A stretch of DNA of 64,000 bases from assembly GCA_011170285.1 (NCBI GenBank), contig DUEE01000026.1, forward strand, positions 19,959 through 83,958, given 5' to 3'. Position numbers and translations under genes: made by a program. Below are positions 1 through 64,000 of the stretch, one piece after another; within the stretch, counting starts at the first letter, position 1; every line of letters starts with the position of its first letter. The notes beneath the pieces are model-generated. The model did no database searches. It worked only from the letters and a program-made list of their open reading frames with translations, and was not told the DNA's origin. Source of the stretch: Dehalococcoidia bacterium (lineage in GTDB: Bacteria > Chloroflexota > Dehalococcoidia > Dehalococcoidales > W498).

Positions 1-867
1 AAAGTATTATCGGTATCCATCGGTGTCTTTGGGGAACGCTTTGCCACAATTGCCGAACAATTTGGGGCTGAGGTAATCCCACTTCGCTTTGAATGGGGTA
101 AAGCGGCTGATGCTGATGCTGTTCGCCAGGCTCTGCAGGCTGAACCAAAAATCAAAGCCGTTTTGGTCACCCACAATGAAACCTCTACCGGTGTTACCAA
201 TGACCTAGCTTCAATTAGCTCTGTAGTAAAGGAATTTGATAAACTACTGATAGTTGATGCCATCAGTAGCCTGGGCTCAATTAGTCTTCCTATAGACGAC
301 TGGCACTTAGATGTAACTGTTACCGGTTCTCAGAAGGGATGGATGGCTCCTCCTGGTCTAACTATGGTTAGCCTGAGCCAGGAAGCATGGCAAGCACATT
401 CAAAAGCCAGGATGCCTCGCTTTTACTGGGATTTAGCAAAAGCCAAGAGTTTCTTAGAAAAAGGTCAAACGCCGTGGACACCAGCTATTTCCACCGTATT
501 TGCTCTATCGGTATCGCTAGAAATGATGCTGATGGAGGGATTACCTAATATCATAGCCCGACACGCTCGGGTTAGTAAAGCTACCCGTGATGGAATAAAA
601 TTGCTGGGGTTACCCCTTTTCGCCGAAGAAAGTTGCGCATCCAATACCGTTACCTCAGTGAAGTCCTCAGACGGGCTTGAGGTTAAAAAGATGCTCCAGA
701 TTCTCAGGGAGGAGTACCAGATTATACTCGCTGGTGGACAACAAACCTTAGCCGGCAAAATATTCCGCATCGGTCACCTGGGCTGGGTAACTGAGAATGA
801 TATTGAAACAGTAATATCGGCACTTAAGGTAGTATTGCCACAAGCTGGATTTAGGAGAGCTGGCTGA
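1..867 (+). CDS. Class V aminotransferase (serine-pyruvate/alanine-glyoxylate aminotransferase-like), 5' truncated by window edge
   Basis: Frame open from base 1 (KVLSVSIGVFGERFATIAEQFGAEV...VLVTHNETSTGV...DAISSLGS...TGSQKGWMAPPGL); lies 3 bp upstream of serA. The ORF track starts at an internal TTG (163). Confidence 0.9.
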   Translation, partial: KVLSVSIGVFGERFATIAEQFGAEVIPLRFEWGKAADADAVRQALQAEPKIKAVLVTHNETSTGVTNDLASISSVVKEFDKLLIVDAISSLGSISLPIDDWHLDVTVTGSQKGWMAPPGLTMVSLSQEAWQAHSKARMPRFYWDLAKAKSFLEKGQTPWTPAISTVFALSVSLEMMLMEGLPNIIARHARVSKATRDGIKLLGLPLFAEESCASNTVTSVKSSDGLEVKKMLQILREEYQIILAGGQQTLAGKIFRIGHLGWVTENDIETVISALKVVLPQAGFRRAG

Positions 868-869
868 AA

Positions 870-2444
870 ATGAAAGTTTTAGTTGCCGATTCTATCGCTG
901 AAGAAGGAATAGACATTCTGCGTAGCCATGCTGAGGTGGATATTAAGTTAGGACTGAAGCCAGATGAACTCATATCCACCATCGGCGATTATGAGGCACT
1001 GGTAGTGCGCAGTCAGACCCAGGTCTCAGCCAAGGTTATAAAAGCTGGGAAAAAGCTACAAGTCATCGCCCGGGCCGGTGCTGGCATAGACAATATTGAT
1101 GTGGAAGAGGCAACTCGGCAGGGCATTGTGGTAGTCAATGCTCCCACCGGCAACACCGTTGCCGCTGCTGAGCATACCATTGCCCTTATGCTCTCCTTAG
1201 CCCGTCATATCCCCCAAGCTAATGTTGTGCTCAAATCCGGGGTGTGGCGACGAGGTGATTTCACGGGCACTGAAGTTAGAGGCAAAACATTAGGTATTAT
1301 AGGCTTAGGCAATGTAGGTTCAGAGGTAGCCAGACGGGCTCTAGGTCTGGAAATGAAGCTTATTGCTTACGACCCTTTCATTTCCGTTGACTACGCCCGT
1401 AACCTTCAAGTAGAGCTCGTTTCCTTAGAACGGTTATTCCAAGAATCAGACTTTATTACTCTCCACCTGCCATTAACCGCCTCAACCAAGGGACTAATCG
1501 GAGCTAAAGAGTTGGCTTTCGTCAAACCAACGGTCCGCATCATTAACTGCGCTAGGGGTGGGCTAATTGATGAACAAGTACTGGCAAAAGCGGTGAAAGA
1601 GAAAAGGGTAGCCGGTGCCGCTATTGATGTCTTCTCTACCGAACCAACCACAGAGAGCATCCTTTTTGAATACGATAATATCATAGTTACCCCTCATCTT
1701 GGAGCTTCCACTACCGAAGCCCAGGCTATGGTAGCCAAGGATGCAGCCAATCAGATTATTGATACACTTAACGGACTGCCAGCTAGATACTCAGTTAACG
1801 CCCCCTTTATTTCTGCTGAAACTCAATTAGTGCTGGCACCCTTTATGAAGGTAGCCTCCACAGTGGGTAAGCTTGTCAGTCAGTTAGCTGAGGGGCAAAT
1901 GAATGCTATCCAGATTAAATATGATGGTGAGATTTCTAATTATGATACTAATGCTCTCAAGGCAGCCGTTCTGGGAGGATTACTTGAGGAAATAAGTGAC
2001 GAACGGGTTAACCTGGTCAACGCTAGCATAGTCGCTAATCAGCGCGGTCTGACAGTAGTGGAACAGAAGGAGATTACCTGCGAGAACTATACCAGTCTTA
2101 TTACTGTACAAGTTACCACCAGTACCGTGGTTACTACTGTGGCTGGTACAGTAATACATAGCCAATCACACATCGTTCGGGTTAATAACTACTGGATTGA
2201 TATTGTGCCCACCGGAGCTTACTTCCTGTTTAGTGACCACCGTGACTGTCCTGGGCTTATTGGAGCTGTAGGTAAGATAACCGGTGATACCGACATAAAC
2301 ATTAGCTCTATGCATTTAAGCCGCCTAAAACACAGAGGTCAAGCCCTGATGATACTCGCCTTGGATGAACCTCTACCTGAGGCACAACAGCAGCAAATAC
2401 TGTCCCTCCCCGATGTTTACTCCGCCAAACTGGTAAAACTGTAA
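870..2444 (+). CDS. serA: D-3-phosphoglycerate dehydrogenase with C-terminal ACT domain
   Basis: Full-length 524 aa; ARAGAGIDNIDVEEATRQGIVVVNAPTGNTVAAAEHT and GLGNVGSEVARRA NAD-binding motifs; C-terminal ACT-like segment. Confidence 0.96.
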   Translation: MKVLVADSIAEEGIDILRSHAEVDIKLGLKPDELISTIGDYEALVVRSQTQVSAKVIKAGKKLQVIARAGAGIDNIDVEEATRQGIVVVNAPTGNTVAAAEHTIALMLSLARHIPQANVVLKSGVWRRGDFTGTEVRGKTLGIIGLGNVGSEVARRALGLEMKLIAYDPFISVDYARNLQVELVSLERLFQESDFITLHLPLTASTKGLIGAKELAFVKPTVRIINCARGGLIDEQVLAKAVKEKRVAGAAIDVFSTEPTTESILFEYDNIIVTPHLGASTTEAQAMVAKDAANQIIDTLNGLPARYSVNAPFISAETQLVLAPFMKVASTVGKLVSQLAEGQMNAIQIKYDGEISNYDTNALKAAVLGGLLEEISDERVNLVNASIVANQRGLTVVEQKEITCENYTSLITVQVTTSTVVTTVAGTVIHSQSHIVRVNNYWIDIVPTGAYFLFSDHRDCPGLIGAVGKITGDTDINISSMHLSRLKHRGQALMILALDEPLPEAQQQQILSLPDVYSAKLVKL

Positions 2445-2468
2445 GAGAGGAAATCTCTGGAAAAGCCC

Positions 2469-2496
2469 TTGACAATAAGGGTGATTATGCTAATAT
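2469..2496 (+). promoter_or_regulatory. Putative sigma70-type promoter of fur-family gene
   Basis: TTGACA (2469-2474), 16-nt spacer, TAATAT (2491-2496). Confidence 0.5.
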
Positions 2497-2497
2497 A

Positions 2498-2520
2498 TAA
2501 ATGATAATATTTTTCATTTA
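2498..2520. promoter_or_regulatory. Palindromic candidate Fur-family operator
   Basis: TAAATGA-taatatttt-TCATTTA: perfect 7-bp inverted repeat, 9-nt AT-rich spacer, directly in front of the fur-like start codon. Confidence 0.5.
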
Positions 2521-2523
2521 GAA

Positions 2524-2967
2524 TTGCGAATGAAACTTATAGAGAGGGAAGTAGTAACAGCATTGAGGCGGCATGGTTATAAGCTAACTCCGCAACGGCG
2601 ATTGGTGATACAGACGGTTGTCTCTACCCAGAACCATCTTACACCTATCGCCCTATACGAGAGGGTACATCAAGTCTACCCTAATATAGGGCTGGTAACT
2701 ATATATCGCACCCTTGAGATACTTGCCAAGCTCAAACTTATCTGCGAGGTACATGCTGGGGGTAGCTGTGGGAGTTATTTACTCAAGAGACCATTAGAAC
2801 ATCACCATCACCTAATCTGCTCTGAGTGTGGCGCAGTTGTTGACTTTACCGGCTGTGACCTTAGTCAACTGGAGCAAAGATTATCTCTGGAAACCGGTTT
2901 TGAGATCAACGACCATCTGCTCGAGTTCATCGGTCTGTGCCAAGCCTGCCAAAAAGAAGCCACTTAG
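2524..2967 (+). CDS. Fur-family metalloregulator
   Basis: 147 aa; LTPQRRLVIQTV, HHHHLICSECGAVVDF and CQAC metal-binding motifs. A likely alternative start is ATG at 2530. Confidence 0.9.
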   Translation: MRMKLIEREVVTALRRHGYKLTPQRRLVIQTVVSTQNHLTPIALYERVHQVYPNIGLVTIYRTLEILAKLKLICEVHAGGSCGSYLLKRPLEHHHHLICSECGAVVDFTGCDLSQLEQRLSLETGFEINDHLLEFIGLCQACQKEAT

Positions 2968-3044
2968 GATTTATTAAGCATTGTTTTTAGTAGTTTTTTA
3001 TAGCGTGTTAGTGGAAATAATTTTCAATTAACTACGGAGGAAAG

Positions 3045-3668
3045 TTGATTAGACGGATAGCCAATGAACTCACCGAACATGCCCCGTTTACTAGTTTGGG
3101 TGCCGTTACCGGTATTATTCTTATGGTTATAATAGTCTTTGGGGGCTTTCTTCCTCAGGTTTCTCGGATTTCTCCGACTGTTTTTCATGTCCTACATCCA
3201 ACACATGTTGTATTGAGCGCCCTGGTGACCACAGCTATATACAAAAAAGCTAGTAATGGTAAAGTCTGGGCAGCGATTTTGGTTGGCTATTTTGGCTCCA
3301 TCGGCATAGCTACGCTAAGCGATTCAATAATTCCCTACCTGGGGGAAATGCTACTTGAGCTACCCAACAGGGGGATTCATATCGGTTTTATTGAAGAATG
3401 GTGGGTAGTGAACCCAGCAGCGCTAATTGGTGTCACCATCGGTTACTTAAGACCTACCACCAAATTCCCGCACTCTGGACATGTATTAATAAGCACTTGG
3501 GCATCATTATTCCACATCATCATGGCATTGGGCGAAGCAATAAGCTGGTTTACACTTCTTATCATCTTTTTGTTTCTCTTCCTTGCTGTTTGGGTCCCCT
3601 GCTGCACCAGCGATATAGTGTTTCCTCTGCTATTCATAAGGAGGAAATTGCCACTCCGCAAGAAATAA
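3045..3668 (+). CDS. Predicted multi-pass membrane protein, unknown function
   Basis: 207 aa with several hydrophobic helices; TTG start after GGAGG; just downstream of the Fur-family gene. Confidence 0.65.
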   Translation: MIRRIANELTEHAPFTSLGAVTGIILMVIIVFGGFLPQVSRISPTVFHVLHPTHVVLSALVTTAIYKKASNGKVWAAILVGYFGSIGIATLSDSIIPYLGEMLLELPNRGIHIGFIEEWWVVNPAALIGVTIGYLRPTTKFPHSGHVLISTWASLFHIIMALGEAISWFTLLIIFLFLFLAVWVPCCTSDIVFPLLFIRRKLPLRKK

Positions 3669-3711
3669 CATATAATCTGATATAGCACCAGCCTTCCATA
3701 AGGAGCTGTCG

Positions 3712-4632
3712 GTGAACTTGTCAGTTCAACTTGCCCCTAAAAATCAGCGGGGCTTATTACTAGCTAACCCAGTGATTACAGCCTCTGGCACCTTTGGTTA
3801 CGGCACAGAGGATAGCCCTATATTTGATATTCAAAAGCTAGGGGCTATTGTCTGTAAAGGAACCACCCTCGAACCTAGAGATGGTAACCCTCAGCCTAGA
3901 CTAGCTGAGACTTCTTGTGGCTTACTTAATTCAATTGGGCTACAGAATATTGGGGTTAACGCCTTAATTAAAGAAAAGGCACCCCTTTGGGCAAGATGGC
4001 GGGTACCAGTCATCGTTAATATTGCCGGTGAAACCATTGACGAATACGCCAAGATAGCTAGTAAGCTGGATGGTGTAGCCGGAATTAGTGCTATTGAAGT
4101 AAATATCAGTTGCCCCAATATTAAAGCTGGTGGTTCTGAATTTGGGGCAAACCCCAAATCAGCCGCCGAAGTAACCGCCGCTGTCAGAGCAGCCACTTCT
4201 CTGCCGGTATTGGTTAAGCTAACCCCAAACACCAGTGATATAGCTAAGGTAGCTATGGCTGTGGCTGAAGCCGGAGCCGATGCCATATCCTTAATCAATA
4301 CCTTAAAAGGTATGGTTATTGACATTTCCAAGCGCCGACCACTGCTAGGCAGCATAACCGGAGGCTTATCCGGACCAGCCATAAAACCGGTGGCATTATA
4401 TATGGTATATGAGGTAGCTAGTGCCGTAGAGTTACCAGTCATTGGCTGTGGTGGCATTACTACCGCTAGCGATGCCATAGAGTTCCTCATGGCTGGAGCC
4501 AAAGCTATCCAGGTAGGTACCGCCAGCTTTACCAACCCTCGGGCTCCACTCGATATTCTAGATGGGATGGAGGAATTCATGAGAGACCAGGGAATAAAGG
4601 ATATAGCCGATCTTATTGGCAAAGTAAGCTGA
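3712..4632 (+). CDS. pyrD: Dihydroorotate dehydrogenase
   Basis: NPVITASGTFGYG, VNISCPN, GCGGITTASDAIEFLMAGAKAIQVGTA motifs; GTG start after AAGGAG. Confidence 0.93.
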   Translation: MNLSVQLAPKNQRGLLLANPVITASGTFGYGTEDSPIFDIQKLGAIVCKGTTLEPRDGNPQPRLAETSCGLLNSIGLQNIGVNALIKEKAPLWARWRVPVIVNIAGETIDEYAKIASKLDGVAGISAIEVNISCPNIKAGGSEFGANPKSAAEVTAAVRAATSLPVLVKLTPNTSDIAKVAMAVAEAGADAISLINTLKGMVIDISKRRPLLGSITGGLSGPAIKPVALYMVYEVASAVELPVIGCGGITTASDAIEFLMAGAKAIQVGTASFTNPRAPLDILDGMEEFMRDQGIKDIADLIGKVS

Positions 4633-4931
4633 TACCCTCTTGTACTATTCTCCTTTATATAGCCGCCTGTGATGAGTGATTAATATAGATATCTAATGTA
4701 TTCACCTGTGACATCCATCGGGCGAATGAGTAACTCTTTATCAGTGTTTCTGGCTACCGCAATAGTATATGACCTGCCGATTCTAGCCTACCTTGATTAG
4801 AAATTAGTTCACTGCACCAAGTAAGCACATGCTAGACTACTGTCGGTTCTATTGACATCTGTCGCCATCTTTGGTATTATTATTATTATGTTTCATCACA
4901 TAGACTCGCAGAGAAGTTTCGGGTACCAAAT

Positions 4932-5762
4932 GTGACCCACATCCAAAAAAAGAATAAGAGCATCACACAGGAAGATGTGATGAGTACGGGAAGATCTGTA
5001 GGAGATGGAGAAATGGCTAAAAAACAGAAAGGAATACCCATTACTAATTATGAGTCAATTAGGAGGCTTCTCCGTCGGAAGCTTTCAAGCAGAGGCTATC
5101 AGCGTCAGGACATCAGTAGCACTGACCAGGCTCTCGCTCAGTTACAAAGTAATCCAAATGCTATTATTGCATTGGTCTGCAAACTCGAAGCCAAAGATAG
5201 GTATACCAGTGGACATTCGCGGAGGGTCGCCGAAATATCTGTAGCTGTAGCCAGGGAGTTAGGCATACCACGAGACACCATTGAGAAGATAAGGCTTGGT
5301 GGGTGGGTTCATGGTGTCGGCAAGATAGGAGTCAGAGAATCCATCTTAAATAAAAAGGGTCGGCTAACCGAGTCAGAGTATCGGCAGATAACATTTTACC
5401 CTGAAGTGGGGGAGCGCGTCTTAGCTCCCATTCTCAAAGATGAGGAAATTTTGAAGATAGTCAGGCATCACCATGAGCGCTATGATGGTGGTGGCTATCC
5501 TGACGGCCTGTCCGGCGCGCAGACATCGCTCGGTGCTAGAATCCTGCAGGTGTCTGATGCCTTTGATGCCATGACATCCGAGCGTCCCTACCGGGACGCC
5601 ATAAACACTGATTCTGCTTTTGCTGAGATAGACCGCTGCAAGGGAGCTCAATTTGACCCTGAAGTAGCCGGCGCTTTTCTCAGAATCAGAGAGTTCATAT
5701 ACGAGGTTGTTGGCATTGCCAGACCTGGGACTTACGGAACTCCTACACTAGCTGGTGTTTAA
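4932..5762 (+). CDS. HD-GYP domain protein with altered HD motif
   Basis: KDRYTSGHSRRVAEISVAVARELG, HHHERYDGGGYPDGLSG, SDAFDAMTSERPYR are HD-GYP family; the HD motif reads WVHGVGKIG. Confidence 0.85.
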   Translation: MTHIQKKNKSITQEDVMSTGRSVGDGEMAKKQKGIPITNYESIRRLLRRKLSSRGYQRQDISSTDQALAQLQSNPNAIIALVCKLEAKDRYTSGHSRRVAEISVAVARELGIPRDTIEKIRLGGWVHGVGKIGVRESILNKKGRLTESEYRQITFYPEVGERVLAPILKDEEILKIVRHHHERYDGGGYPDGLSGAQTSLGARILQVSDAFDAMTSERPYRDAINTDSAFAEIDRCKGAQFDPEVAGAFLRIREFIYEVVGIARPGTYGTPTLAGV

Positions 5763-6308
5763 GAATTATCAAAACCGGGGAAGTGCTAGTATGCGAGCAA
5801 ATGACCTGCTCAAAATAATGGTAGATAAAGGTGCCTATATGTTCGTTGTCAGCATTGATGGCACAAATTACTAATGGACAGTTCAAACAGCCGGATTAAC
5901 GTTGTCGAACTGCCTCAGCATTACACTTACTAGAGGTTTGTCCCCTACCTCGGCGGTTTTCTCTCTTCTGAGCACAGAAAGTCTGGCGCCCACAGCAAGA
6001 AAAAGGGGATTCATATTAATGACTAGCTGTCCCTTTAGATGCTCAAGCAAAGCAGAGGTGAGCAGATTCTTATGCAGTGTGGGTAGTCCTTTGTGGTATA
6101 CTTATCGTCAGATTTTACATCATATTTGTAGCGCTCCTAATAAATAACGCAGTAGTCAAAGGATTACAATAGATTTGGTTAGGCTATAATACCCTATGTC
6201 CAACCTGTTTACTATGTGTGGGCTTCAATCAAAGTCTAGAGGTAGATAAGATTAACTTGATAGAGCTATCAAAAACCGGCCTCGCTGTTTTAAAGGAAAA
6301 AGATAGTC

Positions 6309-7556
6309 ATGAGGCAAAAGTGGCAACTTATAATCTTCGGCTTAATCCACATTCTAATCTTTACTATTATATTCAATAGTAACCTCTATGTTGGTGAAGG
6401 GAACCACGGTGCCGCTCTCTACTTTAACTATTCAACGAGGGTGATTGCCCTAGGTCAATTACCATACCAGGACTTTGCCGTAGAATATCCACCTCTGGCA
6501 CTGATATTTTTTACTGTACCACGCCTTATCACCGCCAATCCTGCCACCTATGCTAATATTTTTGCCATCGAGATCTTACTTTTTAACTTACTAGGCTTAT
6601 TCCTCATATCAGCCCTGGCACGGCGCCTGAATCTATCTCTTTGGAAAACACTTACCATTTATACCCTAGCTCTGCTCGCCATTGGTCCTATCATTGCCCG
6701 ACGTTATGACCTTATCCCGGCTATAATGGTCCTTCTAGCCCTGTATGCCTTTTGCCAAGGTAAGCACAAGACTTCCTGGGCTCTTTTAGCCGTGGGGGTT
6801 ATGACTAAATTGTATCCGGTTATCCTTGCCCCTATTTTCCTGCTGTATCACTGGCGGCATCGCCAGAATCGGCAGGCTATAGTCGGAGTTGCCACCTTTG
6901 TCATTACTACGGTGGCTATTGTGGTGCCCTGCCTCCTTCTCAGCCCTGACGGATTCTGGAATTCGATTACCTATCACGCTCAGCGTGGTCTTCAATGCGA
7001 GAGTACATATTCATCTTTTTTATTGCTGGGGCAAACCTTGGGGCTTACCTCGTTAGAAATAGAGTTTAGTTTTGGGTCATACAATTTAAGTTCTCCCCTG
7101 GCTGATATTCTAGCCAGGGTTTCGCCTCTGTTAATATTATTTTCATTAGTAGCCGTATATTGGTTCTTCCATAAGAATCAAGGTGGACGAGCAGTTGTCC
7201 AACAGACGCTCTCCCCTATTAATCAGCCGGATACCGCCCGAATAGTAAACTATTCGATAATAGCCATACTTGCCTTTATGCTTACCAGCAAGGTTCTCTC
7301 CCCCCAGTTCATCATCTGGCTCTATCCTCTTATTCCACTGATAGCCTGGCGCTGGCGACTCATCTCTTGGCTGATGTTTATTATGATTGGTCTGATGACC
7401 TATTTTATTTACCCTGTAGCCTATGGTGGTATTATAGAGGGCGACCCGATACCTCTAGTAATTGGAATGCTAGTCCTAAGAAATCTTTCGCTTATTATCC
7501 TGGCTTTCTTGCTGCCTTATGTAGACAACCAACCACAGCCAGACCTGGCTAGGTGA
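6309..7556 (+). CDS. Polytopic membrane glycosyltransferase (GT87/DUF2029-like)
   Basis: 415 aa; multi-TM; YFNYSTRVIALGQLPYQDFAVEYPPLALIFF is typical of this family. Confidence 0.7.
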   Translation: MRQKWQLIIFGLIHILIFTIIFNSNLYVGEGNHGAALYFNYSTRVIALGQLPYQDFAVEYPPLALIFFTVPRLITANPATYANIFAIEILLFNLLGLFLISALARRLNLSLWKTLTIYTLALLAIGPIIARRYDLIPAIMVLLALYAFCQGKHKTSWALLAVGVMTKLYPVILAPIFLLYHWRHRQNRQAIVGVATFVITTVAIVVPCLLLSPDGFWNSITYHAQRGLQCESTYSSFLLLGQTLGLTSLEIEFSFGSYNLSSPLADILARVSPLLILFSLVAVYWFFHKNQGGRAVVQQTLSPINQPDTARIVNYSIIAILAFMLTSKVLSPQFIIWLYPLIPLIAWRWRLISWLMFIMIGLMTYFIYPVAYGGIIEGDPIPLVIGMLVLRNLSLIILAFLLPYVDNQPQPDLAR

Positions 7557-7644
7557 ACAGCCAGCCAGAAGAAGATTGCCGAATATCTGTTGATTATACT
7601 GTAGATAGATATGACTAGTAAGCTCTTGCCTACAGTATTACAAG

Positions 7645-9159
7645 ATGTTAGGCTACTATGTAATGAACGAACAGCGAATAAAACTAAGAGAAAACATATT
7701 ATTCTGGACTCTCCTAGCCTTGGTTTTGTCAGTGTTAATCTATTCTCCCTTACACTATGGATTCATTTATCCCACTGGGGGAGATGATACAGCACACCAC
7801 ATAAGATGCCTGAATAACCTCACCGAAAATTTCGGCTATGTAAAAAACATGGGTTATTATGGTCTTACTCTTCTAACACCTTTTACATATATGGGTCTTT
7901 CTTCCATAACTGTGTTTAGTGTATTCAACTACGCGGTAATACTGGCAGTCTTTGTAACCTTATGGATATTGGTTAGAAGATTTTATGGTCTTGTAGGCGC
8001 AGCTTTAAGTTTCTATATAAGTGTATTTATAGTTATGGGAATCTGGTATTATTTTGATGACGGAACAATCTTTAATATCTTCAATCTGTATGTGGTAGGC
8101 ATTCTAGCTATATTTAGCCTATGTATATGGTTAGAATCAGGTAAATATAAGTGGCTTTTAATCTCAGGATTCTTATTCATTATGACCTCCCTTGTACACA
8201 GTTCTACATACCTATATTTAATGACTTCAATGCTACTATTCATTGCCGGCTTTACTGTCTATCAGTTTATAAAGAAAGATAAAATTATGATAAGGAAAAT
8301 CCTAAGTTTCGGAGCAGTATTTACCCTCTCCATATTGACTGCCTGGTTTACCTGGATGCACAAAGAACTACCAGCACTTGGGGGGAAGATGGTTAGTTCT
8401 ATTACCCAGGGGACACCCACCTTTGTAGCACCTTTCAGCTTACCCTTTTGGATTACCCATTACTTAAACATTGGGGTAATATATTTACTGGCACTAGCCT
8501 TAGTTATTCTGGCAATTATACTAATCAAAGGAAAATCGGAGGATAAAAGAAATATCATAATCAAATTAAACCAGCCCCTTAGTTATATACTACTATCCTT
8601 TATTGTTGTTTTAACCGTTGGTACCTTCACCCTCCTCGGTTATAATTGCGATAGATTTTCCAGAGATTTGGGAACTTTCATAGGTTTTACATCTTCAATA
8701 CTACTGGGAGTAGCCATAACTAACTATAGACTTAAGTTTAAACCTCACTTAATAATCCTCATGATAGGCATTTTACTAATAACAAACATACCAATACATA
8801 GATGGCTGGGAGATTATACGGCACTAAGACCCTGCGATATACAAGCCATTGAGTATCTGAATACTATTCCTTCTAGTCAAGCAGAGGTCCAGGCTCTTCC
8901 CACAGTGGCTCCTTGGATATACCAATTATATACCGATGATAATATAAACTACCAAAGAGTCTATGACCTGGAGGACTATGGAGAGGCAGATTATATACTT
9001 TACAGAAATAACCATATGACATACTTAACGAATACGCTAGGAATAAAGGACCAAATACCCATGGATAGTGATACCCTGGAGCATTTAGAATCAGTGTCAA
9101 AGGTTGCCGAGTTTTATAGTGACAACAATATGATACAGATATACAAAGTTGTGAAATGA
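7645..9159 (+). CDS. Large polytopic membrane protein, possible GT-C glycosyltransferase-like
   Basis: 504 aa, many TM segments, next to other membrane glycosyltransferases. Confidence 0.55.
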   Translation: MLGYYVMNEQRIKLRENILFWTLLALVLSVLIYSPLHYGFIYPTGGDDTAHHIRCLNNLTENFGYVKNMGYYGLTLLTPFTYMGLSSITVFSVFNYAVILAVFVTLWILVRRFYGLVGAALSFYISVFIVMGIWYYFDDGTIFNIFNLYVVGILAIFSLCIWLESGKYKWLLISGFLFIMTSLVHSSTYLYLMTSMLLFIAGFTVYQFIKKDKIMIRKILSFGAVFTLSILTAWFTWMHKELPALGGKMVSSITQGTPTFVAPFSLPFWITHYLNIGVIYLLALALVILAIILIKGKSEDKRNIIIKLNQPLSYILLSFIVVLTVGTFTLLGYNCDRFSRDLGTFIGFTSSILLGVAITNYRLKFKPHLIILMIGILLITNIPIHRWLGDYTALRPCDIQAIEYLNTIPSSQAEVQALPTVAPWIYQLYTDDNINYQRVYDLEDYGEADYILYRNNHMTYLTNTLGIKDQIPMDSDTLEHLESVSKVAEFYSDNNMIQIYKVVK

Positions 9160-9320
9160 TAATTTAGTATAATAATAAGTCTTGATTACATATTACTGAT
9201 GTTATTAACTCTAGGAATATCCCACTTATCCTCCTGGCTTTCTGGTAACCATAATATAAGCAGCAGGTTATAACTTACCAGAGCCCCTAGCAATTATGAC
9301 TTAACCTCTCACTATCAATC

Positions 9321-9430
9321 AAAAGATAACGGCGTCAGAATGACAAAGGTAGGCAGGTGAAGGAGTAAATAGGCTGGTTTGCTAGCCTCGCTATCCTTCT
9401 GAGCTTGCCCGTTTGCCCAGACCGAACCCG
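9321..9430 (-). pseudogene. Fragmentary second copy of the 3' end of the adjacent PMT-like gene
   Basis: Bases about 9331-9422 align with about 9693-9785 inside the intact gene with few mismatches; both encode PAYLLLHL..F.ILTP on the minus strand. Confidence 0.75.
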
Positions 9431-9584
9431 CTGGGCTGGAACTAACTGAGCAGGGATTTGAACAAATGACCAACGAGGGGAATCGATTTATCAATGAGGT
9501 TATCGCCACCGGTAGGGTCATTTACAGCCACCATATATGAAACAGAACCAAACTATATAGGCTACGCCACGATAATTGATTTAT

Positions 9585-10853
9585 TTATGTGTTATATTGA
9601 CCTTCTAAAGATGGTGATTTATCACTACTTAGAAAGAAACGGGCGAGGATATAAAGGGCAATACAGGCTGGCACTTTCCACCAGTATGGCACCGGCGTCA
9701 GGATGGCAAAAGCAGCCAGGTGAAGGAGTAAATAGGCTGGTATTGCCAGTCTCGCTATCCTTCTGAATCTGCCCGTCTGCCCAGTCCTTCCAATCTCAGA
9801 TAATTGGGTTAGCCCTAGAGCAAGACCGATACATATCACCCCTATGGTAGGATAAAAGTAGAAAATATAACTGATTCTATCGGTAATAAGGCTGGCTGGT
9901 ATCCAGATTAAGTAGGTGCTGGTAAACCACGATATGCTAAAAACAGCAATACTGCTACCTTTTATTGCCCTGAAGGTTATATACAATACCACAGGAATAA
10001 TAAAAGCCCATATACTCGGGCTGATCATACAGACATAATGAGGGTCTAACCAATAGGTTAGTATCTCAGGGTGTATTATCCAGTCCCAGGGACGGCTGAG
10101 CATTTCTGAGGGATATATGGCAAAGGTAGACAGGCTTGATATCCTCAGCATAGTCCCCGTCTGCACAATAGGATTGAGCAACTTGTGCCAGATAATAAAA
10201 TCAAACAGGGGCATCAGGAGTAAGAATGATACTGGTGCTAATAACATTGAGGTTACAAATTTCCTGGGGCGTACCTTCTTGCTGAAAAACCAGTGTAGCA
10301 ATACCACTGGCAAGGCTAGAGCGCCACTCAGCTTAGCTAGTGCACTCAGCCCGATTGATAGTCCTGAAATTAGATACCGTCCCTTGAGATAAAGCCAAAA
10401 CGAGCCCAGCATGAAAGTTAGGCTGTAGACATCCAACATAGCCACACTAGCCTGAACGAAGCTCAGGTTTTCAACAGACAATAAAAAAGTGGCTAAGAAA
10501 GATACTTTTTTGGATATGCTCAACTGGCGACAAATCAGGTAGAAAAGAACAATACAAATCGTTCCAAAGGCAACTGAAAAAAAACGCCAGCCAAAGGGAT
10601 TATCACCAAACAGGAACATGCCAAAGGCGATGAACAACTTGCCTAGAGGTGGATGTTCTATATGCCATGTTCCCTCGCCCTGTAGAATATGTCTAGCGTC
10701 AGTAACATAGTATTGCTCATCAAAGAGAGGCTCATTGGGCTGCATAATGGTGCTGAAGTGCATAACTAATGTGACCAGCACTAACAGGCAAAGCCCGGTA
10801 TATTCCCATCTGCCTAGTCGCTGCACCAGCTGTTTTACTATTTCCATGCCCAC
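9585..10853 (-). CDS. Dolichyl-phosphate-mannose-protein mannosyltransferase-like membrane glycosyltransferase (PMT)
   Basis: 422 aa; FDEQYYVTDARHILQGEGTWHIEHPPLGKLFIAFGMFLFGDNPFGWRFFSVAFG typical of PMT family. Confidence 0.88.
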   Translation of the reverse strand: MGMEIVKQLVQRLGRWEYTGLCLLVLVTLVMHFSTIMQPNEPLFDEQYYVTDARHILQGEGTWHIEHPPLGKLFIAFGMFLFGDNPFGWRFFSVAFGTICIVLFYLICRQLSISKKVSFLATFLLSVENLSFVQASVAMLDVYSLTFMLGSFWLYLKGRYLISGLSIGLSALAKLSGALALPVVLLHWFFSKKVRPRKFVTSMLLAPVSFLLLMPLFDFIIWHKLLNPIVQTGTMLRISSLSTFAIYPSEMLSRPWDWIIHPEILTYWLDPHYVCMISPSIWAFIIPVVLYITFRAIKGSSIAVFSISWFTSTYLIWIPASLITDRISYIFYFYPTIGVICIGLALGLTQLSEIGRTGQTGRFRRIARLAIPAYLLLHLAAFAILTPVPYWWKVPACIALYILARFFLSSDKSPSLEGQYNT

Positions 10854-11914
10854 AATATACTAAGGGTGTAGTTCCATAAAGTAGCTGCCACTATTCCGCC
10901 TAGCTCAGAAACAAGATAGAATATCCCCAAGAAATCGGTAAGCAACCAAAGTACCCCCATGTTGACCCCTAAGCCAGCGACACATACTAAATTGTATTTT
11001 AATAGGCGACCGAAGAATGATTTGGCGCCGGGCAAGCGCCGGTCAGGAAAAGTGAAGAAGTCATTAAGGATAAAGTTGGAGATGATAGAGGACTCTATGC
11101 TTATGGCTGCCGATAGAAGGTAAAATAGACCAACAAACTCGGTCAGTAACCAAAGCAGTCCCATGTTAACTAGTATGCCACTTAGCCCAACCAAGCAGAA
11201 CTTGGCGAACCTCACTAGTTCACCCTTTCTCCTCATAAGGCTATATATATGTTTCAGATAATCTATTTGTTGTCGGGCATTTAGTTTGCTTTCTCCCCCA
11301 CTCCTGGTTCTGAAAGTGTAGCCAACTTCGGCTACGCTCTGAAATTCCCCCTCTATGAGTATTTCCAGAAGTATCTTATAACCAGTTGGCTTCAATTCAG
11401 TATTGCCTACTACCCGTCTATTGATCATAAAGAATCCTGATACAGGGTCCTTAACCTTTCTGGTTGAGGGCAGCAGCAGGTGAGCTAGGAATATGGCTCC
11501 CTTTGAGATTATCCTCCTCATTAGCCCCCACCCCTGACAGCCTCCACCTTCTACATAACGACTGGCGATGGCTACATCGGCTCCACTTCCTATTTCTTTA
11601 AGCAGTTGAGGAATAACCTCAGGTGGATGCTGTAAGTCGGCATCCATTACTCCTATTACTTCACTCTTTACATATCCCAATCCATCAACCACGGCTGAGG
11701 CCAAACCTCTCTTATTTTGGCGTATAATTACCTTAACCGGGTATTTAGGTGATAATGCCGCAGCTACCTCAGCGGTGCCATCATTGCTACTATCGTCAAT
11801 GAATATAATTTCATATTCATAGTTGGATAGAGCCTGGTCAATCCGTCTAACCAGAGCAATAATATTATCCCTTTCATTATAGGTCGGTATGATGATAGAG
11901 ACAGCCGTACTCAT
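10838..11914 (-). CDS. GT2 dolichol-phosphate mannosyltransferase-like protein with C-terminal GtrA-like domain
   Basis: IIPTYNERDNI, DADLQHPPEVIPQL, VSGFFMINR motifs plus GtrA-like TM region; likely start ATG at 11914 (the track extends to 11998); overlaps the PMT start. Confidence 0.9.
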   Translation of the reverse strand: MSTAVSIIIPTYNERDNIIALVRRIDQALSNYEYEIIFIDDSSNDGTAEVAAALSPKYPVKVIIRQNKRGLASAVVDGLGYVKSEVIGVMDADLQHPPEVIPQLLKEIGSGADVAIASRYVEGGGCQGWGLMRRIISKGAIFLAHLLLPSTRKVKDPVSGFFMINRRVVGNTELKPTGYKILLEILIEGEFQSVAEVGYTFRTRSGGESKLNARQQIDYLKHIYSLMRRKGELVRFAKFCLVGLSGILVNMGLLWLLTEFVGLFYLLSAAISIESSIISNFILNDFFTFPDRRLPGAKSFFGRLLKYNLVCVAGLGVNMGVLWLLTDFLGIFYLVSELGGIVAATLWNYTLSILWAWK

Positions 11915-12078
11915 TAAGCGATAACTCCCATAATACCTGTATATCCCATTCCCCTGTGTTAAATTAGGGTTGCTGGGAAATTCTACCACAATTAGCATAC
12001 TTTATGTGAAGGAATAAGAAGAAAAAGGAATAAGCGGATTTAGCTTTCTAATATACAAAGGTAGTGTTTCGGAACTAG

Positions 12079-12330
12079 TGGAGAAAGAATACTACAAAGG
12101 ACAGAAATTGGCTATGGTAAACCTGGGGTTACGCTTGGAGGAACTAAGCAACCAACTACTGGAGTAGTTTGCTCGCGAGGGAACAAGATTATCGCTGAGC
12201 ATATCCATAGAGGTGAAAGTAGCCTGCTCCTGGAAGAGACGATTCCTCAACTCTATATTGAGGGATTATCTACACGGGATTCTGAAAAGGGCTCTCAGTC
12301 CGCTGCGGGCTCGGCAGTGTCCTTAAAAGG
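12079..12330 (+). pseudogene. Degenerate transposase fragment (IS256/mutator-like)
   Basis: VEKEYYKGQKLAMVNLGLRLEELSNQLLE then in-frame TAG; the other frame resumes with PQLYIEGLSTRD, then a further frame with LKRALSPL (LYLRGLSTRD..ALxPLLG signature). Confidence 0.45.
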
Positions 12331-12485
12331 GATGTCCCCAGTAGCGTACTCCCATTGTAGTGATACAACCATAATTAATTTTCGCGGACCAGTCTCATTT
12401 TCATCGATTCAGGTGGTCTAGCCCAAATTTAGCCCCCTTGGCTTTTCTGGTAATTCAGGTGCTCTGACCCTGGATTTCATGATTA

Positions 12486-12562
12486 TGGTCGGGGTGAGAG
12501 GATTTGAACCTCCGACCACCTGAACCCCATTCAGGTGCGCTACCTGGCTGCGCTACACCCCG
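12486..12562 (-). tRNA. tRNA-Pro (anticodon GGG), CCA encoded
   Basis: Minus strand CGGGGTGTAGCGCAGCCAGGTAGCGCACCTGAATGGGGTTCAGGTGGTCGGAGGTTCAAATCCTCTCACCCCGACCA folds as a tRNA; anticodon loop ATGGGGT. Confidence 0.95.
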
Positions 12563-12739
12563 ATTTGCCTTGGCTTTCTTTCCAGCATATTAGCATACTT
12601 TTTCCCAGGGAGCAATAGTTATTCCTTGTACCCAATATGCTATTTCGCATCCTGCTCATTAGCCAACTCTGCTCTTTCCGAACATTTGTGAGCTGGTTTC
12701 ACCTACTTCGGTCTTCGCCTACCTCGAAAGGCTTTGCGT

Positions 12740-13375
12740 GTGTTGGTTGTAGCCTCTCTCGTTTTCGGGTAAGATGTCCTTCAGTAGTAGAGTCTGTCCC
12801 GTTTGTATAGCAATAAATCCGTATTTTTTCGGATGTGGTCAATGGCTTTATTTAATTGCTCCAATCTCTAGACCGAGGAATCCAGCATGTCTAATTGTTT
12901 GCCCGTCTCAATTAGGTTTAATACCCCGATACCGATGAGGCGAACCGGTTGCTTCCCCGTCAATAGTGCTTTGCTTCTCTATCATAAATGACTTTGAGTA
13001 TGATGCAGAAGCTTATCAGAGGCACTAAAATGGCTTCTGAGGGCATCCAGTAGTATACTAGATGGTTTATAATATAGTAATTACACCAAGCCGTTTATAA
13101 TTCGTTCCGTTTTTTACCTATTCTCGGTAGTTCAGCTATGGGCGATGGTGCCAGAAAGGGTGAAAAGTCAGCCAGGATAACCATGAAGCATGGCTATACT
13201 TGGAAAAACTACTCTCTATAAAGTTGGCTTGGGGATAGAGGCGGCAGACAGTAATAAGTGGCATACCATCACGCAAGCCAAAGACTCTGGCTTCGTATGA
13301 GGCAGAGGCAAACCCTGACATAATCACCACAACCTTGACATGCAGACGGATGAAACATGGGTATATCATAGGGTT
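12740..13375 (-). pseudogene. Decayed Y-family DNA polymerase IV (dinB) with internal loss
   Basis: N-part VKVVVIMSGFASASYEARVFGLRDGMPLITVCRLYPQANFIESSFSKYSHAS (13195-13375); C-part GKQPVRLIGIGVLNLIETGKQLDMLDSSV*RLEQLNKAIDHIRKKYGFIAIQTGQTLLLKDIL (about 12740-12975) with a stop and a frameshift. Confidence 0.78.
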
Positions 13376-13481
13376 CTTCTTGCTTAATTAGTTTATGAGA
13401 GCATACCTGTGCGGCAAGACAGATTCCTTTATTGTACTTTTCGGGGTGGCAATTATAAGGGTTTACTAGAGCTTGCAGGTA

Positions 13482-13637
13482 TTAGTCCTTAGCTTGTCTC
13501 TTCTTTTTGATTTTCTCTAGTTCTTCCTCTAGCTCCTCAAGTTCGTGCCACATTGAAGGCGGTGCAGAATGAGCAGGCCATCGCCCTTTCAGGTCGGCTA
13601 ACTTCGCCTCAATCTCTTTTTGTCTATCAATATCAAT
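13482..13637 (-). CDS. Small 51-aa acidic/basic helical protein, apparent ATT start
   Basis: IDIDRQKEIEAKLADLKGRWPAHSAPPSMWHELEELEEELEKIKKKRQAKD; follows the DUF951 stop directly with a G-rich RBS; below the ORF-track size cutoff. Confidence 0.55.
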   Translation of the reverse strand: MDIDRQKEIEAKLADLKGRWPAHSAPPSMWHELEELEEELEKIKKKRQAKD

Positions 13638-13640
13638 AGC

Positions 13641-13835
13641 TTAGCCACCCCCTCGAGAAATAAAGGATTTAACTCTACGCTCAAAGACACTGCGCTCAAG
13701 AAGGACATGGCGCTGGCATTTAAGACATTTAATCCCTATATCAGCCCCAAGTCTGACCACCTGCCACTCATAGCCGCCACAGGGGTGCTTCTTCTTAAGG
13801 CAAACTACATCCCCCAGCCTTATATCCATTACCAT
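13641..13835 (-). CDS. DUF951 family small protein
   Basis: [69 protein letters not shown]...W.V.R.GADI.IKC..C motif. Start ATG 13835 preferred over the track start inside pyrF. Confidence 0.88.
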
Positions 13836-13845
13836 TCTTTTTACC

Positions 13846-14658
13846 TCAAAGGATGGACCGATAGTAGTTAATTTGTTCTTGTATTGATAAGGCAACACGC
13901 CGGGCTGCCTGGTCGAAATCCTTTTGTCGTGAGGCATATATAATTTTCCTTGACGAGCTAATAATGGCCTTTTCTCCCTGGCTATTAACCCCAAAGCGAA
14001 CCGTTGATGCTAGGTCTCCCTCTTGGGCACCGATGCCTGGGATTAACAGGAGCATATCAGGGTGATTCTGTCTAATCAGCCTTAATTCTTCAGGGTAGGT
14101 AGCGCCAACAACTAACCCTATGTTGCCGTGTGTATTCCACTGCCTGGCTTTTAGGGCTACTATTTCAAACAATGGACGGTAGTTACCCTGTTCTTCAAGG
14201 CACAGAGACTGGAAATCAATAGCACCAGCGTTTGATGTCCGGCACAGGATAAATATCCCTTTATCACTGTACTCTATAAAGGGCTCTATTGAATCAAAGC
14301 CCAGGTAGGGATTCACCGTAGCTGCATCAAAGTTTAAGTTGGAAAAAATAGCTCTGGCATAAGCTTTAGCTGTGTTACCTATATCGCCCCGCTTAGCGTC
14401 TCCTATTACCGGTATATCATCTGGTATATGTTTAATGGTGCGCTTCAGGGCATCAAGTCCTTTAATATCTAGAACTTCGTAGAAGGCAAGATTAAGTTTA
14501 TAGGCGCATACCAAATCGGAAGTAGCATCAATGATTGCCTTATTGAATTCAAAAACACCTACTTTATCAGGCATTAGCTTCAGGTCGGGGTCAAGCCCAA
14601 CGCAGAGCAAGCTCCTATTCTTCCTGCCGGCGGCCATCAATTTTTCAGTAAAATTCAC
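13846..14658 (-). CDS. pyrF: Orotidine-5'-phosphate decarboxylase
   Basis: 270 aa; [47 protein letters not shown]. Confidence 0.94.
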
Positions 14659-14829
14659 ATTGCCCCCTGAGGTTGATAATATCAGCCGTCATAAACAATT
14701 TCAAGTATATCCTCTCGGGGTTGTATAGCAACCTCTTTCTTACCACCCTAGATAAGTAAACACTCTCTGTTTTTCTTGTTGACCTTCAATCAGCGGTGAT
14801 ATAATTGTCGTAGTGGAGGGTCGTCAGGA

Positions 14830-16218
14830 ATGAATTATCAAGAAGCATTAGATTATATATTGAGCTATCCTGACTATGAAAAGGTACCGATGCCACACGA
14901 GGCAGCCAACTATGACCTGAGGCGTGTGGACGAGCTGTTGGCTCGGTTAGGCAATCCCCACCTGAAAGCTAGGTCAGTTCATATTACCGGTACCAATGGT
15001 AAAGGAAGCACAGCGGCTATAGTTGCCTCAGCTCTTACTGCTGCTGGTTATACTACCGGGCTTTATACTTCACCACACCTTAATGACTTGAGAGAGCGCA
15101 TGAGGGTTGGCACAGAATTAATCTCTGAGGAAGAGTATGTTGCTCTGGTGGAGAGACTAAAGCCTGAGGCTCAGGCGGTAAACCAGAAGGCTACTTATGG
15201 TGAGTTGACTACTTTTGAGCTGTTAACAACACTAGCCTTTAACCACTTCAACTTAAAGAGAGTGGACTTTCAGGTACTGGAGGTAGGGATGGGGGGGAAG
15301 TTTGATGCCACCAATGTAATCAATCCTGAGGTGTGCATTATCACTTCTATTAGCCTTGACCACACCGAGGTATTAGGTAATTCGCTGGCTGAAATCGCTG
15401 CTGAAAAAGCTGGCATTATCAAGTCTGGTAGCGTTGTAGTAACCTCCCCTCAGCCTGATGAGGTGGCTCAAGTAATAGACGAAACCTGCCAAAAATGTGG
15501 GGCAGAGTTAATTAGGGTGGGTAGTGATATTACCTGGCATTGCCGTGGATTTGATTTGAATAGGCAGCTATTTCAGGTAAGGGGAATATTGGGTAACTAT
15601 GAATTATCTATTCCGCTTCTTGGTTACCACCAGTTAGACAATGCTGCTACCGCGGTGGCTGCTCTGGAAGTTTTAACTAGAAATGGCTGTAATATTTCCA
15701 AAGATAGTATCACTGACGGTTTAGCGCAAGTAAGCTGGCCAGGTCGATTCCAGATTATCAGTCATCATCCCCTTCTGGTGGTTGACGGAGCCATGAATGT
15801 TGAGGGAGTCCGGAGGCTGAAACAGTCCCTAGTGCAATACTTCGGGTCGCTTATTAGATTGGAGAGGCAAAGTTCCGTTAACAACAATGACTCCCAGGCT
15901 ATTTTGGTTATAGGGGCATCGTTGGATAAGGATATAGCTGGTATTGTCTCAGAATTAGTGCCCCTTTTTGATAAGGTTATTGTTACCCATTCTCGCCATC
16001 CTCGGGCTATGGCACCGGTATCTATTGTGGCCGAATTTACGAAGTACGGAGTTAAGCCGAAAGTAGTAGATGATGTTGCCCAGGCACTATCCTTGGCTCT
16101 GACTCTAGCTGGGGAGAGAGACATCATCTGTGTTACCGGGTCACTGTTTGTGGTAGGGGAGGCGATTGAGCAGGCGAACAGGCTGTGTTTAACAGATGGC
16201 AACAGAGTTGGTAAATGA
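14830..16218 (+). CDS. folC: Folylpolyglutamate synthase / dihydrofolate synthase
   Basis: 462 aa; VHITGTNGKGSTAAIVASAL, TGLYTSPHL, LEVGMGGKFDATN, ISLDHTEVLG. Confidence 0.94.
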   Translation: MNYQEALDYILSYPDYEKVPMPHEAANYDLRRVDELLARLGNPHLKARSVHITGTNGKGSTAAIVASALTAAGYTTGLYTSPHLNDLRERMRVGTELISEEEYVALVERLKPEAQAVNQKATYGELTTFELLTTLAFNHFNLKRVDFQVLEVGMGGKFDATNVINPEVCIITSISLDHTEVLGNSLAEIAAEKAGIIKSGSVVVTSPQPDEVAQVIDETCQKCGAELIRVGSDITWHCRGFDLNRQLFQVRGILGNYELSIPLLGYHQLDNAATAVAALEVLTRNGCNISKDSITDGLAQVSWPGRFQIISHHPLLVVDGAMNVEGVRRLKQSLVQYFGSLIRLERQSSVNNNDSQAILVIGASLDKDIAGIVSELVPLFDKVIVTHSRHPRAMAPVSIVAEFTKYGVKPKVVDDVAQALSLALTLAGERDIICVTGSLFVVGEAIEQANRLCLTDGNRVGK

Positions 16219-16313
16219 GTATCTTAATATAGTTCGGTATCAATTGGATTTCTGGAAATAGTAACCGACCCCGGGTTCAGTCATAATTTACTTGGGTAGG
16301 GAGGGGGCTGGTT

Positions 16314-16952
16314 CTATCTACTGGCGCAGATGCGCACATAGTCCAGGTCATCGGTATACTCCCAGCCCCGTACCTTTTCCAACAGTTGTTTGTGAGTAAG
16401 AATATGGACAGCATTATCTACCAGGACGGCAAACAGGCGAAACTCTATAGGGGTCAGCTTAACCCGTTCTCCATTTACCATAATCTTCCGCTCAGCGATA
16501 TCCACAGTAAGGTAGTCATCGCTATAGGTGGTCTCCTTCTGTGAACCCACTGTAGAGGGTGACTCAGCGCGGCGTAGCACTGCCCATACCCTGGCTATCA
16601 GTTCTCTATTTCCTACTGGCTTAGTAAGATAATCATCAGCGCCATAGTCAAGCCCACGCAGTATGTCATCCTCGGTGTTCTGCTCGCCAGTAAGCATGAT
16701 AATGGGTGTATCAGACATGTCACGGATGCGTTGACATGTCTGCCAGCCGTCCATCCCAGGCATTACCACATCCAAAAGCACTAGGTCGAGATTATGGGTA
16801 AACAGGAGCCACAGTGCTTTCTGACCATTACTCGCCTGGAGCACTTCATATTTCTTCTCAGCAAGAACCTGGTCAACTAGTCTAACAAAGGTGGGGTCAT
16901 CATCCACGACGAGTATCTTCTTCCCCATTTTACTATCCTCGTTGCCGGACAC
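16314..16952 (-). CDS. OmpR-type response regulator, truncated DNA-binding domain
   Basis: Receiver domain (VVDDDPTFVRLVD, LLDVVMPGMDG, KPVGNRELIARV) plus partial winged helix ending GWEYTDDLDYVRICASR. Confidence 0.85.
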   Translation of the reverse strand: MSGNEDSKMGKKILVVDDDPTFVRLVDQVLAEKKYEVLQASNGQKALWLLFTHNLDLVLLDVVMPGMDGWQTCQRIRDMSDTPIIMLTGEQNTEDDILRGLDYGADDYLTKPVGNRELIARVWAVLRRAESPSTVGSQKETTYSDDYLTVDIAERKIMVNGERVKLTPIEFRLFAVLVDNAVHILTHKQLLEKVRGWEYTDDLDYVRICASR

Positions 16953-17022
16953 CGCACAATATTGCGTTGAATTTTAATCAAATTTCCTCTATAATTTGCT
17001 CAGTTAGTTCCGTGGTAGGTAG

Positions 17023-17799
17023 ATGAGCCGACTTATAGATAAATTTAATTGGGTTTCACAAACTGCGCCCCAGGCTATGGGATTTGGGGCGATGCAACAG
17101 GTATTACCCAAGCCAAGAATGTTGCTTATTGCTGATTTTGCTCAGGCTAATATTGACGGGTTGGCTGATTATATGGCTGGGGCTGATGCTGGACTATTTC
17201 ACATTTCCAATTTGAGCGAAGGGGTTAAAACCCTTGGGGAAAAATGTCAGGTTTTGTCTGATATTCCCTGGGGTGGCTGGCTAAGAGATGTTGGGCAGGT
17301 AGGGATGACACAAATGGTAGAAGCTGGTTGCGATTTTGCCGTCTTTCCACTAGCCGATACTCCGCTGTCAATACTTCAAGATAATAAACTGAGTAAGATT
17401 TTGCAGGTAGAGGCATCGCTTAGTGGGAGCTTGTTAAGAGCTGTTGATATGTTACCTGTAGATGCGGTGCTTACTAGTGGCGAGCAGGAGGGGGAGTATT
17501 TTCTCACCTGGTATCACCTCATGCTTTTTCAGCGCTTCGCTGATTTGTTGACTAAACCCCTGTTAGTCCCTGTGCCATCAAATGTAACGGCTAATGAACT
17601 TCAGATTCTATGGGAAACAGGGGTAGACGGAGTGATGGTAAAAGTAGGGGTTGGACAACCTGAAGGGAGATTAAGGGAATTGCGCCAGGCAATTGACAAA
17701 CTAACCTTCACATCACGGCGCAAGTGGGGAAGGGCAGATGCTTTGCTACCTTATATTGCTGGAGAGAGACATATAGTGGCTGAAGAGGAAGATGAGTAG
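17023..17799 (+). CDS. Conserved-looking hypothetical protein, possibly TIM-barrel
   Basis: 258 aa complete ORF with ATG start; no family confidently recognised. Confidence 0.55.
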   Translation: MSRLIDKFNWVSQTAPQAMGFGAMQQVLPKPRMLLIADFAQANIDGLADYMAGADAGLFHISNLSEGVKTLGEKCQVLSDIPWGGWLRDVGQVGMTQMVEAGCDFAVFPLADTPLSILQDNKLSKILQVEASLSGSLLRAVDMLPVDAVLTSGEQEGEYFLTWYHLMLFQRFADLLTKPLLVPVPSNVTANELQILWETGVDGVMVKVGVGQPEGRLRELRQAIDKLTFTSRRKWGRADALLPYIAGERHIVAEEEDE

Positions 17800-17827
17800 C
17801 TCTATCATAGCAGCTAAATAAGGGGAA

Positions 17828-18490
17828 TTATTTCCTAACTAGTCTCCTTATCAGGGTGAGTTCATCTATAACCAGTCTGGGCATAAGGAAGTTCCGCCTT
17901 ATAATTACTTTACATTCTTGCCCCAACCTTTTGCAAATTACTGGATTCTCTAATAGGTACACTGTTTTTTCAGCACACTCCTCTGCGCTATCTACCAGAT
18001 AATTACTGAGGTTACCAGGCATTTTCATCGGAATACCACCAGTATTACCAGCTATCACTGGTGTCTCTTTTCATAAAGCCTCAGCTACCACCAAGCCAAA
18101 GCCTTCCCTAAGCGACTTTTAGATAACTAGGTCGCTGGCTCTCTGAAATGCATTGACCTCAATATTGCCCACTCCGGTTAGATTGGAATAGACAATAATG
18201 TCTTTATCTTTATTTGCCTCTTCGCAGGGACGCAAGAATTGCCATACTAAGTTATCTGGCTCTGATCTGTCCACATGACAGCGCCATATCCATTTGGCTT
18301 TACTATGTGGTGAATAGTAGCGTAGAGCGGCGGGTTGAGAGTCATTTACAAGGGGGTCGAATTGATGTGGCACAAGCGTAGTCCTCTTAGCTCTTCTCCA
18401 AGATTTGCCACCTCATCAATAAACTCCCTGTATTCAATCAAGCGATATTTGTCTATATTACCTGCTCCCAGAGAGACTTTATGTAGCATT
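17828..18490 (-). pseudogene. Decayed trehalose-synthase-like glycosyltransferase
   Basis: LHKVSLGAGNIDKYRLIEYREFIDEVANLGEELRGLRLCHINST... then PHQFDPLVNDSQ...WRCHVDRSEPDNLVWQFLRPC...[41 protein letters not shown]...; two nonsense codons, frameshifts and a missing middle. Confidence 0.75.
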
Positions 18491-18547
18491 CAAACACCAC
18501 GCATGTATTTAGGTATATTGTTAAGTAGTCCTATGTAGCCTAAATGA

Positions 18548-19687
18548 CTATGACTGCAAGCGTTGCCATAATTTACCTTCAGTAGTAATAGCCGGAGCGA
18601 TTACCATTTCAACTTGATGCATGTCCTGGATGGTAAGTGCCCCACAGGTGCCCATTGCGGTGCGCAGAGCCCCGACGAGGTTCTGACTGCCATCGGTAAC
18701 TGAAGTGGGTCCGAACAGGATTTGCTCCAGCGTACCAGCGGTTCCAACCTTTATTCGGGTCCCTCTGGGTAGTGCTGGGTGGGGATGGGACATACCCCAA
18801 TGATAACCTAGCCCCGGTGCCTCTTCAGCTTGGGCAAAAATGGAGCCCAACATTACGGCATCAGCGCCGGCAGCGAAGGCTTTGCACAAGTCTCCACCAT
18901 TACTAATCCCGCCATCGGTAATTATTGGCACATACCTACCCGACTGGCGTAGGTATTCATCTCTAGCCGCGGCACAATCCATGGTAGCTGTTACTTGCGG
19001 GACGCCGATACCAAGTACTTGTCTAGTAGTGCAAGCAGCGCCTGGTCCTACCCCTACCAAAACCCCGGAGATTCCGTTTCGCATAATCTCTAAACAAGCG
19101 CCGTAGCTTACACAATTACCAACCACAATAGGCATTGGTATGGACTCGCGAAGCTCGGAGAAAATTAATCCGCGGTAGCTTTTGGATATGTGACGGGTAG
19201 TGGTAACGGTGGACTGGACTACAAATATATCAGCTCCAGCTTCAGCAGTTATCGGAGCGAAGCGTTTAGTATTAGCTGGTGCCACCGAAACAGCACACAC
19301 ATCTCCTGACTTTTTAATCGCTTCAATTCGTTTGCCAATAAGGTTCTCCTTAATCGGCTGTGAGTAGATTTTCTGAAGAAGGGGGGTGACTTCGGCATTG
19401 GATGCTTGAGCAATTTCAGTCAACACTTCTTTGGGATTGTTGTATCGGGTTTGTACCCCCTCCAAATTAAGAACAGCTAGCCCACCTAGCTTACCCAGTA
19501 GGCTAGCAAAGTTGACATCAGTTACTGCATCCATTGCTGAAGCCATAATGGGGATAGCGAAGGTGAAGCCCTCTATTTTAAAATCAATGTTTGTCTGGTC
19601 TGGGTTAGCAGTTATATCTCCAGGGACTATGGCCACTTCATCAAATCCTAAGGAACGACGAAGTTGCTTAAATTGGTGAATAGCCAT
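18548..19687 (-). CDS. IMP dehydrogenase family protein (GuaB-like)
   Basis: 379 aa; IPIMASAMDAVTD, GVGPGAACTTRQVLGIGVPQ, ITDGGISNGGDLCKAFAAGADAVMLGS. Confidence 0.9.
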   Translation of the reverse strand: MAIHQFKQLRRSLGFDEVAIVPGDITANPDQTNIDFKIEGFTFAIPIMASAMDAVTDVNFASLLGKLGGLAVLNLEGVQTRYNNPKEVLTEIAQASNAEVTPLLQKIYSQPIKENLIGKRIEAIKKSGDVCAVSVAPANTKRFAPITAEAGADIFVVQSTVTTTRHISKSYRGLIFSELRESIPMPIVVGNCVSYGACLEIMRNGISGVLVGVGPGAACTTRQVLGIGVPQVTATMDCAAARDEYLRQSGRYVPIITDGGISNGGDLCKAFAAGADAVMLGSIFAQAEEAPGLGYHWGMSHPHPALPRGTRIKVGTAGTLEQILFGPTSVTDGSQNLVGALRTAMGTCGALTIQDMHQVEMVIAPAITTEGKLWQRLQS

Positions 19688-19920
19688 TTTAGTATCCCTC
19701 CTTGACTAGAAACTATATCAAAAGCATAAGTTCAAAGTCAATAAACCAACATTTCATCAGACATCTAAACAGTGTGTTAAATAAGGTGAAGAGTCGGCTA
19801 CGAGAAGGAAATAAGGGGAGAAACGAGAGCTATTCAAGAGTAGTATATTTTCTCAAGATGACTGAGATACCTGCCAATTGGAAATAGACAAAGTCAATCG
19901 GGGTTCTCCGATGGGAAGTA

Positions 19921-20331
19921 TTATTGAACCGGGAATGTAAAGTGATGGGGCTGCGGATACCTCGACTTCAAGACCTCAGTAAGGGCTATGTTTTCCAGGA
20001 ACTTTTCCAAATTGTTATGGAGTTCTTCAAATATAACCGATACCAAACATGATGGTCGCCTGGGGCACACATCCAAACCCAAACAGCACTTTCTCACCAC
20101 CACTGGCCCCTGGATGGCATCTACCGTCTGTAGGAGGGTGATTTGGGTCGGACTGCGAGCTAATATAAAGCCGCCCTGAGACCCCCTGTAGCCCTCAAGC
20201 AATTCCGCCTTGGTTAATTTCCGAAGGATTTTGTGGGCGAAGTCATTGGGTATGTCCTGGGCTTTGGCCAATACTTTTACCGCCACTGGCTCCTCTTTGC
20301 GGCGTATGGCCAGGTAGACCAGTGCCCGCAT
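19921..20331 (-). CDS. Rrf2 family transcriptional regulator
   Basis: MRALVYLAIRRKEEPVAVKVLAKAQDIPNDFAHKILRKLTKAELLEGYRGSQGGFILARSPTQITLLQTVDAIQGP and a Cys cluster CCLGLDVCPRRPSC; the frame continues upstream as NAELIRKDTDYA without a canonical start. Confidence 0.88.
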   Translation of the reverse strand: MRALVYLAIRRKEEPVAVKVLAKAQDIPNDFAHKILRKLTKAELLEGYRGSQGGFILARSPTQITLLQTVDAIQGPVVVRKCCLGLDVCPRRPSCLVSVIFEELHNNLEKFLENIALTEVLKSRYPQPHHFTFPVQ

Positions 20332-20403
20332 CGCGTAGTCCGTATCCTTCCTGATTAGCTCCGCGTTCTATACCTGTATCCCAAGAAATTGTGCTGCGGT
20401 GTC

Positions 20404-20430
20404 GATATTGGACTATAACAGTCTAATATC
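20404..20430. promoter_or_regulatory. Palindromic candidate Rrf2 operator
   Basis: GATATT-g-GACT-ataac-AGTC-t-AATATC, 27 bp near-perfect palindrome about 75 bp upstream of the Rrf2 frame. Confidence 0.5.
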
Positions 20431-20561
20431 TTCGCTTGGTCAAGTGCCCGAACTTCAGCTAAATGCTTTATTAGCCTCACTCTCTAGAAAGTCTCCTTGC
20501 CATTGTAGACGCATAACTGAGGTATAGGTTATAATAGATACCTTGAGGAAGATATAAGGCG

Positions 20562-21383
20562 ATGTCCTCTCTTTATGTGGTGGCTACCCCTATTGGTAAC
20601 CTGGAGGATATTTCATTACGCGCCCTTCGTATCCTGCGTGAGGTGAAGCTTATTGCCGCTGAGGACACCCGCAGGACGAAGCGGCTACTTAATGCTTATG
20701 ATATTAATACGCCTATGACCAGCTATCATGAACGCAATAAGTGGACTAAACTGGATTACATTTTAAGTTACCTCAAAGATGGGGATGTGGCTTTGGTTTC
20801 AGATGCTGGAATGCCAGGCATATCTGACCCTGGCTATGAACTGATTGTGACAGCTAACCAGCGAGGTATTCCGATAGTTCCTATTCCTGGAGCTTCCGTG
20901 GTGGTTACTGCTCTGGTTGTTTCCGGATTGTCTGCAGAGCGGTTTACCTACATGGGCTTTCTGCCCCGCAAGACTAATGACAGGCAGCGTCTTTTAGAAT
21001 CTGTGGCTGGTGAATATGGCACTGTTGTGGTCTTAGAAACCCCTCATCGACTACTGGCTGCGCTAAATGACATACTACTTGTTCTCGGGGATAGGGAACT
21101 AGCTGTTTGTCGAGAGCTTACCAAGCTTCACGAAGAGGTTTTTCGGGGGAAGGTGAGCCAAGCCATAGACCACTTCACTGAGCCAAGGGGTGAGTTCACT
21201 CTGGTTATTGAAGGCAAGAGAATTGAGGCAAAACCCCAGTTGAGTGAAGAGATTGAGCGTGAGCTACAATATATGTACTGTACCGGGATGACTGCCAAAG
21301 AGGCAATAGCCAGTATAGCTGAAAAAACAGGGATATCAAAGCGGGAGTTGTATCGAGCCTGGCTGAGGATAGGTAAAGCTTAA
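20562..21383 (+). CDS. rsmI: 16S rRNA (cytidine1402-2'-O)-methyltransferase
   Basis: LYVVATPIGNLEDISLRALRILREV, AEDTRRTKRLL, VSDAGMPGISDPGYELI. Confidence 0.95.
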   Translation: MSSLYVVATPIGNLEDISLRALRILREVKLIAAEDTRRTKRLLNAYDINTPMTSYHERNKWTKLDYILSYLKDGDVALVSDAGMPGISDPGYELIVTANQRGIPIVPIPGASVVVTALVVSGLSAERFTYMGFLPRKTNDRQRLLESVAGEYGTVVVLETPHRLLAALNDILLVLGDRELAVCRELTKLHEEVFRGKVSQAIDHFTEPRGEFTLVIEGKRIEAKPQLSEEIERELQYMYCTGMTAKEAIASIAEKTGISKRELYRAWLRIGKA

Positions 21384-21407
21384 GCAGGATGTAAAAGGAG
21401 GTCAGTA

Positions 21408-21626
21408 ATGCGTAGCGGTTGTATAGCAATTGGCGAGGTTTGTTGCGATGGGTGCGGTCGCATTATGAGGCACCCAGAACGCTATTTAGCCATCAACGAA
21501 ACAGATGGGGTTGAAGTGGAAGAGGGAAAGACATTGCGCTATTGCGCGGAGTGTAGTCTAAGCCGGGGTTATGCTCGTTATGAAGAAGAAAAGGGCGAAT
21601 GGATACTCACTTTCTTCCCTAAGTAA
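21408..21626 (+). CDS. Small Cys-rich (zinc-ribbon-like) protein
   Basis: 72 aa; CCDGCG and YCAEC pairs; between rsmI and metG. Confidence 0.7.
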   Translation: MRSGCIAIGEVCCDGCGRIMRHPERYLAINETDGVEVEEGKTLRYCAECSLSRGYARYEEEKGEWILTFFPK

Positions 21627-21659
21627 ATACAAGGCGGTTTATTATCCAAGAGGTAGCTA

Positions 21660-23402
21660 ATGAGTGAAAGAATTTTTATTGGGGTGGCTTGGCCTTATGC
21701 TAATAGTCCATTACATCTAGGTCAAATTGCTGGAGCCTATTTACCACCTGACATATTCGCCCGCTACCACCGCACTAAAGGTAATGATGTACTAATGGTA
21801 TCGGGCTCAGACCAACATGGCACACCGATAACTATCAAGGCTGACCAAGAGGGGAAGAAACCTGAGCAAATAGCCACCCAATATCATCACCAGTTTCTTG
21901 ACTCATGGCAGAAGCTAGGCATTTCCTTTGACTTATTTACCACCACCAGCACTGCTAATCACACCGAGGTTGCCCAAAATATCTTCCTCACCCTTCTTGA
22001 TAAAGGCTATCTTTATAAGGCTAGTGTGGCACAAGCCTTTTGTTATCACTGCCAGCGCTTTTTGCCTGACCGCTATGTTGAGGGCACCTGTCCTTACTGT
22101 GGCTTTATCGGAGCACGAGGTGACCAGTGTGATGAGTGCGGTAAGCCACTAAACGCTGCTGAGCTGGTTGACCCCTATTGCCGCATATGTGGCACCCCGC
22201 CTCAGTTTAATGATTCGGAGCACTTCTTTCTTAGACTCTCTGCCTTCAGAGAGCAACTCCTAGCCTGGGTGAGGGGGCAGACTCACTGGAGACCGAATGT
22301 GCTCAACTTTACTATGAGCTATCTGGAGGGAGGGCTGAAGGACAGGGCTATTACCCGCGATATAGAGTGGGGAATCCCCGTACCACTTGATGGCTTTAAG
22401 GGTAAATGTCTCTATGTGTGGTTTGAAGCGGTTATTGGTTACCTCTCAGCGAGCAAGGAGTGGGCTAAGTCTGGTGGAGATGAAGAAAAATGGCGCTCTT
22501 TCTGGCAGAGTGAAGTAAAGAGCTATTATTTTATTGGTAAGGATAATATTCCCTTTCATACCATTATCTGGCCAGCAATGCTGATGGGCTACGGTGATCT
22601 TAATCTACCTTATGATGTGCCGGCCAACGAATACCTAACTATCGAAGGAAGAAAACTTTCTAGCAGTCGTAACTGGGCAGTCTGGCTACCTGACTATCTA
22701 TCCCGTTACGCTCCTGACCCGTTACGTTATTTATTATCAATAAATATGCCGGAAACAGGAGATACTGACTTCTCCTGGCGTGAGTTTGTTCGTCGTAACA
22801 ATGATGAGCTGGTGGCTACTTATGGAAACTTGGTTCATCGAGTGCTCACCTTTGTCTATAAAAACTTTGACGGCTGCGTACCCAGGCATAGTAAGTATGA
22901 TGACATTCACGAATATCTGGATAACTTCGGTAAAGATATGAGCGCCGATTATTTAAATAAAATAACAGATGACCTTAGTTTAAATCTTCTTGAAAGCGCA
23001 AAGAAATTGTTTTTTGTAAAAGTTGACGATAATATTTCACAGTGTCATTTTAGGCAAGCAATAATGTGGGCTATGCGTCTCGCTCAAGCTACAAACCGCT
23101 ATTTGGAAGAGAAGTCTCCCTGGAAGGTGATTAAAGAAGATAGGCAGGCAGCCGCCGACTCTCTATACGTGGCTCTTTGCCTAATTTCCCTCCTGAAAAC
23201 AGTGCTTTATCCCTTCTTACCCTTCAGCTCTCAGAAGTTACATGAGTTACTTGGTTTTGAGGGCAGTGTAGAAGAAGATGGCTGGCGGCTACATTCTCCA
23301 TCGCCAGGACAAAGGTTACTTCCTCCTGAGCCCCTGTTTTCTAAATTGGATGAAGGGTTGGTAGAAGAAGAGACTAATCGGCTGGGTTTACCTGATAGTT
23401 AA
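21660..23402 (+). CDS. metG: Methionyl-tRNA synthetase
   Basis: WPYANSPLHLGQ, zinc-knuckle cysteines, GRKLSSSRNWAVW (KMSKS-equivalent region). Confidence 0.95.
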   Translation: MSERIFIGVAWPYANSPLHLGQIAGAYLPPDIFARYHRTKGNDVLMVSGSDQHGTPITIKADQEGKKPEQIATQYHHQFLDSWQKLGISFDLFTTTSTANHTEVAQNIFLTLLDKGYLYKASVAQAFCYHCQRFLPDRYVEGTCPYCGFIGARGDQCDECGKPLNAAELVDPYCRICGTPPQFNDSEHFFLRLSAFREQLLAWVRGQTHWRPNVLNFTMSYLEGGLKDRAITRDIEWGIPVPLDGFKGKCLYVWFEAVIGYLSASKEWAKSGGDEEKWRSFWQSEVKSYYFIGKDNIPFHTIIWPAMLMGYGDLNLPYDVPANEYLTIEGRKLSSSRNWAVWLPDYLSRYAPDPLRYLLSINMPETGDTDFSWREFVRRNNDELVATYGNLVHRVLTFVYKNFDGCVPRHSKYDDIHEYLDNFGKDMSADYLNKITDDLSLNLLESAKKLFFVKVDDNISQCHFRQAIMWAMRLAQATNRYLEEKSPWKVIKEDRQAAADSLYVALCLISLLKTVLYPFLPFSSQKLHELLGFEGSVEEDGWRLHSPSPGQRLLPPEPLFSKLDEGLVEEETNRLGLPDS

Positions 23403-23412
23403 GGGAGGCATT

Positions 23413-24378
23413 TTGGAGCTAAGCACAATTTACCAGCCTATTGCGGAAGATTTAATCAAAGTAGAGGATAAGATACGCTCAGTTAGTAAGGTTGATTTTC
23501 GCTGGCTATCGGAGTTGATAAGCTATAGTTTGAGAGGTGGTGGCAAGGGAATTCGTCCAGCGTTTGTTCTCCTATCAGGTAAGTTTTATAACTACAACCT
23601 TGATTACCTTCTACCCATGGCTACAGCCGTTGAGGTTATGCATATGGCTACCTTGGTTCACGATGATGCCATTGATAAATCCCCGCTCCGCAGGGGTAGA
23701 CCAACGATAAATGAGTTGTGGGGTGAGGATAAAGCAGTACTCCTCGGGGACTACCTGTTTGCCAAAGCAGGGGAGTTTACAACTAACACTCAGAATCTGC
23801 GAGTAGTAAAGCTATTTACTCAAACCATTATGACTATTTCCAGCGGAGAGTTAAATCAAGCCCTCAATGCTTTTAACCTAGAACAAACTCGTCAGCACTA
23901 CTTGCAAAGGATTTCCAGTAAAACTGCCTCCCTTTTTTCTCTGGCTACAGAATCAGGGGCTATTTTAGGCCAAGCTCCGCAAGATTCAGTTGTAGTTCTA
24001 AAAGAGTATGGTTATAACCTTGGTATTTCCTTCCAAATTGTAGATGACATCCTGGACTTTATGGGAACCCAGGAGGAGTTGGGCAAGCCAATAGGTTCAG
24101 ATTTAACTCAAGGCACCCTTACCCTGCCTTCAATAATTCTTTTGGAGCGTTATCCTGAGGATAATCCAGTAAAGAGGCTCTTTCACAACAGGGATGAGTC
24201 GGAGAATATAAAACTAGCAATAGAATTAGTCCGTAATTCATCAATTATTGATGAATGCTATGCGATTGCCTCAGACTTTCGTGCCAGGGCTTGCTGTAAT
24301 CTTAATCTTTTACCAGATATTGACAGTCGCCCGGCATTAATGGAACTAGCAAATTATGTGGTTAATCGAAATAGGTAA
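23413..24378 (+). CDS. Polyprenyl (isoprenyl) diphosphate synthase
   Basis: GGKGIRPAFVLLSG, LVHDDAIDKSPLRRGRPT, QIVDDILDFMG. Confidence 0.93.
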   Translation: MELSTIYQPIAEDLIKVEDKIRSVSKVDFRWLSELISYSLRGGGKGIRPAFVLLSGKFYNYNLDYLLPMATAVEVMHMATLVHDDAIDKSPLRRGRPTINELWGEDKAVLLGDYLFAKAGEFTTNTQNLRVVKLFTQTIMTISSGELNQALNAFNLEQTRQHYLQRISSKTASLFSLATESGAILGQAPQDSVVVLKEYGYNLGISFQIVDDILDFMGTQEELGKPIGSDLTQGTLTLPSIILLERYPEDNPVKRLFHNRDESENIKLAIELVRNSSIIDECYAIASDFRARACCNLNLLPDIDSRPALMELANYVVNRNR

Positions 24379-24408
24379 ACTGGGCTGCGCTCTAGTTCCG
24401 ATAGATTA

Positions 24409-24438
24409 TTGACACCGAATTTAGAGTTGATTTATAAT
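24409..24438 (+). promoter_or_regulatory. Promoter of the RamA-like gene
   Basis: TTGACA (24409-24414), 18-nt spacer, TATAAT (24433-24438). Confidence 0.65.
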
Positions 24439-24510
24439 TCTACTGTCCAAAGCGTAGATTTGCCGAGTTCCAGTGCAAAAGTGAATAATTTAGCTTAACA
24501 AGGAGGAGTT

Positions 24511-26160
24511 ATGGGAAAACTGGGGATAGCTCTTGATTTGGGTACGAGTGGCTTCAGAGGACAAGCTATTGATCTGGATGATAGTAACAAGATAATCTCA
24601 ACAGCCATTACCACCCGACACCCCATGCCAGGAGCCAATGTAATCGACCATCTACATTTTGCCCTGGAGGTGGGACTGGAAACGGCCCACGAGACAGTTA
24701 TGCACGCTGTCAATCGAGTTATAGACAACCTCAGAATTGACAAAAATGATGTGGTTCGCTTGGCTGTCTGCGGCAACCCCATTCAGCTTTCTCTTTTCAG
24801 AGAAATTGAGATAAGAGACTTGGCTTATGCCGGAAAACGAAAGCTTGAACTTCTCGGGGTGGTTCCGCCCAAAAGAGATGCCCTAGTAGTTAAAGCCTCG
24901 GATATCACAGGTCTTAACCTGCCGTCCAACATAGACATTTTAATACCACCAGCGGTTCGCCACGAAATCGGAGCCGACGCCCTGGCCATGATGATCCAGT
25001 CGCATGCTCTGGAAAAGGAAGAAATCGCTATTGTCACCGATTACGGTACTAACAACGAAATGTCCCTCATAGTAGAGGGTCAAGTCTATACCGGCTCTAC
25101 GGCTGCCGGGCCCGCTCTGGAAGGGCAACAAATTGAAGATGGACTGTTAGCCCTCCCTGGAGCCATCTCTGATGTCGTTTACCAGGGTCTTGGTGTTGAT
25201 ACCGGATTTCAGTGTTTTATCCTTGATCAGGATATGTATCCCCAAATGGGAGACCGGGTTGACCCTGATTCGGGAAAAGTCCTGGATAAAGGAGAGTTAG
25301 AGGCTGTGGGCATTACTGGTACCGGAGTGGTTGCCCTAATCAGCCAGGGACTAAATTGTGGTCTGATTTCACTTCCCAAAATCAATATAAGCAACGGTGA
25401 AATTAAACTTGCCAACGGCGTCAAGTTTACCAATCATGATGTTGAGGAGGCGGGTAAAGCTATCGGTGCGGTCAGGGCGGGGCACGTGACCCTTTGCCAA
25501 GCAGCCGGTATAGAGATGAGTCAAATAGAAACGGCTTATATGTCTGGTGCCTCTGGAACCTATGTTGATGCCCTTAAGGCTCAGCAAATAGGTATGGTAC
25601 CGGCTGGGGTTAAGCAAATTTTCCAGGTAGGTAACACCTCACTGGCTATGTCCAGGGATATGATCGCCAGCGAGAATGCACTGTGGGATATGCAAAAAAT
25701 GGCTACTGAATTACGCCAAACCCATATTATGTTTGCCGATTCTAAGGTTTTCGCTAAGGTTTACATCCTTGAACTTGCCTATTGGACTGAGGGTATGCCC
25801 TGGAAGGCCTATCAACAATTTCTTAAGAAATACGGCTTTTCACCCATGCAGGAGGTTGGCGATATTCCTCAGGTTATTAAGACTGTGGCGAGGGACATAC
25901 CAGACTTAGGGATTATGGGGCTGAAGATTATTCCTGACATCGGGGAGAGAAAAGAGATGCTTTTCGACGGCTGCATCGGCTGTGGGGATTGTGTCGAAGA
26001 GTGCCCTGAGGATGCTCTTTTTCAGAAGGATGACGATACCATCGTTATTGACCTGGCTCTATGTGATGGGGTGGCTTGTATGCGATGTGAAAGGGCATGC
26101 CCCGAAAAGGTGTTCAACTTGATTAAACTGCTTACTTCAGAAGCTAAGTCCAATCAATAA
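24511..26160 (+). CDS. RamA-like corrinoid protein reductive activator (ASKHA ATPase-like with C-terminal ferredoxin domain)
   Basis: LGIALDLGTSGFRGQAIDL, VTDYGTNNEMSL, YMSGASGTYVDALKAQQIGMVP; C-terminal CIGCGDCVEECPEDAL and CDGVACMRCERACPE. Confidence 0.88.
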   Translation: MGKLGIALDLGTSGFRGQAIDLDDSNKIISTAITTRHPMPGANVIDHLHFALEVGLETAHETVMHAVNRVIDNLRIDKNDVVRLAVCGNPIQLSLFREIEIRDLAYAGKRKLELLGVVPPKRDALVVKASDITGLNLPSNIDILIPPAVRHEIGADALAMMIQSHALEKEEIAIVTDYGTNNEMSLIVEGQVYTGSTAAGPALEGQQIEDGLLALPGAISDVVYQGLGVDTGFQCFILDQDMYPQMGDRVDPDSGKVLDKGELEAVGITGTGVVALISQGLNCGLISLPKINISNGEIKLANGVKFTNHDVEEAGKAIGAVRAGHVTLCQAAGIEMSQIETAYMSGASGTYVDALKAQQIGMVPAGVKQIFQVGNTSLAMSRDMIASENALWDMQKMATELRQTHIMFADSKVFAKVYILELAYWTEGMPWKAYQQFLKKYGFSPMQEVGDIPQVIKTVARDIPDLGIMGLKIIPDIGERKEMLFDGCIGCGDCVEECPEDALFQKDDDTIVIDLALCDGVACMRCERACPEKVFNLIKLLTSEAKSNQ

Positions 26161-26186
26161 AGTAGATGTTAATCGGCAGAGGATAA

Positions 26187-26777
26187 ATGAGCATTGACAG
26201 GGTGAAGGTAGATACTCTGATGATAGCTAGCTTGAAAAATGTGGAGGGAATTGTAGATGTCAGCCCTCTTTCCGATAAAGATAAGCAGGAGGTCATCAAC
26301 ATTGAATCGAATGCCGAAAAGCAATCCTTGATGGGTTTTGGCAAGGTCATCAGCACCGGGGTAAGGGAAGTACTTAATTATGATTTGGTCTACGTGGCGC
26401 TAACCGACATGGAGTTTGAGTGGGGTTGTCCTTCCCTTATTTTAAAAAAGGGTGAGGAGGTGGTGGGCGAAGAGGTTAAGGATGATGAAATTATCGCCAG
26501 TCTTTCCAAACAGAAAAATGTCTGGTTTATGCATAAGAACTTTGTTGTTTACAAAGACAAGATATCTTTTCCCCAGGATATTATGGAAAAGCTCTGCCAT
26601 TTTGAGATCCCGTCCCTCCCAACACAATGGTGTGTCCTGGAAGGCAGCGATTTTTCATGTCAACCTATTATTTACGCTAACCCAGCCACCCCCACTGATA
26701 TCTTTTTGAAGAATAGCTATTTTGAAGGGCTTGACCAGTGGGGATTGGGTACTATTCTCATCGGGGTCAACTTTTAA
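26187..26777 (+). CDS. Orphan protein following the RamA-like gene
   Basis: 196 aa, ATG start 26 nt after the activator stop; no family recognised. Confidence 0.7.
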   Translation: MSIDRVKVDTLMIASLKNVEGIVDVSPLSDKDKQEVINIESNAEKQSLMGFGKVISTGVREVLNYDLVYVALTDMEFEWGCPSLILKKGEEVVGEEVKDDEIIASLSKQKNVWFMHKNFVVYKDKISFPQDIMEKLCHFEIPSLPTQWCVLEGSDFSCQPIIYANPATPTDIFLKNSYFEGLDQWGLGTILIGVNF

Positions 26778-26907
26778 CCGGTAAGTTACTTGCCTGCGGC
26801 TATATCATTACTCATTTAAGCATAGGGCAAATGAATATTAACTCATCTCAACTTTATAAGAATTGAGCTAATTTTTATTTCCTTACTTAATTACTAAAGT
26901 GACAATT

Positions 26908-27543
26908 TTAAGCCTCTTGAGCTGTTTTTATCAGAAACATTGGCAATTCAAGGGCACTAACCGGACCTAATTTGACCTCCCAATCCCATGAGGCCAATCT
27001 TCTAATATCCGCAGCCAAAGGGTCGCACAATCCGGGGAGAATGGCTTTACGATGTTTAACTTCATTGGCTATCCCCGATTCGCCTAGCGATTTGTAAACT
27101 TCAGAGGGGCTAAAAGTGCCTGCCGTCACTGCACTATCTATGCTGTAGCTCTGACTATCTACAGCTAATAAAAAGGCATCTACATTAGTTTCTTCAAGGA
27201 TAAGCTTTATGGCGGAAATTGTTTCATGACAATTTCCATTTATCAGTACCATAGAATCAGGTGTTGGATTTCCTATTTTTATGATACCAGGGGTGACTGG
27301 CCTCCCTGGTGCGGTATCGCCTATTGAAGGCAGTTCTATCTTAAACACTTTTTCCATCGCCGCTGCTATTTTTTCGTCCAGTATGGGACATTTAGTAGGC
27401 AGTGCTTTGCCTTCAATTACTAGTTCAGCAAATTCCACATCACTATCCGCTCCACATTCACTATAGCTCACATCTGGAAGATAATTAAGCAAATCTTCCT
27501 CATCAAGTGGACGAAACTCTTCGTTTTTTTGCTCTCCAGCCAT
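26908..27543 (-). CDS. Stand-alone protein resembling C-terminal part of CODH/ACS corrinoid Fe-S protein large subunit (AcsC/CdhE-like), degraded Fe-S motif
   Basis: PVTPGIIKIGNPTPDSMVLINGNCHETISAIKLILEETNVDAFLLAVDSQSYSIDSAVTAGTFSPSEVYKSLGESGIANEVKHRKAILPGLCDPLAADIRRLASWDWEVKLGPVSALELPMFL; N-terminal LPDVSYSECGADSDVEFAELVIEGKALPTKCP. Confidence 0.7.
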   Translation of the reverse strand: MAGEQKNEEFRPLDEEDLLNYLPDVSYSECGADSDVEFAELVIEGKALPTKCPILDEKIAAAMEKVFKIELPSIGDTAPGRPVTPGIIKIGNPTPDSMVLINGNCHETISAIKLILEETNVDAFLLAVDSQSYSIDSAVTAGTFSPSEVYKSLGESGIANEVKHRKAILPGLCDPLAADIRRLASWDWEVKLGPVSALELPMFLIKTAQEA

Positions 27544-27727
27544 TCTATTATTCCTCCTTTAAGACTAAGACTTAGTTAAACGTTAATGGGATATTCTTGT
27601 CATATATGGCAAATCTTCCTATCAAACCCACCAATGTAAGATAGTACTATAATAAGGTTTTGATTGACATATTAATCCTATATACTGAATTATAGCAATC
27701 TCCTACTATGACTAATAAGCAGAAAGA

Positions 27728-27792
27728 GAGGCACACCAACTGCTTTCATATCATTGCTTTTATGTTATGCAATAAGGTCGTGGGTGTGCCTC
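27728..27792. repeat. Nested inverted repeat (candidate structured RNA/terminator)
   Basis: GAGGCACACC (27728-27737) / GGTGTGCCTC (27783-27792) with inner ATTGC (27753-27757) / GCAAT (27769-27773). Confidence 0.6.
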
Positions 27793-27802
27793 CCTATGTG
27801 CT

Positions 27803-28303
27803 TTAAAATGGCAGTTTTCCCATAGCCAACAGCGTGAAAGCAGGCCACCACAGACCGACGAATGTCCATATGATTAGTGACCAACCTAATGCCTTGCCGG
27901 AGAACTTACCGTATGCGTTGAGCCAGACCATTATATAGAGAACTAAGTATCCAGCACAACCCAGCGCCATGTAGCCGTTCGGGGCCCAGACGGTTAAAAA
28001 GAGAATTATGTAGACAATGGTTATTAAGCCTACCGTGGCACTGGCATTGCCCACTGATCTCGGGTCTGTCAGCCCGGCATATAGGGAGTACCCCACGATA
28101 TTGTAGAAGAACCCGTAGGTGAAGAGCAAGCCGCCAACAATCGGGTCCGCGCCCATGGTTGCAATAATGACGGCGCCCACAATCGTAAGTGTACCCACCA
28201 TGAGGGTAAGGGCACCTGTCCCTCTGGCCTCTCCTTTGCCTAGGAGAAGTAATCCTACGGGAAACCACATAAGACTAATTCCTAAAAGTACTGGGACTAC
28301 CAT
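27803..28303 (-). CDS. AmiS/UreI-like membrane protein
   Basis: 166 aa, about six TM helices; LLFTYGFFYNIVGYSLYAGLTDPRSVGNASATVG...FLTVWAPNGYMALG...YGKFSGKALGWSLIIWTFVGLWWPAF. Confidence 0.6.
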   Translation of the reverse strand: MVVPVLLGISLMWFPVGLLLLGKGEARGTGALTLMVGTLTIVGAVIIATMGADPIVGGLLFTYGFFYNIVGYSLYAGLTDPRSVGNASATVGLITIVYIILFLTVWAPNGYMALGCAGYLVLYIMVWLNAYGKFSGKALGWSLIIWTFVGLWWPAFTLLAMGKLPF

Positions 28304-28530
28304 ATTCCCTTCCTCCTTTTCTTGATTGATTAAAAATGTGCTATAACTCTAATATTAACTCATAAAAGTGACAAACATCACTCCTAATGAGTGTTTATCA
28401 TCCTCATACGCATTCCCCCTCGCTCAAGCTTTCTTGGGAATTCTCTAAAGTTGCCTCCGAATAAATTCACCGTCCCATCTACTTTTGGTAACACGGGGCG
28501 GTAACAATAACAGGGTCAGGAAATAACCTT

Positions 28531-29511
28531 CTAACCGCTCATCCCCGCTAAACAACGGTTGACCGCAGTCCCAATCAGTTCCTTTTTTAGGTTTCTCCCG
28601 ATAATTGAGATTTTGCTTTTTTGGGCACTTTTAACCTCTTGCCAGGAAACTTCTCCTGAGGCAAGTTGTCCCACCACCCATTTGTTATCAACCCTGAATA
28701 TTCCTTTGGCTCTGACTATTTCGTCCCCTAAAAGGTTAGAATTTAGCAAGTCTTGAAACAGCTTTTCTAATTCTTGCTGTTCAAAAGAAAGTTCATAAGT
28801 ACAACCAAAAGATTCATAGCCTAAAGTATCTTCATCCTCGTGGATATGGATAAACCCCATTTCTTCTACTTCCTCTGTCGGGGAAGCCGTTTCCGCTTCA
28901 TAAGCAGCGGACAAATAAGGGGCGGCGGATAGGGCTGATTTGTATTCTTCCCAGTCCACCGCCCCAAACTCAGTTAAAATAACAGGAACTTGAGGATTTA
29001 TTGCTAATATAGCCTCTTTGATAACCTCGGCTTTTATTTTTTTGATTCTATCACATTTATTTAGCAAAACCACTTGCGCATTTCCTACTTGGGACTCGAC
29101 AAAATGCCGATTACGCTTATAAAAATCCATGAAATTTGTAGCATCGGTAATCAGAATATTATGTACTTCTTCTATCCTATCCTGGAATAATTCGGCGTTT
29201 ACGATGTACATAATCTGGGTTATTTGGGCTACACCCGTCGGCTCGATTATAACCCTTTGTGGATTGATGGTTTCACTTATCTCCAGCATTTGGCGTCTAA
29301 AGTCCACTTGAAGGGTACAGCAAATACATCCGGCAGGCATTTCTACTGTTTCAGCACCCTGACTGGCTAACAGTTCTCCATCTATACCCACCTCGCCGAA
29401 TTCATTTACCAACACTACAATTTTTTCATCCTGCCCCCATTCCCTAAGGATATTGGCGATAACAGTGGTTTTTCCAGAACCCAAGAAACCAAAAACAATA
29501 TCAGCAATCAT
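28531..29511 (-). CDS. CobW/P47K-family metal-binding GTPase
   Basis: FGFLGSGKTTVIANIL, EFGEVGIDGELL, GCICCTLQVDFRRQ, IIEPTGVAQ, NKCDR. Confidence 0.88.
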   Translation of the reverse strand: MIADIVFGFLGSGKTTVIANILREWGQDEKIVVLVNEFGEVGIDGELLASQGAETVEMPAGCICCTLQVDFRRQMLEISETINPQRVIIEPTGVAQITQIMYIVNAELFQDRIEEVHNILITDATNFMDFYKRNRHFVESQVGNAQVVLLNKCDRIKKIKAEVIKEAILAINPQVPVILTEFGAVDWEEYKSALSAAPYLSAAYEAETASPTEEVEEMGFIHIHEDEDTLGYESFGCTYELSFEQQELEKLFQDLLNSNLLGDEIVRAKGIFRVDNKWVVGQLASGEVSWQEVKSAQKSKISIIGRNLKKELIGTAVNRCLAGMSG

Positions 29512-29533
29512 CCTCTACCTTTTCTTTATCTCG

Positions 29534-30283
29534 TTATCCGTTCCACTTGGATCGCATATCCTCCCAGCCCATACCGGCTAGGGCATCCTCAGCCAATCCG
29601 CATGACCAGCCATCCTCTTTACCCCAGATACTCAGTGGGAAAGAGGTTGACCATTCTTCGGCGACTGCTCCCCCTCCCGAGATAAAGGGGATAACTATTC
29701 CCGCTGCCTCAAGCTGGTGGCAAATCTTGGGAAAAGCAGTCATAGTAGTGGTCATTAGGGCTGTTCCGGTGACCATGATCGGTTTCTCCGCCTTAACTGT
29801 GGCTACAACCGTATCTACCGGACAATCACACCCCAGATTGATAACCTCAAAACCGCCAGCATTGAGAAGGGCGTTGGCGATAACCTGACCGATGTCGTGA
29901 ATATCACCCTCGGCAGTATGGGTTACCACTTTGCCCTTTCTATCCATAGCCTTACCCATCTTTGCTTCGCAAAGAGCGATACCAGCGTTCATGGCATCGG
30001 CGGCTAGAATAACCTGGGGCAAGAAATAGACACCCTCATCCCACAGACGACTCACTTCATTCATACCCTTGACAAGACCATCATTAATAACGTCCATAGG
30101 CGCTTTGGTCTCTAAAGCCTTTTTGACTGGGGCCTCAATGTCTTCCGCTTCACCTTCAACAACGAATTTGCCGATCGCGTCCAAAACGGGGTCATCAGAG
30201 ATTTTGCGCGCCTCCTGCTTCTTCACCTCAGTATCAAGGTCATAGCGCTTGAAGATATTAGAAAAATCACTCAAGAATTTCAT
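29534..30283 (-). CDS. Methyltransferase corrinoid (B12-binding) protein, MtaC-like
   Basis: GDIHDIGQVIANALLNAGGFEVINLG cobalamin-binding motif (DxHxxG); immediately downstream of MtaB-like gene. Confidence 0.9.
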   Translation of the reverse strand: MKFLSDFSNIFKRYDLDTEVKKQEARKISDDPVLDAIGKFVVEGEAEDIEAPVKKALETKAPMDVINDGLVKGMNEVSRLWDEGVYFLPQVILAADAMNAGIALCEAKMGKAMDRKGKVVTHTAEGDIHDIGQVIANALLNAGGFEVINLGCDCPVDTVVATVKAEKPIMVTGTALMTTTMTAFPKICHQLEAAGIVIPFISGGGAVAEEWSTSFPLSIWGKEDGWSCGLAEDALAGMGWEDMRSKWNG

Positions 30284-30400
30284 GCTTTCCTCCTTTTATC
30301 AATTGATTCTGACAGCCTCACTTACTCTTAGCTACTTACACTATCACCAAAACTTTTAACTCGGTGCGTGCCTAAGAGTAATATTTAAATGTTCCCCGTT

Positions 30401-31783
30401 TTACTTCAATCCATAGGAATCCGGATTAAAGCCTGGCACTAACTTCTTGTATTTTGGCATAGCCATATCTAAGAAGTTTCCTTCGTCCTCAGGAAGAGCC
30501 TCCATCTGTTTCATTGCATCCTCTAGGGCTTCTTTTTCAAAGGCGGTCAATTTAAACTTGGTGTCAGCCAGGATGATGCTACCTGCCTTCATGGCCCCGG
30601 CTCTGGCTCTGGTGTAGAATCCCTTAGATGTGTTCTTGACAATTTCATTACCTATCGCCCAGGCATTATCGGGTACCAATATAAGGCTGTGCGAATCCCG
30701 ATAGGCATCAGAGTTAACCAGGATGGTTTGCATCTCTTTAGCCAACCCCAAATCTATGGAGCAGTTAAACTGAGCGCAATCGTAACCGAGTATCTCAGCG
30801 AAAACCGAGGTGGTGGTGGCACCGAACATATCGTGATATTCCACAGCCTCGTTGCTCCAGAGGTCACATACGGCAGCAATCAGGTTGCTGGCCAGGTCGG
30901 AGTGCCCACAAGCACTAGTCTTTCCCTCGGTGGTGATAGGAACCCCCGTCATAGCTTTTACGATGGGGTCCTCATAGGCGCAGTCCTTGGTGGGTCCAGT
31001 AGCACCACACTCATAGGCTACCATAGTCCTTGCCGCCGAAATGGCTCGGGCTAGAGCAGCATATACATGAGGTACATCCTTGGAGACCAAACCCCCTGCC
31101 ATGAACATAGCTGTGTTTGCCTCTGAACAGTTAGTGTCCCCGCCGGGAATACAGTTATTCTTCTTGCAAATATCTACAATCTGGTTCCAACACCACTCCA
31201 TGTCTATAGAGCCCAGATAACCTATGCCCATGAGAATACCTGCCATATCCTGGCGGATGAGGGCGTAGTCAAATACTTCCTTCCCGCCCATAGACTCGAT
31301 GGAGACATGGTCGGAATACTTGGAACAAGCATCAAAGGATGCCATCATTTCATGGAGATAATCGGATGTCCGCATGTGGACGCTCTCTGGCCTGCGCAGG
31401 TCAGCTATAGTCGACGTATGAGCCGACTTCAGCCCGTATTTAGCCAGCATATCATCCATCTGCCTAGCTACCTGAGCAGCAATATCTCCACCCCAATCGG
31501 GAGTATGAGTCATCTGGTATACATGCTCATTCTCGACCACCAGAGTGGGATGTCCCACGACGACCATTCTTTCCAAGGCATCGAAGTTCATCCTTTCATA
31601 CTCACGCATAAGCGTCTTCTTGGTCTTTTCGGAGCCCGGTCTGGGATGAGGTTTTACTGTAGGATGGACATAGCCTCCACCATACTTAATTCCCCTCTTG
31701 CTGGTAACCGGGAATTTAGCAGTTCCAAAAATCATCTCATCGCCGCTTTTAAATGCCATTTCAGTTCGTGGTTTTCTTGCCAT
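30401..31783 (-). CDS. mtaB: Methanol:corrinoid methyltransferase MtaB-like
   Basis: 460 aa; KYGGGYVHPTVKPHPRPGSEKTKKTLMREYERM, GGDTNCSEANTAMFMAGG, ECGATGPTKDCAYEDPIVKAMTGVPI TTEGKTSACGHSDLASN; adjacent mtaC and mtaA homologues. Confidence 0.85.
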   Translation of the reverse strand: MARKPRTEMAFKSGDEMIFGTAKFPVTSKRGIKYGGGYVHPTVKPHPRPGSEKTKKTLMREYERMNFDALERMVVVGHPTLVVENEHVYQMTHTPDWGGDIAAQVARQMDDMLAKYGLKSAHTSTIADLRRPESVHMRTSDYLHEMMASFDACSKYSDHVSIESMGGKEVFDYALIRQDMAGILMGIGYLGSIDMEWCWNQIVDICKKNNCIPGGDTNCSEANTAMFMAGGLVSKDVPHVYAALARAISAARTMVAYECGATGPTKDCAYEDPIVKAMTGVPITTEGKTSACGHSDLASNLIAAVCDLWSNEAVEYHDMFGATTTSVFAEILGYDCAQFNCSIDLGLAKEMQTILVNSDAYRDSHSLILVPDNAWAIGNEIVKNTSKGFYTRARAGAMKAGSIILADTKFKLTAFEKEALEDAMKQMEALPEDEGNFLDMAMPKYKKLVPGFNPDSYGLK

Positions 31784-32075
31784 TTTTTTCCTCCTTTTTA
31801 ATAAATAGCTTGCTTCTATTTATCTTTTCGTTTAATCTTCTTGGGTATCACCTCCTTTCTTATTTAATTATAAGTCTGGGGAATAACAAACCAAGTATAC
31901 TCTACCACACCTCACTTATTTTGCAAACTGTTATTACAAGCTCTGTCATCCTTCATACTCTTCTTTTCTGAATCTTACCTCTTCATACTCCTCTTCTCTC
32001 AACCTTACCTTCGTGTGGTAATACTGCTAAAGGCTAACGATCAATTAGTTCCGGCCAAGCCGGCTATGGTTCTAA

Positions 32076-33089
32076 TTAACTTGTATAACTTTTGGCAACT
32101 TCCACCATAGCTATAAGGTTTTCTGTGGGGGTACCGGGGGCTACGGCGCAGCCTGGAGCCAATATCTGAATACCCGCCTCTACCTGCTCTCTACAAGCCG
32201 CCTTTACTTCATCCGGGGTTTTCATAAATAATACTTTAGCCGCGTCTGCCCCACCCATAAAGATAGGCTTCGGTCCAACTATTTCCCTGGCTAGCTTTAG
32301 ATCAGTGGCAGGTTCTAAACTCAAGATATCGGGGCCGCTCTTCCCCTCCCACTCTATGATGGAGCCGACATCACCACAAATATGGAGTATCGTGGGCACA
32401 TTTATCTCCTCAAATTGCTTGGCTTGAAATTGATATACCAAGTCATGGTAACTCTTGGGCATTATAATGTCGGGAGAAGCCGTCATATCCTCATTGGCGA
32501 TGATATCGGCACCGGCATCAATAAGGGCGTGGGCTAACGCGGTTCCTGCCTTTTCCGATATTTCCAGAAAGGGGAGGAGCTTATCCGGCGCCTTAAGGGA
32601 GGCTTTCAGTGTTTTTGTCACCCCTAACAGATAAGCGGCAATGGAAAAGGGTCCGATAATTCCAGCCTCAATGAGTACCTCATCGCCCAGTTCCTTCTTC
32701 ATGATTGTAATTGCCTTGAGTAGTTCCGGTATTCTTGCCCGTGACAGATAGTCGGCGGGAAGCTCCTTCGGTGGGATATCATCTATTGTATACACGGGTG
32801 GCTCTGCCGCACCAGGGATACCCTTTTCGCCGCCAGACTTTACCTTAGCCCCAAGAGCCTCAGCCTCAGTCATCTGGTCAAAGGGGGCCCTTACCACATC
32901 AAAGCCGAGAATGGTATAGGCAGCCATAGCCTGTTTAGCCATGGGTTCTGCCTGGTCGTGCCCTTCCGGCCAGTAGGCGCCCACCTTTTCCATTTGGTCG
33001 TAAGTTACAGTTGAGTTGGCAGTAAAGCAGGGCATACGGTCCGGTTTTTGATGGTTCAGTACCGCCAGTACGCGTTCCTTAGAGTTCAT
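32076..33089 (-). CDS. mtaA: MtaA-like methylcobamide methyltransferase (uroporphyrinogen decarboxylase superfamily)
   Basis: NSKERVLAVLNHQKPDRMPCF...HICGDVGSIIEW...APGCAVAPGTPTENLIAMVEV; RBS AAGGAGG before ATG. Confidence 0.87.
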   Translation of the reverse strand: MNSKERVLAVLNHQKPDRMPCFTANSTVTYDQMEKVGAYWPEGHDQAEPMAKQAMAAYTILGFDVVRAPFDQMTEAEALGAKVKSGGEKGIPGAAEPPVYTIDDIPPKELPADYLSRARIPELLKAITIMKKELGDEVLIEAGIIGPFSIAAYLLGVTKTLKASLKAPDKLLPFLEISEKAGTALAHALIDAGADIIANEDMTASPDIIMPKSYHDLVYQFQAKQFEEINVPTILHICGDVGSIIEWEGKSGPDILSLEPATDLKLAREIVGPKPIFMGGADAAKVLFMKTPDEVKAACREQVEAGIQILAPGCAVAPGTPTENLIAMVEVAKSYTS

Positions 33090-33129
33090 ACTAGTCCTCC
33101 TTTCTTTATATTAATAATAATGATTATAA

Positions 33130-33158
33130 ATTATAGTGTCTAATTAGGTGTATGTCAA
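33130..33158 (-). promoter_or_regulatory. Consensus sigma70 promoter of the mtaA-led cluster
   Basis: Minus strand TTGACA (33158-33153), 17-nt spacer, TATAAT (33135-33130); about 40 bp upstream of the mtaA ATG. Confidence 0.82.
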
Positions 33159-33165
33159 GTATGCG

Positions 33166-34472
33166 AATTTTATCGGTAGTGTAACGTATTGTGTGTAAAA
33201 AGAGAGGGGCGTATCCTTTCAATTAGAGCAAAAACTAAAAGAAAGGAGGGAAACGCCCCATAGTCATGGTAAAAGACCTGACCCAACTAACCATAAAGGA
33301 TTATTGGAAAGAGGTCAAGGAAGAGGATGATTGGTGGGGAGACTTGAAACAAGAAGTGGTGAGAGCGCTGAAAGGATTTCTTGAAACTACTATGGAAGTG
33401 GATATAGTAGAACAACTTCAGGCAGGTAAGTACTGGCGCACCGAGTTGCGTCGTGGCTACCGAAATGGTTACCGATGTCGGAGTCTGCTCACCGAGTTCG
33501 GTCTAGTAGAGTGCCTAAAAATACCTCGTGACCGGGATGGGTATTATCAACCGGCAGTGCTTGCCCGCTATCAGCGCCGCCAGCGAGAGGTAAACCATTT
33601 GGTGAGAGAATCATTCCTGGCAGGTGTTAGCACCCGCCGGGTGAGGGAAGTGCTTGCTCCGATACTGGGGGAGACATTAAGTCCTCAGACGGTATCTCGA
33701 ATTGCCTCAAGTCTTGATAATGAGGTACGCCGATACCATAGCCGGTTAATCGGTGATGGATATTGCTACCTCTTTCTAGATGGTATCACATTGAAGGTCA
33801 AGACAGTGACAGGAGCGAAGAAACGCCTGGTACTCTGTGCCTATGGCATTACCCCAGAGGGGAAACGGGAACTACTAAGCTTCTGCCAAGCTACCGCGGA
33901 GAGTGAGGCACAATGGGAAGCTTTCCTCCAAAACCTATACCGAAGAGGATTGGAGGGTAATAATTTGAGCCTGATAGTGACCGATGGTTGTCCCGGTCTC
34001 CACCGGGCACTGGATATGGTCTACCCATACGCAAAGCGCCAGCGATGCTGGGCACACAAGTTACGGAATGTTGCCAGTAAACTGCCAAGAAGGATTCAGG
34101 AAAGCTGCCTGAAAGGGGCAAAAAGTATATACCAGGCACAGACCAGGCAGGAAGCGAAAAAACGCTTCTTTGAATGGGCGGGATCCTGGCGAACCATAGC
34201 ACCAAGAGCAGTAAGCTGTCTTGAAGATGATATTGACGAGCTCTTGAATTTCCTGGCTTGTCCCGAGCAGCACTGGAAGAAAGTTCGGACTACCAATGTC
34301 ATAGAACGAGCCTTCCGTGAAGTGCGCCGCCGTACCAGACCAATGAGTTCTTTTAATAATTCAGCAAGCGTAGACCGTATTATCTATGGAGTTATTAGTC
34401 ACTTGAATAAAAACTGGAAGGAGAAACCCCTTAAAGAATTTACACACAACAATTGACATTACCAATTTTATC
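33166..34472 (+). mobile_element. IS256-family insertion sequence with 9-bp target site duplication
   Basis: Element 33175-34463 with imperfect terminal IRs (GGTAGTGTAACGTATTGTGTGTAAA / GGTAATGTCAATTGTTGTGTGTAAA on the opposite strand), flanked by AATTTTATC at 33166-33174 and 34464-34472. Confidence 0.93.
33266..34456 (+). CDS. IS256-family (mutator-type) transposase
   Basis: 396 aa intact; GYRNGYRCRSLLTEFGLVECLKIPRDRDG, FLAGVSTRRVREVLAPILGETLSPQTVSRI, LFLDGITLKV, VTDGCPGLHRAL, TTNVIERAFREVRRRTRPM. Confidence 0.95.
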   Translation: MVKDLTQLTIKDYWKEVKEEDDWWGDLKQEVVRALKGFLETTMEVDIVEQLQAGKYWRTELRRGYRNGYRCRSLLTEFGLVECLKIPRDRDGYYQPAVLARYQRRQREVNHLVRESFLAGVSTRRVREVLAPILGETLSPQTVSRIASSLDNEVRRYHSRLIGDGYCYLFLDGITLKVKTVTGAKKRLVLCAYGITPEGKRELLSFCQATAESEAQWEAFLQNLYRRGLEGNNLSLIVTDGCPGLHRALDMVYPYAKRQRCWAHKLRNVASKLPRRIQESCLKGAKSIYQAQTRQEAKKRFFEWAGSWRTIAPRAVSCLEDDIDELLNFLACPEQHWKKVRTTNVIERAFREVRRRTRPMSSFNNSASVDRIIYGVISHLNKNWKEKPLKEFTHNN

Positions 34473-34663
34473 ATCAAAAATGTAACCGAACTGAAAGATT
34501 GGCGACAAGGATATTTCGCTTTGTCGTACAGATGATATTGTCCGCTGTGATACTTGGTTAAGCAGTAGCATTACTCCCGGGCAGGAAAGTTGCCGACCTG
34601 TGTAACATCTTTGGCATAGCATAGGGGAATAGAGCCAGGCTAGAAAGACCAACCTGCTTAATT

Positions 34664-36496
34664 CTAGGTGGTTAAGGGGATTGATGCGGTTTCAGGGGAA
34701 GTTTCCGCAACCGGTTCGTTAAATAGTGCCTCCAGGCTTTCACCCTCTATGGTCTCCAAGGCGTGAAGTTTCTCCGCAATCTGGATTAACTTTGGCTTAT
34801 TCTCAGTTAGAATCTTTTGAGCTGTTTCGTAAGCTTGCTGAATAATGTCATGAACCTCTTCATCAATCTGTTCGGCTACCTTATCACTGTAGTCCCGCTG
34901 CTCAGATATTTCACGACCGAGGAAAACTAGCTCTTCCTTGTGCCCAAAGGTCCTTGGTCCTAGCTTGGCACTCATTCCATAGTCAGTTACCATCTTACGA
35001 GCTAGTTTAGTAGCTTGCTCAATATCATTTTGAGCCCCGGTGGTGACTTCATTGAAGATTATTTTCTCAGCAGTGTGCCCACCCATTAATGTAGCTAATA
35101 TGTCCTCAAATTGAGAGCGGGTTAGCAGATATCGGTCTTCTATAGGCAATTGCCTGGTGTGACCGAGCGTCATCCCTCGAGCCACTATGGAAATCTTATG
35201 TACCGGGTCAGCATTAGGCAACATTCTGGCGACAAGGGCATGACCTGTTTCATGATAGGCAGTAATTTCTTTTTCCCTAGGACTTATTCTTCGGCTCTTT
35301 CTCTCGGGACCGGCTATTACTCGGTCTATAGACTCCTCAAGCTCTTGCATCTCAATAGCTTTCTTGCCCCGTCTGGCAGACAGAATAGCTGCCTCATTGA
35401 CCAGGTTGGCTAGGTCAGCACCACTAAACCCGGCTGTCCCTTTAGCTAGAACCTCCAAATCAACTGTTTCATCTAGTGGCTTGCCATTGGCGTGAACTTT
35501 CAAAATGGCGCTTCGACCGGTAATATCCGGTTGGTCCAGGATTACTCTTCGGTCAAAGCGCCCGGGTCGAAGCAAAGCTGGGTCAAGTATGTCAGGTCGA
35601 TTGGTAGCGGCAAGAACTATTACGCTAGTGTTAGTGTCAAAGCCATCCATCTCTACCAGAATTTGGTTTAGTGTCTGTTCCCTCTCATCGTGGCTACCAC
35701 CTAGCCCAGCGCCCCGATGACGACCGACAGCATCAATTTCATCAATAAAGATAATACAGGGGGTATTGCGTCTAGCTTGGTCAAAGAGGTCACGCACTCT
35801 GGAAGCCCCAACACCAACAAACATCTCCACAAATTCACTACCGCTAATAGAAAAGAAAGGCACCCCGGCTTCACCGGCTGTTGCTCGAGCCAGTAGGGTC
35901 TTCCCCGTGCCTGGCGGACCTATTAGTAGCATACCCTTCGGAATGCGTGCCCCCAGACTCTGAAACTTCTCACGCGACTTGAGGAAATCTACTACTTCAT
36001 ACACCTCTTCCTTGGCTTCTTCAACCCCAGCTACATCATTAAAAGTTACTGTTGGGGTATTAGCCGGAAACAAGCGGGCTCGGCTACGACCAAAACTCAT
36101 AGCCTGGCTGTTAGCTCCCTGTGCCCTGCGGAATAGGAAGAACAATAAAGCACCAAGGAGCAGAAGGGGGAGGAAGCTAATCAGTAATCCACTCCACTCA
36201 AATCCTGATGGTTTTATATTAATAATATCAGAAGTGAAACCAAGTTCCTGAAGCTCAACTAAAGTCAGATTACCGACAACAGTCTTTAGTTCAGTGCCCT
36301 CGGTAGTAGTAATAAGTAGCGTATCACCATCTACTATAATCTGCTCTATCTCATTGTTTTGTGCCATAGCTATAGCTTCACCAGGACTGATTTCGGTCGG
36401 TTTTGCCGACATGGGGAAAAGGAAAAGGAAAAAAACCACGGCGGCAATTATAATAGCGACATATATAAAGCTGCTACGCCTCCAACTTGACTTCAT
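34664..36496 (-). CDS. ftsH: ATP-dependent zinc metalloprotease FtsH
   Basis: 610 aa; [55 protein letters not shown]. Confidence 0.96.
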
Positions 36497-36785
36497 CTCT
36501 TACCTCAAACAGTAATCATTCCTTAATTACTAAGTCTTACTATATATTATACCAGAAATCACAGCAAGTGGTAAAACAGAAACTTAATAGTAGTCTGTTT
36601 TCACTGCTATGGCAAATTCCATCTACATGCAACCCGCCATTTATTTCTTTCCACCAGCCTTTTTAAGAGACTTGTTATATAAGTAGAGCACAGTGTTTAG
36701 TGATAGCAGTTATATTAAGATTTGGTACTTCTGTGATTGTGATATGATATAATGTAAACTAAGTAGTTCTACAAGGGGGTATTTT

Positions 36786-37130
36786 CTGGAAGCGATAGAA
36801 GTGGCACGCAAGGTAGTAGAAGTTGCTAGCGCTAAGCAGGCAACGGATATTGTGCTACTGGATACCCGAGAGGTATGCAACTTTGCTGATTACTTTGTGA
36901 TATGTAGCGGTGATAGTGATAGGCAAATTAAGGCTGTTTATGATGAAATTGAGCACTTACTAAAGAAAGATGGTATTTTGCCTCATCATCATGAGAGAAC
37001 GGTAGATTCAGGATGGCTCCTTCTTGATTTTAGTGATGTTATTGTCCACATCTTTGCTCCGATTGAGCGGGAATACTACCAGTTGGATAAGCTGTGGAGT
37101 CAAGCAAGCACGTTGGTCAGGATTCAGTAG
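36786..37130 (+). CDS. rsfS: Ribosomal silencing factor RsfS, apparent CTG start
   Basis: LEAIEVARKVVEVASAKQATDIVLLD...CNFADYFVICSGDSDRQIKAV...GWLLLDFSDVIVHIFAPIEREYYQLDKLW; AGGGGG 6 nt before CTG 36786; the track begins at internal GTG 36801. Confidence 0.9.
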   Translation: MEAIEVARKVVEVASAKQATDIVLLDTREVCNFADYFVICSGDSDRQIKAVYDEIEHLLKKDGILPHHHERTVDSGWLLLDFSDVIVHIFAPIEREYYQLDKLWSQASTLVRIQ

Positions 37131-37543
37131 CTAAAAATTTCATCCTCGGAAAAGAATATTTTTATTTCCTCCCCAGCAGTCTCTACCGAATCAGAGCCAT
37201 GAATAGTGTTGCGTCCTATATCCAGACCGAAATCGCCCCTAATAGTTCCGGCTTTAGCCTTGGCTGGGTCAGTCAGTCCCATCATCCCTCTGATTACCTC
37301 TACCGCCCTTTCCCCCTCAAAGATAATGGCAATTATCGGCGCCGAGGTAATGTAATCAACTAATCCTTCAAAGAAAGGCTTATCTCTGTGAATAGCGTAG
37401 TGCCTTCTAGCGACAGCTTTGTCCAGGTGAAGCATCTTGAGTGCCACCAATTTAAGCCCCTGGCTTTCTAATCGAGTAATAATAGTACCAGCTAATCCTC
37501 TCTGTATGGCATCAGACTTAATAAGAACTAATGATCTCTCCAT
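37124..37543 (-). CDS. ndk: Nucleoside diphosphate kinase
   Basis: ERSLVLIKSDAIQRGLAGTII..., TDPAKAKAGTIRGDFGLDIGRNTIHGSDS; 3' end overlaps rsfS by 7 nt. Confidence 0.96.
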   Translation of the reverse strand: MERSLVLIKSDAIQRGLAGTIITRLESQGLKLVALKMLHLDKAVARRHYAIHRDKPFFEGLVDYITSAPIIAIIFEGERAVEVIRGMMGLTDPAKAKAGTIRGDFGLDIGRNTIHGSDSVETAGEEIKIFFSEDEIFSY

Positions 37544-37599
37544 TTAAAACTCCTTCTGCCATATTATATTAACTCCGCCTCCTTATTGAAAGACTGATT

Positions 37600-37900
37600 A
37601 TCAACCATACCTCCGCCTAGGGCGGAATCTGTCGACCCCTTAGTCCCCGTCTCCGAGTCGAGCCAAGGACTACTCAAGGCAAGTCTGCGACCTCTCCTTC
37701 AGCCGTGGTGTGCGTAGGGTTAAACTCTCACAGTTTCCTCAGAAACGCTATGTGTGGACATAGAAACAATATAATACATGTTGACTTTAAAATCACTCAC
37801 CTCAATCTTCTCCACAAAGGATTTGAGGAAGCTCCTTGGCTCACTTATGGAAGACTTCGCCAACAAGTTTCTAAGGTTACCGTCATAGTCCCGAACTATC
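37600..37900 (-). pseudogene. C-terminal remnant of a serine site-specific recombinase
   Basis: Minus-strand frame VRDYDGNLRNLLAKSSISEPRSFLKSFVEKIEVSDFKVNMYYIVSMSTHSVSEETVRV* resembles the C-terminal SFV..IEV....V...Y region of large serine recombinases. Confidence 0.55.
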
Positions 37901-38093
37901 CTGTCTCCGGAGCATTGTATGGTTTACCCAGTCTGCTATCGACTTGGGCAATCTGACCTTAAAGAAACTCTAGCCTCGCCCCCAATAGCTTCTTGGTCCG
38001 TAAAAACAGAAGTGGGACAGCTCAAGACTCCTTGAACATATTGAAAGTCGTAATCCGTATTTGTCAGCTTCCTGGTCGTTACTATCTTACTCA

Positions 38094-40463
38094 TTAGTCG
38101 ACTTGTGATACTCTCTCGCGGTATGCCTTCATTATGTCGTGGCGGCGCAATATCCCTATCAAGCGCGTTCTATCATGCCGTTCCACAACGGGGATACGCC
38201 CGTAATCTTTGTCAGTCGCTCGTAACATCTCATATAAAGTCTGGTTGGGATAAGTCACGAAAAGTTCCTTAGTAGCGATATCGCCTACCTTAAGGTTAGT
38301 CTTCCCACTTCGCACAGCACTCGCCAGGTCGGCTACTGTAACACACCCAAATAGACGCCCCTCCTCGTCTAGAACCGGGAAGCCATGATGACCTGTATCA
38401 CGTAATCGTTCTCTTAATTCCTCCAGAGATATAGTGGAAGAGACTGTAGGGAAATCGGGGGTCATTACCTCTCTAACCGTGATTGCTTTCATAATATCCT
38501 CCCCGACTTCTTCCCGATAAATGTCCAATAACTGCTCTTTTGGAAAATCAATCTGCTCGATAAAATATTCATTGAAATCGAGCCGGGAGGAAAGCTCAAC
38601 ATGTTCAATAAAATGGCCAAGCTCACCAGCCATCTGCCAGTAACGCTTGGATAAAAGAACCATGGAAGCCCCGGTACTGGCAGCATTACCTAAGGAGGAT
38701 ATAATCCGCCGATTAACATTGGGAATAAGTCCGATGCGCACAGCGCAATTGGGATTAACATAATTTCCAAGTGCCCCTGCTAGATACACATGCCCAATGT
38801 CCTCGGTCCCGATACCCATTTCGTCCATTAGAGTTTTTACACCGGCTGCTATAGCCCCCTTGGCGAGTTGAAGCTCGCGAACATCTTTTTGGGTAAGATA
38901 GATTGGTTTACCATTGTAGCTTTCCTCTGCGGAAGCGATGAGGAAGTTATTGACTGCCAACCCATCGCCAATTACTCTTGACTTCAGATTCTTTGCTGCT
39001 TCTACTTGAGGGGGACAAATTAGGCCTTCGTAATCGATGATGCCCAACTCCAAGAGCACGGCAACCAGTTCTACTAATCCGCTTCCGCAAATACCCTTGG
39101 GCTTTATATTACCAATTACCTGATAATGAAGGTCGCCTTCTTCGAAACTGACGGCTTCGATGGCTCCAGCAGCAGCAATCATCCCGTAAGAGATCCTTGC
39201 GCCTTCCAAGGCAGGACCGGCAGCGGCAGAGCAGGTCATGATTCTTTTCTGATTACCAATAAAGATTTCTCCATTGGTGCCGAGGTCCAATGCTAGAATT
39301 AATTCATCTTCTTGCTCCGCGGCACCTGAAGCCAGTATGACACTCAGCAAGTCCCCGCCAATATACCCAGATTTTACTGGCATAATGTAAAAAAGTGCCT
39401 CGGGATTCAATCGGAGACCAACATCTGATGCCCTCACAATTAGACCATCGGTTAAAACAGGCGCAAAGGGTGCCTCGGCAATTCCCGATGGATCCAGCTT
39501 CAGCAAGAGGTGTTGCATAGTGGTATTCCCCGCAGCAACGGTAACAAAGACATCGTCTGGGTGAAGCCCCACTGTTCTTAGAAGACGGTCAGTTATATGA
39601 TTCAAGTCATCGATGATAATTTGGTACAGATTCTCCAAACCATTAGGATGTTCTTTGACATATTGATGACGAGCGATAACATCCGTGCCATACTTACTCT
39701 GATTGTTGAGACAAGAAACAACGGCAACCTCTGTCCCATTCAACAAATTGAAAAGCTTGCCTACCAGAGTGGTAGTGCCGAGGTCAAAAACCAGTCCATA
39801 GAGTGAGTGTATTTCCTCCAGTTTCTGCCAGGTCATCAGGCGATTCTCATGAAGCACTGCCGCTCCACGGAATTGGGCTTCCTTTAACATATGGGGTAAG
39901 GCACGAAGACAGTGAAGCGAGGCTTTCAAGTCCACATATTCGGGCCCCAACGCTATTTTGACCCGGTCTAAATCGGAAATCCCTTCATCCTCAGGAATTG
40001 AGGATAAGGTGACAACCCGCTGACCAAGAAGGGGATTAATATGAAAATGGGGGGTATAGCCAGTTTTGAGGATTTGAGAAAACTCTATCTCAGACTCAGG
40101 TTCCGTGAGGTAGACCACTAAATCCTTACCCACTGTGGTGCGGCAGGCAAGACGAAAACCTTGTTCTATCTCCTCATCGTCAAGGAATTCCCTTTCTTCA
40201 TTGGATAGGGGACCTATTGAAGAGAGCATCTTGACCTTGCATTTACCACATTTACCCAGTCCCCCACACTCCCCCAGCTTTATACCTGCCTTTCGCAGAG
40301 ATTCCCAAACGGCGTCACCCTGACGAACCTTCAGCCAGAGGTCGTCAGGCAGAACATTCAACGAGAAGTATTTCTTTTTCTGTTTTTCTAATGGAATAAA
40401 GCCAATAGGGCTTTTTTCCTTAAATTTGTGGTTCTCCGTCTTCTCCATCTTCACTACTCCCAA
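38094..40463 (-). CDS. RACo-type corrinoid activator (2Fe-2S + DUF4445 ASKHA) fused to C-terminal CBS-domain pair
   Basis: N-term CGGLGKCGKCKVKML...RLACRT; VFDLGTTTLVGKL, LALDLGTNGEIFIG, CSAAAGPALEGARISYGM, YLAGALGNYVNP; C-term VREVMTPDFPTVSSTISLEELRERLRDTGHHGFPVLDEEGRLFGCVTVADL...RIPVVERHDRTRLIGILRRHDIMKAY. Confidence 0.92.
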   Translation of the reverse strand: MGVVKMEKTENHKFKEKSPIGFIPLEKQKKKYFSLNVLPDDLWLKVRQGDAVWESLRKAGIKLGECGGLGKCGKCKVKMLSSIGPLSNEEREFLDDEEIEQGFRLACRTTVGKDLVVYLTEPESEIEFSQILKTGYTPHFHINPLLGQRVVTLSSIPEDEGISDLDRVKIALGPEYVDLKASLHCLRALPHMLKEAQFRGAAVLHENRLMTWQKLEEIHSLYGLVFDLGTTTLVGKLFNLLNGTEVAVVSCLNNQSKYGTDVIARHQYVKEHPNGLENLYQIIIDDLNHITDRLLRTVGLHPDDVFVTVAAGNTTMQHLLLKLDPSGIAEAPFAPVLTDGLIVRASDVGLRLNPEALFYIMPVKSGYIGGDLLSVILASGAAEQEDELILALDLGTNGEIFIGNQKRIMTCSAAAGPALEGARISYGMIAAAGAIEAVSFEEGDLHYQVIGNIKPKGICGSGLVELVAVLLELGIIDYEGLICPPQVEAAKNLKSRVIGDGLAVNNFLIASAEESYNGKPIYLTQKDVRELQLAKGAIAAGVKTLMDEMGIGTEDIGHVYLAGALGNYVNPNCAVRIGLIPNVNRRIISSLGNAASTGASMVLLSKRYWQMAGELGHFIEHVELSSRLDFNEYFIEQIDFPKEQLLDIYREEVGEDIMKAITVREVMTPDFPTVSSTISLEELRERLRDTGHHGFPVLDEEGRLFGCVTVADLASAVRSGKTNLKVGDIATKELFVTYPNQTLYEMLRATDKDYGRIPVVERHDRTRLIGILRRHDIMKAYRERVSQVD

Positions 40464-40471
40464 CGTAGAAG

Positions 40472-41062
40472 CTAGATTAACTCGATGAGCTTTTTTTCAA
40501 GCTCCGAATAATTCACGTCTCTTATCTCCAAAGATAAATTTAGGAATTCGGCTAGTTTCCCAGCCTGGAATATGAGGTCGGGGTCTTCTGGTTGCCGCAC
40601 ATAGAGCAATCTCCGGTAATGTTCAAAACAATATTTTCGCATTTCCTGGTCATAGAGTTCCAATGGATTCATACAATATTCTTCAAAGTTTAGAATAAGT
40701 TCTTTTTCTAGAAAATAAGTTCCCGCAGTATCGTTAATAAGTTGCTGGAATAGCTCAGCACCGAGAAGCATTTCATAGCAGTAATGCCCGGGTACTTTGA
40801 TAGCTCCGTGAAGTCGGCATAACTCACTTATGCCTGGGAAACATTCTCCATAAAGGCATATGACCCGCTCATTCCTTTTTTTAGCGTAAGCAATTACTTC
40901 TAGCAGGCGACCTTTTAGCTCTTGCGGCTTCAAATGTAGGTTGGGTGGTAAATAAGTTAAACGCAGTTCGGGATATCTCTCTCCCAGACGAATATGTTCA
41001 AGGGCTGGTTTGAAAACCGAGCAGGCAATGATGCGCGTCGGTCTTTTATTTGCCTCTCTTAT
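40472..41062 (-). CDS. DUF1638 family protein, start codon uncertain (apparent ATA)
   Basis: Frame upstream of the track ORF reads IREANKRPTRIIACSVFKPALEHIRLGERYPELRLTYLPPNLHLKPQELKG...; AGGAGG at 41073-41068; no in-frame ATG/GTG/TTG before the conserved-looking N-terminus. Confidence 0.75.
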   Translation of the reverse strand: MREANKRPTRIIACSVFKPALEHIRLGERYPELRLTYLPPNLHLKPQELKGRLLEVIAYAKKRNERVICLYGECFPGISELCRLHGAIKVPGHYCYEMLLGAELFQQLINDTAGTYFLEKELILNFEEYCMNPLELYDQEMRKYCFEHYRRLLYVRQPEDPDLIFQAGKLAEFLNLSLEIRDVNYSELEKKLIELI

Positions 41063-41072
41063 TATAACCTCC

Positions 41073-42509
41073 TCAAATATATTGGCTACCAGAAAAAGCT
41101 TTTTTTATATCGTCAATCAGGTCCACATCTAAGAGACCCTCTTCACTCTCTTCAAGGATTTTGCCAACTAGTTCATTGGCACGGCTTAACATGTCTGGAT
41201 GCCCCATTTCCTCCCAGATGTCGAAGTTGCAACGCACCTGCAGGTTAGGATAAAAGAATTCGTCCATCATGTGGTTAATAGTATGCTCTTCAGCAACGAA
41301 ATTTCCGCCGGGGCCAACTTGCTCGATTACATCGTAAGCTAAGGTATCTTCGTTCACTTTAATTCCCTGCAATACTCGCTGAGTCATTCCGATAATTTCA
41401 TTGTCAATAACATACTGTTCGTAGGAGATGGAATTGCCCGAATCAATCACTCCGGCCGTCAGGTGAATAAAGTCTGCCCCAGTCATTGCCACCGTCAGAC
41501 TTGAAACACTTTTCTCGAAGCCAGCCTGGATATCAGGCCTTTTGGCTTCAGTTACCCCTCCGGAGGCATAAATGGGCAAGTTATAGAGCTTTGCCAATTG
41601 AACTGCGGCTGCATTCATCATTCCCATCTCCACTGAGCCCATTGTAAATTCCATTTTTCGCAAATCCATGGTCGTAGCGACCGCGCCATATAGCACCTTG
41701 GCTCCTGGAGCAAAAACCTGAGCAATAGTGACTCCGGCTAAAGCTTCAGCATGCATTTGTGAAAGAGTCCCTGCCAGGGTAGCAGGAGCAGTGGCTCCGG
41801 CTATGGGCGCAGGTGCACAGGTAGTGGGAATACCATGGGTGACGCAGAAACGGAGAATCTCCAGTGTTTCGGAATCAATAGTAAGAGGACTTATCGGGTT
41901 GGTTATTACCGAAACGAAGGGCTTTTCTCGAAGGCGTTCTTCTCCTCTGGCAATGATACTTGCAAGTTTCCACATCTGCTCGGCTCCATGCAGGTCGTCA
42001 CAGCCCCCCATCACGTGTTTGGTGGTATGGTTGAGAGCGTAATAGAAATCGAGCAGATGATAATTTGCCGGTTTTATGTCATGAGCCTGGCAGGCAATGA
42101 TATAAAAGCGAATGTTATCTAATTTATCCACTAGGGCAGCAGTATTAGCCACATCCCTTAGCAGGGTGAGGCGATATCCGCCTGTTGACATATCGAGGAT
42201 ACGAAATACCCTTCCGCCGTTGCCGAAGTAGACATTACCTTCTCCCAGGTGAATGTCGTTTTTACCGTCACGGGAATAAAGGGTAAAGCACGAAGGTGCT
42301 CGACCTAGAACTTCATCAAGCCAGCCTTCTTCAAAGCGGACCCTTTGATTATCAGAATCAACCTTTGCCCCGGCTGCTTTCAGTATGTCTCGAAAGGCGC
42401 TGTCAGCAATCCTGACCCCAATGCGTTCCAGTATGCGCCGCCCCGTCTGGTCAATCTGTTTTAAATTTTCCTTGGTAAGTGGTCTGTAGAATGGCGAGCT
42501 GTCTCCCAT
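41073..42509 (-). CDS. Trimethylamine methyltransferase (MttB) family protein, non-pyrrolysine
   Basis: 478 aa uninterrupted; ILERIGVRIADSAFRDILKAAGAKVD...GGCDDLHGAEQM...ISPLTIDSETLEILRFC; MttB family architecture. Confidence 0.9.
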   Translation of the reverse strand: MGDSSPFYRPLTKENLKQIDQTGRRILERIGVRIADSAFRDILKAAGAKVDSDNQRVRFEEGWLDEVLGRAPSCFTLYSRDGKNDIHLGEGNVYFGNGGRVFRILDMSTGGYRLTLLRDVANTAALVDKLDNIRFYIIACQAHDIKPANYHLLDFYYALNHTTKHVMGGCDDLHGAEQMWKLASIIARGEERLREKPFVSVITNPISPLTIDSETLEILRFCVTHGIPTTCAPAPIAGATAPATLAGTLSQMHAEALAGVTIAQVFAPGAKVLYGAVATTMDLRKMEFTMGSVEMGMMNAAAVQLAKLYNLPIYASGGVTEAKRPDIQAGFEKSVSSLTVAMTGADFIHLTAGVIDSGNSISYEQYVIDNEIIGMTQRVLQGIKVNEDTLAYDVIEQVGPGGNFVAEEHTINHMMDEFFYPNLQVRCNFDIWEEMGHPDMLSRANELVGKILEESEEGLLDVDLIDDIKKAFSGSQYI

Positions 42510-42523
42510 AGTTGAACTCCTTA

Positions 42524-43969
42524 TCAGTGCCCTTGGAGAACTCCAGCGATTTCCTGGAGTACTTCGGCAGGTTTAGGCTCTACCTGATGTTCGGAGAGGA
42601 TTCTTCTTGCCTCAATATTGCAGCGCTTGTAAAGGTCTTTAGCTCCAGCTTCTTCCCAGGAATCGTAGCGAGAGCGATCTAAAAGCTTGGGCAGAAACTG
42701 GGCTTGCATAAAATACTTAAAGGTGTGATCATCCGTAAGAAAGATGGAACCAGGCCCCCCATTTATCACTCTCTCTATCGCCTCGAGAGCCAGCGTTTCA
42801 TTATTAACAGGAATTCCCTCAGTGAAGAATCGGCTCATGGCTACCAATTCGTTGACCATGGTTACCATCTCTAGCGAAGAGGTGCTTCCGTATTCTAGAA
42901 AACCTATATCGTGGATTAGGTTACAGCGAGAGAGCATAGCACTCAGGATGGAGAACATGGCTTCGGCTCCTGCCTGAGCATCCATTACCTTGGCGTCTGA
43001 AGCTCCGGCAAAAGCCCAGATGGGCAGACCATAGACTTCATCACGCATATCAGCGAGTGCCGCTTGGGTGAGACTCCACTCAGGACCACCATAGGAGACA
43101 ACGGTGGATTTCATGTCCAGAACGCTGACATTGGGTCCAAAAAGGAAGGGCGACCCTTTGCCAGCCAGTTGATGAACTACCAGTCCTACCAGGTTTTCGG
43201 CGATTCCTAAAGCCATGGCTCCGGCAAGGGTTACCGGCGCTCCACCTCCAGCGTTGGAGCCAGAAGGAAGGCAGATGGGTATCTTCTTTTTGGCACAGAA
43301 AATGAGTTTTTCCACCACATTTTGGGGAAAGCGTAATGGACTGATTGGCTCGGAATAATTTAGAATAAATGGTTTGCTCCGGAGTTTATCTTCACCTCCT
43401 GCTACCAGGCAAGCCATCTCATAGATTTTAGCGATATCCTTACCACTATCGGCAATGAATACAATAGGCTTGTTGGTATTTTTGACCATTTCAGCAAAAA
43501 CATGAACGTAGATGTTCTCGACAGGAACGTCTTCAGGGTTAGCCATAGACATAGCAAAAGCGATGTTTTCCAACCCGTCAACTAGCTTAGCAAAATTGGC
43601 GACGTCTTTTAAGATAGCTCGACGGCGCTCACCAGTTCCCAAATCCAGAGTAAAAGTGGCATCCGAACCTGTGCCATAGAAATGGTTTCCGTTTGTGAGA
43701 GGCATCGCTTTTTTGCCCTTGTGGTCATAGAGGGCAATCTGCCTGGGTGCTGACCCTAGGGCTTCTTTAACAAGGTGGCCGGGTAGCCTGACCCAATCAT
43801 GGGAAATCTGGCAACCAGCGTTGGCGAGCATCTCCAGAGCACCAGGGTGCTCCATCTTAAAGCCTATCTTTTCCAGGATTTTCAAAGCGGCAGTATGAAT
43901 TGCTAACGCCTGTTCTCGGCTCAAAACCTTGAGTTGAGGTTGAAAAGTGGGGATATCTATCGGTTTCAT
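42524..43969 (-). CDS. Second MttB-family methyltransferase, non-pyrrolysine
   Basis: MKPIDIPTFQPQLKVLSREQALAIHTAALKILEKIGFKMEHPGALEMLANAGCQ...YSEPISPLRFPQNVVEKLIFCAKKKIP; start ATG 43969 (AAGGAG RBS) preferred over track start 44032. Confidence 0.9.
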   Translation of the reverse strand: MKPIDIPTFQPQLKVLSREQALAIHTAALKILEKIGFKMEHPGALEMLANAGCQISHDWVRLPGHLVKEALGSAPRQIALYDHKGKKAMPLTNGNHFYGTGSDATFTLDLGTGERRRAILKDVANFAKLVDGLENIAFAMSMANPEDVPVENIYVHVFAEMVKNTNKPIVFIADSGKDIAKIYEMACLVAGGEDKLRSKPFILNYSEPISPLRFPQNVVEKLIFCAKKKIPICLPSGSNAGGGAPVTLAGAMALGIAENLVGLVVHQLAGKGSPFLFGPNVSVLDMKSTVVSYGGPEWSLTQAALADMRDEVYGLPIWAFAGASDAKVMDAQAGAEAMFSILSAMLSRCNLIHDIGFLEYGSTSSLEMVTMVNELVAMSRFFTEGIPVNNETLALEAIERVINGGPGSIFLTDDHTFKYFMQAQFLPKLLDRSRYDSWEEAGAKDLYKRCNIEARRILSEHQVEPKPAEVLQEIAGVLQGH

Positions 43970-44018
43970 TTTTTCTCCTTTCCTTTTGAGCTGAGAATCA
44001 CAATGCCTACCTTCGAAT

Positions 44019-44657
44019 TTAAAGTATTCCAAGCAATTCCTTGGCTTTGCTCACCGCGGAACCGGCGTCGGATGCATAAGAGTCCGCCTTGATTTCCCGG
44101 GCATATTTTTCGGTAACCGGTGCTCCGCCAATCATCACCTTGACTTTATCTCGGATGCCGGCTTTCTGCATGGCTTCGATAGTCCGGGACATGGATGGCA
44201 TGGTGGTGGAAAGTAACGCCGACATGCATACGATGTCCGGCTCCACCTCTTGTATCTTTTGGACGAACTTTTCAGGAGGAATATCCACCCCTAGGTCAGT
44301 TATATCAAATCCCGCTCCCCCCATCATCATGCCAACCAGGTTCTTACCGATGTCGTGCAAATCTCCCTTTACAGTACCGATCAGCACCTTCCCCTTGGAG
44401 GTAACATCACCCTCTTGAAATAACGGTTGTAGCAGCTTCATGCATTCTTGCATGGTCTTAGCGGAGCGCAACATCTGAGGGACAAATATCAACCCTTTCG
44501 AATATCTATCACCCACCTTATCCATAGCCGCAATGAGTCCCTTATCAAGAATGCTCTTAACTTCGCTTCCAGCATCTAAAGCTCTCTGCGTTTCCGCCAC
44601 CGCTGTCTTGATATCGCCCTTGCTGACAGCTTCTTCCAATGCCTCAAACTCATTCAT
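44019..44657 (-). CDS. Methyltransferase corrinoid protein (MttC/MtbC-like)
   Basis: GTVKGDLHDIGKNLVGMMMGGAGFDITDLGVDIPPEKFVQKIQEVEPDIVCMSALLSTTMPSM; start ATG 44657 (the track extends to 44696). Confidence 0.92.
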   Translation of the reverse strand: MNEFEALEEAVSKGDIKTAVAETQRALDAGSEVKSILDKGLIAAMDKVGDRYSKGLIFVPQMLRSAKTMQECMKLLQPLFQEGDVTSKGKVLIGTVKGDLHDIGKNLVGMMMGGAGFDITDLGVDIPPEKFVQKIQEVEPDIVCMSALLSTTMPSMSRTIEAMQKAGIRDKVKVMIGGAPVTEKYAREIKADSYASDAGSAVSKAKELLGIL

Positions 44658-44705
44658 CTTTAGCCTCCTTAAAAAGTCTATCTCATTAAAACCCAAAAAG
44701 CAAAA

Positions 44706-45506
44706 TCAATTCCCAACTATGCGTCCGCTTTGGTAAGCGTCAATAAAGTTTCCGCAATATTCATCCCGTCCTAGGAGCATCTCAACCGCAAGGAGGGTTG
44801 ACATAAGCTGCTTGTCGAGCGGGTCTAAAATAACTGCTGACAGATTATGAGCAATGCAGAGAGCCAGGAAGTTGCGATTGATTAAGCGGCGTTCGGGGAG
44901 ACCGAAAGAGATGTTGGAAAGCCCACAGATAGTATTCACGCCTGGGAAATCGTTCATGATTTTGTGGATAGCTCCCATAGCGGCCGTTCCCATACTAGTA
45001 TCCACTGAAACAGGAAGCACCAATGGGTCTACATAAATCTTTTCCAAAGGGATTCCTTCGTTAGTAAGCTTCTTTATCAGTTCTGAGCCGACATCGACTC
45101 TATCTTCTATAGTGGTCGGCATCGAGGCCTGGCCCATGCAAAGGGCGACTACATGACAAGGCTGGGAAGTGATTATGGGCAGAAGGGAACGAAAGCGGTC
45201 TTCTTCTAGTGAAATGGAATTTATCATCGGCTCGCCCTTGTGTTTTTTAATGGCTTCCGACAGAGCCTTGGGATTGGGGCTGTCTAGGCATAAGGGTAGA
45301 TCTACTTCGGCTTGAACTGTTTCTACCAGCCAGCAGAGGTAGTCAACTTCTTCGTCCAGAAAGGTTCCGGCGTTAACATCGATGTAATGGGCACCCGCTT
45401 CGGCTTGCTCTCTGGCAATCTTACAGATGAACTCGGCGTCCCGTTTATCCGCAGCTTCCCCAATGCTCCTTCGACTCGTATTTATCTTCTCTCCCACAAT
45501 AATCAT
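44706..45506 (-). CDS. Methyltetrahydrofolate:corrinoid methyltransferase (pterin-binding family)
   Basis: IIVGEKINTSRRSIGEAADKRD, AEAGAHYIDVNAGTFLDEE, LCLDSPNPKAL, MINSISLEE, GLSNISFGLPERRLINRNFL; start ATG 45506. Confidence 0.9.
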   Translation of the reverse strand: MIIVGEKINTSRRSIGEAADKRDAEFICKIAREQAEAGAHYIDVNAGTFLDEEVDYLCWLVETVQAEVDLPLCLDSPNPKALSEAIKKHKGEPMINSISLEEDRFRSLLPIITSQPCHVVALCMGQASMPTTIEDRVDVGSELIKKLTNEGIPLEKIYVDPLVLPVSVDTSMGTAAMGAIHKIMNDFPGVNTICGLSNISFGLPERRLINRNFLALCIAHNLSAVILDPLDKQLMSTLLAVEMLLGRDEYCGNFIDAYQSGRIVGN

Positions 45507-45670
45507 CGTAGATCCTCTTTTTGAATCTTTCAAACCTAAAACCAGTACCTAGATACCCGGATAAAGATTCTTTCTTGCACTACTAACATAACACAAATTG
45601 CAACCTATAACAAGGTTACAGGTTGCCTCTTTGGAGTGCTGGCGGCGGAGTGAAAAAGCACCAATGGGGC

Positions 45671-45692
45671 GGGGTAGGCGATTCCCTACCCC
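45671..45692. repeat. Strong 8-bp hairpin in the MeTr/glyA divergent intergenic region
   Basis: GGGGTAGG-cgattc-CCTACCCC. Confidence 0.6.
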
Positions 45693-45951
45693 CTCCGAAC
45701 AAGGGATGACCAAATAGAATACGGACATCGTCAGTCTAATCCCGAGTACTCTAAGACTACAGCGTGCCGCTCCCATACAAGATAAATGTCTCATTATGTT
45801 GTTAAGTCTTGGTGTCGGTTTATTCTAATTGGAAAATGAGCCTTAATAAAAGGGCATTAGGCAATTCGGTTAACCAATCTGTCGATTTGTTGAAATAGAC
45901 TGGTTGTTGACAGTATGGAGGTACGGTTGTAGACTTTAACCAGGAGGAGAA

Positions 45952-47196
45952 ATGAGTTTTTTAAACCAAACTGACCCAGAAATTAACCACGCCATTGATA
46001 TGGAGAAGAAGCGGCAAAGGGAAACAATAAACCTTATTGGCTCTGAGAACTATACCAGTAGGGCTGTGCTTGAAGCTGAGGGTTCATTCCTAATTAACAA
46101 ATATGCTGAGGGTTATCCGCAGCGTCGCTACTATGGCGGCTGCGAGATTATGGATATAGTGGAGACTTTGGCTATTCAACGGGCTAAGGAGCTGTTCCAT
46201 GCCCAGCACGCTAATGTCCAGCCCCACAGCGGATCTCAGGCTAATATGGCAGCATACTATGCTTTACTAGAATATGGTGATACTGTTATGGGTATGAGAC
46301 TGGCTCATGGTGGTCATCTTACCCATGGTGACAAGGTGAGCTTCTCAGGTAAGTCGTATAATTTTATACCCTATGGTGTAAATAAAGAAACAGAGAGAAT
46401 CGACTATCAGGAGGTGGAGAGACTTGCCTTAGACCATAAGCCTAAGGTAATTATGGTTGGAGCCAGTGCTTACCCCAGGATTATTGATTTTGAGCGCTTT
46501 CGGCATATCGCTGACCTAGTCGGGGCAAGGCTTATAGTTGATATGGCGCACATTGCCGGTATAGTGGCTGCGGGACTACATCCAACTCCTGTGCCCTATG
46601 CCAATGTGGTAACCTCAACTACACATAAGACACTACGCGGTCCTAGAAGCGGGTTTATTTTGTGTCGCAGCCAGCTTGCTTCCTCAATAGATGCGGCTGT
46701 CTTCCCCAGAATGCAGGGTGGTCCTCTAATGCATACCATTGCTGCCAAAGCCGTTTGCTTCCACGAAGCCTTACAACCAAGCTTCGTTGACTATCAACAG
46801 GCTATACTGAATAATGCCCTTACTCTAGCTAGTGAGCTGCAACGACTGGGGCTGCGCCTTATATCAGGCGGAACTGATAACCACCTGGTTTTAGTAGACC
46901 TCACCGAGACAGGAACCACCGGTAAAGAGGCTGAGGACTCCCTGGGAGCAGTCGGCATTGTTGTCAATCGTAATGCCATTCCTTTTGACCCCCGCCCACC
47001 CCTGTTAACCAGTGGCATTAGACTGGGCACACCAGCCGTGACCACGCGCGGCTTCGGTAGCGAAGAAATGAAGCGCATTTCGGCACTCATTGTAGAGGTA
47101 ATTACTAATATTGATAACCAGAATATACAAAACCAGGTGAGACAAGAGGTCAGCCAGATATGCTACCGCTTCCCCATTCCGCGAATTGACGACTGA
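45952..47196 (+). CDS. glyA: Serine hydroxymethyltransferase
   Basis: [57 protein letters not shown]. Confidence 0.96.
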
Positions 47197-47446
47197 TATT
47201 GCCCAATAACCCCATCCCCTTTATTCCCTCTCCTTGAAAGGAGAAGGGAATGAATAGGTTCTGAAGGGGTCGACAGAGTCGCTCTCCAGAGGCGAGTCGC
47301 CGTGGCGACCTCTGATGAGTTGCGCCCCTCCAAACTCCCCTAACCTAAGAGACAAACTTTTCTACCGAAGGGTGAGCTTGGTTAAAAATAATGCTATAAT
47401 AAATCTAGTTGAATTAAAAGCGTTAGTTAAAGGGAGGTAATAATTA

Positions 47447-48388
47447 ATGAATGAACTAAAGGTATTCACGGGAAATGCTCATCCTGCCCTAGTCCAAGGA
47501 GTTACTGAATACTTAGGTATACCATTGGGCAGGTGCGAGGTCTTTGAGTTCAGTAATGAGAATATCTTTGTTCGTATTCTGGACAACGTCCGTCAGCGAG
47601 ACACCTTTGTTATTCAGCCCATCTCCTCCCCAGTCAATAAGAGCCTGGTTGAGCTGCTGATTATAATTGACGCCCTGAAGAGAGCATCAGCTGGTCGTAT
47701 TACCGCAGTAGTTCCTTACTATGGCTATAGTCGCACTGATAAGAAGGACCAACCCCGGGTGCCGATAACTGCCAGGTTAGTGGCTGACTTACTCACCGTG
47801 GCTGGTGCCAATAGAGTACTGACAGTAGATTTACACGCAGCGCAAATCCAGGGCTTTTTTAACATACCAGTTGATGAACTAACCGCTCTTTATCTATTAA
47901 GTAATTACTTTAGAGAGAAAGATTTTACTGACCTGGTAGTGGTTGCCACCGATATAGGCATTAGCAAGCGGGCACGGGACATAGCGGCTAAGCTTGATGC
48001 CCCGTTGGCTATCATGGAGAAAAGACGGGTGGGTAATGCTGGCCGAACTGAGACACTAAATGTTATTGGGGAGGTGAAGGGCAAGGTGGCTCTTACTATA
48101 GACGATGAAATAGACACGGCTGGCTCTCTGGTGAACACCGTCTCTGTCTTAGAGAAGCACGGGATTAAGGAGATATATGCCTGCTGTACCCACCCCATAT
48201 TTTCTGGTCCAGCTATCCAGAGGATAGCTTCTTGCTCGCTAAAGGAGGTAGTAGTTACTGACACTGTTCCCGTCACTGGTTATAAAATGTTAGACAAGAT
48301 TACTGTTTTGTCCATTGCTCCACTGCTGGGTGAAGCCATCCACCGTATTCATACTGGACTATCTATAGGAGCTATGTTTGAGCAATAA
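47447..48388 (+). CDS. prs: Ribose-phosphate pyrophosphokinase
   Basis: FVIQPISSPVNKSLVELLIIIDALKRASAGRITAVVPYYGYSRTDKKDQPRVPITARLVADLL; DDEIDTAGSL. Confidence 0.95.
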   Translation: MNELKVFTGNAHPALVQGVTEYLGIPLGRCEVFEFSNENIFVRILDNVRQRDTFVIQPISSPVNKSLVELLIIIDALKRASAGRITAVVPYYGYSRTDKKDQPRVPITARLVADLLTVAGANRVLTVDLHAAQIQGFFNIPVDELTALYLLSNYFREKDFTDLVVVATDIGISKRARDIAAKLDAPLAIMEKRRVGNAGRTETLNVIGEVKGKVALTIDDEIDTAGSLVNTVSVLEKHGIKEIYACCTHPIFSGPAIQRIASCSLKEVVVTDTVPVTGYKMLDKITVLSIAPLLGEAIHRIHTGLSIGAMFEQ

Positions 48389-48608
48389 CGAAGAAATGGT
48401 AGAGATATATCGGATAGCAGGTGAGATAGAAGCTCAGGTTATCAGGGGCTTGCTGGAAAGTAACGATATACCTTGCCTTTTGAAATCTAATGCAGCTTTC
48501 TCAGCGCATATGTTTGCCATTGATGGTATGGGCGAAGTTAAAGTTATGGTCTTGGAGTCAATAGCGAATAAAGCTAAGAGACTGATTGAGGGGAAAGATT
48601 ATGTTTAA
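48378..48608 (+). CDS. DUF2007-like small protein
   Basis: MVEIYRIAGEIEAQVIRGLLESNDIPCLLKSNAAFSAHMFAIDGMGEVKVMVLESIANKAKRLI. Confidence 0.7.
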   Translation: MSNNEEMVEIYRIAGEIEAQVIRGLLESNDIPCLLKSNAAFSAHMFAIDGMGEVKVMVLESIANKAKRLIEGKDYV

Positions 48609-51234
48609 ATGGCTGGGCGGTCTGGTTGATTCCAATGAGAAAGAGTTAAAGCGATTACATTCATCAGTAAGCAGGATAAATGAGCTAGAGACTAAATTTG
48701 AGCGACTCAGTAACGATGAGCTTCGTGCCAAGACTGATGAGTTTAAGTCTCGGCTTAAAAGCGGTAGCTCGCTTGATGAGCTTCTTCCCGAAGCCTTTGC
48801 TGCTATTCGTGAAGCGGCAAAAAGAACTATAGGTCAGCGCCACTTTGATGTTCAGTTAACGGGAGGCATTGTCCTTCACCAGGGTAAAATCGCCGAGATG
48901 AAAACTGGTGAGGGTAAAACCCTAGTGGCTACCCTCCCTCTTTACCTAAACTCCCTTATCGGTCAGGGCTGCCACCTGGTCACGGTTAATGACTACCTGG
49001 CGAGGCGAGACCCCTACTGGATGGGACCTATTTACCACGCCCTAGGGGTAAGTGTAGCTAGCATTTATCCCCAACAAACCCCGGATGAACATACCCCCTC
49101 ACGCCTTTATGACCCCGGTTTTGACTCAGGGGATAAGCGGTGGCCCCATTTTCGCTCTGTCTCCCGCCGTGAGGCTTATGAGGCTGACATCATCTACGGG
49201 ACTAGTAGCGATTTCGGTTTTGACTATCTACGAGACAATATGGCTATAGACCTAACTCAGCAAGTGCAGCGTGAGCTAAATTATTCCATTGTTGATGAGG
49301 TAGATAATCTCCTCATTGATGAAGCACGCACACCACTTATTATCAGTGCTCCTGATGTGGAAGCGGGACAAATGTATCAAATATTTGCCCGCCTTGTTCC
49401 CCACCTTAAACGGGAGCAAGACTACGAGGTGAAGGAAAAGGAGCACAGCATAGACCTGACTGATGCTGGCCATGCTAATGTGGAAAGGATGCTCAGGCGA
49501 GAGGGAATATTAAAATCACCCAACCTTTACGACCCGGCGAATGTTGACCTGCACCGCCACCTGAGAAATGCCCTCAATGCTAAAGAGTTATACAAGCGAG
49601 ACCAACAATATATGATCAAGGATAAACAGGTTATTATCGTTGACGAGTTCACTGGTAGGTTAATGCTTGGTCGCCGCTACTCTGAGGGACTGCATCAGGC
49701 AATAGAAGCCAAGGAGGGGGTTAAGGTTCAGCAAGAGAGTAAGACCTATGGCACTATTACAATTCAGAACTACTTCCGTATGTACCAAAAACTAGCTGGT
49801 ATGACCGGCACCGCCCTCACCGAGGCTGAGGAGTTTCATAAGATATATAACCTTGAGGTGATGGTTATTCCTACCAATAAGCCAATGATTCGGGAAGATT
49901 CCCAAGACCAGATTTACAAGGATGAGGAAGCTAAATTTAAGGCGGTGGTGCGTGAGATTGAGCAATTTCATAGACAAGGACGACCGGTGCTAATCGGCAC
50001 CACATCTATTGAGAAGTCGGAGTACCTCAGTGACCTGTTAAAGAGGAAAGGAATACCCTATGAGGTGCTCAACGCCAAGTATCATGAAAAGGAGGCGTAT
50101 ATCATTGCTCAGGCGGGACAGCCAGGGGCAACCACCGTTGCCACCAATATGGCTGGGCGCGGTGTTGATATAGTACTCGGTGGGAAAGAACCCACTGACG
50201 GAGATGAGCCAGAGTGGCGGGAGTGGCAGGAAAAGCATAACAAGGTGGTTGAACTTGGCGGGCTTCATATTATTGGCACTGAGCGCCATGAATCCAGGAG
50301 AATTGATAACCAGCTCAGGGGTAGAGCCGGACGGCAGGGTGACCCCGGAAGCTCCAGATTTTATGTGTCTTTGTCGGATGATATTGTGCGCCGTTTTGGT
50401 GGCGACCGAATTAAGACCTTTATGGAGTGGACAGGAATGGATGAGGATACCCCGATTGAGAATGCACTGGTCAACAAGACTATTGCCGATGTGCAAAAAC
50501 GAGTTGAGGGCTATCACTTTGATATGCGTAAACACTTGGTTGAGTATGATGATGTAATTAACCAACAGCGTGAGCTAGTTTATGGTGAGCGAGGGAAAGT
50601 ACTAGGCGGCGCCGACCTTAAGGCAAACATCCTATCAATGGTTCAACAAGAGATTCAAGGTATAGTGGCAGCTCACACAGGTGATGAGCAGGACCTGGAG
50701 GGTTTAATAGCTGATGTTTCTTCCATCTTTCCCCTGCCTCCAGCAGTTAATGCCAGTGCCCTTTCCCAGATGAAACCGGAGGAAAGAAAAGACAGGCTAA
50801 TTGATTCAGCCCAGGCTCTATATGAAGAGCGGGAGAAGGAACTGGGTTCAGACAATATGAGAGTGCTGGAAAGATTGGTAATGCTTCGCACTATGGACAA
50901 CCTGTGGGTTGAGCACCTGACCATGATGGAGAATATGCGCCAGGAAGTGGGACCATATGCTATGGGACGGCAAAGAGACCCGCTGGTAATCTATAAAAAC
51001 GAGGGATACAAGCAGTTTCAGGTACTGCTATCTACTATTCAGCATGATGTAGCTCACACTATGTATCATGTCGGCATGGTCACTAGGGAGCCCCCGCAAC
51101 GGTCGCCTGTAGCCGCCCAAGTTGGCACTGGCGGTAACAAGCAACGACCAAAGGTTAGCGGTAAAAAGATAGGTCGCAATGACCCCTGCCCCTGTGGCAG
51201 CGGCAAGAAATACAAACACTGCTGCGGAAGGTGA
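48601..51234 (+). CDS. secA: Preprotein translocase ATPase SecA
   Basis: GEMKTGEGKTLVATLPLYLNSL-type motif, DEFTGR, DNQLRGRAGRQGDPGSS; C-terminal GRNDPCPCGSGKKYKHCCGR. Confidence 0.97.
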   Translation: MFKWLGGLVDSNEKELKRLHSSVSRINELETKFERLSNDELRAKTDEFKSRLKSGSSLDELLPEAFAAIREAAKRTIGQRHFDVQLTGGIVLHQGKIAEMKTGEGKTLVATLPLYLNSLIGQGCHLVTVNDYLARRDPYWMGPIYHALGVSVASIYPQQTPDEHTPSRLYDPGFDSGDKRWPHFRSVSRREAYEADIIYGTSSDFGFDYLRDNMAIDLTQQVQRELNYSIVDEVDNLLIDEARTPLIISAPDVEAGQMYQIFARLVPHLKREQDYEVKEKEHSIDLTDAGHANVERMLRREGILKSPNLYDPANVDLHRHLRNALNAKELYKRDQQYMIKDKQVIIVDEFTGRLMLGRRYSEGLHQAIEAKEGVKVQQESKTYGTITIQNYFRMYQKLAGMTGTALTEAEEFHKIYNLEVMVIPTNKPMIREDSQDQIYKDEEAKFKAVVREIEQFHRQGRPVLIGTTSIEKSEYLSDLLKRKGIPYEVLNAKYHEKEAYIIAQAGQPGATTVATNMAGRGVDIVLGGKEPTDGDEPEWREWQEKHNKVVELGGLHIIGTERHESRRIDNQLRGRAGRQGDPGSSRFYVSLSDDIVRRFGGDRIKTFMEWTGMDEDTPIENALVNKTIADVQKRVEGYHFDMRKHLVEYDDVINQQRELVYGERGKVLGGADLKANILSMVQQEIQGIVAAHTGDEQDLEGLIADVSSIFPLPPAVNASALSQMKPEERKDRLIDSAQALYEEREKELGSDNMRVLERLVMLRTMDNLWVEHLTMMENMRQEVGPYAMGRQRDPLVIYKNEGYKQFQVLLSTIQHDVAHTMYHVGMVTREPPQRSPVAAQVGTGGNKQRPKVSGKKIGRNDPCPCGSGKKYKHCCGR

Positions 51235-51253
51235 GAGGGGAAGATTAAAGCCA

Positions 51254-51529
51254 ATGAAAAACAGTGAGATTGCCAAGGTATTTCAGGATATTGCTGACCT
51301 TCTTGAGCTTAAGGGGGAGAACCTGTTTAAAATTCGGGCTTACCAGAAGGCGGCTCGCTCCATTGAATACCTACCAGTGGAGGTGGAACAACTGCTGGCA
51401 GAAAATAGGTTAAAGGAAGTCCCCGGGGTTGGAGAGGCTATTACCAAGAAGCTTACTGAACTGTTAACTACCGGACACCTTGACTACTACGAGAAGTTAA
51501 AGGCTGAGTTCCCCGAAAGGAAGTTGTAG
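51254..51529 (+). pseudogene. N-terminal fragment of PolX-type DNA polymerase (8-kDa/HhH domain only)
   Basis: MKNSEIAKVFQDIADLLELKGENLFKIRAYQKAARSIEYLPVEVEQLLAENRLKEVPGVGEAITKKLTELLTTGHLDYYEKLKAEFPERKL*; palm/PHP domains absent downstream. Confidence 0.75.
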
Positions 51530-51537
51530 CCTGTCTG

Positions 51538-52284
51538 ATGTCACAACTAAGAGTGGTGATAATAGTGGCAGATTTAGATAACCAATTACAACCTTCTCAG
51601 TTGACTCCAGCAGAAGGTCCTGAGGTAATAGAATACTTAGAGCAGGCTATTACCGGTGGTAAGCACTGGTATATCGCCTTACTTGAGGCTATTGGATTAT
51701 GGACTACGGCAGAGGAGAGTCACAATGGGCATAGCTACCGTTACCTTATCGCTGGTGAAGCCTTTGACTGGCTGCTTTTAGCTGAACGCCTATGTGATAC
51801 AGTAAACGGCTTATTGCCTGAGGGTGAGAAGATTGCCCTCCTGTTCCATAATGAACCGCCAATCAGGCTGACCAAGGAGAAATTCAAGGAGCTTATTGGT
51901 AGTAGTAAGTATCATCAATATCTTAACTACTTCTATGGCATTACTTTGGAGGAAGTTTTAATTTTGGCAGTGCAGGAGGAGGTACGTAAGGAGCAGCGGA
52001 CCTTGGGCTATGGAAATGAGCACAGGGTTGTTAACGAGGTTTATCGGCGAATATATGGGGCTACTAAAAATATATTACTTAAACGCTTCAGGCGTGAGAA
52101 GGGTTATCCCCAGCTCAGATATATCAGCTTAACTGAGCTAAAGGAATTTACCTACTGGCTATTTAAGTATCGGCTAAAGCTGTGTGATAAGGCAAAAGTG
52201 GCTAGCGATACCAAGAAGGCATTAGAGCGTCTACGGCGACAACAGTCTCTGTTTACTTTACCCTCTTCAATGCTCTCACCATAA
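51538..52284 (+). CDS. Hypothetical protein
   Basis: 248 aa complete ORF; family not recognised; 3' end overlaps convergent uspA-like gene by 32 nt. Confidence 0.65.
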   Translation: MSQLRVVIIVADLDNQLQPSQLTPAEGPEVIEYLEQAITGGKHWYIALLEAIGLWTTAEESHNGHSYRYLIAGEAFDWLLLAERLCDTVNGLLPEGEKIALLFHNEPPIRLTKEKFKELIGSSKYHQYLNYFYGITLEEVLILAVQEEVRKEQRTLGYGNEHRVVNEVYRRIYGATKNILLKRFRREKGYPQLRYISLTELKEFTYWLFKYRLKLCDKAKVASDTKKALERLRRQQSLFTLPSSMLSP

Positions 52285-52735
52285 GTACCGGCACATTTGC
52301 TCCCCGTAGTACTTTGTCAGTAACACTACCGAAAGCCCAGCGAGTAAGACCCGAGCTTCCATGTGTTGATATAGCAATCAAGTTGGCATTTATTTCATTA
52401 GCAGCCTTAATAATTTCCTCAGCAGCATTGCAAATTCCCATTCTGGTTTTTACCCTAGTCCCAACCACAACACCTTTACTTCTTAAACCTTCACCAGCCT
52501 CACCCAGGTAATCTATAGCTTTCTTTTTGATTTGCTCCATATCTTTCTTCGTGTAGGGAATGGAAGCCCTCGCCTCCCCGGCAACAATACTGGGAGTCAG
52601 TGATGACATTGCCTGGAAGAGAGTAACTTCTACCTCTGCCTCTGGTAACAAATCGGACAATAACTCCTCTACATAAGCTAAGGCAGCCTCACCTACTTTG
52701 GAACCATCTAATGGGACGAGTATTCTCTTGTACAT
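52253..52735 (-). CDS. Universal stress protein (UspA family)
   Basis: YKRILVPLDGSKVGEAAL...ANLIAISTHGSSGLTRWAFGSVTDKVLRGANVPVLMVR. Confidence 0.93.
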   Translation of the reverse strand: MYKRILVPLDGSKVGEAALAYVEELLSDLLPEAEVEVTLFQAMSSLTPSIVAGEARASIPYTKKDMEQIKKKAIDYLGEAGEGLRSKGVVVGTRVKTRMGICNAAEEIIKAANEINANLIAISTHGSSGLTRWAFGSVTDKVLRGANVPVLMVRALKRVK

Positions 52736-52745
52736 TCTTATCCTC

Positions 52746-55418
52746 CTAAAATTTGATTTGTTGTTTCAGTCTTTCTAGTTTATCGGTTAGTGTGTAGAGT
52801 TTCTGGCGTTCCTTATCTACGATGGCTGCTGGCGCCTTGGTCAGAAACGCTTCGTCCCTGAGTCTGGCTTTAAGCTGAGCCACCTCGGCTTGGCTTCGCT
52901 CTACCTCCTTTTGTAGTCGTTTTCTCTCAGCTTCCAGATTAACCATACTCTCCATAGGTATGACTACTTCCGACTCTTTAAGCACTAATACCAAAGCATT
53001 TTCAACGGTTGCAGCTTCTCGTCTGCTATCTAAGAAAGTAACCTCTCCTACCCGAGCCAGAGTCTGGATAGCCTGAGAATAAGGGATGATGGCTGATGTA
53101 AGCTCTCCAGTATAGATTTGTGCCTCAATCCACCTTGTGCTCTCCACTTTATATTGAGCCCTAGCATTGCGGATGGAATGTATTATTTCTATCACTGATT
53201 TTACAATTCGCTCTGCCTGTGGGTCAATAGCCGTTTCATCACCTGCAGGGTAAGTAGCTACCATTATAGAATCAACTTGTTGCCAGTGTGACGGTATACG
53301 ATTTTTAAGGTTCTGCCATAACTCTTCGGTAACGAAAGGCATATAAGGATGCAATAGGCGAAGCGAGGTCTCCAGAACATAAACTAAAACCGGAATAGGT
53401 GATAGTACCCCCTCACTAACAGAGTGGAAACGAACCTTGGCTATTTCAATATACCAGTCACAGAATTCACCCCACAGGAATTCATAGATTTGCCTTTGAG
53501 CTTCTCCAAACTGGAAGTTTTCCATCAGGTTGGCTACGCTAGATATGGTGCTACTGAGACGGGATAGAATCCAGCGGTCCTCTACCGGGAGCAAGTCCCT
53601 CTGAATTTTCACATCAGTGCGGTTTGGCTCAATGCTTCTAACTACAAATCGGGTGGCATTCCACAGCTTGTTAGCAAAGTTTCGTCCTGCCTCTAGCCTT
53701 GATGTAGTTAGCTTGAGGTCATTTCCTGGTGATGTGCCAGTAGATAGAGCAAAGCGCAGGGCATCGGTGCCATATTTCTCCAATGTCTCAAGCGGATTAA
53801 GCACATTACCCTTAATCTTGCTCATCTTCTCCCCCTTCTCATCCCGTATCAGACCGTGTAGGTAAACAGTACGGAAGGGAATATCACCCGTGTCCTCCAG
53901 ACCCATCATAATCATTCTAGCTACCCAGAAGAAGATGATATCGTAACCGGTTTCCATTACTGTGGTTGGGTAGAAGTAGCGCAATTCTGGTGTATCATCA
54001 GGCCAGCCCAAGGTGGAGTGAGTCCATAGCGCCGAGCTAAACCAGGTATCCAGAACATCGGGGTCTTGCTCTATATTGGGCGAGCCACAATGGCGACAAG
54101 ATTTAGCCTCTTCAATGGTTACCGTTAACTCATTACAGTCCTGACAATACCACACCGGGATTCGGTGTCCCCACCATAGCTGGCGACTGATGCACCAGTC
54201 ACGAATATTCTCCATCCAGTTGAGATAAACTTTGGTAAAACGCTCAGGGATAATATTGATACGCCCATCAAGGACTGCCTTAATGGCGGCGTGAGCCAAA
54301 GGCTGGGTAGTGATAAACCACTGTTTACTGACTATAGGCTCAATAATTGTCTGACAGCGCTGGCAGTGTCCTATTGAATGGATATAAGGCTCAACCTTTA
54401 CCAGAAGCCCATCTTTTTCCAGATAGGATACTATAGCCTCTCGGCAAGCAAATCGTTCAAGCCCGATATAAGGTCCAGTATTTTCATTCATAGTGGCATC
54501 CAGGTTCAGTATATTCACCAGAGGCATTCCCTGCCGCTGAGCTACCTCAAAGTCCACCGGATCATGGGCCGGAGTAATTTTGACCGCCCCGGTGCCAAAG
54601 TTAGGGTCAACTGCCTCATCAGTGATAATGGGTATTACTCTGTTCACTGCGGGAAGGATAACCTTCTTGCCTATCATAGCCTTAAACCGCTCATCCCTGG
54701 GGTTGACGGCTACCGCAGTATCACCAAGTATGGTCTCCGGTCGGGTGGTGGCTACGGTGATGAAACCGTCATCTTCAGCCAGATAGTAGCGAACATAGTA
54801 TAGATGTCCCTGTATATCCTTATGGTCTACTTCAAGGTCAGACAGGGCGGTAGCACAGCGGGGGCACCAGTTGATAATCCGTTCCCCGCGGTAGATTAAT
54901 CCTTTGTTATACAGGCGGACAAAGGCAGTGCGCACCGCCCGGACTGGTCCTTCATCCAGAGTAAAGCACTCTCGGCTCCAATCGCAGGAAGCACCCAGCC
55001 TCTGGTGCTGCTGGGCAATAATCTTACGCCTGCTTTCCGCCCATTGCCTGATTCTCTCCTGGGTTTTTTTCTTACCCAGTTTGTGCCTGTCCAATCCTTC
55101 TTTAGCCAGCATCTGTTCCACCACCACCTGAGTAGCGATACCTGCATGGTCAACTCCAGGGAGCCACAGAGTAGGGTCACCCTTCATCCGATGCCAGCGG
55201 GTCATAATATCTTCCAGCGTAGCGGTTAAAGCATGCCCGATGTGAAGCTCACCGGTAACATTTGGTGGCGGCATAATGATGACAAAGGGTCTCTTTTCCG
55301 GGTCTATCCTGGGTTTGAAATAGCCCTTCTCCAACCAGAACTGATACCACTCAGCCTCAACCTTGAGTGGCTCATAGGCTTTGGGCATTTCATATTGAAT
55401 GCTCGGTGCTTCTGTCAT
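52746..55418 (-). CDS. valS: Valyl-tRNA synthetase
   Basis: 890 aa; PPPNVTGELHIGHALTATLEDIMTRWHRMKG; KMSKIKGNVLNP; C-terminal coiled coil. Confidence 0.96.
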   Translation of the reverse strand: MTEAPSIQYEMPKAYEPLKVEAEWYQFWLEKGYFKPRIDPEKRPFVIIMPPPNVTGELHIGHALTATLEDIMTRWHRMKGDPTLWLPGVDHAGIATQVVVEQMLAKEGLDRHKLGKKKTQERIRQWAESRRKIIAQQHQRLGASCDWSRECFTLDEGPVRAVRTAFVRLYNKGLIYRGERIINWCPRCATALSDLEVDHKDIQGHLYYVRYYLAEDDGFITVATTRPETILGDTAVAVNPRDERFKAMIGKKVILPAVNRVIPIITDEAVDPNFGTGAVKITPAHDPVDFEVAQRQGMPLVNILNLDATMNENTGPYIGLERFACREAIVSYLEKDGLLVKVEPYIHSIGHCQRCQTIIEPIVSKQWFITTQPLAHAAIKAVLDGRINIIPERFTKVYLNWMENIRDWCISRQLWWGHRIPVWYCQDCNELTVTIEEAKSCRHCGSPNIEQDPDVLDTWFSSALWTHSTLGWPDDTPELRYFYPTTVMETGYDIIFFWVARMIMMGLEDTGDIPFRTVYLHGLIRDEKGEKMSKIKGNVLNPLETLEKYGTDALRFALSTGTSPGNDLKLTTSRLEAGRNFANKLWNATRFVVRSIEPNRTDVKIQRDLLPVEDRWILSRLSSTISSVANLMENFQFGEAQRQIYEFLWGEFCDWYIEIAKVRFHSVSEGVLSPIPVLVYVLETSLRLLHPYMPFVTEELWQNLKNRIPSHWQQVDSIMVATYPAGDETAIDPQAERIVKSVIEIIHSIRNARAQYKVESTRWIEAQIYTGELTSAIIPYSQAIQTLARVGEVTFLDSRREAATVENALVLVLKESEVVIPMESMVNLEAERKRLQKEVERSQAEVAQLKARLRDEAFLTKAPAAIVDKERQKLYTLTDKLERLKQQIKF

Positions 55419-55428
55419 GATTATTCTA

Positions 55429-55632
55429 CTACTCCCAAGGCTTTTTCCCCGTCTGCTTCTCTCGTGAGGTGCAAGGCGTTGGTATTCTAAGAAACATGGG
55501 TAGCTTTCCGCAGACGCAGTAGTACATAAATTTGACTAACGGCTTGAGCCACTCTGCCTTCCCTCTAGCAGCAACACAAATCGGGCACTTTGAGTCACAA
55601 ACCACACCAATTCCCTCTACTTGATTGTTCAT
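55429..55632 (-). CDS. Small Cys-rich protein
   Basis: MNNQVEGIGVVCDSKCPICVAARGKAEWLKPLVKFMYYCVCGKLPMFLRIPTPCTSREKQTGKKPWE; start ATG 55632 after GGAGG. Confidence 0.6.
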   Translation of the reverse strand: MNNQVEGIGVVCDSKCPICVAARGKAEWLKPLVKFMYYCVCGKLPMFLRIPTPCTSREKQTGKKPWE

Positions 55633-55724
55633 TGCTACCTCCTTACTGAAACTGGATTCAATTCCTAGATTACTTACCAACCTCACCCCCTTAATACCCA
55701 CTCCTTAATTAAATCCCTCTCATT

Positions 55725-55805
55725 CTCCCTTTAAGAAAGGGAGAAGTTCTCCCCCTTTGGCAAAGGGGGACTTAGGGGGATTCCCCAATGGCTTCGCCCC
55801 CTCTC
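55725..55805. repeat. Tandem intergenic hairpins
   Basis: CTCCCTTTaagAAAGGGAG followed by CCCCCTTTggcAAAGGGGG and ccccaatggcttcgccccc. Confidence 0.65.
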
Positions 55806-55852
55806 ATCTCAACTCCTTCCCTGCGGTGAGATTGTGAGTAATTACTCGTTTA

Positions 55853-56482
55853 TTAATCACCAAGCGATTGTAATAAGGGTTGAACTTTTTCCCAAATAGA
55901 CCATGCTGTAGTAACGCTTGGTATCAAATTGCCTAGTCGACCCAATACCTGTTTTATTACGCTCTTGTTTCGTGTATCGTTACTTGTTGACCCTTCGGAT
56001 GCTAAAAACTGAAGCAGTTCAGTAATTTCTTTCTTTATATCGTCTTGGATGTCCTTGCTGTTTACAACCTCTTGAGTTAATTCCTTAATTGCTGCTGCGA
56101 GTTCACTGTCCCCACGATTCTGTATCACATCAATACTAGTGCTTATGGCGTATAAAGTGCCGGGATTGATAACGCCTACGGCGCTATCAGAAACTTGAAT
56201 GTTACTGTAAGTATAGGTAATACCGGCTGACGGCGGTTGCGGAGTTGCCATGAACTTTGGCGGAAGTAAACCTCCTGTACCAGCACTTAGCGCTTGCTGT
56301 ATGAAGTTTTGCTGACTTGCCAGCCAACTAAGCTGGTTATGCCTAATCTGTTGCTCCATGAAATTAGCCTGTGTCATCTTATAATAGCAGTCTACACAAA
56401 GAGGCGTGTTTCCGTATCTCCCAATAGCAAGCTTCCCACACTGATTGCATTTCTCTTTCACTATTTCTTTACTCCCGTCCAC
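55853..56482 (-). CDS. Zinc-ribbon protein with C-terminal helical/hydrophobic domain, unknown function
   Basis: N-term CNQCGKLAIGRYGNTPLCVDCYYKM; C-term GDSELAAAIKELTQEVVNSKDIQDDIKKEITELLQFLASEG...; wedged between valS and coaBC. Confidence 0.65.
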   Translation of the reverse strand: MDGSKEIVKEKCNQCGKLAIGRYGNTPLCVDCYYKMTQANFMEQQIRHNQLSWLASQQNFIQQALSAGTGGLLPPKFMATPQPPSAGITYTYSNIQVSDSAVGVINPGTLYAISTSIDVIQNRGDSELAAAIKELTQEVVNSKDIQDDIKKEITELLQFLASEGSTSNDTRNKSVIKQVLGRLGNLIPSVTTAWSIWEKVQPLLQSLGD

Positions 56483-57662
56483 CGAGTAACTCCACCACCT
56501 TATCCAATATCTTGTCGGCTACCTCTCTTTTGGTTAAGAGGGGCAGGCTGTCTACCTTACCGTCTCGGTCAATAAGGGTCACCTTATTGGTATCAGCGCC
56601 AAAACCGCTATCAGCATCGGTAATATCGTTAGCCACAATGAGGTCAAGCTGTTTATTCTCCAATTTCTGCCGGGCACTGGCTACTATGTCCTGGCTTTCA
56701 GCGGCAAAGCCAACCTTGAGGAAGTCGCCTTTTACTTCACTCAGAATATCCGCTGTTCTAACTAGCTCCAGGGTCAGTCTCGAGGTTTCTTTCTTAATCT
56801 TAGTCTCGGCTACTTCTTTCGGCTGGTAGTCAGCCACAGCGGCTGCCATAATCAGACCATCAGCTTGAACCACTGCCTTGGCTACTGCTTCCTTCATCTG
56901 AGTAGCCGTTTGAATATGGACAACCTCCATACCCACTGGTTCTGGAAGGGAGTCGGGGGCAGTAATCAGGGTTACGCTCGCTCCTCTATCCCTGGCTGCC
57001 TCAGCCATAGCATAACCCATCTTCCCAGAGGAACGGTTACCAATGTGGCGGACAGGGTCAATGGGTTCCTGGGTGCCACCGGCAGTAACCACGATGCGTT
57101 TACCGGCCAAGTCTCCGCCCATGCCCAATGCCTGCTGAATAATGCCAATAATTTTATCAATCTCAGCCAGACGCCCCAAGCCTATCTTGCCTGAGGCTAA
57201 TCGACCGTGGGTAGATCCAACAATGATAAAGCCTCTTGCCTTAAGTTTATTAAGGTTATCCTGAGTGATGGGATTCTCAAACATATTAGCATTCATCGCC
57301 GGTGCTAGAATGATTGGAGCTTTAGTCGCCAGCACCGTGCAGGTAAGCACATCATCAGAGATGCCCGCCGCCATCTTGGCGATGATGCAGGCTGTAGCCG
57401 GAGCAATAACTACTGTATCAGCCGCCTCAGCCAAGGCTACATGCTCAATGCTGAACTCAGAGCCTGGCTCAAACATGTCGGTTACCACCGGTCTGCCAGT
57501 AATGCTGCGAAGAGTTAATGGGGTTATGAACTTGGTAGCCGATTCGGTCATAACCACCTCAACCCTAGCTCCAGCCTGATTTAGCTTGCTGGCGATGTCG
57601 GCTGCCTTATAGGCAGCTATACTTCCGGTTATACCCAGTACTACAGTTTTGTTGGCTAGCAT
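56469..57662 (-). CDS. coaBC: Phosphopantothenoylcysteine decarboxylase / phosphopantothenate-cysteine ligase
   Basis: VLGITGSIAAYKAADIASKL; APAMNANMFENP; VTAGGTQEPIDPVRHIGNRSSGKMGYA. Confidence 0.96.
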   Translation of the reverse strand: MLANKTVVLGITGSIAAYKAADIASKLNQAGARVEVVMTESATKFITPLTLRSITGRPVVTDMFEPGSEFSIEHVALAEAADTVVIAPATACIIAKMAAGISDDVLTCTVLATKAPIILAPAMNANMFENPITQDNLNKLKARGFIIVGSTHGRLASGKIGLGRLAEIDKIIGIIQQALGMGGDLAGKRIVVTAGGTQEPIDPVRHIGNRSSGKMGYAMAEAARDRGASVTLITAPDSLPEPVGMEVVHIQTATQMKEAVAKAVVQADGLIMAAAVADYQPKEVAETKIKKETSRLTLELVRTADILSEVKGDFLKVGFAAESQDIVASARQKLENKQLDLIVANDITDADSGFGADTNKVTLIDRDGKVDSLPLLTKREVADKILDKVVELLGGRE

Positions 57663-57671
57663 TATTTTCTC

Positions 57672-58448
57672 CTAATCAGGATAGGCTCTATTCATCAAGT
57701 AGATGAGCCTTAAACCAATTAAGGTTAAATTGGGGTTGACCGCATCAATTACCTTTGTTTCTTTAGCTATCAGCTCAGCATAGCCGCCGGTAGCCACCAC
57801 CTTTGCCTTCTCTCCTAATTCCTGCTGGATGCGAGCCACCATACCCTCAACCAGGGCTGCATAGCCGAAGACAATCCCTGATTGCATGGCAGTAATAGTA
57901 TTGGTACCTATAGCCTGTTGGGGACGGACCAATTCCACTCGGGGTAACATTGCCGCCTGCACAAACAGAGCCTCGGCAGCAGTGGCAATACCGGGGGCAA
58001 TAGCCCCTCCCAGGTAATCACCCTCTTTAGATACAGTATCAAAGGTGGTAGCTGTTCCCAGGTCAGCAATGATTAACGGACATCCGTAGAGATGATGAGC
58101 AGCGGCTGCGTTTACAATGCGGTCAGCCCCAACCTCTCTCGGGTTGTCCGTTCGGATGCACACCCCAGTCTTCACCCCAGCCTCTACCACCAGTGGCAAG
58201 ATATGGAAATATCGTTGAAATAGCTCCTCAAAAGTGGCTACTAATGGTGGGACAACACTGCACAGGACTGCCTCTTTAATGTCAGCTATGTCTAAACCCT
58301 GATGATGTAGCAAATTAAGCAGTAAGGTAGCATACTCGTCTACCATGCGGTGAATACCGGTAGCCGTATGCCAGGTAGCACGAAGCTCCTCACCCTCAAA
58401 AACTCCTAAACTAATATCAGTATTTCCAATATCAATGGCTAACAGCAT
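57672..58448 (-). CDS. coaX: Type III pantothenate kinase
   Basis: MLLAIDIGNTDISLGVF; VGADRIVNAAAAHHLYG; DLGTATTFD. Confidence 0.95.
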   Translation of the reverse strand: MLLAIDIGNTDISLGVFEGEELRATWHTATGIHRMVDEYATLLLNLLHHQGLDIADIKEAVLCSVVPPLVATFEELFQRYFHILPLVVEAGVKTGVCIRTDNPREVGADRIVNAAAAHHLYGCPLIIADLGTATTFDTVSKEGDYLGGAIAPGIATAAEALFVQAAMLPRVELVRPQQAIGTNTITAMQSGIVFGYAALVEGMVARIQQELGEKAKVVATGGYAELIAKETKVIDAVNPNLTLIGLRLIYLMNRAYPD

Positions 58449-58484
58449 AACCTTCCTATATAACTTTATGCTTCAAAGCACTAT

Positions 58485-60038
58485 CTACGCTTTTAACTGC
58501 TTAATAATAAGTGGCAGTGCTGGTAAAAGATCGGTAGCAATCATACCAGCATCGCCCAGCCTTGCCTTAACCATCTCACCGGCTTCACCGTGGAGATGTA
58601 CACCGAGGGCAGCAGCATCAAAAAGCGATAGACCTTGTGCCACCAATCCAGCTATAGCCCCGGTTAGAACATCACCACTTCCGGCTGATGCCAACCCCGG
58701 ATTAGCAAATGGGCTAATTCTAACTTGCCCATCTGGTGCCGCAATAACGGTATAAGCACCCTTCAGGACAATTGTTTTATGCCAGTCTTGAGCTACCCTT
58801 TTAGCGATACCAAACCTGTCTGACTGCACCTCATCCACTGATACACCGACCAGCCTTGCCATTTCACCAGGGTGTGGAGTAAGTATCATATCGTTGGTTA
58901 GCTGCTGCCACCAGTTCGGGATTTTAGCTAGAATATTGAGACCGTCAGCGTCAATGACCAGGGATAGCAGTGCTGACTTAGACCTAAAAAGCATAGCCCT
59001 GATGAATCTCATGGTTGATTTACTCTGTCCCAGCCCACAGCCTAGAAGTAGGACATTATAATATTTCAATTGTTGGCGCATCAGCCTGGCTGCTTGGGCG
59101 GAGATGATGCCTGTCTGGGATTCCGGTAGGGGGAGATAGGTTACCTCAGTGAGTTTGGAAGCCAGAATAGGCTGTAAGCTGGTAGCTGTCGCCAGGGTTA
59201 CCAATCCTGTCCCCACCCGCATGGCACCGCTACAAGCTAGGTAGGCAGCACCAATATAATTGATTGAACCAGAAGCAACCAGAACTCTACCAAAGCTTCC
59301 CTTATTAGCTCCAAGCGGACGCTGGGGAACAATTTCTCTTGCCCACTTATTGGTAACAAGCTCTGTAGTTACCGCTTCAGCCAGGTCGCTGGGTATGCCA
59401 ATATCGACTATAGTAATTTTGCCGGCTCTTTCTGCCCCGGGAAAGTTAAATAAGCCTGGCTTGGGAAAACCAAGGGTAATAGTATTATCGGCATAAAGGC
59501 AAGCAGGGTCTACAGCACCACTATCGGCGTTGAGCCCGGAGGGCAAATCCAAGGCAATAATGTGAAGACCTGCCTGTTTCTTTTTAACCCTACTAACCCT
59601 GTCCAATGCTTTCAGGAAGATGCCACTAAGCGGGCGACTCTTACCAGTGCCAAATAGGGCATCAATAACAGCGTTAGCTGATAACAGCAACTCATCAATC
59701 CTGTCCATGTTTTCATCTTGAGTTAGTTCAATACAAGTTATGCCCCGTTCTTTAACTAGCTTAAAATTTAGGTCATCTGGTGGTCTTTGTCTAAGCAGAC
59801 AAAGACTGACCCTGGCTCCCCAATCATGGAGGTATCGAGACGCCACCAATCCATCCCCACCATTGTTACCTGGTCCTATCAGGACTAGGATGCTTTGCTG
59901 GTCAACAGTGCCCAGAATTTTTCTCACCTCTTCAGCTACCGCTTTCCCAGCATTTTCCATAAGCACGCTCGTAGGCAAGCCAACCTCAGCACACCGTCTA
60001 TCAATTTGCCCCATCTGTTCTGCAGTTACAATTTTCAT
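58485..60038 (-). CDS. nnr: Bifunctional NAD(P)H-hydrate epimerase / ADP-dependent NAD(P)H-hydrate dehydratase
   Basis: GPGNNGGDGLVASRYL; DLPSGLNADSG; LTPHPGEMARL; ANPGLASAGSGDVLTGAIAGL. Confidence 0.94.
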   Translation of the reverse strand: MKIVTAEQMGQIDRRCAEVGLPTSVLMENAGKAVAEEVRKILGTVDQQSILVLIGPGNNGGDGLVASRYLHDWGARVSLCLLRQRPPDDLNFKLVKERGITCIELTQDENMDRIDELLLSANAVIDALFGTGKSRPLSGIFLKALDRVSRVKKKQAGLHIIALDLPSGLNADSGAVDPACLYADNTITLGFPKPGLFNFPGAERAGKITIVDIGIPSDLAEAVTTELVTNKWAREIVPQRPLGANKGSFGRVLVASGSINYIGAAYLACSGAMRVGTGLVTLATATSLQPILASKLTEVTYLPLPESQTGIISAQAARLMRQQLKYYNVLLLGCGLGQSKSTMRFIRAMLFRSKSALLSLVIDADGLNILAKIPNWWQQLTNDMILTPHPGEMARLVGVSVDEVQSDRFGIAKRVAQDWHKTIVLKGAYTVIAAPDGQVRISPFANPGLASAGSGDVLTGAIAGLVAQGLSLFDAAALGVHLHGEAGEMVKARLGDAGMIATDLLPALPLIIKQLKA

Positions 60039-60073
60039 CGTAATTTGAAGTGTAGCAATAACCTAAGCTATGG

Positions 60074-60589
60074 TCAACTTTTCGTAAATTTCCCCAGCTT
60101 CTTGGTCATTGCCTGCCAGTGGGTCCCTCTCCAGTAGATTCGGTGGCAGGCAGGGCACTCCATATATTGGCTTTGGGTCTTAAAGACATATGGTGGCACC
60201 AGGTCTTTCACCTGCTGTTTGCTCCTTTCCACCAGAGGTTGGTTACATTCCAGGCAAATAGTGAACGACTTGAATTGCCAATCCAGATTTAGACTATCTA
60301 TTACCTGACGCATTTGTCGCTCAGGTTCATCACTCTGGATAAGAATGGCTTTGAGTTGACCTCTGGTTACCACCCGTCTTTTTATAATCTGGGTATCTCT
60401 GGTTAGTATTACTCTATCTTCGGCTAAAGCAATAGCAATCATACCAGAGTCATCACTGCCATTGAAGAACAGAGTATCATACCCCATTATCCTCAACCAC
60501 TTGGCTAGCTTTCCCACATTGTTGTCAACTATAAACTTTAGATTACTTATTAACCTCACTCCTTCACAGGTGAATTTGCATCCCCTCAT
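60074..60589 (-). CDS. Mut7-C RNase domain protein (DUF82/DUF5615-like)
   Basis: FIVDNNVGKLAKWLRIMGYDTLFF...ALAEDRVILTRD...C..C.QPL...CPACHRIYWRGTHW. Confidence 0.85.
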   Translation of the reverse strand: MRGCKFTCEGVRLISNLKFIVDNNVGKLAKWLRIMGYDTLFFNGSDDSGMIAIALAEDRVILTRDTQIIKRRVVTRGQLKAILIQSDEPERQMRQVIDSLNLDWQFKSFTICLECNQPLVERSKQQVKDLVPPYVFKTQSQYMECPACHRIYWRGTHWQAMTKKLGKFTKS

Positions 60590-61334
60590 AGGCTAGGGTG
60601 ATTGGGTTATTTAAGTCCCTGGCTACAGCGGCTATTTCAGCCGCTATCTCCTCCTCCAGATTAGGATTTATATGAACTACCACCACCTGCGGCAGGTAAC
60701 CTTTTACCTCCTGGAAACTAATTAGCTCCCGCTTCAACAGAGCCGGAGTGAGGTGGCCCAACTCTTTGGCAAATTCTTCATAGCTATCTGGCGCAGTAAC
60801 CTCAATAAAGAGTAGCCGGGGTGATACATACCTCCAGCAGTTAGCCAGACCTGGTCCCGTATCCCCGGTATAGAATACCGCTTTGCCATCGGGAGAAGTG
60901 ATTTGGTAACCAACGGTGGGAACAGTGTGATTCACAGGGATAGCCAGAATATCATAGCCTTCCACTTGCTTAATCTTATATGCTTGTACTATGGTAAATT
61001 TAATCGTCGGATTCTGTGGCGGCTGTTCCAAGAATTTAGGGTATAGTTTGCCATCTAGCAAATGAGTGGAGAGGGCATCATACACAGCTTGTATTGAATA
61101 AATATTGATAGTAGCATTCTGGAGAGCAAGGTGCAGAGCTAAAGTTGGTACATCTCTAATATGGTCATAGTGCTGGTGAGTAAGCAGTATTGCCTTAAGC
61201 CTTTGTTGAGCCGGGAAGGATAGGCTGGAGGTAAGACAACCGGCATCTATCGCCAGGGTATCATCAATTAATAGGCTCATTAGCCTTGTATTTTGCGATT
61301 CCAAATTGTGTGTCCCCAAAACCTGAATATCCAT
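60564..61334 (-). CDS. MBL-fold metal-dependent hydrolase
   Basis: LLTHQHYDHIRDVPTLALHL; VFYTGDTGPGL; overlaps the Mut7-C gene start. Confidence 0.87.
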   Translation of the reverse strand: MDIQVLGTHNLESQNTRLMSLLIDDTLAIDAGCLTSSLSFPAQQRLKAILLTHQHYDHIRDVPTLALHLALQNATINIYSIQAVYDALSTHLLDGKLYPKFLEQPPQNPTIKFTIVQAYKIKQVEGYDILAIPVNHTVPTVGYQITSPDGKAVFYTGDTGPGLANCWRYVSPRLLFIEVTAPDSYEEFAKELGHLTPALLKRELISFQEVKGYLPQVVVVHINPNLEEEIAAEIAAVARDLNNPITLAYEGMQIHL

Positions 61335-61374
61335 CGTTCTTTAGCTAACCTCCTTCCGCAAAGAAAATCCATTC

Positions 61375-62037
61375 CTAATCTGAAACGAGGAAAGGGTTAA
61401 ACCTTGTCTTATAGTCATAGATATCAACAGCCTCTTTTCTCTTCAAGAAGTTAACCATAGCGTAGGTGAACGGAGTAGCAATAGTTTCAATGACGGTCTT
61501 CGCCAGCCAGTGGTATAAAATCATTATAGGTGCAAATAAGGGAGTGCCGACAAAAGACAGGGTAATAAATATTGAGGTGTCCAGTCCTTGCCCCACGATA
61601 GTGGAACCAATGGTTCGGCTCCAAAGCCAGCGCCCTTCGGTCAAAATCTTCATCTTCGCCAGGACGAAGGAATTAGCGAACTCACCAGCGAGGTAGCCAC
61701 AGAAGGAAGCGGCGAGTAGCCTCGGTGTGTAGCCTAAGATGCTCTCATAAGCCTCCTGCCACTCCCAAAACGGAGCCGGGGGCAGAATCTGTCCCACCCA
61801 GGCAAAGATAACAAAGACGAGGTTACAAAAGAAGCCAAGCCAGATTACCCTTCTTGCTTGGCGATAACCATAGACCTCAGTTAGTATGTCGCCAAAGATG
61901 TAACTCACGGGGAAAATAATTATGGCTGCGGGCAGGATGAAGGAACCAAGGCTTATTAGCTTGACAGCAATAATGTTGGCTGTAATTAGACAGGTAACAA
62001 AAATGGCAGCAATAGTCACAAATCGGTGTGAAATCAT
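61375..62037 (-). CDS. Queuosine precursor transporter (YhhQ/VUT family)
   Basis: ANIIAVKLISLGSFILPAAIIIFPVSYIFGDILTEVYGYRQARRVIW. Confidence 0.9.
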   Translation of the reverse strand: MISHRFVTIAAIFVTCLITANIIAVKLISLGSFILPAAIIIFPVSYIFGDILTEVYGYRQARRVIWLGFFCNLVFVIFAWVGQILPPAPFWEWQEAYESILGYTPRLLAASFCGYLAGEFANSFVLAKMKILTEGRWLWSRTIGSTIVGQGLDTSIFITLSFVGTPLFAPIMILYHWLAKTVIETIATPFTYAMVNFLKRKEAVDIYDYKTRFNPFLVSD

Positions 62038-62040
62038 CGG

Positions 62041-62991
62041 TTAGATCCAGCGCTGGCGACGGAAGAAGTAGAGCATGCCGATAATAATAGCCAGGCAGAT
62101 AAGGGCTACATAAAGAGGGGAGAGCGGGTTATCTTTAAAAGGACCCAACGGGATGTTCATTCCGAAGATACTAGCCACTACGGTAATAGGTAGAAGGATG
62201 GTAGCAATGATAGTCAACATTCGCACGACCTCATTGGTACGATTAGTGGCCAGCGAATCATGGGTATAATTTAGCCCCTCAATTACCTCCTTATAATCAT
62301 CTAGCTCATCCCAAATCTTATCTACATGGTCAACCATGTCACCAAAGTAAACAGACATATCCATCTTGGTAAATCGACGAACCTTTAACTCCAATCTACC
62401 GATAACGGCTCGCACTGGCCAGATGATACGGCGAAAGGAGATAATATCACGCCGGAGTACAGAGATTTCTCTTACCGCGTTGCGTATCCCCTCGGAGAAG
62501 ACACTGTCCTCAAGAGACTCAATGTTGGCACCAATCTTGTTCAATATGGGTAAACAGTAGTCAACCAATCTATCAATTATGCGATAGAGGAGATAGCCAG
62601 AGCTCTGGCTGAAATTCTCTTGCCGCGATTCTTCATCAATCTGACACTCCCTGAATAACTTCACCAGTGGCTTAAGCTCCCCTTTATGTAAGGTAATCAG
62701 GTAGTTTTCACCAATAAACACCGATACCTGACTGGGCGAAGTTACTCGCGCCTCTTTATTATATACAGGAAAGTGAAGGACCAAAAACAGATAGTCTTTA
62801 TATTCGTCTATCTTGGGTCGTTGTATCCGACTGAGGCAGTCATCTAAATCCAGGTGATGGAAGGGATAATTTTGAGCTAGATATTCTGTCTCCCTTTCCG
62901 TTGGACCTTCAATATTAACCCAGGTTAGATCACCCCAGGTAAGCGACTCTATATTTAGTTGCTCTTCTCTGCTAACATCATAGACAGCCAT
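62041..62991 (-). CDS. corA: CorA-family magnesium/cobalt transporter
   Basis: 316 aa; C-terminal TIIATILLPITVVASIFGMNIPL (GMN motif) and two TM helices. Confidence 0.94.
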   Translation of the reverse strand: MAVYDVSREEQLNIESLTWGDLTWVNIEGPTERETEYLAQNYPFHHLDLDDCLSRIQRPKIDEYKDYLFLVLHFPVYNKEARVTSPSQVSVFIGENYLITLHKGELKPLVKLFRECQIDEESRQENFSQSSGYLLYRIIDRLVDYCLPILNKIGANIESLEDSVFSEGIRNAVREISVLRRDIISFRRIIWPVRAVIGRLELKVRRFTKMDMSVYFGDMVDHVDKIWDELDDYKEVIEGLNYTHDSLATNRTNEVVRMLTIIATILLPITVVASIFGMNIPLGPFKDNPLSPLYVALICLAIIIGMLYFFRRQRWI

Positions 62992-63074
62992 TACAAATTA
63001 CCCCTCATATAGCCAAGACATTTTACCACAATTATTGCCATATAGCACCAAATCTGATATTATTAATTTCGAAA

Positions 63075-63245
63075 ATGAAGCCAGTAAAGCCTCCTTGGAC
63101 ACACAAGATTAAGGTCAGAATAAAAAAAGCGCTAGGAATGAATATATTCCTGTGTGATAGTTGCAAATGGGACTGGCGCGGAGCCTGTCACAACCCGGAA
63201 CGCCCCAATGCCACCTGGTGCCCAGACTATGAAAAACGGGGATAG
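63075..63245 (+). CDS. 56-aa Cys/Trp-rich small protein
   Basis: MKPVKPPWTHKIKVRIKKALGMNIFLCDSCKWDWRGACHNPERPNATWCPDYEKRG*; below the ORF-track cutoff. Confidence 0.6.
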   Translation: MKPVKPPWTHKIKVRIKKALGMNIFLCDSCKWDWRGACHNPERPNATWCPDYEKRG

Positions 63246-63396
63246 CTAAGAAAAGATAGCACTTCTACCTTCTTGCATTCAATATCCCAATCCTTGCATT
63301 GGAAGAGACTGCTTGTTGACGATATGCATTATTAATACTAGTATATTGCCAAGAGTCTCTTATAATCAGGTTAGAAAGATAATCTCTAAATAGTAT

Positions 63397-63882
63397 ATGT
63401 GGTCCAGGATGAAAGACCAAGACAAAACAAAAGACCAACTTATAAATGAACTGGACGAAATGCGCCAACGGGTCGCTGAATTGGAAACAATGGAAGGCGA
63501 GCGCAAGCAAGTAGAGGAGAAGCTTGCGGAGAGTGAGCAACATTTTCGGTCTTTGACGGAGAGCACAAGTGACTGGGTCTGGGAAACGGACATCGATGGC
63601 GTGTACACCTATGTCGGTCCGAGAGTCAAAGAGCTGCTGGGATATAGACCAGAGGAAATTATCGGTAAGACACCGTTCGATTTGATGCCCCCAGAAGAGG
63701 CAAAACGTGTCGCTGCTGAGTTCCAAGCGTACCTGGAGTCCCAAAAACCTATCATAAGATTGGAGAATACCAACCTGCACAAGGATGGCCACTTGGTTGT
63801 GCTGGAAACCAGCGGTGTGCCGATATTCGACGGTAACGGTAGGTTGTGTGGCTACCGGGGTATTGACCGTGACTGTATGTAG
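63397..63882 (+). pseudogene. PAS-domain sensor protein, truncated after the PAS domain
   Basis: EQHFRSLTESTSDWVWETDIDGVYTYVGPRVKELLGYRPEEIIGKTPFDLMPPEEAKR...GYRGIDRDCM*; typical continuation (ITERKR and kinase) missing. Confidence 0.7.
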
Positions 63883-63925
63883 TCAGTAAAAGTGGGACAG
63901 TTCAGGCCATTGAGTTAACGGACAC

Positions 63926-64000
63926 TCAAAGGCCATTGCCCTGCTCCCTGACGACTCTATTGTAATCCTTTCTTCTCTGTATTATCTCAAGATGTTTGCC
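63926..64000 (-). CDS. C-terminus of an ORF entering from the right edge, possibly a transposase
   Basis: Minus frame open to window edge: GKHLEIIQRRKDYNRVVREQGNGL*; sits just inside AAAAGTGGGACAG sequence that abuts the truncated PAS gene. Confidence 0.35.
   Translation of the reverse strand, partial: GKHLEIIQRRKDYNRVVREQGNGL

Follow-up and report, generated by a model that had tools for sequence, protein, structure and literature searches.

The window analysed here, a stretch of 64,000 nucleotides from a Dehalococcoidia genome, probably carries a horizontally shared bacterial module of eight genes for methanol:corrinoid:tetrahydrofolate (THF) methyl transfer. The set is formed by mtaA, mtaB, mtaC, cobW, amiS, a gene for a 211-aa protein, ramA and u196, the last coding for a conserved 196-aa protein without known family. 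These genes lie in two convergent groups, mtaA-mtaB-mtaC-cobW-amiS-211aa on the minus strand and ramA-u196 on the plus strand, each behind one perfect promoter. A preliminary description of the window had recognized the first group as six co-directional genes of these families, and both the gene coordinates and the family searches agree with it, all six minus-strand ORFs being intact. The extent of the cluster was, however, drawn too narrowly, as ramA (24511-26160, plus strand) and u196 (26187-26777, plus strand) had been overlooked.

Layout and genomic setting of the cluster

Inspection of the regions upstream of the two groups reveals perfect matches to the sigma-70 consensus, namely TTGACA-N17-TATAAT about 40 nt upstream of mtaA (33130-33158, minus strand; 12/12 positions) and TTGACA-N18-TATAAT upstream of ramA (24409-24438, plus strand). 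A window-wide scan finds two such matches in the 64 kb as against 0.05 expected. The consensus promoter previously proposed for the six genes is accordingly upheld, but the shared transcript ascribed to it is a positional argument: the intergenic gaps from mtaA to the 211-aa gene measure 292, 117, 22, 227 and 259 nt, and a hairpin directly 3' of the amiS stop codon (27717-27803, minus strand; 24-nt arms, folding energy of -35.1 kcal/mol, z of -4.36, no U run behind it) separates amiS from the 211-aa gene as a possible terminator or 3' stabilizer. Given this hairpin, the 211-aa gene may constitute a separate transcription unit. On the opposite strand, u196 starts 26 nt after ramA. The sole Rfam match in the 64-kb window is a tRNA at 12489-12562.

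The genome itself (1.38 Mb in 27 contigs, 88% complete) encodes a complete Wood-Ljungdahl pathway, with fhs, folD, acsD, cooS, acsB, acsC and acsE clustered on one contig, in addition to two metF candidates. MtaB homologues of any kind are found in 3 of the 399 genomes of the phylum, and the one congeneric genome lacks MtaB. The tetranucleotide profiles of the window flanks compare at 0.83-0.89 with two other contigs of the genome and at 0.81-0.82 with a same-order genome, and contamination or misbinning of the contig is not supported, since these profiles match the rest of the genome. The cluster itself gives values of 0.74-0.81 against contigs of its own genome and the same-order genome versus 0.23-0.52 against deltaproteobacterial loci, which shows that its composition is adapted to the present genome.

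The methyltransferase core and its methyl donor

In characterized MtaABC systems, methanol is activated by MtaB on zinc, and its methyl group is borne by MtaC until MtaA transfers it, to THF in the case of acetogens, while RamA-type proteins re-reduce the cobalt using ATP (PMC5770442, PMC13391211). The window MtaB (30401-31783, minus strand), a methanol-type:corrinoid methyltransferase, matches PF12176 over its full length (635 bits, positions 4-460 of 460), and scores 628.9 bits against NF040651, under the equivalog cut-off of 720, which is a naming threshold rather than a functional test. Indeed, MtaA, MtaB and MtaC all score below the NCBI equivalog cut-offs. MtaA (32076-33089, minus strand), a methylcobamide:acceptor methyltransferase of the URO-D fold family (PF01208, 219 bits), misses the cut-off of 400 for NF040654 with 298 bits and passes that of 244 for PRK06252 with 290 bits; it presents the HxC...C zinc motif of the family (HIC...GC in the sequence) and is 60-66% identical to the MtaA of deltaproteobacterial clusters. 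The corrinoid protein MtaC (29534-30283, minus strand) combines the B12-binding helical and Rossmann domains (PF02607 and PF02310), displays the DxHxxG motif (EGDIHDIG), and is 69-72% identical to its closest relatives.

The phylogeny of MtaB, proposed as a check in the preliminary description, places the window protein in a clade with 100/99 support together with those of loci L009, L190-L193 and L010, within the half of the tree that holds the methanogen-type proteins. The identification of a methanol-type MtaABC system is borne out by family scores and motifs that agree, and by the grouping of MtaB with bacterial methanogen-type versions. The zinc ligands E164, C220 and C269 (M. barkeri numbering here and below) are retained, and the protein is changed at 6 of 68 near-invariant positions (E42T, R123T, A154S, A158S, A294G and G300S). 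E42 and R123 show no variation among 50 other MtaB or MtaB-like proteins, which cover the methanogen as well as the acetogen type and include two distant paralogues from the phylum; apart from the window MtaB, the only protein in which they are replaced is that of L192, which has H and Q at positions 42 and 123, respectively. A294 and G300 are replaced in the same two proteins, G300 additionally in L201 and L202.

Because E42 and R123 are replaced despite this invariance, it is not certain that methanol is the methyl donor of the window MtaB. It could be argued that the module acts on a different donor, with the MtaB pocket remodelled by the E42T, R123T, A294G and G300S changes and the AmiS-like channel importing a new small neutral compound. 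Besides the restricted replacement of the two residues, such a reading draws on the location of positions 42 and 123 in conserved motifs, which would place them near the C-terminal ends of the barrel strands, close to the barrel mouth, and on the AmiS/UreI family being known for amides and urea. It nevertheless appears unlikely, as the zinc ligands of MtaB are kept, and as the protein is approximately 75% identical to the MtaBs of L191, L200, L201 and L202, which have E42 and R123 intact within a similar gene arrangement that also includes amiS.

A comparison with the known systems places the methanol reading in context. The Methanosarcina methanol:CoM system (MtaBC structure 2i2x) has an MtaB that shares 46% full-length identity and the zinc ligands with that of the window, and likewise comprises a DxHxxG-containing MtaC, a URO-D-family MtaA and a co-localized CobW (PMC2770081). 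The window differs from it in the bacterial host with a THF-based Wood-Ljungdahl pathway and in the loss of E42 and R123, and adds amiS, u196 and the 211-aa gene, none of which was found at methanogen loci or, by neighbourhood profiles, at archaeal loci. The methanol:THF systems of acetogens and Bacillota (Moorella, Acetobacterium, Desulfofundulus kuznetsovii) follow the same three-component logic with entry of the methyl group into the Wood-Ljungdahl pathway, and some Bacillota-type clusters share the arrangement mtaC-mtaB-mtaC-cobW-ramA, with amiS too in L011, L013 and L066. The acetogen-type MtaBs, however, form a separate clade, and their 17 loci have cobW in five cases and amiS, u196 or the 211-aa gene in none.

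The accessory proteins

The product of cobW (28531-29511, minus strand) is a COG0523 GTPase with the nucleotide-binding (PF02492) and CobW_C (PF07683) domains and a CxCC metal motif (GCICCT); its scores of 91.6 bits for ZigA and 92.4 bits for CobW are each under the respective equivalog cut-off. As CobW homologues have been reported to co-localize with the zinc-dependent mtaA/B/C genes in Methanosarcina (Haas et al. 2009, PMC2770081), the best reading of this protein is that of a putative zinc chaperone for MtaB/MtaA, in line with the metal loading suggested as one option for the accessory trio in the preliminary description.

RamA, an ATP-dependent corrinoid reductive activase, scores 764 bits against TIGR04270 (cut-off 500), shares 67-69% identity with its counterparts in the closest mta clusters, and has the ASKHA and C-terminal ferredoxin (Fer4) domains common to known RamA/RACo activases, from which it differs by its pairing with u196. 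The latter has no Pfam or NCBIfam match, none of five homologues has a significant Pfam match, and a PDB profile search with the alignment gave no meaningful match. Every u196 gene whose surroundings were examined (window, L009, L190, L191, L192, L200, L202 and L209) adjoins a corrinoid activase, which suggests that the protein could have a role in corrinoid re-activation. Further, in the order of G1269, represented by 86 genomes, u196 is present in four, three of them being among the 5 MtaB carriers. The probability that three or more of the four would fall there is 815/2,123,555 (~4e-4), a value that ignores relatedness. The fourth genome, which has no MtaB, encodes a weak homologue separated by 15 bp from an AcsV/RACo-type activase gene in convergent orientation.

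The AmiS/UreI-family membrane protein (27803-28303, minus strand) matches PF02293 with 37 bits (cut-off 25), as do in total 6 of 7 members, and its hydropathy fits six helices; its alignment gave no meaningful match in a PDB profile search. It is proposed to form a channel for a small neutral solute, although methanol passes membranes without a channel. A His-to-Tyr change in AmiS does not covary with the changes in the MtaB pocket, as L201-L203 have Tyr with E42 and R123 unchanged.

The 211-aa protein (26908-27543, minus strand) is, by its architecture, a mini corrinoid/iron-sulfur protein (mini-CFeSP) distinct from both AcsC and HgcA. Its match to the CFeSP 2h9a_A jumps from residues 8-55 to 313-435 (E of 1.7e-19 for the whole sequence), i.e., it has domains homologous to the FeS and corrinoid domains of AcsC/CdhE but lacks the central TIM barrel. 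The C-terminal corrinoid domain is recognized by homology only (PF03599, 43 bits), and the N-terminal match to the [4Fe-4S] domain is a weak remnant (PF04060, 16.8 bits versus a cut-off of 23), in which the first and third cluster cysteines of the window copy are replaced by Y and D. In contrast to the window copy, the L009 and L190 orthologues retain the full set of four cysteines in a C-x2-C-x4-C...C pattern. An identity as HgcA is ruled out by the sequence NGNCHETIS at the place corresponding to the HgcA cap-helix cysteine motif (NVWCAAGK), and by the absence of a membrane stretch corresponding to the HgcA membrane domain. The two have the corrinoid domain in common, that of AcsC-type proteins being the one shared with HgcA (PMC7305189). 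Structure predictions from two-sequence alignments were not usable for either the 211-aa or the 196-aa protein (mean pLDDT of 43 and 34, respectively).

It had earlier been suggested that the accessory genes might couple the mta system to the Wood-Ljungdahl pathway. The pathway is indeed complete, with ACS encoded in the genome; the C-terminal domain of the 211-aa protein is homologous to the AcsC corrinoid domain, and its gene clusters with the mta genes in three genomes. The case for such coupling via this protein is nonetheless weak: a full CFeSP already exists in the genome, the TIM barrel is missing, two of the four FeS ligands are lost in the window copy, and most related mta clusters lack the family, which is mta-linked in only two other loci. 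Five further genomes of the class encode family members of similar size away from mtaB and in unrelated contexts. The 211-aa gene is the least tied of the set.

A combination of these ideas can be envisaged for the window and L192, in which a remodelled MtaB would use a non-methanol donor entering via the AmiS-like channel, the methyl group would, here, perhaps be handled by the stand-alone AcsC-derived corrinoid protein as a direct link to acetyl-CoA synthesis, and the 196-aa proteins would make up a family of new partners for corrinoid activases; this composite is quite unlikely.

Conservation of the gene set and proposed mechanism

When an MtaB alignment was used to search 85,462 species genomes, 71 loci were recovered, to which whole-genome searches added more. 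In L009, a deltaproteobacterial MAG, and L190, from a second deltaproteobacterial genome, all eight genes are present and co-directional in the order 211aa-mtaA-mtaC-mtaB-amiS-cobW-u196-ramA. Six loci beyond these have seven of the eight genes, or all that the length of their contigs allows. The order mtaA-mtaC-cobW-amiS-x-mtaB-ramA-u196 is seen in L191, L192 and L202, and L200 (at a contig edge), L201 and L203 agree with it over the extent of their short contigs. For seven of the eight window proteins, the best matches, with 60-75% identity, come from this L191/L192/L200-L203 deltaproteobacterial group, which supports a horizontal exchange of the gene set, in whichever direction it might have proceeded.

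Among the 22 bacterial loci whose MtaB is of the methanogen type, 21 have ramA, 19 cobW, 11 amiS, six u196 and two the 211-aa gene. The claim that the last three genes of the minus-strand group belong to the mta system, for which their retention next to mtaB and mtaC in relatives had been named as decisive, consequently holds for cobW and amiS, which are kept there in other phyla, and comes close to failing for the 211-aa gene. An ordinary mta operon with unrelated neighbours, its last genes present by chance, could account for the large intergenic gaps, the hairpin after amiS and the IS256-type transposase that adjoins the cluster, but is very improbable and largely refuted for all except the 211-aa gene by the recurrence of amiS, cobW, ramA and u196 with mtaB across phyla in several gene orders, and by the above-noted concentration of u196 in MtaB carriers.

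In the literature covered, consisting largely of sources other than subscription journals, the MtaABC core and its link to cobW are already known, and no report was found of amiS, u196 or a mini-CFeSP with mta genes, of MtaB in Dehalococcoidia, or of AmiS with corrinoid methyltransferases.

From the gene content, conservation, motifs, promoters and pathway genes, a course of events can be proposed for the preferred methanol:corrinoid:THF reading. MtaB, with its zinc, would cleave off the methyl group of methanol, or of a small donor closely resembling methanol, and transfer that group to Co(I) of MtaC. MtaA, likewise with zinc, would then pass it to an acceptor, most likely THF given the full THF-based Wood-Ljungdahl pathway of the genome, whose completeness also makes entry of the methyl group at THF the simplest reading. 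Upon oxidation of the cobalt, RamA, probably with the 196-aa protein, would re-reduce MtaC, and CobW would deliver zinc to MtaB/MtaA. The AmiS/UreI-like protein could give passage across the membrane to the substrate, small and neutral, or to a small product, and the mini-CFeSP could serve as an auxiliary corrinoid carrier. Confidence in these three accessory roles decreases from the AmiS channel through activation by u196 to the mini-CFeSP carrier.

These observations indicate that bacterial MtaABC frequently belongs to a larger conserved module that includes a predicted solute channel, a predicted zinc chaperone and a family-less predicted partner of RamA. In this framework, u196 emerges as a candidate for a new partner of activases, and residues E42 and R123 as candidate determinants of MtaB specificity. 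Further, the cluster places methanol-type methylotrophy in a lineage of the Chloroflexota, a phylum in which it is very rare, beside a complete Wood-Ljungdahl pathway.

Flank and possible regulation of mta clusters

Directly upstream of mtaA lies a gene for an IS256-family transposase (33266-34456, + strand), the start of which is separated from the mtaA promoter by about 110 nt. In the deltaproteobacterial group, genes resembling response regulators and sensors, as assigned from sequence starts only, lie within or adjoin the related mta clusters (L191, 7615-9066; L192, 7603-8988; L190, 13700-17024). Their presence there suggests that these clusters are subject to a dedicated regulation which is absent from the window.

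Homologues of the cluster proteins in other genomes

Five other genomes of the same class encode a stand-alone protein of the mini-CFeSP type (FeS domain and AcsC corrinoid domain without the TIM barrel), some 210 aa long (L112-L116), in unrelated gene contexts with no mtaB nearby; the FeS cysteines are present in some and absent in others. Additionally, a genome of the same order (G298) encodes a 396-aa protein (L117, 5411-6598) combining a CdhD-type corrinoid domain, a hydrophobic middle and C-terminal ferredoxin domains, an architecture that resembles the HgcAB-like fusion family. A distant MtaB homologue from the same phylum (L003/L183, G283:C16) has lost all three zinc ligands, with Q, G and S replacing E164, C220 and C269, and is immediately preceded by a 396-aa ORF. 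Further, a diverged homologue of u196, the 196-aa protein of no known family, is convergent with an AcsV-type activase (L209) in a genome (G1431) without MtaB.

Further methyltransferase regions of the genome

A second corrinoid methyltransferase cluster of the window (38094-45533, - strand) codes for an MTHF:corrinoid methyltransferase (44706-45533) and, at 44019-44696, for a corrinoid protein resembling MtgC. It also holds genes for two MttB-like proteins, both lacking an in-frame TAG (42524-44032 and 41073-42509), for a protein of 153 aa and, at 38094-40463, for an activase of the AcsV type whose C-terminal part is CBS-like. A third region of the same genome (L126, G000:C6:23000-42000) contains two MttB-like, three MtaA-like and one MtrH/MtgA-like methyltransferase genes, along with those for an AcsV activase, a corrinoid protein and a CobW-like GTPase. 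The organism looks broadly methyl-utilising.
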